The notes below the pieces were generated by a model. That model saw only the letters and a program-made list of their open reading frames with translations. It searched no databases and had not been told where the DNA came from. This document shows positions 1 through 37,488 of a DNA stretch of 37,488 nt, in pieces. Made by a program: the position numbers and the translations under genes. Where the stretch lies: NCBI GenBank assembly GCA_001788835.1, contig MFXK01000038.1:1-37488 (forward strand), written 5' to 3'. The stretch is from Candidatus Peregrinibacteria bacterium RIFOXYB2_FULL_33_20 (lineage in GTDB: Bacteria; Patescibacteriota; Gracilibacteria; UBA1369; GWF2-33-10). Every line of letters begins with the position of its first letter. The stretch's first letter is position 1.

Positions 1-56
1 TCCCTCTCTTTCAAGCTTGTCCTCGACTCCGATCGGGGAAGAGGGATTTAGGGTGA
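1..56 (-). repeat. REP-like hairpin with CACCC..CCCTCT motif
   Basis: On the minus strand this reads TCACCCTAAATCCCTCT followed by a sequence that folds back to AGAGGGA. The same pre-hairpin motif (TCACCC, 3-5 nt, CCCTCT) occurs at 31133-31182 and 37279-37329. It resembles a palindromic repeat class common behind bacterial genes. The copy is cut by the window edge, so its full extent is unknown. Confidence 0.5.
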
Positions 57-178
57 GTTTTTAAAGGATATTTATATTTTTCAAACCAAAAATCAGATGA
101 TCCCTGTTTTTCAAAACAAGCAAAAAATATTAAAAATTGTAAATTATTTTTAATAAAAGACCTAATTTCACGTCAAAC

Positions 179-2557
179 CTATTCAGAGATGGGTGTGTTT
201 TTGGCATCAGAAGCAGTTACAGGCAAAGAAGCGGTTGCAGGTATAGACATTGCTTCTAAAGGAACGCTTACAGGTATAGAAACTGCTGCTGGTAAAGGAG
301 CGATTGCAGATAGAACAGGCGGTTCAGGGTCTACAGATAAAGGTTCGGTTAATAATATCACAGTAGATGGTAATGTGATTTTTGGTGGTAAAATAGCAAC
401 AACTGGCTGTTTCTTAAGTGGCGTTCTTCTTTTTTTGGCAATTGATGGTGTCGATGGTGTGGGTGGTGGCGGTTTTTTCCCTTGCTCTATATCTCTTACT
501 GTTTGTAACATCTTACCTGCTATAGGTGCGGCAGAATGAGTGGATATCGGTAAAAACGGAGATGTTTTGCCCGGACTATCATATCCAGTTAAAGCTACAG
601 TTGTAACATAATCAGCTCCAGCTATAAAATTTGAATCTATAGGTGTGGTCATTACCGTCCATGTGGCGCTATTTTCACCAGTTGGTGAGCCTGCAGTTCC
701 TGTTTTACCCCAAATTTTCCCCTCTTTACCAAGGCTAGCATAAGCACCTAATGTGCCACCTTCAAAAGGTGCGTGTAAATAATACCGCATTAACATTGGA
801 TCAATCATTCCCGAACATTCTTGTATATATCTATAGGTGTCTGGTAAAAACTGACTATCTGGATTATATGCAGTTGTGCTTGAATAACTGCCTTGAGGCG
901 AAATTCTATCTCCCTGCGTATTGATGAAATAGGCCACAACTTGAGGCTTTGAATGTAAGATCTCCACACCAGTAGTCATGGTATAAACCAGATCGCTTAC
1001 TTGTAAGGGAGAAATCTCTGTATTACCTGTGGCAGCTGTTCTTATTGATGCAAAGGACGGAACGTTTGGGCGTGTGTTGGAAAAACATTGAGTTAATTGA
1101 TCTACTCTACGTCGATCAATTCCATGTGCTCTAGCAGACCATATCACTCCTGGAGTAGAAGAAATTCCTATCTTGTCATGTAAATCTGGAAATTTTCTTT
1201 CTGCCGCCCCAGCAATAAATATTTTACCCAGCGAAGCGGCAGAATAAGGATGTTCTAATCTAGAGCTTGTCATAGGTCCTTTTGTATTACCAACATACAC
1301 GGCACGTATAGACTCATCTGGATGAGTAACAGCCATAGCAATACATGTCAAGGCAGGATCATCAATTCCCATCACTTTCAGCTGTCTCTGGCATGATTTT
1401 GCCGCAGTTGTCTGTAAGGTGGGACTGATATTCAAATGAATTGCTTCAATATTTCCTGTCCAATCTCCAGAAAAAGTGGCGCTTGTTTCTTGTATGACTT
1501 GACTTATTACTGGGAAAAAATCTGGATTCTTTAAAAGAGAAGTGATGTTAACTTGAGCTGGATCGTGAATAGTAATGTTATCAAATTGAGCTAATATTTT
1601 TGATCGTTGGCCTGAAGGGATTTGATTGTTTCCTGTTAACATATTAAGAGCCGCGATGGCTCTTGCTCTGATTAAATCTAAATTATGACCGTTATATGGG
1701 TATTTGGCCATAGCCGCTAAAAGTAATTGATGAGCGATGGTAAAATTTTTATCATATATACCGTTTTCTAACCCAAAATATCCCTGCGTACACAACTCTA
1801 TTCCTCTTACTCTTGGAGCAAAATAACCATGCGTCCCATATAAAGCCACAATTTCTTCTGGACTATATCTACCATAAATCGCTAAACCAAGGGCGGACAA
1901 TGAATCTATGACTTTTCTTGTAATTTTTGCCTGCCAGGCATCTTTACTAGTTTCACTAATACCATATTTTCGATATAATTCTGAACCGCTAAGAAGAGAA
2001 CCGCTAGTTTGATCGGCAATAGATGATGTTCCCACCCCACCCGTGAGACCACTATAAATTCCTCTTAAACTAACGCCAAGTAAATCAGAATCCCCACCTT
2101 CATGTCCATGATCTTCTAAGGCAATAAGTGCTAAATAAAATTCTCTTAACTCTCCACCAATCTTTAAAGTATTTGGATCTATTGGAGCTGCATTCATACC
2201 ATAATAATCACGATGGAGGCCTTCTGGATCAGCATAAGGGCCATATAACCACCCGATGGTTTCATAAGTTGAATCCGCCCCTTGTTCGCTGGAAGCAATA
2301 AGAGGAATAGCTTGTTTTTGTTGTCCTGCCTGCACTGCATAATCAGCGATTTGTATGCCTGTATATATTGCAGTTCCGCTTCCACCTAAAAAAAACGGAC
2401 TGGCATATAACAAAAAACGTAAGGCTCTACGTATTTTACTTTGATGAGGTACTGTTTTGTCTTGCTTAGAGACATCAGACTCATCATTCCTTACTTCTTT
2501 TCCTTTAATTGAAGAAGGGCCCCTAAAACAATCTTTTATTCTTTGAAAATTCAACAT
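179..2557 (-). CDS. Bifunctional penicillin-binding protein (GT51 + transpeptidase, PBP1-like)
   Basis: A 792-residue class A penicillin-binding protein that would polymerise and cross-link peptidoglycan outside the cytoplasmic membrane. A basic N-terminus is followed by one membrane segment (about residues 46-70). The glycosyltransferase block holds E148-D149 in ALEDH and the H-x-G-x-D run (152-156), but the usual GGSTITQQ motif is degenerate (GVGTSSIADQ, about 175-183). The transpeptidase has S442-L-G-K445, an ISPLQ segment (515-519) and K618-T-G620; the SxN motif is not clean, although S493-N494 lies at the right distance. The last 100 residues are a Pro/Ala/Val-rich tail. A promoter lies 24 nt upstream of the ATG. 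Family assignment is firm; whether the glycosyltransferase half is active is open. Confidence 0.9.
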   Translation of the reverse strand: MLNFQRIKDCFRGPSSIKGKEVRNDESDVSKQDKTVPHQSKIRRALRFLLYASPFFLGGSGTAIYTGIQIADYAVQAGQQKQAIPLIASSEQGADSTYETIGWLYGPYADPEGLHRDYYGMNAAPIDPNTLKIGGELREFYLALIALEDHGHEGGDSDLLGVSLRGIYSGLTGGVGTSSIADQTSGSLLSGSELYRKYGISETSKDAWQAKITRKVIDSLSALGLAIYGRYSPEEIVALYGTHGYFAPRVRGIELCTQGYFGLENGIYDKNFTIAHQLLLAAMAKYPYNGHNLDLIRARAIAALNMLTGNNQIPSGQRSKILAQFDNITIHDPAQVNITSLLKNPDFFPVISQVIQETSATFSGDWTGNIEAIHLNISPTLQTTAAKSCQRQLKVMGIDDPALTCIAMAVTHPDESIRAVYVGNTKGPMTSSRLEHPYSAASLGKIFIAGAAERKFPDLHDKIGISSTPGVIWSARAHGIDRRRVDQLTQCFSNTRPNVPSFASIRTAATGNTEISPLQVSDLVYTMTTGVEILHSKPQVVAYFINTQGDRISPQGSYSSTTAYNPDSQFLPDTYRYIQECSGMIDPMLMRYYLHAPFEGGTLGAYASLGKEGKIWGKTGTAGSPTGENSATWTVMTTPIDSNFIAGADYVTTVALTGYDSPGKTSPFLPISTHSAAPIAGKMLQTVRDIEQGKKPPPPTPSTPSIAKKRRTPLKKQPVVAILPPKITLPSTVILLTEPLSVDPEPPVLSAIAPLPAAVSIPVSVPLEAMSIPATASLPVTASDAKNTPISE

Positions 2558-2587
2558 AATTTTACGATTTTTACGTTACATTGTTAA

Positions 2588-2616
2588 ATTCTAACAATAT
2601 TTCGGCTAATTGTCAA
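2588..2616 (-). promoter_or_regulatory. Promoter of the penicillin-binding protein gene
   Basis: On the minus strand a perfect TTGACA (2611-2616) is followed after 17 nt by TAGAAT (2588-2593). Transcription would begin near 2581, giving a leader of about 24 nt with no Shine-Dalgarno box. Confidence 0.7.
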
Positions 2617-2864
2617 ACGCATCTATTACAAATATTTTTTTGAATATTAATATCTAATTGCAATATTATTGCATTTATAAAATTTACAGTATGACATATT
2701 TAAAATATGCAAAAAAATAACTAACTATAATTAAAATGAACACAATTTGGATTTATGCCCTTTCAATATTCCTGAATAAAAATTTCGCGCATTGGGATTA
2801 AACTATTTTTCTCATAAAAAGCCATAGATTCCCGATTCCAGTAACTCAATTCTAGTCTTCACGA

Positions 2865-2940
2865 TGGAGCCATCTTTGGGAATTGAACCCAAGACCTCAT
2901 CCTTACCATGGATGTGCTCTACCAACTGAGCTAAGATGGC
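2865..2940 (-). tRNA. tRNA-Thr (GGT)
   Basis: The minus strand folds into a complete 76-nt cloverleaf: acceptor GCCATCT/AGATGGC, D-arm AGCTCAGTTGGTAGAGC, anticodon stem CATCC/GGATG with loop ATGGTAA (anticodon GGT), T-arm with GGTTCAATTCC, and an encoded CCA end. The spacer 2558-2864 between it and the PBP gene holds only that gene's promoter and AT-rich sequence; I see no gene there. Confidence 0.95.
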
Positions 2941-3080
2941 GTATGATTTTTCGAACTATTGTTAAATTGACAATTAATAAAATTGCAGAAAAAAGCTTAG
3001 TTTTTTTTGAAAAATCATGCAAGAGCTAAATCTGAAATTCAGTTTTAGATCGTTTTAGCACAATATTTGTTGTTTTAGGT

Positions 3081-3863
3081 TTAGATTTCTTTGGCAATGC
3101 TCCAGATTAGTTCGAAAATAATATGACGATAAAAATGGGCAATATCCTGGTTGCCGATGATCGTGCAGCTGAGCTTGCCTTCCGTAAAAGCTAAAATTGC
3201 CAGATAATTATTCCAGGCAAAAATGCCAGATTTCCATTTGTACATTTCAGGTAGTAAACGAATCTGAATTTTGTATTTTTTTGCCTGTTGATTGACACGG
3301 TAAGCAAAATCGCAGGGCGGGAAAATCAGTCTGGTGCTAATGCCTTTTTTGGCGCGCCTTTGAAAATAATTTTCCAGATAATCAGGGTTTATCAATTTGG
3401 CAAATACGTCAACATAACTAAAGACCAAGACCTCATTTTTGGCTTCCAAAGTTTCTTCCAACATTTTTTTGAAACCATTCACGTCTTCATAAAGTTTGAT
3501 CACCGGTATGTAGCGATCAATTTGGTCCACTTTATTTAATAAACCGACCAAATGATCTAAATTGATTTTCATTAGGTTAAGATCATTTTCTTTTTTTTGC
3601 ATAATTTTGTACAGAACATCTGGTTTCTCAGCGGCAATTAAACGTTTTTTACCTTTTTTTGTTTCATACAATAAGCCTTTTTGTTTTAATTGTTCGGTGG
3701 CGCTATAAACAGTCACTCGGTTGTTTTTGAGAGCTTTGGCGATTTCTTGCACTGTTGCCGGACCTATTTTTAGTACTTTTAAATAGATTTGGGCTTCTTT
3801 TTCCGTGCAAGCAAAATTTTGCAATTGCCGGATAATGCGATTTAATTCCAAGTCGCTTATCAT
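3081..3863 (-). CDS. TrmB-family transcriptional regulator
   Basis: DNA-binding regulator with an N-terminal winged helix (roughly residues 18-80, including a VQEIAKAL..NRVTVYSATEQL helix-turn-helix) and a C-terminal TrmB-type effector domain. An in-frame ATG at 3899 would give 272 residues, but it lies upstream of the predicted transcription start, and a perfect operator-like palindrome sits between the two ATGs. I therefore choose 3863 (260 residues). The gene is divergent from the Cys-rich gene at 4022, so one intergenic region could control both. TrmB proteins often sense sugars; the ligand here is unknown. Confidence 0.8.
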   Translation of the reverse strand: MISDLELNRIIRQLQNFACTEKEAQIYLKVLKIGPATVQEIAKALKNNRVTVYSATEQLKQKGLLYETKKGKKRLIAAEKPDVLYKIMQKKENDLNLMKINLDHLVGLLNKVDQIDRYIPVIKLYEDVNGFKKMLEETLEAKNEVLVFSYVDVFAKLINPDYLENYFQRRAKKGISTRLIFPPCDFAYRVNQQAKKYKIQIRLLPEMYKWKSGIFAWNNYLAILAFTEGKLSCTIIGNQDIAHFYRHIIFELIWSIAKEI

Positions 3864-3866
3864 AAA

Positions 3867-3916
3867 TGTAGAATATATTTCTACAAAATTATATATCATT
3901 AGAAATATGTCTGCAA
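3867..3916 (-). promoter_or_regulatory. trmB-like gene promoter with overlapping palindromic operator
   Basis: On the minus strand TTGCAG (3911-3916), 17 nt, then TATAAT (3888-3893). Immediately downstream, covering the expected start site, is TGTAGAATATATTTCTACA (3867-3885), two perfect 7-bp arms around a 5-nt centre. This is the layout expected of an autorepressor. A weaker related half-palindrome (TAGAAATATGTCTGCA) lies at 3900-3915 inside the promoter. Confidence 0.65.
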
Positions 3917-4021
3917 GCTAATTCTTTGACATATTTTATTATTTTTTAATCAATTTGTATCATTTTAATGTACAAATTTTTGGTTTTCTTATATAGTAAT
4001 GACCATTAATTAAAATTTTTT

Positions 4022-5011
4022 ATGCCAAATTTTCTTGATCATTTTCGTTCACTTTTATTGGAAAACCCTCGGTATAATTTAAAAATCGTTAATAGTGAAA
4101 ATTGTGATTATGCCGACACTGTCCTGAATTCCAAAAACTGCTATTACAGCTTCGGGATTTTTCACGGTGAGGATGTGTATTACAGCCGTTATTCCAGGGA
4201 TTGCCGATCCTGTTCTGATCTTACTTTTTCATTTAATTGCCAATGGTGTTATCAATGCCTTGGATGTTCTAGATGTTATGATTGTGATTTTTGTAAATTT
4301 TGTAGTGGATGCAATAACTGTAGATTTTGTGAAAATTGCCTTGGATGTAAAAACTGTTTTGGATGTATTGGACTTAAACAAAAAGAATATTATTTTTTTA
4401 ATCAAGACCTTAGTAAAGAAGAATATTTTAAAAAAACTTCTGAAATAGATTTAAACGAACCGAAAAATTTTCAACTGATAAATGATTATTTAGAAAATTT
4501 AAAAATCACTTTTCCTCAACTCGCAATACATCAAACAATGTGTGAAGACGTAGTTGGTGATAATATAGTTGAAGCAAAAAATTCTTATCAATGTTTCGAT
4601 TCCTATGATCTTGAGGATTGTAATTATTGTATTGAGACAAATAGTTTAAAAAACTGCTGTGATATTACTATATGTTTTAAAGCGGAAGAATGCTATCAAT
4701 GCGTTCATTCACCTGGTTGTTATAATTGTAATTTTTGTTATCATTGTGATTATTCCAGTGATAGTGAATTTTGTGCATTTAGCAAAAATCTAAAAAACTG
4801 TTTTGGATGTGTGTATTTAAAAGATAAAGAATATTACATTTTAAATGAGCCCTACTCAAAAGATCAATATTTAGAAAAAATTAAAATTATCAAAAAAGAA
4901 CTTGTAGAAAGAGACATATATAATCTTGTGCCGTATTTTATTTCAGATTACGAAAAACAAAGATTTATTAATGAATCCGATCCGGTAATCAATAATTCTA
5001 TCCCTGCTTAA
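4022..5011 (+). CDS. Cys-rich repeat protein with cysteine at every third residue
   Basis: A 329-residue protein with 35 cysteines. From C73 to C115 every third residue is Cys, 15 in a row; a second looser cluster covers about 172-265. Each cluster is followed by a similar segment (NCFGC, then a KxKEYY stretch, then SKEEY or SKDQY), so the protein is an internal duplication of a Cys-strip domain plus a spacer. Similar proteins are frequent in CPR genomes, where they are sometimes mislabelled CaiB/BaiF; nothing here supports a CoA transferase. No signal peptide or membrane segment is seen. The strip could be a metal-binding or disulfide ladder on a three-sided solenoid, which is inference. A zinc-ribbon gene follows after 31 nt. 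Confidence 0.75.
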   Translation: MPNFLDHFRSLLLENPRYNLKIVNSENCDYADTVLNSKNCYYSFGIFHGEDVYYSRYSRDCRSCSDLTFSFNCQWCYQCLGCSRCYDCDFCKFCSGCNNCRFCENCLGCKNCFGCIGLKQKEYYFFNQDLSKEEYFKKTSEIDLNEPKNFQLINDYLENLKITFPQLAIHQTMCEDVVGDNIVEAKNSYQCFDSYDLEDCNYCIETNSLKNCCDITICFKAEECYQCVHSPGCYNCNFCYHCDYSSDSEFCAFSKNLKNCFGCVYLKDKEYYILNEPYSKDQYLEKIKIIKKELVERDIYNLVPYFISDYEKQRFINESDPVINNSIPA

Positions 5012-5042
5012 ATTTAAACTTTAATTTTTAAAACTCAAATAT

Positions 5043-5318
5043 ATGCAAACATCATATCCAACAATACATAATTGTAGTAGCTGTAATAAAAAATTTAATA
5101 TCATAAAACAAGAAGCTGATTTTTATCAAAAAAAAGAACTCCCATTGCCAATATTTTGTCCAGCCTGTAGACACAAACAAAGAATGGCTCTTCGAAGTGA
5201 AAGAGTTCTTTATAAAAGAATTTGCTGTTATTGCCAGCAAGAATGTTTGTCTACATATTGCGAAACCGCTCCATATAAAATTGCCTGCCGTGACTGTTTT
5301 TGGAAAAATATTGCTTAA
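5043..5318 (+). CDS. Small zinc-ribbon protein, partner of the Cys-rich protein
   Basis: 91 residues with paired cysteines: CSSC (11-14), CPAC (39-42), CCYCQQEC (62-69), then single Cys at about 74 and 84. The segment FYQKKELPLPIFCPACRHKQ, followed by R-rich sequence and YKRICCYC, is a recurring zinc-binding pattern in CPR proteins, often fused to or beside the Cys-strip family. Here it is a separate gene 31 nt downstream of it, probably in the same transcript. Function unknown; structural zinc binding is the safest statement. Confidence 0.7.
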   Translation: MQTSYPTIHNCSSCNKKFNIIKQEADFYQKKELPLPIFCPACRHKQRMALRSERVLYKRICCYCQQECLSTYCETAPYKIACRDCFWKNIA

Positions 5319-5414
5319 AAAACAAACAGCAATTGACTTCTTGGCTATAAAAAATTAAAGTTTTGAAGCATATTTAACTTTCAATTTTTAATTTTATAAC
5401 TTTTAACTTATTTT

Positions 5415-5588
5415 ATGGCTAAAGGTAAAAGACAATTTTTTACATTGTTTTGCTCTGTATGTAATTTGGGACGATATTTGATTTGTCGGACAGAAAAAAA
5501 TAATTATCCGGAAATGGTGAAAAAATTCTGTAAAAAATGTCATAAACATACTGATCACAAACCGAAAAAGACGAAAAAAGCTTCTTAA
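5415..5588 (+). CDS. rpmG: 50S ribosomal protein bL33
   Basis: A 57-codon gene starting MAKGKRQFFTLFCSVC, with the two CxxC pairs (13-16 and 39-42) and a KxCHKHTxHK tail typical of zinc-type bL33. The family is usually about 50-57 residues, so it is full length. It sits between the zinc-ribbon gene and the DUF3352 gene, in the same direction. The start is preceded by low-complexity AACTTTTAACTT-type sequence with no Shine-Dalgarno box. Confidence 0.88.
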   Translation: MAKGKRQFFTLFCSVCNLGRYLICRTEKNNYPEMVKKFCKKCHKHTDHKPKKTKKAS

Positions 5589-5610
5589 ATTTTTTAATAA
5601 AATTTAGTAT

Positions 5611-7308
5611 ATGAAATCCTTTTTTAAGGCTAATAAAAAAAATATTTTTTTAACGGCTGCTATTGTTCTAGTTATTATAATTGGAGCGGTTGCTTCTTAC
5701 TCTGTTTTTTATCATAGTGATTTAAGCCGTTTTTACACTAAAGATGGTGCTTTTGAAGCTAATTTATCTCCTGATAATACAGTTTTGTTTGCTCAATTTT
5801 CTAATGCCGGCACTTCACAACGGACTAATTTGCAAAAAATCTGGGAAGCCTTTCCCAAGAATCAAGAAGCAGGAAATTTAGATACTTTTCTTAATGATAA
5901 CTTAAGCACTTATGGCCTGAATTATAAGCAAGATATTCAACCGTTGTGGGGAGAATCTTCAAGAGTTTCTTTAAGTGTGGCTCCTGACATGAACACGCCT
6001 GAAAACAATGATGTGTTGGTGACTTTTGCCGTGAATGATCCAGCTAAAGCTATGAATTTATTTGATAGATTATCTTCCCAAACAGGATTTTTTAAAGAAA
6101 ATTTAGATGATGCGGTTTTGGTTGGTAATTCTGAGGCGAATTTATATCTGACTATTTATAAAGATTTGGTCTTGGCTTCCAGTAGTCGGGATGTGCTGAG
6201 AAATACTTTGGATAGAGCAAATAAACATAGTCTATCTTTGGTTGATTCTGATGGTTTTAAACAGCAATTTATCAATAAATATCCTGATAATTTTATGTTT
6301 GTTTATTTAAATCCTGGCCAGTCACAAAAGGCATCATCAATAGCGCAATTAAATGATTTAAAGTTGAGTGAGTTTTTTGCATTATCAGCAGAAAAAGAGG
6401 GAATTTTGATCAGCGCTTATATGAAAGCTGATGGCAAAACTACTGCCAGCGACACTAAATCTTATAAAAACGGTATTGGTTTGATGAAAAACGTGTCCGT
6501 GGATGGTTTGATTGCTTATTTTGAAACGCCGAATTTTATTAAATTTTTGCACTTAGAAGACGCGCAAGCAATGCCTAGTATTGATCAGCTCTCATCAGCA
6601 GTGCAAGGATACTTAGGTCTGGATTTGAAGAAAGATATTTTAACTTGGATGGATAAAGGTTTAGCCATTTCTCTATCATCTCAGGACGATTCCATTATCC
6701 CTGGTGTGAACCTTTTAGTTGATGCTAGTTCTAATGTGGACGGTGCCAAAAATTTAGTTGCCAGAGTGGATGGACAATTAGATGGAGTGTTGACCCTGGT
6801 AAAAACGCAATTTGCTGGTTATGGCGATATTGTTTCTAAGCAAACGGAAGAAGTAAAAGACGGATTAGTCCATCGTTTAAAGCTGGATTTAAGCAAAGTG
6901 CCTGATGAAGTTTTTCAGGCTTTTTCACAGCTCCCAGATTCATTAAAAAAAGAATCTGTTAATTTAAATTATGGTTTAATTGCCAAAAATATTTTATTAA
7001 TCAGTACTTTTAATAATCTGGAAATTCAAGATCCTTTAAGTGATGATGTGAACTTTAAGTTATTGCTTGATAAAATTGATGGTTATGAAAATGGCGTGCT
7101 TTATGTAATTCCGGCAAATGTAGCGCCATTGGCTGATCAATTAATTGCTTTAAATAGTCAGATGTCAGGGCCATTAACTGAAGAAGAACAGTTGGGTTAT
7201 GGTTATTTCAAACAATATGTGACCTTGTTTAAAGGCGTAATTTTTGGTAATAAAATGATTTCGGATAATGAAATTGAAGCCAAAGGCTTTGTGGAGATTG
7301 GTCTTTAA
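5611..7308 (+). CDS. DUF3352-type membrane-anchored protein
   Basis: 565 residues with a basic start and one N-terminal membrane segment (about 12-33), then a large extracytoplasmic domain. The opening of that domain (LSPDNTVLFAQFSN), the later GKMIS-type ending and the repeated alpha/beta layout fit the DUF3352 family, common in CPR and cyanobacteria. No catalytic motif is visible. It is 22 nt behind rpmG and 18 nt before tRNA-Trp. Role unknown; probably an envelope protein held by its N-terminus. Confidence 0.7.
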   Translation: MKSFFKANKKNIFLTAAIVLVIIIGAVASYSVFYHSDLSRFYTKDGAFEANLSPDNTVLFAQFSNAGTSQRTNLQKIWEAFPKNQEAGNLDTFLNDNLSTYGLNYKQDIQPLWGESSRVSLSVAPDMNTPENNDVLVTFAVNDPAKAMNLFDRLSSQTGFFKENLDDAVLVGNSEANLYLTIYKDLVLASSSRDVLRNTLDRANKHSLSLVDSDGFKQQFINKYPDNFMFVYLNPGQSQKASSIAQLNDLKLSEFFALSAEKEGILISAYMKADGKTTASDTKSYKNGIGLMKNVSVDGLIAYFETPNFIKFLHLEDAQAMPSIDQLSSAVQGYLGLDLKKDILTWMDKGLAISLSSQDDSIIPGVNLLVDASSNVDGAKNLVARVDGQLDGVLTLVKTQFAGYGDIVSKQTEEVKDGLVHRLKLDLSKVPDEVFQAFSQLPDSLKKESVNLNYGLIAKNILLISTFNNLEIQDPLSDDVNFKLLLDKIDGYENGVLYVIPANVAPLADQLIALNSQMSGPLTEEEQLGYGYFKQYVTLFKGVIFGNKMISDNEIEAKGFVEIGL

Positions 7309-7326
7309 AGTTTATATCCTGCAAAA

Positions 7327-7401
7327 AGGGCCATGGTGTTAATGGTAGCACAGCGGTCTCCAAAACCGTTAGTGAGGGTTCGAATCCTTCTGGCCCTGCC
7401 A
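7327..7401 (+). tRNA. tRNA-Trp (CCA)
   Basis: Complete cloverleaf: acceptor AGGGCCA/TGGCCCT, anticodon stem CGGTC../..ACCG with loop carrying CCA, GGTTCGAATCC T-arm, and encoded terminal CCA. It contains two GGCC sites (7329, 7392), relevant to the HaeIII-like system in the cassette array. tRNA 3' ends are common integration points and a restriction island begins just behind this one. Confidence 0.95.
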
Positions 7402-7424
7402 CTGCGAACGAGTGGCATATTTTA
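7397..7424 (+). terminator. Hairpin terminator behind tRNA-Trp
   Basis: TGCCACT / AGTGGCA form a perfect 7-bp stem around GCGAACG, followed by TATTTTAC. The left arm reuses the last bases of the tRNA. The following 120 nt hold only the promoter of the next gene. Confidence 0.55.
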
Positions 7425-7502
7425 CAATCAGATTAAAAGGGCTTTTGTATACTCTGCGTATTTATTGTTTTTGAGATAAAAAACTTTTAATAAAATTAAA
7501 TT

Positions 7503-7530
7503 TTGATATATTGTTTACAGTTTTTATAAA
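7503..7530 (+). promoter_or_regulatory. Promoter of the restriction-modification operon
   Basis: TTGATA (7503-7508), 16 nt, TATAAA (7525-7530). Transcription would start about 6 nt before the ATG at 7543, so the message would be almost leaderless. Confidence 0.5.
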
Positions 7531-7542
7531 TCTATCAATCTT

Positions 7543-9930
7543 ATGAATTACAAAATTGTTAAGGATTACTTAGATAAGCAGAGAATTAAGGTTGTTGAGA
7601 TTTATGATTTTGAAAATAAGACAGTAAAATATTCTGAAAAGATTAAAGGATGGAAAATTGATAAATTTAGAGGGGATGAAGAGGTTGTTAGAGCTTTTGT
7701 TATTGCAAAACTTGTAAATGAATTAGGCTACAAACCTGAGAATATTGAGCTAGAAAAAGAATATAGTATTGGTCATCCAAACTTAAAAAAAGCAAGAATT
7801 GATATTATTGTTAAAGATAATAATAGCAATGCTTTTTTGTTTATTGAATTAAAAAGTCCGCAAGATTTTGAAAACGAGAAAAATAAAATTATTGAAGAAC
7901 AATTATTTAAGCTTGCTTCTCAAGAAAAAGGACAAGGTAAAAATGTAAAATATCTTGTTCTTTATACTTTTGAACTTAATGAAAGTGAGATTAAAGATAA
8001 ATGTATCTTGATTGACTATGAAAAATTTACTTCTTTTGATGGTTGGAGAGAGATTAGAGATTTTGCTGATGAACTGCCAGAAAGATATGGAAAAGCACAA
8101 AAAGAGCCATTTGTTAAAAGTGGTAAAAAAGATTTAGAAATAAGTTTTACTCATGAACAATTAGATGGGCTTAGAAAAAATTTACATAATGTACTTTGGG
8201 GTGGTGGTGGTACAGATGATAATGATGTTTTTTCTTCTCTTGTAAATATTATTCTTGCTAAAATCCAAGATGAAAGTGAAAAAAAGAAAGGTGAAAAATA
8301 TGATTTCCAAATTTGTGCTTATGCAGATAAAAAAGATGAGGAAAAAACTAATTTTGAATCTAACGAAGAACTTTTTGAAAGAATAAATGAACTTTATAGG
8401 AGGGCTTTAAAACAAAGATTAAACATTGTAGATGAAGCAAAACTTAAAAAATCTTTTGTAATAGATGAAAATAAGTTTTCACTTAATAAACTAAAGTATA
8501 CTGTTGCAGAATTGGAAAGGTTTAGTTTTGTTGATGGTAAGAATAGTTTCAATGGAAAAGATATTTTGGGAGATTTCTTTGAAGGAATTATCAGAGAAGG
8601 ATTTAAACAAACTAAAGGACAATTTTTTACACATATAAATATAGTTAAATTTTTGTTGTGGGGTTTGCAGATTGATAAACTCGCCATTGAAAGAGTAAAC
8701 AAAGACTTAGAAATACCTTATTTGATTGATCCAAGTGCAGGTAGTGGAACTTTCCTTATTGAATATATGAAGTTTGTTACAGAAAATTTAAAAAGAAGAT
8801 TTAGAGATAAAATTGACGATTCAAGAGACATGGAAGAAAAGTTTGATAAATGGTTTTATCCAGACCATAGAGAAAACAAGTGGGCAGAGGAATATATTTG
8901 GGGAACTGAAATCAATTTTAATCTTGGAACAGCCACAAAAGTGAATATGATTTTGCACGGCGATGGTTCAAGCAATATTTTTGTAAAAGATGGTTTGGTT
9001 CCTTTTAGACAATATCAAAGAAATTTTGGCAGAAATTGGCTTTCTCAAGCAAAAGAAGATAAATCTTATTTTAATAAAGATGTGAATGAGGTTTTTGATG
9101 TGATTATTACCAATCCACCCTTTAGTGTTGATTTAGATAATGACACAAAAAAGAATGTCAAAAATGAATTTATTTTTGGCGATAAAAAGAACTCTGAAAA
9201 TTTGTTTGTAGAAAGGTGGTATCAATTGCTTAAACCAAATGGTCGTTTTGGTGTGGTCTTACCTGAAAGTGTTTTTGATACGACAGAAAATAAATATATC
9301 AGACTTTTTATTTATAAATATTTCAAAGTTAAAGCGGTTGTGTCTTTGCCACAGCTTACTTTTGAACCATTTACCAGTACCAAAACGAGTCTTCTTTTTG
9401 CTCAAAAGAAAACCAAAGCTGAAATTGAAGAATGGAATAAACTTTGGAGCAAATACTCGAATGAGTGGAATAATCTTAAAACCAGATGTGAAAATTTATC
9501 AGCCGTTTATCTTGACGGAAAGGATCGTAAAAAACTGCCTTCAATCAAAGATTTAATCGAAAAAGAAGAAAAAGAAATTTTGGCAAGAATGCTTAAAAAT
9601 TATATTGAAGAAAATGACAAAAAACTTTCATCTAAAGAATTAGTAGAAAAATACAAAGACGAACTGAAAGAACTTTGCAAATATGATAATGATACCAAAG
9701 ATATTTTTGGATTTGTAAATACTTGGTGGGTTTTTGGTGAAGTTGCCAAAGAGCTAAATTATAAAATCTTTATGGCAGAAGTGGAGAATATCGGCTATAA
9801 GAGAACAAAAAGAGGCGAAAAGCCAATGCCAAATGAACTTTATCGTGTAAATGATAAAAGTGAGGTTCTGGTGGATGATGGAGTGAAAGAAACCGCTTTA
9901 GATTATTTAAGAAATGTATTATGGGATTAA
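7543..9930 (+). CDS. Fused restriction nuclease / N6-adenine DNA methylase
   Basis: A 795-residue restriction-modification polypeptide. The N-terminal nuclease (about 45-150) resembles the HsdR N-domain and shows a PD-(D/E)xK signature at D87 and E102-x-K104. A helical linker leads to a type I-like N6 methylase with DPSAGSGTF (396-404, SAM binding) and NPPF (524-527, catalysis). There is no helicase, so this is not a classical HsdR plus HsdM system. With a separate specificity subunit downstream it resembles the two-subunit type IIB/BcgI plan, which cuts without ATP-driven translocation. A Fic gene lies between the two. The target sequence cannot be read from the protein. Confidence 0.85.
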   Translation: MNYKIVKDYLDKQRIKVVEIYDFENKTVKYSEKIKGWKIDKFRGDEEVVRAFVIAKLVNELGYKPENIELEKEYSIGHPNLKKARIDIIVKDNNSNAFLFIELKSPQDFENEKNKIIEEQLFKLASQEKGQGKNVKYLVLYTFELNESEIKDKCILIDYEKFTSFDGWREIRDFADELPERYGKAQKEPFVKSGKKDLEISFTHEQLDGLRKNLHNVLWGGGGTDDNDVFSSLVNIILAKIQDESEKKKGEKYDFQICAYADKKDEEKTNFESNEELFERINELYRRALKQRLNIVDEAKLKKSFVIDENKFSLNKLKYTVAELERFSFVDGKNSFNGKDILGDFFEGIIREGFKQTKGQFFTHINIVKFLLWGLQIDKLAIERVNKDLEIPYLIDPSAGSGTFLIEYMKFVTENLKRRFRDKIDDSRDMEEKFDKWFYPDHRENKWAEEYIWGTEINFNLGTATKVNMILHGDGSSNIFVKDGLVPFRQYQRNFGRNWLSQAKEDKSYFNKDVNEVFDVIITNPPFSVDLDNDTKKNVKNEFIFGDKKNSENLFVERWYQLLKPNGRFGVVLPESVFDTTENKYIRLFIYKYFKVKAVVSLPQLTFEPFTSTKTSLLFAQKKTKAEIEEWNKLWSKYSNEWNNLKTRCENLSAVYLDGKDRKKLPSIKDLIEKEEKEILARMLKNYIEENDKKLSSKELVEKYKDELKELCKYDNDTKDIFGFVNTWWVFGEVAKELNYKIFMAEVENIGYKRTKRGEKPMPNELYRVNDKSEVLVDDGVKETALDYLRNVLWD

Positions 9931-9954
9931 ATTTTTATTTAAAATGTAATAATT

Positions 9955-11046
9955 ATGTATAAACCAAATAAATTACCGCCAAATTTTGATTTTGAGTCAA
10001 AAAATATTTTAAAAAAGTTAGCAGATGCTCGCTCTGCTTTAGCTGAATTAAAAGGCTTTGTACATACTATTCCCAATCAAAGTATTTTGATAAATTCTTT
10101 AGCACTGCAAGAAGCAAAAGATAGCTCGGCAGTAGAAAATATTATTACTACAGATGATGAAATTTTTAAGGCAGAATTAGATCAAAAATTGATTAAAAAT
10201 ATTGCGACAAAAGAAGTTCAAAATTATAATTTAGCTCTACAAGAAGGTTTTAAATTAGTTCAAAAAAACAAAATTATACAAAATAATTGTATTTTAGATA
10301 TTCAAGAAATTTTAGAAGAAAACAAAGCGGGATATAGAAAATTACCTGGGACTAATTTAAAAAATGAATTAACAGGTGAAATTGTTTATGAACCACCGCA
10401 AAATTCTCTGGAAATTCAAAATCTTATGACTGATTTTGTTGATTATTTGAATAATGATGAAAAGCACAATATTGATCCTTTGATCAAAATGGCGATTATT
10501 CATTTTCAATTTGAATCAATTCATCCTTTTTATGATGGCAATGGGAGAACTGGCAGAATTTTAAATATTTTATATCTTATTTCAAAAAGACTTTTGGATT
10601 TACCTATTTTGTATTTGAGTCGTTTTATTATTCAAAATAAAAGTGATTATTATCGTCTTTTGCAAAATGTTCGTGATAAAAATGAATGGGAAAATTGGGT
10701 GATTTTTACGCTTCAAGGAGTGCAGTTAACCTCTTTGGATACTATTAATATTATTCGAGAGATTAAAATCTTGATGCAAGAATATAAAGATTTTTTGAGA
10801 AATAATTTTGGTTTTTATAGTCAAGATTTGTTAAATAATCTTTTTAAACATCCCTATACAAAAATTGAGTTTGTAGAAAAAGATTTAAGAATTACAAGAC
10901 AAACGGCTTCAAAATATTTAAATGAAATAGCAAATCATCCTTTAAAACTGATTGAAAAAATTCAGGTGGGAAAATTTAGCTATTTTGTGAATGTGAAACT
11001 TTTTGAACTTTTAAGTCAAAAAAGAAATGTCATGTTAAAGAAATAA
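9955..11046 (+). CDS. fic: Fic-domain protein with N-terminal inhibitory motif
   Basis: 363 residues. The catalytic Fic motif HPFYDGNGRTGR is intact (190-201), predicting AMP transfer from ATP to a target hydroxyl. The N-terminal inhibitory helix motif S57-x3-E61-N62 marks it as a class II, self-restrained Fic protein. A winged-helix segment near 295-330 (ITRQTASKYLNEI) suggests DNA binding. It starts 24 nt after the methylase gene and is followed by palindromes and the specificity gene, so it is probably co-transcribed with the restriction system. Its target, and whether it guards or regulates the system, are unknown. Confidence 0.88.
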   Translation: MYKPNKLPPNFDFESKNILKKLADARSALAELKGFVHTIPNQSILINSLALQEAKDSSAVENIITTDDEIFKAELDQKLIKNIATKEVQNYNLALQEGFKLVQKNKIIQNNCILDIQEILEENKAGYRKLPGTNLKNELTGEIVYEPPQNSLEIQNLMTDFVDYLNNDEKHNIDPLIKMAIIHFQFESIHPFYDGNGRTGRILNILYLISKRLLDLPILYLSRFIIQNKSDYYRLLQNVRDKNEWENWVIFTLQGVQLTSLDTINIIREIKILMQEYKDFLRNNFGFYSQDLLNNLFKHPYTKIEFVEKDLRITRQTASKYLNEIANHPLKLIEKIQVGKFSYFVNVKLFELLSQKRNVMLKK

Positions 11047-11144
11047 AAAAATCTTAACATGAAAAATTTATCATGTTAAAAAAGTAGAAAGATTTACTTA
11101 TGAGAAATTTTTTATGGGTAAAAAATGATAAAATTTACCCATAA
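11030..11144 (+). promoter_or_regulatory. Palindrome cluster between fic and the specificity gene
   Basis: TCATGTTAA occurs at 11030-11038 and 11071-11079 and inverted at 11054-11062; the last two form 9-bp arms around 8 nt. A second perfect palindrome, TTATGGGTAAA (11112-11122) with TTTACCCATAA (11134-11144), follows just before the ATG at 11166. These may be operators, perhaps for the Fic winged helix, or RNA hairpins that set the level of the specificity subunit. Confidence 0.5.
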
Positions 11145-11165
11145 TAATAATTTAAAGAAATAATT

Positions 11166-12563
11166 ATGCTTAAAACTTTTACAGTAGATTTTGCAGAATT
11201 TTCTCAAGAATCATTAGTAAGATCTAATTATAAGACTACCATTTTAGGTGTTGAAATTAAAAAACATATTCAAAAAGCAGCAAATAAATTTGTCAGGCTA
11301 AAAGATTTCTTTTATATTGTTTCGGGTTTTGCTTTTAAAAGTACGGATTATGAACAAGAAGGATTGCCTTTGATTAGAATAGGAGATGTTGGGAATGATT
11401 TTGATGAAAATAATATGGTTTTTTTGCCAGAAGATTATAGAGAAGATTATCAAAGATTTTTGCTAAAAAAAGATGACATTGTTGTTTCATTGACAGGAGA
11501 CGGAAAGCTAAAAAGTGATTTAATTTTGGAAAATGATAAATATTTATTAAATCAAAGAGTTGGAAGTTTAAGAGCAAAAGAGAATACAAATGTTTTGTTT
11601 TTTTATTACTTGATAAATTATTATTCGCTTACAAAAAAGCAGTTTTATTGGTGGTCAAATGGGAAAACGCAATTAAATATAAGTCCGTTTGACTTTCTAA
11701 AAATCAAAATTCCCCTAATCCCAAAACTAAAACAAGACCAAATCGTTGCTCAAATAGAACCGATTGAAAAGAAAATCAAAGAATTAAAAGCACAAATTAG
11801 ACCACCACAAGAAGTAATCAATAAAGTATTTGCAAGAGAGTTTGGGTTTGATTTAGAAAAGTTTGAAAAATTAAAGAAAATTAAAAATTATTATTTAGAT
11901 ATTTCATTAGCATCTCAAAATAAAGATTTGAGAAATAGCGTTGCTTTTCATCAAGAATCTGCACAATTTGTAATGTCAGAACTAAAGAAAATAACAAAAT
12001 CAAAAATAAAGCATTTTATTAATGAACCTATTGTATTAGGTGCAAGTATTTCTCCATCAAATTTTGATGAGCAAGGTGAACATTATTATATCTCAATGGC
12101 AACAGTAAAAAATTATTGTCTTGAACTTGATGATTCTCAGCTTATTTCATCAGAATATGCAAAAAATAATTTAAATAAAGCCGTTAATAAATATGATATA
12201 ATAATGACCCGTTCTGGTGTCGCAATAGGTAAATTTGCTCTTATTGAAGAAGATGTTAATGGTATTTTTGCAGATTTTACAATGAGGATTAGATTAAAAG
12301 ATTATAATCCTTATTTTGCCTATTACTATTTTAGATCAGAATATTTTCAGCATTTAATTCATAGCAATAAAAAAGGACTGCAAAATAAAAATATCTTTCC
12401 AAGCCAAATACAAGAATTGCCAATGATTGATATTTCTTTGGAAAAACAACAAAAAATTGTTGATGAAATTAAAGAGGAATTAGATAAGCAAAAAGAAATG
12501 AAGCAAAAGATTGAAAGTGAAAGAAGCAAGATTGATGAAATTATTGAGAACGCGATTAAGTAA
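11166..12563 (+). CDS. Type I-like DNA specificity subunit (HsdS family)
   Basis: 465 residues with two target-recognition domains (about 40-190 and 275-425), each closed by a helical conserved region: KIPLIPKLKQDQIVAQIEPI at about 180 and DISLEKQQKIVDEIKEELDK near 420, the second a coiled coil. Each domain would read one half of a split DNA target and position the nuclease-methylase encoded at 7543. About 40 extra N-terminal residues precede the first domain. It lies 119 nt behind fic, across the palindrome cluster. The half-targets cannot be read by eye. Confidence 0.85.
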   Translation: MLKTFTVDFAEFSQESLVRSNYKTTILGVEIKKHIQKAANKFVRLKDFFYIVSGFAFKSTDYEQEGLPLIRIGDVGNDFDENNMVFLPEDYREDYQRFLLKKDDIVVSLTGDGKLKSDLILENDKYLLNQRVGSLRAKENTNVLFFYYLINYYSLTKKQFYWWSNGKTQLNISPFDFLKIKIPLIPKLKQDQIVAQIEPIEKKIKELKAQIRPPQEVINKVFAREFGFDLEKFEKLKKIKNYYLDISLASQNKDLRNSVAFHQESAQFVMSELKKITKSKIKHFINEPIVLGASISPSNFDEQGEHYYISMATVKNYCLELDDSQLISSEYAKNNLNKAVNKYDIIMTRSGVAIGKFALIEEDVNGIFADFTMRIRLKDYNPYFAYYYFRSEYFQHLIHSNKKGLQNKNIFPSQIQELPMIDISLEKQQKIVDEIKEELDKQKEMKQKIESERSKIDEIIENAIK

Positions 12564-12575
12564 TTATAATAAAAT

Positions 12576-13043
12576 TTATTCTTCAATTAAGGTTATTTTA
12601 CATATTTCATCATCTCTTAATACTTCTTTAACATCATCTCTTATTTCAACTAAATTACCACTTAAAGATAATGTGTCATCTAATTCAAGTTCTTCACGTT
12701 CAAAATATCCATTCATAATCAATACAGTTTCTTCTGTGTCTGAAAAATTCATTATTTTAAGAATAAAAATATCAGAGGCTAATAGTAAAGATTTAATTTC
12801 TTCAAGATTGCCATTCGCTAAATTAGTCATTAAGTCGGCTTGATTACTTCCCATTAAGTCTCTTAAATTTTCAGTATTTATATTATATTGACCGACTTTA
12901 TCAGGAGCTTCTTTTAAAAATTATTGCAATGTTAATAATAATTTTTGTTCTGTTTCTGATAAACCGTTAAATATTTCTAATCCATGAAAATAATTATTTG
13001 ATCCATCTTGTGAATTAGTGCAATGTGCTAAATTTGGAATCAT
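12576..13043 (-). pseudogene. Small acidic protein gene interrupted by an in-frame TAA
   Basis: One frame runs from ATG 13043 to the stop at 12576 (155 codons), broken only at codon 41 by TAA (12921-12923). The frame is the same on both sides, so this is a nonsense change rather than a frameshift. The piece after the stop is still open (12854-12576, 92 residues from an internal ATG, beginning MGSNQADLMTN) and could be translated alone. Its 3' end is 12 nt from the convergent specificity gene. Family not recognised. A sequencing error is possible. Confidence 0.55.
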
Positions 13044-13334
13044 GTTTGAGAATTTTAATGGTACTCAAATATAAAATACAAATATTATATTTGTCAAATT
13101 AAAGAATATTAAATGTTGTATTTCATAAATATAAAAAAACATTAATAAATTTGAGTAATACTAATAAGCTGTTTGGAATGCAGGATATAAATTTCTGATT
13201 GCCTTTAGTTTATCCATGAAATAATCTATGTTTGGGATACATTCAAAGAATGAAAAAGTTCTAAATTCACTCATTAAGCCCTGCCATTTGCTGGACGATT
13301 CCTAGTGCTCTATGAGTTTTTACAAAATTTCGCC
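13044..13334. other. AT-rich intergenic region with inverted repeats, no gene seen
   Basis: Contains TACTCAAAT near 13067 and its complement ATTTGAGTA near 13150, enclosing a palindrome ACAAATA-TTA-TATTTGT near 13080. I find no convincing reading frame. The right end leads into the promoter of the gene at 13396. Confidence 0.5.
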
Positions 13335-13363
13335 TTGACAATGGGATTCTCATCTATTAATAT
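13335..13363 (+). promoter_or_regulatory. Promoter of the gene at 13396
   Basis: Perfect TTGACA (13335-13340), 17 nt, TAATAT (13358-13363). The expected start near 13370 leaves a short AT-rich leader of about 26 nt. Confidence 0.65.
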
Positions 13364-13395
13364 ATACATTCTTAATTTTATTAAATTTATTTTTT

Positions 13396-13695
13396 ATGAG
13401 CCTTGATAATCAATCTGTTCCTGAAAATTTTTCTCATGAAAACCAAAGGATAAATGAGTTGCTATTTTGTGTTGAAGGAGTTCATGGACAGTACTTTTTT
13501 TCAAAAATGACTCCTATTCAAATTCTAGGATCTCTATTGGTAGGTAGAATAATTGGGAAATTAACTGATGCTGACGTAGAAATAAATGGAATGATACAAT
13601 CATTAGGAGTACAACCATCTCAAGCTCTTGCGGAATATAAAAATTTTAGGAGAAATTCTCTGGGTGATTATGAATATACTCTTCCTAAATTCTGA
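13396..13695 (+). CDS. Hypothetical protein, 99 residues
   Basis: Unrecognised small soluble protein. A polar N-terminus is followed by a hydrophobic helix MTPIQILGSLLVGRIIG (about 38-54), too short and interrupted to be a clear membrane span. It has a good promoter of its own and stops 6 nt from the end of the convergent gene. Expression is likely from the promoter; function unknown. Confidence 0.6.
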   Translation: MSLDNQSVPENFSHENQRINELLFCVEGVHGQYFFSKMTPIQILGSLLVGRIIGKLTDADVEINGMIQSLGVQPSQALAEYKNFRRNSLGDYEYTLPKF

Positions 13696-13700
13696 TAAAT

Positions 13701-14903
13701 TTACCTGGATTTAATTTCCATTATTTCTTTTACTTCTTTTCTAGTAGCACCTGAATTGTTTGTTGAATTTATTAATTGATCTATTTGTACCCAATCTACT
13801 CTTTCTGTAGCATAATTAGTGCGAAAGGGATCAGACTGAAGAGTATCTTCTCCTATTAACTCTTCTTTTACAAAAGATTGATCGGTCTTATTGAAAATCA
13901 AAAAAGCAATTTCTTTTCCATGATGCCGAATAATAATGTAGATGTGATTATTTCCTGGGCTATTATGGTGCATGTTTATTGAAACCACTTCATATTCCTC
14001 GTCTATACTTACACAATCATTATCACGATCGGGTAGCTTTTGAGTTCTTACTCTTGATTGATTTTGTGCGAAAAATTGCTGCCAAATTGAAAAATTTCTA
14101 TATTTTCCTCTACATTCTACAAATTTAGTATATGACTCTTGAATACCACCCAATGCTGATATCGTCTCGGCATGATCTGCAATATCAAAGCGCAAATTAT
14201 ATTGCCCAAAACGATCATTACCATATGTGAATCTTGTACTGAGAAATTTATGAAAATCTGATATGTCGCTAATATTTTTTAGCTTAGAAGAATCAATCTC
14301 TAAGGTAATATAACCGGCAATTCCAAAGCTAACTTTTTTGATAAAATCAAGTCCCAGGGCCTGTAAGTGTTGTAAGGCGGCATCGCTAATTGGTAATGGT
14401 ATCTTGTGATCGGCAAGGTTATGCATAACGCCAATCCAGAAAATTTCCTCTAGGCTAAAAGACTGTAAACTTTCTTGACTTGGGTTGGTTACATGATTTC
14501 TGGATAATAAACGTTTTGCTCTCTTACTAATGGCTTTAATGTCATTGGTTGCTTTAATTAATAAGTGCTGAATTGAGTTTCTCTGTTGTGAATCTTTTTT
14601 TTGCAACCCTCTAATACTCATTATAATTGGTTCAATTGATGTGGCGCTTAATCTATGATCTTCCCATTCAGGATAAATTTCTTGTATTCCTGCTAAATCT
14701 GTTGGTTGGATAGATGGTTCTGTTAATTCTTGCAAGGCAGTGAGCGCTGCTGCCAACTGTCCAGATGATCTATATATTGAATTATGTTCGGTAATAGCAC
14801 TAATTTTTGCTCTTCTATTTAATGAAGCGCTATAGGCATCCATTAACATCCTACCTTGTACATCTAGACCTTCATGCACAGATAGTTCTTGCTGTTCTCT
14901 CAT
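13701..14903 (-). CDS. Hypothetical protein, 400 residues
   Basis: No family recognised. The N-terminal half is helical and charged (a likely coiled stretch around 95-135, SIRGLQKKDSQQRNSIQHLL then KAISKRAKRLLSR); the C-terminal half is mixed alpha/beta with a repeated hydrophobic pattern near 310-345. No signal peptide, membrane segment or catalytic motif is evident. Upstream on the minus strand AATGTATAAT near 14950 is a plausible -10 box. It faces the small gene at 13396. The AT-rich composition matches its neighbours. Confidence 0.6.
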   Translation of the reverse strand: MREQQELSVHEGLDVQGRMLMDAYSASLNRRAKISAITEHNSIYRSSGQLAAALTALQELTEPSIQPTDLAGIQEIYPEWEDHRLSATSIEPIIMSIRGLQKKDSQQRNSIQHLLIKATNDIKAISKRAKRLLSRNHVTNPSQESLQSFSLEEIFWIGVMHNLADHKIPLPISDAALQHLQALGLDFIKKVSFGIAGYITLEIDSSKLKNISDISDFHKFLSTRFTYGNDRFGQYNLRFDIADHAETISALGGIQESYTKFVECRGKYRNFSIWQQFFAQNQSRVRTQKLPDRDNDCVSIDEEYEVVSINMHHNSPGNNHIYIIIRHHGKEIAFLIFNKTDQSFVKEELIGEDTLQSDPFRTNYATERVDWVQIDQLINSTNNSGATRKEVKEIMEIKSR

Positions 14904-14990
14904 TGAAGTAAATAAGGTAATTATTTTGAGATTTTTTAAAACGTTATTGTATATTATACATTAAAGATAAAGTAAAATACAGATATTTTG

Positions 14991-15494
14991 TCACTCTTCT
15001 GTCTCAATATTTTGATACTTAGTGATGGTGTCGGTGATGAATTGCTTGGTTTCTTCTGGTCTGGACAAATCTGCAAAAGTAATATTGTGAAAGTTGGCAG
15101 CGCTTTCTACCTCCATACTGCCGTAGTTGAAAAAAGGAATAAATTCCAGAATGCCATGGCATTTAAAGGAGATATTTTGAATATCTTTAAGTTTGATGGA
15201 ATACACTTCTTTTTTGAAGAGCGTTTTCCAGTTGATATGCATGATTCTTTGATTGCTGACTACTAATTTATCTAACCAATAAATCAAAAAAACATAAGTT
15301 GCGATACCTAGGCTTGTTAAGGTTAAAATGAAATAAAGCCAAACCGTATAAGTAGCAGGTAAATAATTTTGAACGAAACTAGCAATTATAAATAAGGGAA
15401 TTACCAAGACAAGGATGATAGCGATATCAATTAAAAATGGAGAAAAATGATGCCTAAAAATTTTTAGAATTGTTTCATTTTCTTTCAAATGCAT
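14991..15494 (-). CDS. Membrane protein with bacterial PH domain (YdbS/DUF304 type)
   Basis: 167 residues: two adjacent membrane segments (about 18-42 and 50-72) then a beta-rich domain beginning LDKLVVSNQRIMHINW, with KLKDIQNISFK and YGSMEVESAAN, the usual pattern of bacterial PH domains of the bPH2 class. The PH domain would face the cytoplasm. Often found as single copies in CPR; function not established. It lies between a hypothetical gene and tRNA-Phe, all on the minus strand. Confidence 0.75.
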   Translation of the reverse strand: MHLKENETILKIFRHHFSPFLIDIAIILVLVIPLFIIASFVQNYLPATYTVWLYFILTLTSLGIATYVFLIYWLDKLVVSNQRIMHINWKTLFKKEVYSIKLKDIQNISFKCHGILEFIPFFNYGSMEVESAANFHNITFADLSRPEETKQFITDTITKYQNIETEE

Positions 15495-15626
15495 ATTTTG
15501 GCGAAAAGATAATTTGATTATACAGTAAATTGGAGAAGATATTCAACGAGAGTTCAATCTGCCTTGTATGCAAAAATCATCACCTCCCAATAGTAGGAGT
15601 AATTAGGGCAAATTTCTGGCGAAATT

Positions 15627-15701
15627 TGGTGCCTAGGGGCGGAATTGAACCACCGACGCAAGGATTTTCAATCCTTCGCTCTACCACTGAGCTACCCAGG
15701 C
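15627..15701 (-). tRNA. tRNA-Phe (GAA)
   Basis: Minus-strand cloverleaf: acceptor GCCTGGG/CCTAGGC with one G-U pair, D-arm AGCTCAGTGGTAGAGC, anticodon stem AAGGA/TCCTT with loop TTGAAAA (anticodon GAA), GGTTCAATTCC T-arm and encoded CCA. Directly downstream AAATTTC-GCCA-GAAATTT could form a short hairpin (15612-15629), without a strong T run. Confidence 0.95.
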
Positions 15702-15886
15702 ATATATAGTAAGAATAGCAACTGTTGATAAATTTAACGAAGTGATTTTAACAATAATTAAAAAGAGAAACAACTGAAATTTATTAAAATCATTGAATCC
15801 TCAAAAACTTTTTCTTGATTTTTCATCTACCTTACCGCAAATTATAACCTTTTTTAAGGTTTTAATATTTTTTATAAATTAAATAA

Positions 15887-15915
15887 TTGCACAAATTTTT
15901 TTTATATATTATAGT
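15887..15915 (+). promoter_or_regulatory. Promoter of the C39-like peptidase gene
   Basis: TTGCAC (15887-15892), 17 nt, TATAGT (15910-15915), with the ATG 24 nt downstream. A small hairpin AACCTT-TTTT-AAGGTT lies just upstream at 15846-15861 and may insulate it. The rest of 15702-15886 shows no gene. Confidence 0.5.
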
Positions 15916-15938
15916 AAAAAATTCTGGATCTTCTCTAT

Positions 15939-16640
15939 ATGAACAAAATATTAACAATACTGATTATTGGAGCTATACTTCTTGGGAGCACACGAATAAT
16001 AAGTAATTCAAATTTTAATTCATTAACCCCTCCAAAAAATTCAGATGTAAAAAGTTTAATTATTCATAATGTCCCTTTTGCTGCTCAAGCAGCTCTTGGA
16101 AATTGGGAAGATGAAAGACAGGCTGACGGATGTGAAGAAGCCTCAACTTTGATGGCAATGATGTGGATAAAAAATTTTAATCTAACCAAAGAAGAAGCTA
16201 AAACAATGATAATAAAAATTTCAGATTATGAAAAAAATACCTATGGAAGTTATGTCGATACTTCAATTGAAGATTCAGCCAAAAGAATTATTGAAGGATA
16301 TTTTGGTTATAAAAATTATAAATTAATTTATGATTTTGATTTACAAACTTTGATTAACAAAATTTATGATGGCAATATCATAATCTTACCAGTAAACGGG
16401 AATAAACTTGCTAATCCGCATTTTAGAATTCCTGGCCCTGTAAAACACATGTTAGTGTTAGTGGGCTACGACCCAGAAACTAAAAAATTCATAACCAACG
16501 ATCCAGGCACCAAATTCGGCCAACAATATAAATATGACGAACAACATTTGTATGATGTCATAAAAAACTACCAAACGACTAACCACAATGAATCTCTCAC
16601 CGATAAATCAGCCATTTTGTTGAAAAAATATATTTTTTAG
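15939..16640 (+). CDS. Secreted C39-type papain-like peptidase domain protein
   Basis: 233 residues with an N-terminal hydrophobic segment (3-18) that may be a signal or anchor. The mature part opens with VPFAAQAA and the catalytic-Cys context DGCEEAS (C65); H170 in VKHMLVLVGYD and D188 in NDPGT complete a papain-like triad as in the peptidase C39 family. No transporter is fused, so this is the stand-alone exported form common in Gram-positives and CPR. The substrate is unknown. Peptide-bond cleavage is inferred from the triad only. Confidence 0.75.
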   Translation: MNKILTILIIGAILLGSTRIISNSNFNSLTPPKNSDVKSLIIHNVPFAAQAALGNWEDERQADGCEEASTLMAMMWIKNFNLTKEEAKTMIIKISDYEKNTYGSYVDTSIEDSAKRIIEGYFGYKNYKLIYDFDLQTLINKIYDGNIIILPVNGNKLANPHFRIPGPVKHMLVLVGYDPETKKFITNDPGTKFGQQYKYDEQHLYDVIKNYQTTNHNESLTDKSAILLKKYIF

Positions 16641-16736
16641 AAGCTCCACACAAATTAGAACATAAAAACGCAACCACGGCAGGTTAAAACTAAAAAAACA
16701 GTTGTTTTTTAAAAAATAAATGATTAAGATAATTAA

Positions 16737-16757
16737 CTATTATTAAATTAATAATAG
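16737..16757. promoter_or_regulatory. Perfect 21-bp palindrome upstream of the gene at 16790
   Basis: CTATTATTAA and TTAATAATAG are exact complements around one A. It lies 33 nt before the ATG of the next gene and could be an operator or a weak hairpin. Confidence 0.4.
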
Positions 16758-16789
16758 CTAGAAGCCCAAAAAAATATATTTTTACTATT

Positions 16790-18352
16790 ATGCGCCACGA
16801 AATAAATGATTTTTTTAAGCAACCATTTCATCCTGACAGAAATACTTTGGACCTGCCCCCTGAAGAGTCGGAGACTATTAGAACAAGCATTAAAAAAATG
16901 ATAGCACAAGCCCCATCAAGTCCGTCTAATGATGATGATTTCTCCTCTATATTTTCTTCCACTTTTTCGCCAATAGACAAGAAACGTTCACGCCCTTCTA
17001 CTGATACATTACCACCAATCATTTCCAAACCAGATACAAACAGCTCACTCTCAGCAAATCTATCTCCAACGAGTGATGATAAAGACATTGCCACTCAGCC
17101 GCTAAACTCCGCCAAAACACCCATTCGCAGTAGACTAAGGAAATTAATAAAACCATTCGTGCTTGGTTTAACTTTGGCAGGATTAAGCTCTCCTTCCGTT
17201 AGTCCTCTCAACAATGGAAATCATGATAGTATCTCAAATGATGGTAATACTCATCAAATCGGCATAGAAATCAATACTAATCCAACCAGTAGCTCTTCAA
17301 TAGTGGATCAAAATCCGTCAAACCCAGCTGAAGATGCCAAATTTGCTAAACTTGAACCAGGCGAGACTTTTTATGAATTCTTATGTCGTAAAGCTGATAA
17401 AAAAATACCGCATGAAAGTCCAGCCTCAATGTCAGCCATCATGAATGCTGCCTCTGATTATTTACAATCGCAAGGTAAAGAGATTTCCCAATACATCAAT
17501 TTAGATACCCTGTATTATTTTCAAGCCAAGGAGCCAATAGCTTTAGCTCGTATTATCAATCAAATCAGACTAAGCGGTATAAGAACCCCTTCAGATACTG
17601 AAATTGTTCACCTCGATTTATCAGCAATTCCTGCCAACAGCGTTTATGAAAATTTTGTCCATCATTTATGGATGTACTTTGTAGATATTGATCAATCTAA
17701 TCAATTTTATGAAATCTTATATCAGGCAAAACAAAATCTAAATAAAGCCAATGTTGATGAGTTTAGCAATCATAATGCTAAAAGAAATACATCTGAAAGC
17801 CTACACGGCTCAAACATAAATTTAAAAGTTTTAGAAACTCAACAAGAATCACTAGCGTTAACCAATCCTTTCAGAGAAAGCAATCAAGTCCAGTCTGACG
17901 ATTATCAATTCAACCCTGAAGAATTCTTTGACACCGGCAATTATGACCAAGATGATGAACCTGAATTATTAACAGATGTTATTAAGGAGCCTGATGATGG
18001 TCAAATCGACGCCAGAGATTTTTTTGGGATAGACGGTGATAATAATTCATTAAATCTAAATGCAAACAGATCTGTTTCTCAAATCAAACAAGATGATGAA
18101 CCTGAATTATTAACAGATGTTGTTAAGGAACCTGATGATGGTCAAATCGGCGCCAGAGATTTTTTTGAAATAGGCGATGAAACAATGACTGATTCTAAGC
18201 CAACTAAAAATGATGACAAAACCATTGCAACAAAAAATAGCTTTGCCTTAGCCGCTAGTTTACAAGAAACCAGAAAAAAAGGAAGCTTATTTCGTTCCAT
18301 AGCTAGTGCCATTAGTGGTTTCTTTAAAAGCTTTAGACGTAAGAAGACTTAA
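16790..18352 (+). CDS. Hypothetical protein with disordered regions and a duplicated acidic unit
   Basis: 520 residues, family not recognised. Residues 1-115 are polar, Ser/Pro/Asp-rich and probably disordered; a basic-hydrophobic stretch (112-140, RSRLRKLIKPFVLGLTLAGL) may be one membrane segment; 185-330 looks folded. Then a 26-residue acidic unit DDEPELLTDV(I/V)KEPDDGQI.ARDFF occurs twice (about 387-412 and 434-459). The C-terminus is an amphipathic basic helix (SLFRSIASAISGFFKSFRRKK) that could bind membrane. The two DNA copies of the unit differ at only 3 of 78 bases, so the duplication is recent. It is followed after 19 nt by the peroxiredoxin gene. Confidence 0.65.
   Translation: MRHEINDFFKQPFHPDRNTLDLPPEESETIRTSIKKMIAQAPSSPSNDDDFSSIFSSTFSPIDKKRSRPSTDTLPPIISKPDTNSSLSANLSPTSDDKDIATQPLNSAKTPIRSRLRKLIKPFVLGLTLAGLSSPSVSPLNNGNHDSISNDGNTHQIGIEINTNPTSSSSIVDQNPSNPAEDAKFAKLEPGETFYEFLCRKADKKIPHESPASMSAIMNAASDYLQSQGKEISQYINLDTLYYFQAKEPIALARIINQIRLSGIRTPSDTEIVHLDLSAIPANSVYENFVHHLWMYFVDIDQSNQFYEILYQAKQNLNKANVDEFSNHNAKRNTSESLHGSNINLKVLETQQESLALTNPFRESNQVQSDDYQFNPEEFFDTGNYDQDDEPELLTDVIKEPDDGQIDARDFFGIDGDNNSLNLNANRSVSQIKQDDEPELLTDVVKEPDDGQIGARDFFEIGDETMTDSKPTKNDDKTIATKNSFALAASLQETRKKGSLFRSIASAISGFFKSFRRKKT
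17948..18166 (+). repeat. Two 78-bp direct repeats inside a coding region
   Basis: 17948-18025 and 18089-18166 match at 75 of 78 positions; two differences change an amino acid (Ile/Val, Asp/Gly) and one is silent. Frame is kept, with a 63-bp spacer. Confidence 0.85.
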
Positions 18353-18371
18353 CCTTTAACTCCTTTGTTTT

Positions 18372-18842
18372 ATGTTAAAAATCGGCGATCAAGCTCCCGC
18401 TTTTACCATTTTAAACCAAAATAACGAAAAAATCTCACTGACAAATTTCCTTGGACAATGGGTCGTTTTATATTTTTATCCAAAAGATAACACGCCCGGA
18501 TGCACTGTAGAAGCTTGTACGTTTAGTGATAATTTAAATGAATTTAAAAAATTAAAGGCTGTTATCCTTGGGGTAAGCGCTGATTCCACACAAAGCCATA
18601 GAAAATTTATTGAAAAGAAAAATTTAAAAATCATGCTTCTATCTGATGAAGATCATAAAGTTTTAAAAAATTATGAAGCCTGGGGAGAAAAATCCCTGTA
18701 CGGCAAAATATTCTTTGGCATTATAAGAAGCACCTTCCTTATTGACCCACAAGGCAAAATCGCCCACATCTGGCGCAAAGTCAAACCCAGTGGTCATACC
18801 CAGGAAATACAAAAAATTTTGAAAAACTTAACTAAAGAATAA
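18372..18842 (+). CDS. bcp: Peroxiredoxin, BCP/PrxQ type
   Basis: 156 residues with a thioredoxin fold. The peroxidatic cysteine C44 lies in NTPGCTVEAC and the resolving C49 follows five residues later, the PrxQ spacing. Later GVSADS and the IDPQGKI strand are as in the family. It reduces hydrogen peroxide and organic hydroperoxides in the cytoplasm with thioredoxin-like donors. Length and motifs are normal. It follows the disordered protein gene by 19 nt. Confidence 0.92.
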   Translation: MLKIGDQAPAFTILNQNNEKISLTNFLGQWVVLYFYPKDNTPGCTVEACTFSDNLNEFKKLKAVILGVSADSTQSHRKFIEKKNLKIMLLSDEDHKVLKNYEAWGEKSLYGKIFFGIIRSTFLIDPQGKIAHIWRKVKPSGHTQEIQKILKNLTKE

Positions 18843-18977
18843 AAATCAAAAACCTGACCGACAAAGTCTTTTTTTCATAGACCAGGCCAAAAATATGATC
18901 TATATTTTTTGATAGAATAAAGACAAATTCCTTTTTCCTAATTCATAACTAAAAGTTAATAGTCTTTTCCTCCACCC

Positions 18978-20105
18978 ATGCCCCCTCTAGCGTCCACAAT
19001 CCGCCCCAAAACCCTGAAAGAATTCATTGGCCAGCAACATCTGGTAGGTGAAGACAAACCTCTCAAAAACGCTATTGCCAAAAAACATCTTTTTTCCTTT
19101 ATTCTCTGGGGACCTCCCGGCGTTGGCAAAACCACCTTAGCCAAAATTTATGCTTCCAGTTTAGACGCAATGCTTTACGAATTATCAGCCGTATCTGCTG
19201 GAAAAGATGAAATTCGCGCTATTGTGAAAGAAAATTCATGGGGCAAACCAAAAGTATTATTTTTAGATGAAATTCATAGATTTAACAAATCTCAACAAGA
19301 CTTTTTACTCCCACATGTGGAAAGTGGAGAAATCACCCTAATCGGAGCTACAACTGAAAATCCTAGTTTTGAAGTTATTTCTCCCCTTCTTTCCAGATGC
19401 CGAGTTTTTGTTTTAAATCCTTTATCCAAAGAAGAAATAAAATTAATTATTAAAAGGACTAAACATGAAGTGGATCAAGAAGCTGAAGATTGGCTTTTGG
19501 AATTTGCCAATGGTGATGCCAGGCAGACAATTACAATGATAGAAAATACTCACCAACTTTATAAAAAAATTACTTTAAAAAATCTAAAAAATACTCTTCA
19601 ATCCAAATTCTTGCGTTATGATAAAAAAGGCGAAGAACACTACAATCTTATCAGCGCTTTTATCAAATCCATGCGTGCCAGCCAGCCAAATGCCGCTCTT
19701 TATTATTTGGCACGGATGATTGAAGCTGGCGAGGACCCCAAATTTATTGCCAGACGAATGGTGATCTTCGCTAGTGAAGATATTGGTTTAATTAATTCCA
19801 ATGCCCTGCTCCTTGCGAATGAAGTATTTAAAGCAGTTGAAACAATTGGACTGCCTGAATGCGCTATCAATCTAGCTCATGGCGTTACATATTTAGCTCA
19901 ATCCACAAAAGATCGGTCGAGTTATAATGCTTATCAGCAAGCACAAGAAGATGTTAAAAAATACGGCAATTTACCAATTCCTTTAAGCCTTCGAAATCCT
20001 GAAACAAAACTGATGCAAGAATTAGGTTATGGCAAAGACTACGAAAAATACACAAAAAAAAGTTTATTACCAGATGAAATTAAGGATAAAAAGTATTTTC
20101 TCTAG
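18978..20105 (+). CDS. rarA: Replication-associated recombination protein A (AAA+ ATPase)
   Basis: 375 residues. Walker A GPPGVGKTT (45-53), Walker B LFLDEIHR (94-101), sensor region GATTENPSFEV and the C-terminal MgsA domain (ARRMVIFASEDIGL, LRNPETKLM). RarA acts on stalled replication forks and single-strand gaps as a tetramer. It is shorter than typical 430-residue homologues mainly at the N-terminus, where the ClpX-like clamp-binding leader is missing. The start at 18978 is set by an upstream stretch without alternatives; no Shine-Dalgarno box. Confidence 0.93.
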   Translation: MPPLASTIRPKTLKEFIGQQHLVGEDKPLKNAIAKKHLFSFILWGPPGVGKTTLAKIYASSLDAMLYELSAVSAGKDEIRAIVKENSWGKPKVLFLDEIHRFNKSQQDFLLPHVESGEITLIGATTENPSFEVISPLLSRCRVFVLNPLSKEEIKLIIKRTKHEVDQEAEDWLLEFANGDARQTITMIENTHQLYKKITLKNLKNTLQSKFLRYDKKGEEHYNLISAFIKSMRASQPNAALYYLARMIEAGEDPKFIARRMVIFASEDIGLINSNALLLANEVFKAVETIGLPECAINLAHGVTYLAQSTKDRSSYNAYQQAQEDVKKYGNLPIPLSLRNPETKLMQELGYGKDYEKYTKKSLLPDEIKDKKYFL

Positions 20106-20176
20106 ACTTAATTTTACGCAAGTTCTAAAATTTATTAGCAATTAATTTTGAATTTAAGTGCTTTTCAAAAATCAAG

Positions 20177-20551
20177 ATGATCAAAAAAATCATAGTCAAT
20201 TTAGCAATTAACATCGTAGCTTTGTATGCGGTAGTATATTTCATTGATAGCATTGATTACACTGGCGGCTGGGGAGTTTTTGTCTTCGCAGGGATTGTGA
20301 TTAGCCTGCTAAACAGTATTGTCAAACCGGTGCTGAAACTTATTACTATGCCAGCAATTTTCTTTAGTGCTGGGCTGTTTTTAATCCTAATTAATGGCTT
20401 TATTTTTTATTTAACTGACTATATTATAAACGTTTTAAATTTTTATAATTTCCAACTGATAGTTACTGATCGCTTAGATTATTTATATGCCGCCATTGTC
20501 TTCGGTTTTTGCAATTATGCCGAAAAATTTGTCCTTAAAGCTTTGAAATAA
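20177..20551 (+). CDS. Phage holin family 4 / superfamily IV membrane protein
   Basis: 124 residues with four membrane segments (about 4-24, 30-52, 56-80, 95-115) and the family pattern LLNSIVKPVLKLITMPAIFFSAGLFLILING. Despite the name such proteins are widespread chromosomal genes. It follows rarA by 71 nt and precedes secG, with no phage gene nearby, so a lysis role is unlikely. Confidence 0.8.
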   Translation: MIKKIIVNLAINIVALYAVVYFIDSIDYTGGWGVFVFAGIVISLLNSIVKPVLKLITMPAIFFSAGLFLILINGFIFYLTDYIINVLNFYNFQLIVTDRLDYLYAAIVFGFCNYAEKFVLKALK

Positions 20552-20616
20552 TGTATAACATAAATTGACAATATTATATTTCTAACCTACCAATAATTAA
20601 CAATTAACAATTTAAA

Positions 20617-20835
20617 ATGCACACTATCGTTCAAATCACTCAAATAATTAGCGCTATCCTACTTGTTATCTTCATTCTTGCCCAACAAAGAGGCTCAGGC
20701 CTGGGCAGTATGGCTGGCTATGGTGGTAATCAAGTTTTCACCAGTCGAAGAGGCGCTGAAAAAGTTATTTTCAATATTACCATAATTTTGACCGTCATTT
20801 TCGTCAGCTCTTCAATTTTGATATTCGTGTTATAA
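20617..20835 (+). CDS. secG: Preprotein translocase subunit SecG
   Basis: 72 residues with two membrane segments (about 5-22 and 50-70) separated by the conserved loop AQQRGSGLGSMAG. SecG aids SecYEG export. Full length for the family. The start is preceded by AATTAACAATTAACAATT low-complexity sequence. Two tiny hairpins (AGCTATTA/TAATAGCT near 20869 and AGAGCT/AGCTCT near 20891) separate it from the next gene. Confidence 0.9.
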   Translation: MHTIVQITQIISAILLVIFILAQQRGSGLGSMAGYGGNQVFTSRRGAEKVIFNITIILTVIFVSSSILIFVL

Positions 20836-20915
20836 GCAAAATTTTTAGCAGCATTAATTATCACACAGCTATTATTAATAGCTAATAATTGAGAGCTAAC
20901 AGCTCTTATAAAACC

Positions 20916-22586
20916 ATGCAGACAAAAGAACTAGTTCAAACGTTTTATTTAACCATCAAATCTTTTTCTACCAAAGAACGGTATTTAATTTTAATATTAT
21001 CGTTTATTTTAATATTTTCCACGACTAAATCTCTATTTAACTATGTAAAAGCTGATATTTGGAGTAATGATGATAAAAGTATTTATGTCGAAGGCATGGT
21101 TGGTAATTTAGGAGTATTAAATCCACTTTTTAGCCAACCAAGTAGCGTAGATAGAGATATTACCGCTCTGATTTATCAAGGCCTAAGCAAATATGACCCG
21201 CTGACACAACAGGTGGTTGACAACAAATCCATTGCTACTCATAGCCTCAGCCAAAATCAAAAAGAATATACTTTTTACCTCAATAAAAATGCTACCTGGC
21301 AAGATGGGAAACCTTTAACTGCTGATGACATAATCTTTACCTATCGAGATGTTATTCAAAACGCCAATTTTCCCAACGTCATCCTGAAAAAAACTTTCGA
21401 TCAAATTACCATAGAAAAAATCGATGAATTTACTGTCGTTTTCAAATTACCGTTAAAAAATTCTTTTTTCTTTACCAGCACCCTGATTGGCCTGCTACCC
21501 AAACATATATGGGAAGGTACTAACGTTGAGAATATTGCTACCAGTGACCTCAATAAAAATCCGATTGGCAACGGCCCATACAGATTTGATTCTTCCACCC
21601 AAAGCGGCAATCTGACCAAAATTAATTTAACTCGTTTTGATAATTATCAAGGCGATAGAGCTAATATCCTTAACTTCAGCTTTGTCATTGCACCAACTAT
21701 CGATGATTTGAAACAAAATATCGAAAAAATCCATGGACTTGCCAGACTATCAAAATTTGACAAGGCGGAATTAGTAAATAATCGCTTTGCTCTATATAAA
21801 TACGATTTGCCAAGGTACACCGCTTTGTTTATTAACAACGATAAACCTTATTTAAAAAATCAAAAAATACGCTTAGCAATTCAAAAAGCCATTGATAAAC
21901 AAGCCCTGGTTAATGAAATTGGCTATGAGCAGGTAATAGACACTCCCCTGCTAGAATTACAAGAAGACAAATGGATGTTCAAATCAAATAAGGAGGAAGC
22001 CATGGGAGCTTTGTATGATGCCGGTTGGAAATTAAACAAGGATACTAATGTTCGGGAAAATCGTAATGGAGACAAACTAACTTTGAGGCTATTAACTCGC
22101 ACCTATGAAGACGTCAAACAGCAAGAAATCAACACTAAAAGCGTTAACTTTATCAAAACTGCTCTTGGTAATGTTGGCATCGACGTATCAATAGAGAGCT
22201 ATCCATTCAGCTTCTTACAATATGTAATTCTTGATCGCGATTATGATTTACTGCTATACGGACAAAGTTTAGAATACAACCTTGACTTATATCCTTATCT
22301 TCATTCCAGCCAAGCCAAAGATCGCGGCTTAAATTTTTCCAATTATCGAAACGTCAAAGTAGATCAATTACTAGATGATCTTAGAAATACTTTTGATCAT
22401 GACACTAAAACAGAAAAACTAAAAGCAATTGGCGATGAGCTCGAAAAAGATATACCTGCTGTTTATTTATATACACCTTATTATTATTATTTGGTCGATG
22501 AAAAATTTAGCATTGGCGAAATTGGCGAATTGGCCACGCACACTGACCGCTTTGCGAATATCACTAACTGGACAAAAGAAAAATGA
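20916..22586 (+). CDS. ABC transporter solute-binding protein, family 5 (peptide/OppA type)
   Basis: 556 residues from ATG 20916; a TTG at 20889 in the same frame is less likely because it falls inside a hairpin. One N-terminal membrane segment (about residues 20-38) anchors the protein, with no lipobox Cys. Family 5 signatures: NPLFSQP, ALIYQGLSKYDP, TFYLNKNATWQDGKPLTADDIIFTYRD, NPIGNGPY and RLAIQKAIDKQALV. It would capture oligopeptides outside the cell. No permease or ATPase gene is nearby, so it is an orphan here. Ends at TGA. Confidence 0.88.
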   Translation: MQTKELVQTFYLTIKSFSTKERYLILILSFILIFSTTKSLFNYVKADIWSNDDKSIYVEGMVGNLGVLNPLFSQPSSVDRDITALIYQGLSKYDPLTQQVVDNKSIATHSLSQNQKEYTFYLNKNATWQDGKPLTADDIIFTYRDVIQNANFPNVILKKTFDQITIEKIDEFTVVFKLPLKNSFFFTSTLIGLLPKHIWEGTNVENIATSDLNKNPIGNGPYRFDSSTQSGNLTKINLTRFDNYQGDRANILNFSFVIAPTIDDLKQNIEKIHGLARLSKFDKAELVNNRFALYKYDLPRYTALFINNDKPYLKNQKIRLAIQKAIDKQALVNEIGYEQVIDTPLLELQEDKWMFKSNKEEAMGALYDAGWKLNKDTNVRENRNGDKLTLRLLTRTYEDVKQQEINTKSVNFIKTALGNVGIDVSIESYPFSFLQYVILDRDYDLLLYGQSLEYNLDLYPYLHSSQAKDRGLNFSNYRNVKVDQLLDDLRNTFDHDTKTEKLKAIGDELEKDIPAVYLYTPYYYYLVDEKFSIGEIGELATHTDRFANITNWTKEK

Positions 22587-22588
22587 AA

Positions 22589-22683
22589 AACCCTTGAGCT
22601 TTTCATGTCTGTATGTTAGAAGTATACATGCTTCGGAAATTTAAAAATCTACGAAGGGTTATTCTATTTTATTTTTTTAATTT
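22589..22683 (+). terminator. Structured element between the binding-protein gene and rplI
   Basis: AACCCTT (22589-22595) pairs with AAGGGTT (22654-22660) around an inner fold closed by CATGT/ACATG, followed by ATTCTATTTTATTTTTTT. It could end the binding-protein message, or act as the leader of rplI since that ATG is only 24 nt downstream. Confidence 0.45.
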
Positions 22684-23133
22684 ATGATTGAAGTAGTTTT
22701 AAAAAAAGACATTAAACCTCTTGGATTCAAAGGTGATATCGTTAAGGTTAGGCCTGGATATTTCAGAAATTTTTTATCAGCCAATGGTTGGGCAGTTATG
22801 GCTGACAAACACAATAAAGAATTAGTGGAAACGCAAAAAAAACGTGCTGTTGTAAGACGAGAACAAATTGCTGTAAATGCCAAAGCTATTGCTGATCAAC
22901 TCAAAAATGCGGCAATTAGATTTAAAGAAAAAGCTACCGACAAAGGACACTTATACGGCTCTATTGACGAAAGAGCAATTGTGGAAGCTTTGAAAGAGCA
23001 AATTAAGATTGACATTGACAGATCAAATGTGGAATTGTCTGAACATATCAAAACCACTGGAGAATTTGAAATTAGTTTAAAACTTAACGAAGAAATTTCC
23101 GCGCCCGTTAAAATTATTGTTGAAAATGCTTAA
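22684..23133 (+). CDS. rplI: 50S ribosomal protein bL9
   Basis: 149 residues, full length. The N-terminal domain MIEVVLKKDIKPLGFKGD followed by VKVRPGYFRNFL is diagnostic; a long basic connecting helix (about 41-75) and the C-terminal domain (LYGSIDERAIVEAL) follow. It binds 23S rRNA at the L1 stalk base. Several CPR lineages are reported to lack bL9, so its presence helps to place the organism. Its last codons overlap the start of ruvX, implying translational coupling. Confidence 0.95.
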   Translation: MIEVVLKKDIKPLGFKGDIVKVRPGYFRNFLSANGWAVMADKHNKELVETQKKRAVVRREQIAVNAKAIADQLKNAAIRFKEKATDKGHLYGSIDERAIVEALKEQIKIDIDRSNVELSEHIKTTGEFEISLKLNEEISAPVKIIVENA

Positions 23134-23548
23134 AGGTAAAGTTCTTGGTCTTGATTACGGCCAAAAAAGAATCGGGCTGGCAATTGGTGATCTAGAACAA
23201 AAAATTGCTGTACCCAAAGGCTTTTTAATAATTAAAAAACACAAAGAAGCCCTTCAAAAAATAAAAAAGCTCTGTTTGGAAAATCAGATCGTTTTGATTG
23301 TGCTGGGCTTACCATATTTATTAGATAGGCAAGAGACCAAAACCACTCAGAAAATCAAGCAATTTGGCGAGGTTTTAGCCAAAAAAACTCAAATTAAGGT
23401 GAATTTTATGGATGAGACTCTCAGTACTTTCGAAGCGGAAGAATCGATGTCTAATTTTAAAAAAGATAAAAAAGATAAAACCTCCGGCGAAAGAGATTGC
23501 CTAAGTGCCGCAATTATCTTAGAAAGATGGTTTAAAGGGAAATTTTGA
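23126..23548 (+). CDS. ruvX: Putative pre-16S rRNA nuclease / Holliday junction resolvase RuvX (YqgF)
   Basis: 140 residues with an RNase H-like fold: VLGLDYGQKRIGLAIGD carries the first catalytic Asp, LGLPYLLD the middle strand, and MDETLSTFEAEE the second acidic cluster. The ATG at 23126 overlaps the end of rplI by 8 nt; an ATG at 23117 in the same frame is possible. The 3' end overlaps the convergent coaE gene by 30 nt. Named from the family; whether the essential job is rRNA maturation or recombination is debated. Confidence 0.88.
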   Translation: MLKGKVLGLDYGQKRIGLAIGDLEQKIAVPKGFLIIKKHKEALQKIKKLCLENQIVLIVLGLPYLLDRQETKTTQKIKQFGEVLAKKTQIKVNFMDETLSTFEAEESMSNFKKDKKDKTSGERDCLSAAIILERWFKGKF

Positions 23549-24067
23549 ATTTTGAATTTTGAATTCTAAATCACCTAAAGATCCATTATTTTCAATACAA
23601 AAATCAGGTTTTAAATTATCAAGATCTGTGTGAAAATTACTTAAATCATATTTTTCCTTAACTGAATTATCTCTTTTTAGCAAAATCCATTTATCAATTA
23701 AATCATTAATTTTGGCTTCTTTGCGATAAACTGAAATTTCAATAATAATATTTTCTTCTTTTGCCTTACTTATGAGCAATTTTACCTCATGCAAAACAAA
23801 TGGATGTATAAATATCTCCAGTATTCTTAATTTCTGCGAATTGTTAAATACTGCCTTACGAAGTTTATTCCTATTAACAGAGCCGTCTTTTTTTAAATAG
23901 TCAGAGCCAAAAAAAGCTTCAATTTTTTGAGTGCCAAGTCCATTTGTTTCATATAATTTATGGACAATTTTATCTGTATCAATTCGTAAAAAGCCTTTTT
24001 TTTCAAAAATCTCAGAAACAGTGGTTTTACCAACTCCCGGAAGACCTACAATTGCAAAAATAGCCAT
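23519..24067 (-). CDS. coaE: Dephospho-CoA kinase-like protein
   Basis: 182 residues. P-loop GLPGVGKTT (8-16), D30/D32 in RIDTDKIV, and the CoaE stretch VNRNKLRKAVFNN..LRILEIFIHPFVLHEV. It would phosphorylate dephospho-CoA in the last step of CoA synthesis. It is shorter than usual, and the C-terminal LEFKIQNSKFPF is encoded by a low-complexity AATTCAAA repeat that looks like spacer, running on into ruvX. This suggests the original stop was lost. A related P-loop kinase of other specificity is possible. Confidence 0.7.
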   Translation of the reverse strand: MAIFAIVGLPGVGKTTVSEIFEKKGFLRIDTDKIVHKLYETNGLGTQKIEAFFGSDYLKKDGSVNRNKLRKAVFNNSQKLRILEIFIHPFVLHEVKLLISKAKEENIIIEISVYRKEAKINDLIDKWILLKRDNSVKEKYDLSNFHTDLDNLKPDFCIENNGSLGDLEFKIQNSKFPFKPSF

Positions 24068-24095
24068 ATTGAGAGATAAAGAGCGTGAGCTGTGA

Positions 24096-24147
24096 GTGTC
24101 ATTCCTGCCCCCATCTCCATTGGGGTAAACTCCGGCAGGAATCCAGT
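24096..24147 (+). repeat. REP-like palindrome, copy 1
   Basis: GTGTCATTCCTGCC...GGCAGGAATCCAGTA: 9-bp arms ATTCCTGCC/GGCAGGAAT enclose a second hairpin (CCCCAT..ATTGGGG). It is one of a facing pair with 24273-24305 in the coaE upstream region. The 24068-24386 interval holds no gene that I can see. Confidence 0.6.
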
Positions 24148-24272
24148 AAACATACTTATTATTTATGCATGAACTTTATATATAAATAAATTCCATCATG
24201 AAATTGCATACTATTTTTATTTTAACAAATTCTCAATATAAAATAAAAACAATACTATCGACTAAAGTCCTC

Positions 24273-24305
24273 TACTGGATACCAGCTTTCGCTGGTATGA
24301 CACAC
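24273..24305 (-). repeat. REP-like palindrome, copy 2 (inverted)
   Basis: TACTGGATACCAGC-TTTC-GCTGGTATGACACA. The 8-bp stem ATACCAGC/GCTGGTAT is perfect. Its outer sequences TACTGGAT and ATGACAC are the reverse complements of the outer sequences of copy 1, so both belong to one family placed head to head. Confidence 0.6.
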
Positions 24306-24386
24306 TGGCGAAGCAATCAATAATTCCTTTCCTTTTTACTCAAAGCTCAAAACCCATAGCCCATAACTTTTCCCCTCTTTCACACT

Positions 24387-24764
24387 TTAACTCAACACAT
24401 ACGCCTTAGCTTCATCAAAATTTTGGTAACATGTGACAAGTTGCGTTAAGCCAACAACCTGTAAAATATCAACAATATTTTCTTTCGGTCCAGCAATACA
24501 AATTTTGCCTCCATCAGTCGTGATTCGGCTATACCAGTCAGTCAAATATCCAATGGATTTGCTATTCATATAATCAAGCTCAGCAAAATCAAAAAGTAAA
24601 TTAACGTGTTTACCAGTCGGCACTGATTCCAAAACCTTATATATATCTTTGGCTTTTTCATCTACATTGCTTTCATCAAGCTGCCCTTTTATTTTCACCG
24701 CTTTGGCAATGATATTAGGATTTTGGCTGTCTAAATCAGTGATGGTAACAATAGCTTCTGTCAT
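24387..24764 (-). CDS. STAS-domain anti-anti-sigma factor
   Basis: 125 residues, SpoIIAA/RsbV-like STAS fold. The phosphorylation loop is DYMNSKSIGYL, with S68 or S70 as the likely switch serine. When unphosphorylated it should bind the HATPase partner and release that protein's client. It is immediately downstream of the kinase gene (17 nt) on the same strand, the normal partner-switch order. No sigma factor or PP2C phosphatase is in the window, so the client is unknown. Confidence 0.85.
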   Translation of the reverse strand: MTEAIVTITDLDSQNPNIIAKAVKIKGQLDESNVDEKAKDIYKVLESVPTGKHVNLLFDFAELDYMNSKSIGYLTDWYSRITTDGGKICIAGPKENIVDILQVVGLTQLVTCYQNFDEAKAYVLS

Positions 24765-24781
24765 AAAGGGAATTTTAAATT

Positions 24782-25291
24782 TTAAATTTTAGATTGTGAA
24801 TTATTTTCCTTAAAAGATTTTATCACCCTTACCCGAATTCCGCCACTATCAATATTTTCAAAAGTTACTTTATCACTCCAGGCATTCACTATCTGAGCTA
24901 ATCCTCGCCCTCTAATGCCTAAATACTGACCTCGCCCATATAAATCCAATTTATTTCTATATATTTTTTCCATTTCTTCGGCTGTGACTTTTTTTGAGCC
25001 ATGTCCAGGATCTTCTATCATTATTTCAATACTTTTATCAGTATGGGCCATTAGAGTAATCACTATCTGATCGCCTTCTCGACAACCATACTCCATGGCA
25101 TTGCTAGCTAATTCATCCACAACTGTTTGAAACCTATAAGCCCATTGTTCACCAAATCCAGTCATGTTTTTCACAAAAGTCATTGTAAAATCCCTTAACC
25201 CTGACAAAAAATAAGCATTAGTAGTCAAAGTAATGCTAATTTTAACTTCGCCAATTGCATTTGTTTGATTTTTTGTTTTTGCAAGATCCAT
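24782..25291 (-). CDS. Anti-sigma factor-like serine kinase (HATPase_c, RsbW/SpoIIAB type)
   Basis: 169 residues of GHKL ATPase fold: N-box VVDELASNAMEYG (N64), G1 box EDPGHG (D94) and G2 region RGRGLAQIV. The ATP-lid segment between 100 and 125 is longer than in SpoIIAB. It would phosphorylate the STAS protein encoded next to it and sequester a sigma factor or another client. Its own promoter is not obvious; the upstream neighbour is a small chorismate-mutase-like gene 55 nt away. Confidence 0.85.
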   Translation of the reverse strand: MDLAKTKNQTNAIGEVKISITLTTNAYFLSGLRDFTMTFVKNMTGFGEQWAYRFQTVVDELASNAMEYGCREGDQIVITLMAHTDKSIEIMIEDPGHGSKKVTAEEMEKIYRNKLDLYGRGQYLGIRGRGLAQIVNAWSDKVTFENIDSGGIRVRVIKSFKENNSQSKI

Positions 25292-25346
25292 GAAATATAT
25301 TAAATCTTTCGTATATTATACCAAATTCTTAGTTTAAGCACAAAAT

Positions 25347-25610
25347 TTAGTTATATTTTTGAATTTTTTTAGAATAATTTACCACCAGGATAAATAAATC
25401 ATTTAAAAAATCTTCTGACAAAACTTCATCTTTATGTTGTTTCCAAATCTCTTTTAATTTAATTTCCACCTCCGGCTGGGTCAATTTTAAATTTAATTTT
25501 TTTTTTATTTGGGCCGCCTGTAGACAATATTCAAATCTTTTTTTTAAAATCTTTAACATTTCCATATCGCATTCCGCTATGTTATTACGTACTGTCGTTA
25601 GTTTTTTCAT
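25347..25610 (-). CDS. Chorismate mutase-like small helical protein (AroQ fold)
   Basis: 87 residues with the three-helix AroQ layout: VRNNIAECDMEMLKILKKRFEYC, then AQIKKKLNLKL, a long second helix, and LSEDFLNDLFILVVNYSKKIQ. The first Arg (R8), the RF Arg (R26) and the final S..Q positions match catalytic sites, but the D-x-x-R-E signature is replaced by QPEVE, so activity is doubtful. No other shikimate-pathway gene is present. It may be a divergent enzyme or a re-purposed fold. Confidence 0.5.
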   Translation of the reverse strand: MKKLTTVRNNIAECDMEMLKILKKRFEYCLQAAQIKKKLNLKLTQPEVEIKLKEIWKQHKDEVLSEDFLNDLFILVVNYSKKIQKYN

Positions 25611-25680
25611 AATATTTTCAATTTTATGAACTTTACAAGTTTTACAAACTTTCCTCTAATTTACCTTGATTTTTTCTCAC

Positions 25681-25770
25681 TTGCAAAGTAACTTTACTTT
25701 GTTATATTCTTACTATAGATATATACTTAATTCTAATATGCCTTTAGAGGCTTTCTATCTGTATATCTCT
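25681..25770 (+). promoter_or_regulatory. rpsB promoter and structured leader
   Basis: TTGCAA (25681-25686), 16 nt, TATATT (25703-25708), overlapped by a palindrome AAAGTAA-CT-TTACTTT. The leader then folds: AGATATA (25717-25723) with TATATCT (25762-25768), enclosing GCCT-TTAG-AGGC (25740-25751). rpsB operons are often controlled by S2 binding to the leader; this hairpin is a candidate site. Confidence 0.45.
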
Positions 25771-25829
25771 TAATTTTTTGCATGAATACAATTAATTGTA
25801 TCTACCAATTTAACTTTTTACCCTAAATT

Positions 25830-26552
25830 ATGACAGAACTCACCTTAGAAAACGCTCCAAAATCAGAGCTTAAAACCATGATGGAAAACGCTTTGCATTT
25901 AGGTCATCAAACTCAAAAATGGCATCCAAAAATTCGCCAATACATATATACAAAAAAAAATGGTATCCATATTTTTGATTTAAGAAAAACATACTTACAG
26001 CTACAAAAAGCTTTGGAATATGTAGAAAAACTAGGCAATGAAGGCAAAGTCATGCTTTTTGTTAACACCAAACCTCAAGCACAAAAATTAATTATAGAAG
26101 CGGCTCAGGATTGCGAATGCCCTTATGTCGATTCCAAATGGTTCCCGGGCCTACTTACCAACTTCAAAACAATTAAAGCCAGAGTTCAATATTTCAAAAA
26201 ACTTGAAGCTGAAGATAAAAGCGGCGAATTAGAAGAAAAATTTCTCAAAAAAGAAGTAAGTAAATTCAAAAAAGAAATTGAGAAACTCAAAGATGCTCTT
26301 GGCGGTGTGGAAAATCTTAATAAATTACCAGCCGCTTTATTTGTCACTGACATCAAAAGGGACAGCATTGCCGTCAAAGAAGCAAGAAAACTTAATATTC
26401 CACTGATAGCCATTACCGATTCCAACACCGATCCCACCTTAGTTGACTATCCAATCCCAGCTAACGACGATTCTTTGAGGGCTCTTGAATATATCGTAGA
26501 AAAAATTAAAGGCAGTTATGTAAAAGGCAAAAAATCTCCTAAGAAAAAGTAA
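25830..26552 (+). CDS. rpsB: 30S ribosomal protein uS2
   Basis: 240 residues. ALHLGHQTQKWHPKIRQYIYTKKNGIHIFDLRKT is the diagnostic N-terminal block; the coiled-coil insertion (about 120-160) and PAALFVTDIKRDSIAVKEARKLNIPLIAITDSNTDPTLVDYPIPANDD complete it. First gene of the rpsB-tsf operon; the next gene starts 2 nt after the stop. No Shine-Dalgarno box (ACCCTAAATT before the ATG). Confidence 0.97.
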   Translation: MTELTLENAPKSELKTMMENALHLGHQTQKWHPKIRQYIYTKKNGIHIFDLRKTYLQLQKALEYVEKLGNEGKVMLFVNTKPQAQKLIIEAAQDCECPYVDSKWFPGLLTNFKTIKARVQYFKKLEAEDKSGELEEKFLKKEVSKFKKEIEKLKDALGGVENLNKLPAALFVTDIKRDSIAVKEARKLNIPLIAITDSNTDPTLVDYPIPANDDSLRALEYIVEKIKGSYVKGKKSPKKK

Positions 26553-26553
26553 C

Positions 26554-27243
26554 ATGGCGGATCCTCAAACTCCAAATATATTTGATAATGCTCCTGAGGC
26601 AAATTCAAATAATAATGCCAACGAATCAATTCCTGATTCTAATGCTCAATCAAAGGATAGTTTAAATGTGATTGCCCAGACTCCAGCAAATCAAAATTCT
26701 AGCGAACAAAATCAAGCAATTTCAAAAGAATCTTCCAAAAATTCAGCTACTATCAGTAATTCACTCACTCCTGAACAGGCTTTATTCTCTATCATGGCCT
26801 ATTTGGATATTTTAATTTTCATCCCCATCACGGCTCAGCCAAAAAATGAGTTTATCAAGTTTCACATGAGGCAAGGATTAGCAGTGACAATATTTGACTT
26901 TTGCCTATTAATTGTCGCCAGTTTTTTGGCAAGATTAAGTGGTCGGTTAGGAGATTTTGTATTCTTAATTTTCTTTATTTTACCATATCTTGGGGGGCAT
27001 ACCTTCCTAATCTATCAGGTAATTGGGGCTCAAATGTGGAAAATTCCAATAATTGGTGATCTTATTCAAAAAATCAATTTAACCAAGTTAAATCCGAATC
27101 AAATTAACTTCCCCAGTGCTAATAAAGTTCAAACTTTACCAATCCAAACTACTAACAATATTCCGACTCAAAATACCAATCAATCTACCAACGATCAGCA
27201 ATCAGCAATTAACAATCAACAACCTCCAGCTCAAAACAAATAA
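26554..27243 (+). CDS. Tic20/DUF4870-like membrane protein inside the rpsB-tsf operon
   Basis: 229 residues: a disordered Asn/Gln/Ser-rich N-terminus (1-75), three or four hydrophobic segments (about 82-96, 108-127, 133-158) with KFHMRQGLAVTIF between the first two, and a disordered Asn/Gln-rich C-terminus. The KFHMRQGL element is typical of the DUF4870/Tic20 superfamily. It starts 2 nt after rpsB and precedes tsf by 92 nt, splitting a gene pair that is normally adjacent. Function unknown. Confidence 0.6.
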   Translation: MADPQTPNIFDNAPEANSNNNANESIPDSNAQSKDSLNVIAQTPANQNSSEQNQAISKESSKNSATISNSLTPEQALFSIMAYLDILIFIPITAQPKNEFIKFHMRQGLAVTIFDFCLLIVASFLARLSGRLGDFVFLIFFILPYLGGHTFLIYQVIGAQMWKIPIIGDLIQKINLTKLNPNQINFPSANKVQTLPIQTTNNIPTQNTNQSTNDQQSAINNQQPPAQNK

Positions 27244-27253
27244 TTATTATTGC

Positions 27254-27281
27254 GTTAGGCGTGAGTCGCAAATCGCACAAC
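27254..27281 (+). other. Possible attC remnant between the DUF4870-like gene and tsf
   Basis: GTTAGGC (27254-27260) and CGCACAAC (27274-27281) match the right-hand and left-hand boxes of attC sites A and B further right. GC-rich sequence GCGTTAGGCGTGAGTCGC is unlike the surrounding AT-rich spacer. No full hairpin is present. It may be a deletion scar of a cassette, or chance. Confidence 0.3.
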
Positions 27282-27335
27282 ACATATCGCCTGTCATTCT
27301 CTTAATTCAAAATTTAAAATCTAAAATTTTTCCTA

Positions 27336-28112
27336 ATGGTTACCATAGAACAAATCAAAAAACTTCGCGATGCTACCTCCGTATCAATTTCTCTTTGCAA
27401 AAAAGCCTTGGAAGACTCCAATGGCAACGAAGAGAAAGCCATTGAATACCTAAGAAAACAAGGAGCGATGAAGGCCGCTAGCAAAGCCGAAAGAGCCACA
27501 AATGAAGGAACTATTGCCATAAAAATAAAAAATAATAAAATCGCTATTGTCAAATTAGCTTGCGAAACTGATTTCGTGGCCAAAAATGAAAATTTTAAAA
27601 CTTTAGCTCAAATACTTGCCGAAAAAACTCTTGAAGGCAAAAAACCTGAAGATATGAAAGATGATATTAATGATTATGTAGTCAAAGTTGGAGAAAATAT
27701 TCAAATCCTAGATGCAACTATTATAGAGGCAGATTCATCAATGTCATCCTATTCTATTGGCTCTTATATCCATTCAACTGGAAAACTGGCCGCAATTGCT
27801 ATCCTTGATGGTGGAGACAAAGAGCTTTCAAAAGACATTTGTATGCAAATTGCCGCAACCAATCCTCAATTTATTTCGCCAGATGAAGTCTCTGCAGATT
27901 TAATTCATAAAGAGAAAGAAATCTGGAGAGATCAACTAAAAAAAGAAAATAAACCAGAAGCAATTTGGGATAAAATTATAATTGGTAAAGAAAAAAAATT
28001 CCGTGAAGAAAATGCTCTTCTAACTCAAGAATTTGTCAAAGATCCAGAAAAACAAGTCAAAGACATTCTTGGAAATGTAAAAATTGTGAAAATGATGAGA
28101 GTTAGTTTATAA
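27336..28112 (+). CDS. tsf: Elongation factor Ts
   Basis: 258 residues. The N-terminal UBA-like domain (IKKLRDATSVSISLCKKALEDSNGNEEKAIEYLRKQGA) and the core with ACETDFVAKNENF are diagnostic; the second core half (MQIAATNPQFISPDEV) follows. It recycles EF-Tu-GDP. The length is normal for a CPR homologue. Attachment site A begins 13 nt after its stop, so the cassette array is installed directly behind an essential translation operon and may receive its transcription. Confidence 0.96.
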   Translation: MVTIEQIKKLRDATSVSISLCKKALEDSNGNEEKAIEYLRKQGAMKAASKAERATNEGTIAIKIKNNKIAIVKLACETDFVAKNENFKTLAQILAEKTLEGKKPEDMKDDINDYVVKVGENIQILDATIIEADSSMSSYSIGSYIHSTGKLAAIAILDGGDKELSKDICMQIAATNPQFISPDEVSADLIHKEKEIWRDQLKKENKPEAIWDKIIIGKEKKFREENALLTQEFVKDPEKQVKDILGNVKIVKMMRVSL

Positions 28113-28125
28113 AAAATTTGGATTG

Positions 28126-28204
28126 ACTTAACGCTATTCACTTCGCAAAAACTACAAGTTTCAGTATGTTTTACGAAAACACTTCGCATAAAAACGAGTT
28201 AGGC
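28126..28204 (+). other. attC-like site A (first, divergent)
   Basis: Left box ACTTAAC (28126-28132), right box GTTAGGC (28198-28204). The right half AACACTTCGCATA..GTTAGGCGACAT resembles the right half of site H. The left half does not pair well with it, and CACTTCGCA is directly repeated (28139, 28181). It may be a decayed attC or an attI-like entry site. Confidence 0.5.
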
Positions 28205-28415
28205 GACATATTTTTCAATATTTTTTCTCAAATAAGGAATTTTGTTGAAGAATTTAAAAAGGAATGGAATTTTTATTTTTTATTTTAATGAGGGGGATAA
28301 GCGGTTATTTTTTGCTCCGTTCCTCCGCAAAAAATGAATTTAATTTAAAGGTGGAAAAATTCAAGAAAATAAGTATATTATGAATACAAGATTTTAATTT
28401 ATAAAGACGTTTGAT

Positions 28416-29393
28416 ATGGTTACTACAAATTCAAAACAAATGACGACGGGAAAAGCTTTTGAATATGCCTTACTGACTCAATTTCAAGAAAAATTGGAAG
28501 ATAAAACGAATGTTGAAGTTATTGAAAATTCTTCATTTCATATTGCAAAAGGTTGTTTTGAAAATACGAGCAAAATAGAGCAAAGCGATTATTTACTTAC
28601 GGCAAGTTTTGCCGTTAATTTTTTGATGGATATTGAACCAAGACTTTCCAATGATATTGGAGCAAAAGATAGACTTCAACTTGAAATATTATCTGACGAT
28701 CATGGAAAATCTGGTGATGTTAGAGATGTGCTTGCTATTAGATTATTGCAAAAATGGGAAATTGGTGTTTCAGCTAAAAATAATCATAATGCTGTAAAAC
28801 ATTCTCGTTTATCACATTTGATAGATTTCGGTGAAAAATGGTTAGGTGTAAAAGTTTCAAAAGAGTATTTTGATACAGTTACTCCTATTTTTCAAAGTTT
28901 AGAAAAGTTAAGAAAAGATAGTAAGGCAACAAAAAAATGGAATGAATTAGGAGATTATCATACTATGGTATATCTTCCAATTTTAGAAGCATTCATCAAA
29001 GAACTAAGAAAACTTGATGAAAATAATGATAATATTTCATCAAATCTTGTTTCTTATTTGATAGGAAATAAAGATTTTTACAAAGTAATCAAAAGTAAAA
29101 ATACAGTAGAGATACAAGCATACAATATACATGGAACTTTGAATTTACCTTTTGAGAAAATTGAGCCAAAATATAAAACACCAAAAGTTCCTTTGCCAAC
29201 AGAAATAATTGATATTTCTTTTAAAGAAAATAGCAATACAACTGTCATAATAACGATGAATAATGATTGGACTCTGTCTTTTAGAATACATAATGCAAGT
29301 TCAAGAATAGAATCATCTTTAAAATTCGACATAAATCTTTTGAAATCTCCAAAAAAGTTATTCAAAAATACTTTAAATATTAGCAAGGATTAA
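28416..29393 (+). CDS. Type II restriction endonuclease, HaeIII family (predicted GGCC)
   Basis: 325 residues resembling R.HaeIII along its N-terminal half: GKAFEYALLTQF, NVEVIENSS, AASFAVNFLMDIEPRL-like LTASFAVNFLMDIEPR, LQLEILSDDHGKSGDVRDVLAIR (about 88-109) and WEIGVSAKNNHNAVKHSRLS (114-133). The acidic residues and EIGVSAK supply a plausible PD-(D/E)xK-type site. It would cut GGCC. The next ATG, 28440 (MTTGKAFEYALL), aligns better with the known start, so the true protein may be 317 residues. The methyltransferase starts 2 nt after the stop. Confidence 0.85.
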   Translation: MVTTNSKQMTTGKAFEYALLTQFQEKLEDKTNVEVIENSSFHIAKGCFENTSKIEQSDYLLTASFAVNFLMDIEPRLSNDIGAKDRLQLEILSDDHGKSGDVRDVLAIRLLQKWEIGVSAKNNHNAVKHSRLSHLIDFGEKWLGVKVSKEYFDTVTPIFQSLEKLRKDSKATKKWNELGDYHTMVYLPILEAFIKELRKLDENNDNISSNLVSYLIGNKDFYKVIKSKNTVEIQAYNIHGTLNLPFEKIEPKYKTPKVPLPTEIIDISFKENSNTTVIITMNNDWTLSFRIHNASSRIESSLKFDINLLKSPKKLFKNTLNISKD

Positions 29394-29395
29394 TT

Positions 29396-30457
29396 ATGAA
29401 AATAATATCATTATTTACAGGTGCTGGTGGTCTTGATCTCGGGTTTAATAAAGTCGGTTTTGAGACTATTTGGGCAAATGAATACGATAGTACGATTTGG
29501 GAAACTTTTGAACATAATTTTCCCCATACTTATCTCGATAAAAGAAGTATTGTGAATATTCCTACTTCTGATGTACCAGAATGTATGGGAATTATCGGAG
29601 GTCCTCCATGTCAAAGCTGGAGTGAAGCTGGAGCAGGAAGAGGAATAAACGACAAAAGAGGACAACTTTTTTTTGAGTATATTAGAATTTTAAAAGAAAA
29701 AGAGCCTCTCTTTTTCTTAGCAGAAAATGTTTCTGGTATTTTACTCCCAAAACACGAGGAGGCTTTTCAAAATATATTAAACGAATTTAAGTCTTTGAAT
29801 TATAATGTTTCCTATTTTCTTTTGAATGCGAATAATTACGGAATTCCGCAAGATAGACAAAGGGTTATTATCGTAGGATATCATAAAAAAATGGGAAAAA
29901 TGTTTACTCCCCCAAAAGAAATTATACCAAGACCAACGATAAAAGATGCAATCTGGGATCTGAGACTCGCTAAACCTGCAAAGGACAAAAATTATGCAAA
30001 CGATATTTGTGATCTCCAATGCTCAAATCATGAATATATGAATGGTGGGTTTTCTACTATTTATATGTCAAGAAACCGCGTAAGAAGCTGGGATGAACCG
30101 AGTTTTACTATTCAAGCTGGAGGTCGTCATGCTCCACTCCACCCACAAGCTCCAAAAATGCAATTTGTCGAACAAAATAAAAGAATTTTTGTGCCTGGAA
30201 AAGAAGACTTATATAGAAGACTTTCCGTTCGTGAATGTGCCAGAATACAAACTTTCCCCGATGATTTTTTATTTAAATACAAAAGTGTGGCAGATGGTTA
30301 CAAAATGATCGGAAATGCTGTACCAGTAGAATTTGCAAAACACTTAGCAAGTGTGATTTATAAAGATATTTCTGAATATTTAACTATAAAACAAATTCAA
30401 AGATCACAGCTTGTAAATGAGAAAAAGGAAGCGGAAAGGGATTTGGTTACTTTTTAA
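29396..30457 (+). CDS. DNA (cytosine-5) methyltransferase, M.HaeIII-like
   Basis: 353 residues with all C5-methylase motifs: ISLFTGAGGLDLGF (I), GGPPCQSW with catalytic C72 (IV), FFLAENVSG (VI), QDRQRV (VIII) and DGYKMIGNAVP (X). The recognition region, NHEYMNGGFSTIYMSRNRVRSWDEPSFTIQAGGR, closely follows M.HaeIII, predicting methylation of the inner C in GGCC. About 30 residues extend beyond the usual C-terminus. It protects host DNA against the endonuclease encoded 2 nt upstream. Many GGCC sites exist in this window, so the host needs this enzyme while the nuclease is active. Confidence 0.92.
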   Translation: MKIISLFTGAGGLDLGFNKVGFETIWANEYDSTIWETFEHNFPHTYLDKRSIVNIPTSDVPECMGIIGGPPCQSWSEAGAGRGINDKRGQLFFEYIRILKEKEPLFFLAENVSGILLPKHEEAFQNILNEFKSLNYNVSYFLLNANNYGIPQDRQRVIIVGYHKKMGKMFTPPKEIIPRPTIKDAIWDLRLAKPAKDKNYANDICDLQCSNHEYMNGGFSTIYMSRNRVRSWDEPSFTIQAGGRHAPLHPQAPKMQFVEQNKRIFVPGKEDLYRRLSVRECARIQTFPDDFLFKYKSVADGYKMIGNAVPVEFAKHLASVIYKDISEYLTIKQIQRSQLVNEKKEAERDLVTF

Positions 30458-30460
30458 AAA

Positions 30461-31129
30461 ATGAATATGGAAAAATACTCAAAATTTATAGACATAAATG
30501 CTGTATTAAAAAAAACAAAAACAACTTTAGATTTAATTGAACAGAAATATAACGAATCCCTACATGATCAAGAAATTTCATCAGAATTACTCGTTGAAAT
30601 AAAAGATTATTTGGGGAATTTAAGATCATCTTTGGATTATCTAAGAAGTAAGGTATCAAAATATAATTTTCCTATTTGTAAGACAGAAAAAGAATTTGAT
30701 AATGCTACTACTGACCTAAATTCAGATTTAAAATCTGCTATAAAAAAATGGCAACCATTTCAAAATAATCAATGGATTGATTGGTTTAATATCTTGAACA
30801 ACAAGTCAAAACATATCACTTTAATTCCACAAAAAAGAAAAGAAAATATTAAAATTACAGTGTCGTCTCCTAATAATGGAGGATCTGTTAGTTGGGGTTC
30901 TGGAGTAACTTTTGGTGGCGGAGTAAGTGTTATGGGAGTTCCAATTGATCCTCGAACTCAAATGCCTGTACCGAATAATATTGTAAAAACAGAAAAAACA
31001 ATATGGGTTAGTTTTGAATTTGAACATGAAAATTTACCAAATGGAATATCGGCACTACCTTTTTTAAAAGAATGTTTTGATAAAATAGCAAAATTGATTG
31101 CTGAAATTGAAGTTTTTATAGAAAAATAA
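30461..31129 (+). CDS. Hypothetical protein in the restriction-modification cassette
   Basis: 222 residues starting 3 nt after the methyltransferase stop, so probably the third gene of one message. The N-terminal half is helical (NAVLKKTKTTLDLIEQKY, LRSSLDYLRSKVSKY); a Gly/Ser-rich loop (about 135-155, GGSVSWGSGVTFGGGVSVMG) separates it from a beta-alpha C-terminus. No catalytic motif or membrane segment. It could be an accessory of the restriction system, but nothing in the sequence proves that. Confidence 0.65.
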   Translation: MNMEKYSKFIDINAVLKKTKTTLDLIEQKYNESLHDQEISSELLVEIKDYLGNLRSSLDYLRSKVSKYNFPICKTEKEFDNATTDLNSDLKSAIKKWQPFQNNQWIDWFNILNNKSKHITLIPQKRKENIKITVSSPNNGGSVSWGSGVTFGGGVSVMGVPIDPRTQMPVPNNIVKTEKTIWVSFEFEHENLPNGISALPFLKECFDKIAKLIAEIEVFIEK

Positions 31130-31132
31130 GGT

Positions 31133-31182
31133 GTTTTTCTTTTTCCAATTCACCCCTAACCCCTCTTGGAAAAAAGAAAAAC
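31133..31182 (+). terminator. Long hairpin with CACCCC..CCCCTC loop behind c1 genes
   Basis: GTTTTTCTTTTTCCAA (31133-31148) pairs with TTGGAAAAAAGAAAAAC (31166-31182); the loop is TTCACCCCTAACCCCTC. It is 4 nt after the last stop codon of c1, as expected for a terminator. The loop motif recurs at 37279-37329 and 1-56. Confidence 0.6.
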
Positions 31183-31313
31183 GAAAAAATAAAAATTCCA
31201 AATAATGATAAAATTCTTCAACAAAATAATAAGGAATGAAAAAATATTGAAAAATACGCTTCGGGGTCGTTACACTTGACTTTCTTCCGTTATCACTCCA
31301 GAAAATCACCCTC

Positions 31314-31411
31314 GCACAACACAGTATATCTGGCTCGCTCCTGCCGTCGCTCCACCCATATTTGTCTCCGCTATCGCTACGGCAAACATCAGATATACTG
31401 AAACGTTGTAC
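31314..31411 (+). other. attC site B
   Basis: Boxes GCACAAC and GTTGTAC (31405-31411). Lower stem AGTATATCTG (31323-31332) with CAGATATACT (31390-31399), perfect. Upper stem TTTG..CCG/CGG..CAAA. Between lower and upper stem the left side has 28 unpaired nt ending TCGCTCCACCCATA; the right side only CAT. Confidence 0.85.
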
Positions 31412-31923
31412 GACATAACAAAAAATGATATACTTTGATATATCTAAAAATTAATCTCAAAATATGGAATCACCTAGTCAACCGCCTACTACAACTCAAG
31501 AACTTTTGGATATAATCCCTATAGGTAGAACTAAATCTATTGATGGCTCTATGTATATACAAAAAGCTACAACTGGAGCTTCAGTTTGGCCTATAGATGA
31601 TTCGGGAAATTTTCCAATAGCCACATTTAACACTCTAAGCTTGCAAGTTTCCCCTCCAAAACCAACAAACTTAAATCGAGATGAAAAAGATTTAATATTA
31701 GAATTTTATAATTTTTTAAATGAAAAGTTTGGTTTATAATTTTTTTGTTACCTCGTACAACAAGAGAATATGCGGTTCGCTCCACTCCTCACTTATTTAA
31801 AATTTTTGAATTTAAATAAATTTTCTGGTTTTCTAAAAATTCAATCTTAAAAATTCCGCTCTCTCAACTGGCAAAATGATAGGAAATATTATATCATTTC
31901 GCCAGTTCGCATATTCTCAAACG
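31406..31923 (+). mobile_element. Cassette c2
   Basis: One gene. Its start GTTGTACGACATAACAAAAA (from 31405) is complementary to its own end TTTTTGTTACCTCGTACAAC (to 31761) with only a few mismatches. The neighbouring cassette start does not match that end beyond the core box. Confidence 0.75.
31464..31739 (+). CDS. Hypothetical cassette protein, 91 residues
   Basis: Unrecognised. Polar Pro/Thr-rich start, a central SIDGSMYIQKATTGASVWPIDDSG that may form a beta sheet, and a C-terminal helix RDEKDLILEFYNFLNEKFGL. The stop codon TAA lies at the edge of the cassette end repeat. It is the only frame filling this cassette and points in the cassette direction. Confidence 0.6.
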   Translation: MESPSQPPTTTQELLDIIPIGRTKSIDGSMYIQKATTGASVWPIDDSGNFPIATFNTLSLQVSPPKPTNLNRDEKDLILEFYNFLNEKFGL

Positions 31924-31929
31924 TTGTGT
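31755..31929 (+). other. attC site C (long)
   Basis: Boxes GTACAAC and GTTGTGT (31923-31929). Lower stem AGAATATGCG/CGCATATTCT is perfect; upper stem AACTGGC.AAATGATA/TATCATTT.GCCAGTT. The left bulge is about 80 nt, beginning GTTCGCTCC; AT-rich sequence has expanded it. Confidence 0.85.
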
Positions 31930-32479
31930 GCAATTCTTTTCCCTCACTATTTATGAGTAGTAACCAAATAAATGAACAAGGTTTAGAATCAAATCAATTA
32001 CGAGAAAAATTCTTTTTCCACTGGGCTATTCTCGCGGCAGGAACATTCTCACTTTTAATTCCATTTGTTCAAAGTCTTGAGAATATAGTTTCCCCAAAAC
32101 TATTTATTGCAGTTGAAATACTATTAATCCTTTCAATAATTTCTTCCTCATTAAGAAATTTCTTTTGGGCAAAAACAACATGGTATTGGGCTGAAATTAA
32201 TGCTGGAATAACAAAAAACAAAAAGCTTAAAGATAAATATCATAAATTCGCCCTGAGTTTAGAATTTTTCTCAATCATTTTCTATATTGTTGGAATATTT
32301 TTAGGTCTAGTTTTTGTAAACCTCAACATATTGTGTTAGTGAGCGGGAAAAGAACAGCACACAACAGGGTATAGGCGGTTCCGCTCCTCCTTCCAGTCGT
32401 CGCTCCACTCATATTGTCTGGCGGTAAAACGCTATCGCGTTATATTATACCGCCAGACAACATCGCCTATACCCGAACG
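31924..32479 (+). mobile_element. Cassette c3
   Basis: One membrane-protein gene. Start GTTGTGTGCAATTCTTTTCC (from 31923) and own end GGGAAAAGAACAGCACACAAC-type arm (32339-32365) are complementary over about 25 nt with three mismatches. Confidence 0.75.
31953..32339 (+). CDS. Small cassette membrane protein, three membrane segments
   Basis: 128 residues from ATG 31953. A GTG at 31926 in frame lies inside the attC right box and is rejected. Hydrophobic segments at about 20-40, 48-66 and 98-122; KFFFHWAILAAGTFSLLIPF begins the first. A charged loop (ITKNKKLKDKYHKF) separates the second and third. Unrecognised; small membrane proteins are a common cassette type. The stop codon overlaps the cassette end arm. 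Confidence 0.65.
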   Translation: MSSNQINEQGLESNQLREKFFFHWAILAAGTFSLLIPFVQSLENIVSPKLFIAVEILLILSIISSSLRNFFWAKTTWYWAEINAGITKNKKLKDKYHKFALSLEFFSIIFYIVGIFLGLVFVNLNILC

Positions 32480-32485
32480 TTATAC
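32359..32485 (+). other. attC site D
   Basis: Boxes ACACAAC and GTTATAC (32479-32485). Lower stem GGGTATAGGCG/CGCCTATACCC; upper stem TTGTCTGGCGGTA/TACCGCCAGACAA, 13 bp perfect; small top hairpin. The left bulge begins GTTCCGCTCC and ends GTCGCTCCACTCATA. Nearly identical to site G. Confidence 0.9.
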
Positions 32486-33664
32486 GACATTTGAGAGTGT
32501 GCCTTTACTCTAGAAAAAAGTGGGGCTAAATTTATAAACGATCTAACCTCTTATCCTGATATGGAGAAAAAAATTGTAGAAAAAATTTTCACAGAACATG
32601 GCTTAGACAAAGTTGAGTCCATTGCAAATATTGAGATTGGCTTCACGAACAAAGTTTATTTGATAAATGACGCTTTTATTCTCAAAGTTTGCGAAGATGA
32701 AAGCAACGAACAAAAATTTGAAGTGGAGGTATTTTTCTACAATTTTTTCAAGGATAAAATTCCTGTTCCTATAATCAAAGTTTTCGACAAATCCAAAAGT
32801 ATTTATGGCAAATTTTTCATGATTTATCCCAAAATTGAGGGTGATAATCTGTACTCAAAATGGCATTTGTTGAGCAATGAACAGAGAAAAATCATCATCA
32901 AACAACTTTGCGATATTCTTAAAGTCATCAACAAATCGCCATACGATGAATTTTTGCAAAAGTTTGATATAAATTTTTCGGACAACTGGCACGATAAGAT
33001 ACTCAACCAAATCCAAAACTCATTAAAAACAATTGAGGAAAAGAAACTTCTGTCCCCAGAATTTATCAAAGTCATCATGAAATTCATTGACGACAATCAT
33101 CACGTTCTCAAAGAGCAGAAGCTCGCGTTGGTATATTGGGATGCTCACTTTGATAACATTTTAGTTCAGGATAATAAGATTGTCGGGCTTTTGGATTTTG
33201 AAAGGACAGAAGTTTCTTCATTGGATTTCGTTTTGGATATTGTCAAAAGAATGGTTGAATATCCGAAAAAGTATATGTCCGAAAAATTTGAAAAATTTGC
33301 CAAAAAAGAAGATTACATCCATCTCTTGAATTGGTTTCAGGAATTTTATCCAGAACTATTTAAATTTGAAAATTTGGATAAGAGGTTAGATCTCTACGCT
33401 GTTGAACATGATTTAGATACTCTGATTTGGTATCCAAATTCTGTCGAAGTTAAACAAATGATAGCTAAAACAGTAAAGTATGATAGCCCCACTTTTTAAA
33501 ATAATGAACGGCACACTCTCAAACGCAAGGGGGCGCTGCGCTTTCGCTCCATTTCATTCCGCTCACCCTCGTATAACAAGGGATATACGGTTCGGGGCTC
33601 GGCTCGCCCCTCACCCAAATTTTTCTTCCGCTACGCTACAGAAAAACTTCGTATATCCCTGACG
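32480..33664 (+). mobile_element. Cassette c4: APH-fold kinase
   Basis: Start and end arms: GTTATACGA (32479) with TCGTATAAC (33569-33577); TTTGAGAGTGTGCC (32490-32503) with GGCACACTCTCAAA (33510-33523), exact; AAAAAGTGGGGCTA (to 32528) with TAGCCCCACTTTTT (33484-33497), exact. On the right a 45-nt GC-rich insertion lies between the box and the inner arms. Confidence 0.8.
32561..33499 (+). CDS. Aminoglycoside phosphotransferase-family kinase
   Basis: 312 residues of the APH/choline-kinase fold. N-lobe: IEIGFTNKVYLINDAFILKV, with K42 as likely ATP-binding lysine, then an acidic helix (EVEVFFYNFF). Catalytic loop VYWDAHFDNILV: D194 and N199 are kept but the usual HGD reads YWD, so the His is Tyr. 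Metal-binding D212 lies in LLDFER. The family includes drug, choline, homoserine and methylthioribose kinases; the substrate cannot be named. The last five codons (DSPTF) are encoded inside the cassette's exact terminal repeat. Confidence 0.8.
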   Translation: MEKKIVEKIFTEHGLDKVESIANIEIGFTNKVYLINDAFILKVCEDESNEQKFEVEVFFYNFFKDKIPVPIIKVFDKSKSIYGKFFMIYPKIEGDNLYSKWHLLSNEQRKIIIKQLCDILKVINKSPYDEFLQKFDINFSDNWHDKILNQIQNSLKTIEEKKLLSPEFIKVIMKFIDDNHHVLKEQKLALVYWDAHFDNILVQDNKIVGLLDFERTEVSSLDFVLDIVKRMVEYPKKYMSEKFEKFAKKEDYIHLLNWFQEFYPELFKFENLDKRLDLYAVEHDLDTLIWYPNSVEVKQMIAKTVKYDSPTF

Positions 33665-33670
33665 TTAGTT
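33571..33670 (+). other. attC site E
   Basis: Boxes GTATAAC and GTTAGTT (33664-33670). Lower stem AGGGATATACG/CGTATATCCCT perfect; upper stem TTTTTCT/AGAAAAA; left bulge GTTCGGGGCTCGG...CTCACCCAAA, right side only CTT. Confidence 0.88.
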
Positions 33671-34301
33671 GCAATAAGCAAACGGGCTGACTGCGTAAAA
33701 CTTATATATGGCTTTATTTTCTAATAGTCTAAGATGAAAAATTTAGCACCAAACATTATGAGGCAACGATTGCTGATAGAAGGATTCTATAAAATCGATG
33801 CTAACAAAAGCGTAATCGAAAATTATTTCAAAAAAATAACTAAATCTCTTAATCTTCGAATGTATGGAAAACCTATAATTTTCTCACCTGGTGGAAAAGG
33901 TAAAGAAGAAAATCAAGGTTATGACGCTTTTGTTCCATTGATAGATTCAGGAATCTCAGTTTATGTTTGGTCTAATGCTAAATTTTTATCATTGATAATT
34001 TACACTTGTAAATCATTTGACGAAAATAAAGCCCTCGAAGTTACTAAAAAGTTTTGGAAAATAGATAAAATAGAATCGCAGTCTTTCTAACGCCCGTTTG
34101 CTTACTCTTCGGGATTTTTTGCTTCGCAAAAACCGTTGCACTATCCCTCGGTCTCCGCTTCGCTCCGACGCAACTAACAGGAATTTAACGGTTCCGAAAC
34201 CTTGCAGGTTTCTCCACCCAAATTGAATTTTGGAGGTCGCTCGCTGTGGTTTGCCTCGGCTCGCTCCATCTCTCAAAATTCAACTTCGTTAAATTCCGAC
34301 G
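33665..34301 (+). mobile_element. Cassette c5: SAM-decarboxylase-like gene
   Basis: Start GTTAGTTGCAA then TAAGCAAACGGGC (to 33687). Own end GCCCGTTTGCTTA (34092-34104) and GCAACTAAC (34170-34178) are exact complements, separated by 65 nt that include a hairpin TTTTTGC-TTC-GCAAAAA (34116-34132), possibly the gene's terminator. Confidence 0.75.
33734..34090 (+). CDS. S-adenosylmethionine decarboxylase-like protein
   Basis: 118 residues whose order of elements follows small prokaryotic AdoMet decarboxylases (SpeH): an N-terminal RQRLLIEGFYKID strand, a helix, then YDAFVPLIDSGISVYVWSNAKFLSLIIYTCKSF and a helix KALEVTKKFWKI. The family's ESH self-cleavage site is DSG here (D71-S72-G73); the serine that would become the pyruvoyl group is kept, while Glu and His are not. 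C92 matches the FTCG cysteine. It may be an active variant or a homologue with another role. No polyamine genes are nearby. Confidence 0.55.
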   Translation: MKNLAPNIMRQRLLIEGFYKIDANKSVIENYFKKITKSLNLRMYGKPIIFSPGGKGKEENQGYDAFVPLIDSGISVYVWSNAKFLSLIIYTCKSFDENKALEVTKKFWKIDKIESQSF

Positions 34302-34307
34302 TTAGAT
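34172..34307 (+). other. attC site F
   Basis: Boxes AACTAAC and GTTAGATGCA (34301-34310), the classical integron core. Lower stem GGAATTTAACG/CGTTAAATTCC; upper stem TTGAATTTTG/CAAAATTCAA; left bulge GTTCCGAAACC...TCTCCACCCAAA, right side CTT. The top loop contains CGCTCGC and CGCTCCA copies. Confidence 0.9.
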
Positions 34308-35126
34308 GCAATGGCCGTTTGGGGGCTTGGCATTTTAAAAAAAGTATGGAGAACGACAAGTGATTTCTCGTTCCTCCATGAAGCGAACTATCTCAGCAGG
34401 TGACATTCCAGCTCTCGGCAAAGCTGCTGTTGGCTGTTGCCTGAAGAACAAAAGCATTTCAACCGCCATAGGATTCATGCCCAATTGGAGTATTTCTGTA
34501 ACGCTCGGTTTTTCTATTTCATCAGAAACATCTCTTACCCTACTTCTTGTAGTATCAAGGACATCCTGTGGCTCAAGAGTAGCAGCATTTGCCTCGAGCA
34601 CCATTACGGCTGGTGAGACCCGATCTCCTAAATACCAATGACTAATTCGACCGCGAGCAGAACTTGCTTCTGCTTCATCTCTCTGAGTTGTATCAACAAT
34701 ATCACCTTGGTTGCCCCAACGCTCCGAAGTTTCCAAAACTTTTCGTATGAACCGATAACTAATTCGACTACCAACAGCCTCTCGAACAAGACCAACGAGT
34801 TTATGTACATCTCCAGCTTGTTTTCGCCCTCGGTCTTCTGCTTCACCCCAATCTATGGCAATAGCTTGTGCTCTCTCAAGTTCTGCTCGCGGAGATGATG
34901 GTGCTTTTAATCCAATCATAATAAAACATTAAAGGAAAGCAACGTAGTCTCACCAGCCTTATTTGTCAAACAAAATTATCCAAAAAACGCCCCCAACGGC
35001 CACAGCATATAACAGGGTATAGGCGGTTCCGCTCCTCCTTTCAGTCGTCGCTCCACCCATATTGTCTGGCGGTAGATCGCTTCGCGATATATTATACCGC
35101 CAGACAACATCGCCTATACCCGGACG
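34302..35126 (+). mobile_element. Cassette c6 (gene reversed)
   Basis: Start arm GTTAGATGC.ATGGCCGTTTGGGGGC (34301-34326) is complementary to its own end GCCCCCAACGGCCACAGCATATAAC (34989-35013) apart from about four positions. The only good gene lies on the minus strand, against cassette direction. Confidence 0.75.
34335..34919 (-). CDS. Hypothetical protein, reversed inside its cassette, foreign composition
   Basis: 194 residues, unrecognised, helical and charged (RAELERAQAIAIDWGEAEDR, HKLVGLVREAVGSR, SYRFIRKVLETSERWG; C-terminal MSPAEIVRFMEERE). The G+C is clearly higher than all neighbours and Arg is written with CGA/CGC/CGG codons rare elsewhere here, so it was acquired from a different host. 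A perfect TTGACA box (34964-34969, minus strand) lies upstream, so it probably carries its own promoter. The opposite strand has two shorter overlapping frames that are less convincing. Confidence 0.6.
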   Translation of the reverse strand: MIGLKAPSSPRAELERAQAIAIDWGEAEDRGRKQAGDVHKLVGLVREAVGSRISYRFIRKVLETSERWGNQGDIVDTTQRDEAEASSARGRISHWYLGDRVSPAVMVLEANAATLEPQDVLDTTRSRVRDVSDEIEKPSVTEILQLGMNPMAVEMLLFFRQQPTAALPRAGMSPAEIVRFMEEREITCRSPYFF

Positions 35127-35132
35127 TTATAT
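35007..35132 (+). other. attC site G
   Basis: Boxes ATATAAC and GTTATAT (35126-35132). Lower stem GGGTATAGGCG/CGCCTATACCC; upper stem TTGTCTGGCGGTA/TACCGCCAGACAA perfect; top hairpin ATCGC-TTC-GCGAT. Left bulge GTTCCGCTCCTCC...GTCGCTCCACCCATA (about 36 nt) against CAT on the right. Best-formed site of the array. Confidence 0.92.
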
Positions 35133-35788
35133 GAAATAATTTTTGGGCAACTATAATCAAAACATTTATGAACTACTTCATCATCATTCGTGGTCCACTA
35201 GGTAGTGGTAAATCAACAATATCCGAGAAACTCGCTGAAAATCTCGACGCTAAACTTATTGCAATAGATGAGGTGCTCGAAAATCTTAAATTAGATAAGG
35301 TTGATGAAAAAGAAGGTTGTATCCCTGCAATAAACTTTATAAAAGCAAGTGAAAGCGTACTGCCAGAAGTCAAAAAAACATTACAAAATGGGAAAATAGT
35401 AATTTTCGACGCTTGCTTTTACCATAAAGAAGTCATCGAGCACCTCATCCAAAACCTTCCCTTTTCGTACCATATTTTTACACTGAAAGCACCATTGGAA
35501 CTTTGTATAAAAAGAGATAGTGAGCGCAACAAAACTCATGGTGAAGGTGCGGCATGGGCTGTTCATTCGCTCGTTTCTCGGTTCGATTATGGCAAAAACA
35601 TTGACGTTACCGGAAGTATTCAGGATGCCTTAAAAGATATACTTTCTGATTTGCCAAAGCCCAAAAATTAAATCATATAACACAGAATATGCGGTTTCGC
35701 TCCCGTTGGTCGCTCCACCCATATTTGCTGGTGATGGCTCACTTCGTTCGCTATTATATCACCAGCAAACATCGCATACCCTGGGACA
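35127..35788 (+). mobile_element. Cassette c7: P-loop kinase
   Basis: Start GTTATATGAAATAATTTTTGGGC (35126-35148) is complementary to its own end GCCCAAAAATTAAATCATATAAC (35659-35681) at all but two positions. The gene's final codons and stop lie within the end arm. Confidence 0.8.
35168..35671 (+). CDS. Small P-loop kinase (AAA_33 / gluconokinase-like fold)
   Basis: 167 residues with Walker A GPLGSGKS (9-16), a first acidic strand LIAIDEVLENL (D34), second strand KIVIFDACFYH (D77) and a lid-type LCIKRDSERNKTHGEG with basic residues. This is the layout of small-molecule kinases such as chloramphenicol phosphotransferase-like and gluconate kinase proteins. The substrate is unknown; a drug- or metabolite-modifying role would suit a cassette. 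TATAAT (35152-35157) lies 10 nt before the ATG, so the message may be almost leaderless. The last residues KPKN are encoded in the terminal repeat. Confidence 0.75.
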   Translation: MNYFIIIRGPLGSGKSTISEKLAENLDAKLIAIDEVLENLKLDKVDEKEGCIPAINFIKASESVLPEVKKTLQNGKIVIFDACFYHKEVIEHLIQNLPFSYHIFTLKAPLELCIKRDSERNKTHGEGAAWAVHSLVSRFDYGKNIDVTGSIQDALKDILSDLPKPKN

Positions 35789-35794
35789 TTAGGC
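35675..35794 (+). other. attC site H (altered right box)
   Basis: Left box ATATAAC, right box ATTAGGC (35788-35794) where the invariant G is A. Upper stem TTTGCTGGTGAT/ATCACCAGCAAA, 12 bp perfect; the lower stem is reduced to TATGCG/CGCATA; left bulge GTTTCGCTCCCGTTGGTCGCTCCACCCATA. Confidence 0.8.
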
Positions 35795-35840
35795 GACATA
35801 CATTTTCGACCGTTCCTGTGCCGAAATATTTCCTAAAAAC

Positions 35841-35868
35841 TTGACAAGAATTAAACAATATGTATAAT
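35841..35868 (+). promoter_or_regulatory. Promoter of cassette c8 leader
   Basis: Perfect TTGACA (35841-35846), 16 nt, perfect TATAAT (35863-35868): the strongest promoter in the window. The expected start is at or within 1-2 nt of the ATG at 35875, making the leader message leaderless. Confidence 0.8.
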
Positions 35869-35874
35869 CGTACC

Positions 35875-35943
35875 ATGAACAAGCAAATGTACAACCAAGC
35901 CATAACGACTACCACAACCAACAGTTCTCTGGGGTTGCGGTAA
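35875..35943 (+). CDS. Attenuator leader peptide, 22 codons with five consecutive Thr
   Basis: ATG to TAA reads MNKQMYNQAI, then five threonines written ACG ACT ACC ACA ACC, then NSSLGLR. It starts at the predicted transcription start and ends 28 nt before the terminator. Its last codons contain the left half of an antiterminator, so ribosome position decides which hairpin forms. Comparable to thrL-type leaders in design, though no Thr-pathway gene follows. Translation is inferred, not shown. Confidence 0.6.
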   Translation: MNKQMYNQAITTTTTNSSLGLR

Positions 35944-35997
35944 TTTGTATATTCATTTCTAAGAATCACAGCCGCCCCCAGAAAGGGCGGTTTTTTT
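35928..35997 (+). terminator. Attenuator: terminator with overlapping 11-bp antiterminator
   Basis: Terminator: CCGCCC (35972-35977), loop CCAGAAA, GGGCGG (35985-35990), then seven T. Antiterminator: TCTGGGG (35928-35934) with CCCCAGA (35976-35982), and GCGG (35937-35940) with CCGC (35972-35975), 11 bp with a two-base bulge. The structures are mutually exclusive. Earlier CAACC copies in the leader could pair with GGTTG as a third, competing arm. Confidence 0.7.
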
Positions 35998-36097
35998 ATA
36001 TTTTAACAATTCTATCACAACATCCATCCTCCAACACGGCTCGTCCGTGTAATACTTTAATTTTTTATTTAGTTATTATTTCTTAATCAAACTTATT

Positions 36098-36496
36098 ATG
36101 AAACCATTAAATAACTCGTCATATGACGAGGAAAATCCTATCGCAAGATCCGCTAGACTCGAAGCAATCCAAGAAGCAGGTTGCAATGAATATCTTGCCA
36201 GGGGAATTGAAGAAATACAAAAAAAATTCGGGCTCGACATCACTCCATCATCAAGTTTTGATGAAGTTATGGAACAAGCAAGAGCTCGACTAAATCGAAA
36301 TTTTGAGGCATACCTTGCTTCACTTTCATCACGAAATCTTGAGAACTTAAAAGGTGTTCAAGCAAGGTTGGAAGAATTTAAAGAGTTAATGGAATATCTA
36401 GGCGCAAGATACAACGATCTTGTCGATCTCATAAACAGCAGAATACGTAGACGTGCTTCGGCTTCGCTTAAAGAGGCGGCCATGATTCAAAAATAG
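36098..36496 (+). CDS. Hypothetical helical cassette protein under attenuator control
   Basis: 132 residues, almost wholly helical and charged: ARSARLEAIQEAGCNEYLARGIEEIQKKFG, EVMEQARARLNRNFEAYLASL, NLENLKGVQARLEEFKELMEYLGARYNDLVDLI, likely a coiled-coil bundle. No known domain. It lies about 100 nt behind the c8 terminator, so expression needs read-through or a weak local promoter. The stop codon is just before the cassette end arm. Confidence 0.6.
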   Translation: MKPLNNSSYDEENPIARSARLEAIQEAGCNEYLARGIEEIQKKFGLDITPSSSFDEVMEQARARLNRNFEAYLASLSSRNLENLKGVQARLEEFKELMEYLGARYNDLVDLINSRIRRRASASLKEAAMIQK

Positions 36497-36541
36497 TCCG
36501 GAAATATTTCGGCAAATTGAATCAATTTGGAAATGTACGTC

Positions 36542-36709
36542 ACTTAACAAAAAATATGCGGTTCGCTTTCTTAAATTCAAAGCAAACTTAAAGTCAGCCA
36601 ATTCAAAATTTCAATAAATCAAAAATTCAGTGACTCACCCAACTTGACATGTAGTAGCCTGTCGGCAATTATACTACATGTCAAGTTCGCATATTCTCAA
36701 ACATTATGT
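36542..36709 (+). other. attC site I (altered right box)
   Basis: Left box ACTTAAC, right box ATTATGT (36703-36709), again A instead of the invariant G. Lower stem AATATGCG/CGCATATT; upper stem AACTTGACATGTAGTA/TACTACATGTCAAGTT, 16 bp perfect; left bulge about 80 nt, beginning GTTCGCTTTC and ending GACTCACCC. Confidence 0.8.
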
Positions 36710-36810
36710 GAAATATACTTTTCTTTTTACGGCTAACACCTTACACTTTTTTATAATGAACAAATTTTATTTTTATTTTTTATAGAGGGGGGTGATTAAA
36801 TAATAAATTT

Positions 36811-37269
36811 ATGCGTCAAAAATTCATTCTATCCATATTAAACATTTTAACACTCTGTGTAGTTATTGCCGCAGTTAGCGTTTTTTTTGTTAATGATGCT
36901 CAATGGATAGGTTTCGTTTTAATTATTCTCGCCTTACTTTGTATGGTTTCTCTTATCCCATTTAAAATAAAACTGCGATCTATTCAGCCAGATATTTTTT
37001 TTGGCTTAATAGATAATGGCATTTTGGCCGTTCTAGCTATTTTTGGTGGTCATTTTGCTGGTGTAACTGGAGCCATTCTAGGCGGGGTTGTTGGCAATGC
37101 CATAACTGACGGTATCGCTGGAATTTTTGAAGGATATTCTGCTGAAAAATTAAGACTACAATTAATACCAGAGGAAAGGACAATGCTTAAATCGGCTGTT
37201 GGAAAAATGGCTGGTTGTCTTTTGGGAGCAGGCGTTGTTTTGATCATTGCCAACCTGATTAATTTTTAA
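36811..37269 (+). CDS. Cassette membrane protein, about five membrane segments
   Basis: 152 residues. Hydrophobic segments at about 8-29, 32-52, 60-80, 82-103 and 128-150. The middle GGHFAGVTGAILGGVVGNAITDGIAGIFEGY is Gly/Ala-rich with two acidic positions, recalling tightly packed transporter helices such as VIT1/CCC1-type proteins, but the match is too weak to name it. A TATAAT at 36752-36757 could be the -10 box. The GGGGGG run upstream is too far from the ATG to be a normal ribosome-binding site. Confidence 0.65.
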   Translation: MRQKFILSILNILTLCVVIAAVSVFFVNDAQWIGFVLIILALLCMVSLIPFKIKLRSIQPDIFFGLIDNGILAVLAIFGGHFAGVTGAILGGVVGNAITDGIAGIFEGYSAEKLRLQLIPEERTMLKSAVGKMAGCLLGAGVVLIIANLINF

Positions 37270-37278
37270 GAATAAGGA

Positions 37279-37329
37279 GTCTTGGCTTCGGGGCATTCAC
37301 CCCCAGCCCCTCTGCCCCTTCGCCAAGAC
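37279..37329 (+). terminator. Hairpin with CACCCC..CCCCTCT loop behind the c9 gene
   Basis: GTCTTGGC.TCGGGGC pairs with GCCCC.TCGCCAAGAC; the loop is ATTCACCCCCAGCCCCTCT. It lies 10 nt after the stop codon. Same loop motif as 31133-31182, with an unrelated stem. Confidence 0.6.
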
Positions 37330-37396
37330 AAAAATAAAATTTGTTCTTATAATAGAAAAGTGCCGACTATCGTCGGAAAAAAGAAAAGCATACATC

Positions 37397-37488
37397 ATAT
37401 AACAGTCTCCATGAGCGTGGGTATATAATGGGAGTAGTGTTGATTTACTTCAACAAAAAGCTGATTCAGCCAATTTTATTATTGGTCT
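37397..37488 (+). other. attC site J, left part (cut by window end)
   Basis: Left box ATATAAC (37397-37403) at the end of c9's complementary arm. The following AGTCTCCATGAGCGTGGGTA does not show the GGTTCGCTC bulge start of the other sites, so it may belong to another attC type. The right box is not in the window. Confidence 0.5.

Follow-up and report, generated by a model that had tools for sequence, protein, structure and literature searches.

The window, by which we mean the whole 37,488-nt stretch of DNA analyzed here, carries at positions 35841-35997 a promoter, a short open reading frame (ORF) with a run of Thr codons, and a terminator, followed by a gene for a small protein. Is this arrangement a regulatory switch, and if so, which signal does it read? 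In enterobacteria, the thrL leader (Thr/Ile attenuation) and the trp/his-type attenuators combine a leader peptide rich in the sensed amino acid with alternative 1:2, 2:3, and 3:4 helices and an intrinsic terminator. The unit in the window resembles them in its short leader rich in the sensed residue, its alternative helices, and its intrinsic terminator. In contrast to thrL, it belongs to a different phylum-level lineage, has a near-leaderless start, contains Thr codons without codons for a second sensed amino acid, and precedes an orphan gene in a cassette rather than a gene for a Thr enzyme. The evidence presented below points to a ribosome-mediated transcription attenuator that senses tRNA-Thr charging, to which we assign a probability of roughly 0.78. 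Amino acid attenuators of this type are already known; what is unusual is the place, namely an integron-like cassette in a Patescibacteria-type genome without a recognizable threonine synthase.

Structure of the leader region

All named parts of the 157-nt promoter-to-terminator unit can be read directly from the sequence (Table 1), in agreement with the preliminary description, which had reported a consensus promoter, a leader of 22 codons that includes five for Thr, and a T-run terminator; the 11-bp antiterminator that it placed over the end of the leader corresponds to the 2:3 helix. This antiterminator and the 3:4 terminator hairpin (-13.9 kcal/mol for the last 34 nt) are mutually exclusive, and a 1:2 hairpin is also present. 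Exact TTGACA-N15-19-TATAAT sites occur just eight times on both strands in 789 kb of this genome, and two of these eight consensus promoters belong to the two copies of the attenuator unit. No Shine-Dalgarno sequence is visible before the leader ORF in the window. Since the leader ATG follows the -10 box after only six bases, the leader mRNA is probably leaderless and translated from its 5' end.

Table 1. Features of the attenuator cassette, its homologues, and the other predicted attenuators of the genome
Feature	Location	Strand	Remarks
attC-like site, one cassette before that of the attenuator	35007..35132	+	R boxes ATATAAC / GTTATAT, arms fold; from a crude scan for motif and fold
Upstream flanking attC-like element	35675..35797	+	by eye; inverted arms 35721-35735 / 35758-35772
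Promoter	35841..35868	+	TTGACA 35841-35846, 16-nt spacer, TATAAT 35863-35868; perfect hexamers
Leader ORF, MNKQMYNQAITTTTTNSSLGLR	35875..35943	+	ATG 35875, stop TAA 35941-35943, 22 codons
Thr sensor codons	35905..35919	+	ACG ACT ACC ACA ACC; overlap region 1
Region 1, UACCACAACC	35910-35919	+	within Thr codons; pairs with region 2
Region 2	35929..35942	+	pairs with region 1 or region 3
1:2 helix	35910-35919 / 35933-35942	+	UACCACAACC with GGUUGCGGUA, 9 pairs, one mismatch
2:3 helix (antiterminator)	35929-35941 / 35971-35981	+	CUGGGGUUGCGGU with GCCGCCCCCAG, 11 pairs, UU bulge
Region 3	35970..35981	+	5' arm of terminator; 3' arm of antiterminator (35971-35981)
Intrinsic terminator (3:4 hairpin)	35970..35997	+	stem arms 35970-35977 and 35985-35992; run of seven U ends at 35997
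Relic of second small ORF, YHNIHPPTRLVRVIL*	36013..36060	+	ATG removed by alignment gap in the window copy
Putative controlled gene, 132-aa protein	36098..36496	+	predicted three helices; no known relatives beyond a family of four
Downstream flanking attC-like element	36531..36713	+	by eye; inverted arms 36641-36656 / 36672-36687
Second small ORF, intact, between terminator and gene	L002:1490-1620	-	
Second small ORF, intact, between terminator and gene	L003:282-341		
Second small ORF, intact, between terminator and gene	L019:1308-1369		
Predicted Thr5 leader, MLQIIKTTTTTAIQ	L071:11274	-	before thrS (TIGR00418, 678.2 bits)
Predicted Cys3 leader, MKSTNIYNQINNCCCGLGIVPRSACLCS (MKSTNIYNQINNCCCGLG...)	L035:11911	-	before cysteine synthase (TIGR01136, 343.5 bits, cut-off 344.15)
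Predicted aromatic-run leader, MNTLNKIFGFWFYFYSPIAVRTF (...FGFWFYFY...)	L031:11720	+	before DAHP synthase (TIGR01361)
Predicted Leu/Ile/Val leader, MEKNLHLIVSLVLI	L069:5658	-	before acetolactate synthase (TIGR00118)

Conservation of the leader

A second copy of the unit was found on contig C18 of the same genome (80% identity over 301 bases), so that the leader does recur in another cassette, where the preliminary description had proposed to look for it. The third copy lies in G116 (73% identity), which matches the metagenome-assembled genome (MAG) Candidatus Peregrinibacteria bacterium CG_4_10_14_0_2_um_filter_43_11, and a fourth gene was identified in G009 by protein search. The homologous leader peptides MNNEIHNQFVTTTTTTNLGLR, MNRPMYNSSVDTTTTTNSLPGLR, and MEKNINRQLALTTTPISYGGRMISA retain the Thr run and a G.R motif. 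The last of them, from G009, shares little sequence with the others, yet its Thr run, three alternative helices, and switch are kept. Among the three closest leaders (window, C18, and G116), all insertions and deletions are multiples of 3 and preserve the reading frame; the C18 and G116 promoters are identical to that of the window in both hexamers and in spacer length. The 1:2, 2:3, and 3:4 arrangement, on whose conservation the preliminary description had staked its proposal, is kept in three homologues. One pair of the G116 2:3 helix is changed on both sides, from U-A to C-G, which is a compensatory substitution, although covariation counts are small with only four homologues.

No further copies were found among 353 genomes of the class with a leader model or among 341 with a protein search, and searches of viral contigs, plasmids, and phages gave either nothing or motif matches without covariance-model support. 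In a pattern scan of genome contigs, the Peregrinibacteria MAG was the sole supported match. The leader was thus found in three genomes, all of one class, which does not favor the suggestion that the cassette functions in any host. A match at L016 (E 0.008 among 380 genomes), which has neither the Thr run nor the gene, was judged to be due to chance, as were short matches at L004-L006.

Predicted switching by ribosome position

The effect of a translating ribosome was modeled by masking the RNA from its 5' end up to the ribosome leading edge and folding the remainder at equilibrium; based on general ribosome footprints, the leading edge was assumed to lie ~13 nt past the first base of the A-site codon. 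For the window copy, loss of the terminator is confined to leading edges at nt 39-54 (probability of the terminator, 0.00-0.04); from nt 57 onward, this probability is about 0.9 or higher. With the 13-nt assumption, ribosomes on the window Thr codons have their edges at nt 43-55, so the modeled antitermination window fits ribosomes occupying these codons and, together with the retention of the Thr run in the homologues, supports the earlier proposal of Thr-codon sensing. At all four loci, including that of G009, whose leader is almost wholly different in sequence, the terminator disappears when the simulated ribosome is stalled on the Thr codons and returns when it stands at the stop codon. 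The same switch was reached by 0 of 400 dinucleotide shuffles of the window leader, 9 of 400 for C18, 52 of 400 for G116, and 3 of 400 for G009. With none of the window shuffles switching and the unit conserved at three other loci, the arrangement is more than a product of chance. Its parts, its conservation, and its fold switching, all established from sequence and calculation, demonstrate that the attenuator is real and conserved, with the anatomy of alternative helices proposed in the preliminary description.

In the proposed mechanism, RNA polymerase would start at about the leader AUG with a ribosome following behind. When Thr-tRNA is ample, the ribosome would reach the stop codon and cover region 2, the 3:4 terminator would form, and transcription would end before the gene. 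When Thr-tRNA is scarce, through lack of threonine or inhibition of threonyl-tRNA synthetase, the ribosome would stall on the five Thr codons and cover region 1; region 2 would then pair with region 3, the terminator would be prevented, and the small helical protein of the cassette would be made. If the leader is not translated at all, the 1:2 hairpin would leave the terminator free. For the untranslated homologous RNAs, the equilibrium fold of G116, which has a weak terminator, favors the antiterminator (terminator probability, 0.00), and that of C18 is split (0.54). Basal termination at these two loci must therefore rest on kinetics or translation.

Could the promoter and terminator instead produce a short stable RNA, or could the leader bind a ligand or a protein, with the ORF being fortuitous? 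The 157-nt RNA does fold better than its shuffles (z -2.07), as such a reading would have it. However, against it stand indels that keep the reading frame, the conservation of the Thr run, and a stall/stop switch that recurs in a homologue lacking overall similarity in sequence, and Rfam offers no family for the leader: at gathering thresholds, no Thr operon leader was matched in the window, L002, L003, or L019, and the matches obtained were tRNAs and rRNA alone. We consider this explanation hardly probable at all.

Predicted amino acid attenuators elsewhere in the genome

As an internal control, 789 kb of the genome, with 159 terminators upstream of an ORF, were scanned with the same switch criterion. 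The scan returned the two cassettes, four leaders before amino acid genes, and one site, at L060, that lies inside an open reading frame and was taken as a probable chance match. Some chance matches are indeed expected, since five sites that overlap no ATG match were obtained with AAG as a pseudo-start control, and none with GTA. In contrast, a match of codons and gene by chance is unlikely for the four host leaders, whose Thr, Cys, aromatic, and branched-chain codons precede thrS and the genes for cysteine synthase, DAHP synthase, and acetolactate synthase, respectively. These leaders are predicted to be further amino acid attenuators. For the thrS and cysteine synthase leaders, the modeled antitermination window coincides with ribosomes on the cognate Thr or Cys codons. 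Because the leader codons match the gene at most of the other scan loci, the unit in the window is very probably an amino acid attenuator sensing Thr-tRNA charging, and this charging is the likeliest signal because thrS of the same genome has a parallel leader.

Five Thr codons and a predicted ribosome-position switch are common to the cassette and thrS leaders, whereas no sequence homology between them is evident, and the thrS leader stands on another contig, where it precedes a core housekeeping gene. A Thr-run leader before thrS was not seen in 22 other genomes, in which a few of the loci had little or no upstream sequence. No threonine synthase scored above the cut-off in the genome, so that threonine may come from outside the cell.

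The internal control also bears on the suggestion in the preliminary description that the switch responds to general translation stress, with any slowing of ribosomes in the leader being effective and the Thr codons incidental. Because antitermination is predicted over a window of about six codons (edges 39-54), anything that slows ribosomes on codons 10-14 would have this effect. On the other hand, the feature kept in all four leaders, the diverged one of G009 included, is a run of Thr codons and not just any site of slow translation. The other leaders of the host use cognate codons: five Thr codons precede thrS, and the Cys, aromatic, and branched-chain leaders likewise stand at matching biosynthetic genes. 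Specific sensing of Thr-tRNA is the simpler reading, and a general stress response appears very unlikely.

Candidate attenuators of amino acid genes have been described for Actinobacteria in a previous comparative study (PMC1262725). The evidence given there is of the same comparative-genomics type, with alternative mRNA structures before amino acid genes, but the candidates are from another lineage and are not in mobile cassettes. In our searches, no literature linking Patescibacteria with transcription attenuation came up. If the proposed function is correct, classical amino acid attenuation operates in a Patescibacteria-type genome, of the class holding Candidatus Peregrinibacteria, and the same scan provides further predictions within one genome that are testable with reporters. 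In addition, L021:1525-1675 contains a short ORF (MKNTVLNLSLSSMMMSQHELRDELV) and, behind it, a terminator-like hairpin, both preceding a zinc-ribbon/HTH-like gene; this site was not returned by the switch scan.

The integron-like array

The array at 30461-37269 includes further cassettes with APH-family, AAA/chloramphenicol-phosphotransferase-like, and S-adenosylmethionine-decarboxylase-like proteins. Similarity between the window and C18 copies of the attenuator cassette covers the interval between consecutive attC-like elements and breaks off on either side, the pattern that a cassette should show, which supports the location given in the preliminary description. A strict attC scan passed one site, one cassette upstream, and did not find the two elements flanking the attenuator cassette, the upstream one of which has ATTAGGC as its R' box instead of GTTRRRY. 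Two tyrosine recombinases of the genome scored 224.9 and 142.3 bits against TIGR02249 (cut-off 265) and match XerA/XerC/XerD models; no IntI-type integron integrase was found above the cut-off in this incomplete genome. With a single strict attC-like site and no integrase over the cut-off, the array is best called integron-like.

Antibiotic-responsive leaders are known from integron cassettes: cmlA of class 1 integrons is subject to translation attenuation by a 9-aa leader (PMC8876359). Both cmlA and the attenuator cassette bring a promoter of their own together with a leader peptide that works through ribosome stalling, whereas cmlA controls translation initiation in answer to chloramphenicol and the unit in the window would act on transcription termination through Thr codons. 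The leader might by analogy be drug-responsive, with a peptidyl-transferase inhibitor of the chloramphenicol/linezolid type stalling ribosomes at the Thr run, so that the signal would be an antibiotic rather than Thr-tRNA. This is conceivable because chloramphenicol stalling is strongest immediately following Ala, Ser, or Thr codons (PMC12121999) and the cassette-borne cmlA uses a leader peptide; moreover, the protein of the preceding cassette matches the chloramphenicol-phosphotransferase-like PF07931 (29.3 bits) among other P-loop families, and the array also contains an APH-family gene. An antibiotic signal would, however, leave unexplained the Thr5 leader at thrS and the Cys, aromatic, and branched-chain leaders at matching genes, and the controlled protein resembles no resistance factor. 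We regard it as unlikely.

If Thr-tRNA charging is the signal, a mobile-looking cassette carries its switch along, and a movable gene still answers a nutrient signal. A broader proposal, which we put forward tentatively and at somewhat less than even odds, is that this mobile cassette has its own threonine-starvation switch resembling that of the host thrS and makes its small protein on loss of the threonine supply, attenuation being a nutrient-sensing system of the lineage that mobile genes have joined.

The putative controlled gene and the region behind the terminator

The attenuator probably turns on the gene for the 132-aa protein when threonine-tRNA runs short. The predicted structure of this protein consists of three helices (mean pLDDT, 78.4), and no meaningful match was obtained in Pfam, PHROGs, PADLOC, NCBIfam, or solved or viral structures. 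The downstream gene is thus, as noted previously, no recognizable Thr enzyme, and no link of its product to threonine metabolism or charging could be recognized by family or fold match. We infer the transcription start, the co-transcriptional kinetics, threonine as the signal, and the usefulness of the protein under threonine shortage. If this reading is correct, the attenuator offers an initial indication of the conditions under which this protein family is produced.

Between the terminator and the gene, the window contains the relic of a second small ORF, which is intact as MYNYH..PPTR.. (MYNYH[DN]..PPTR..) in C18, G116, and G009. Among these intact copies, most differences in the first 12 codons fall at third positions, and this ORF is conserved mainly at the amino acid level; it was not found without mismatches in other genomes of the class. 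The 3' part of the homologous gene in G116 seems to be interrupted by an IS element with its transposase on the other strand (L003 / L012, about 630-1830). The bases ACGGCTGGGCTGTTCT recur inverted at the far end, and a short repeated target sequence is present on both sides.
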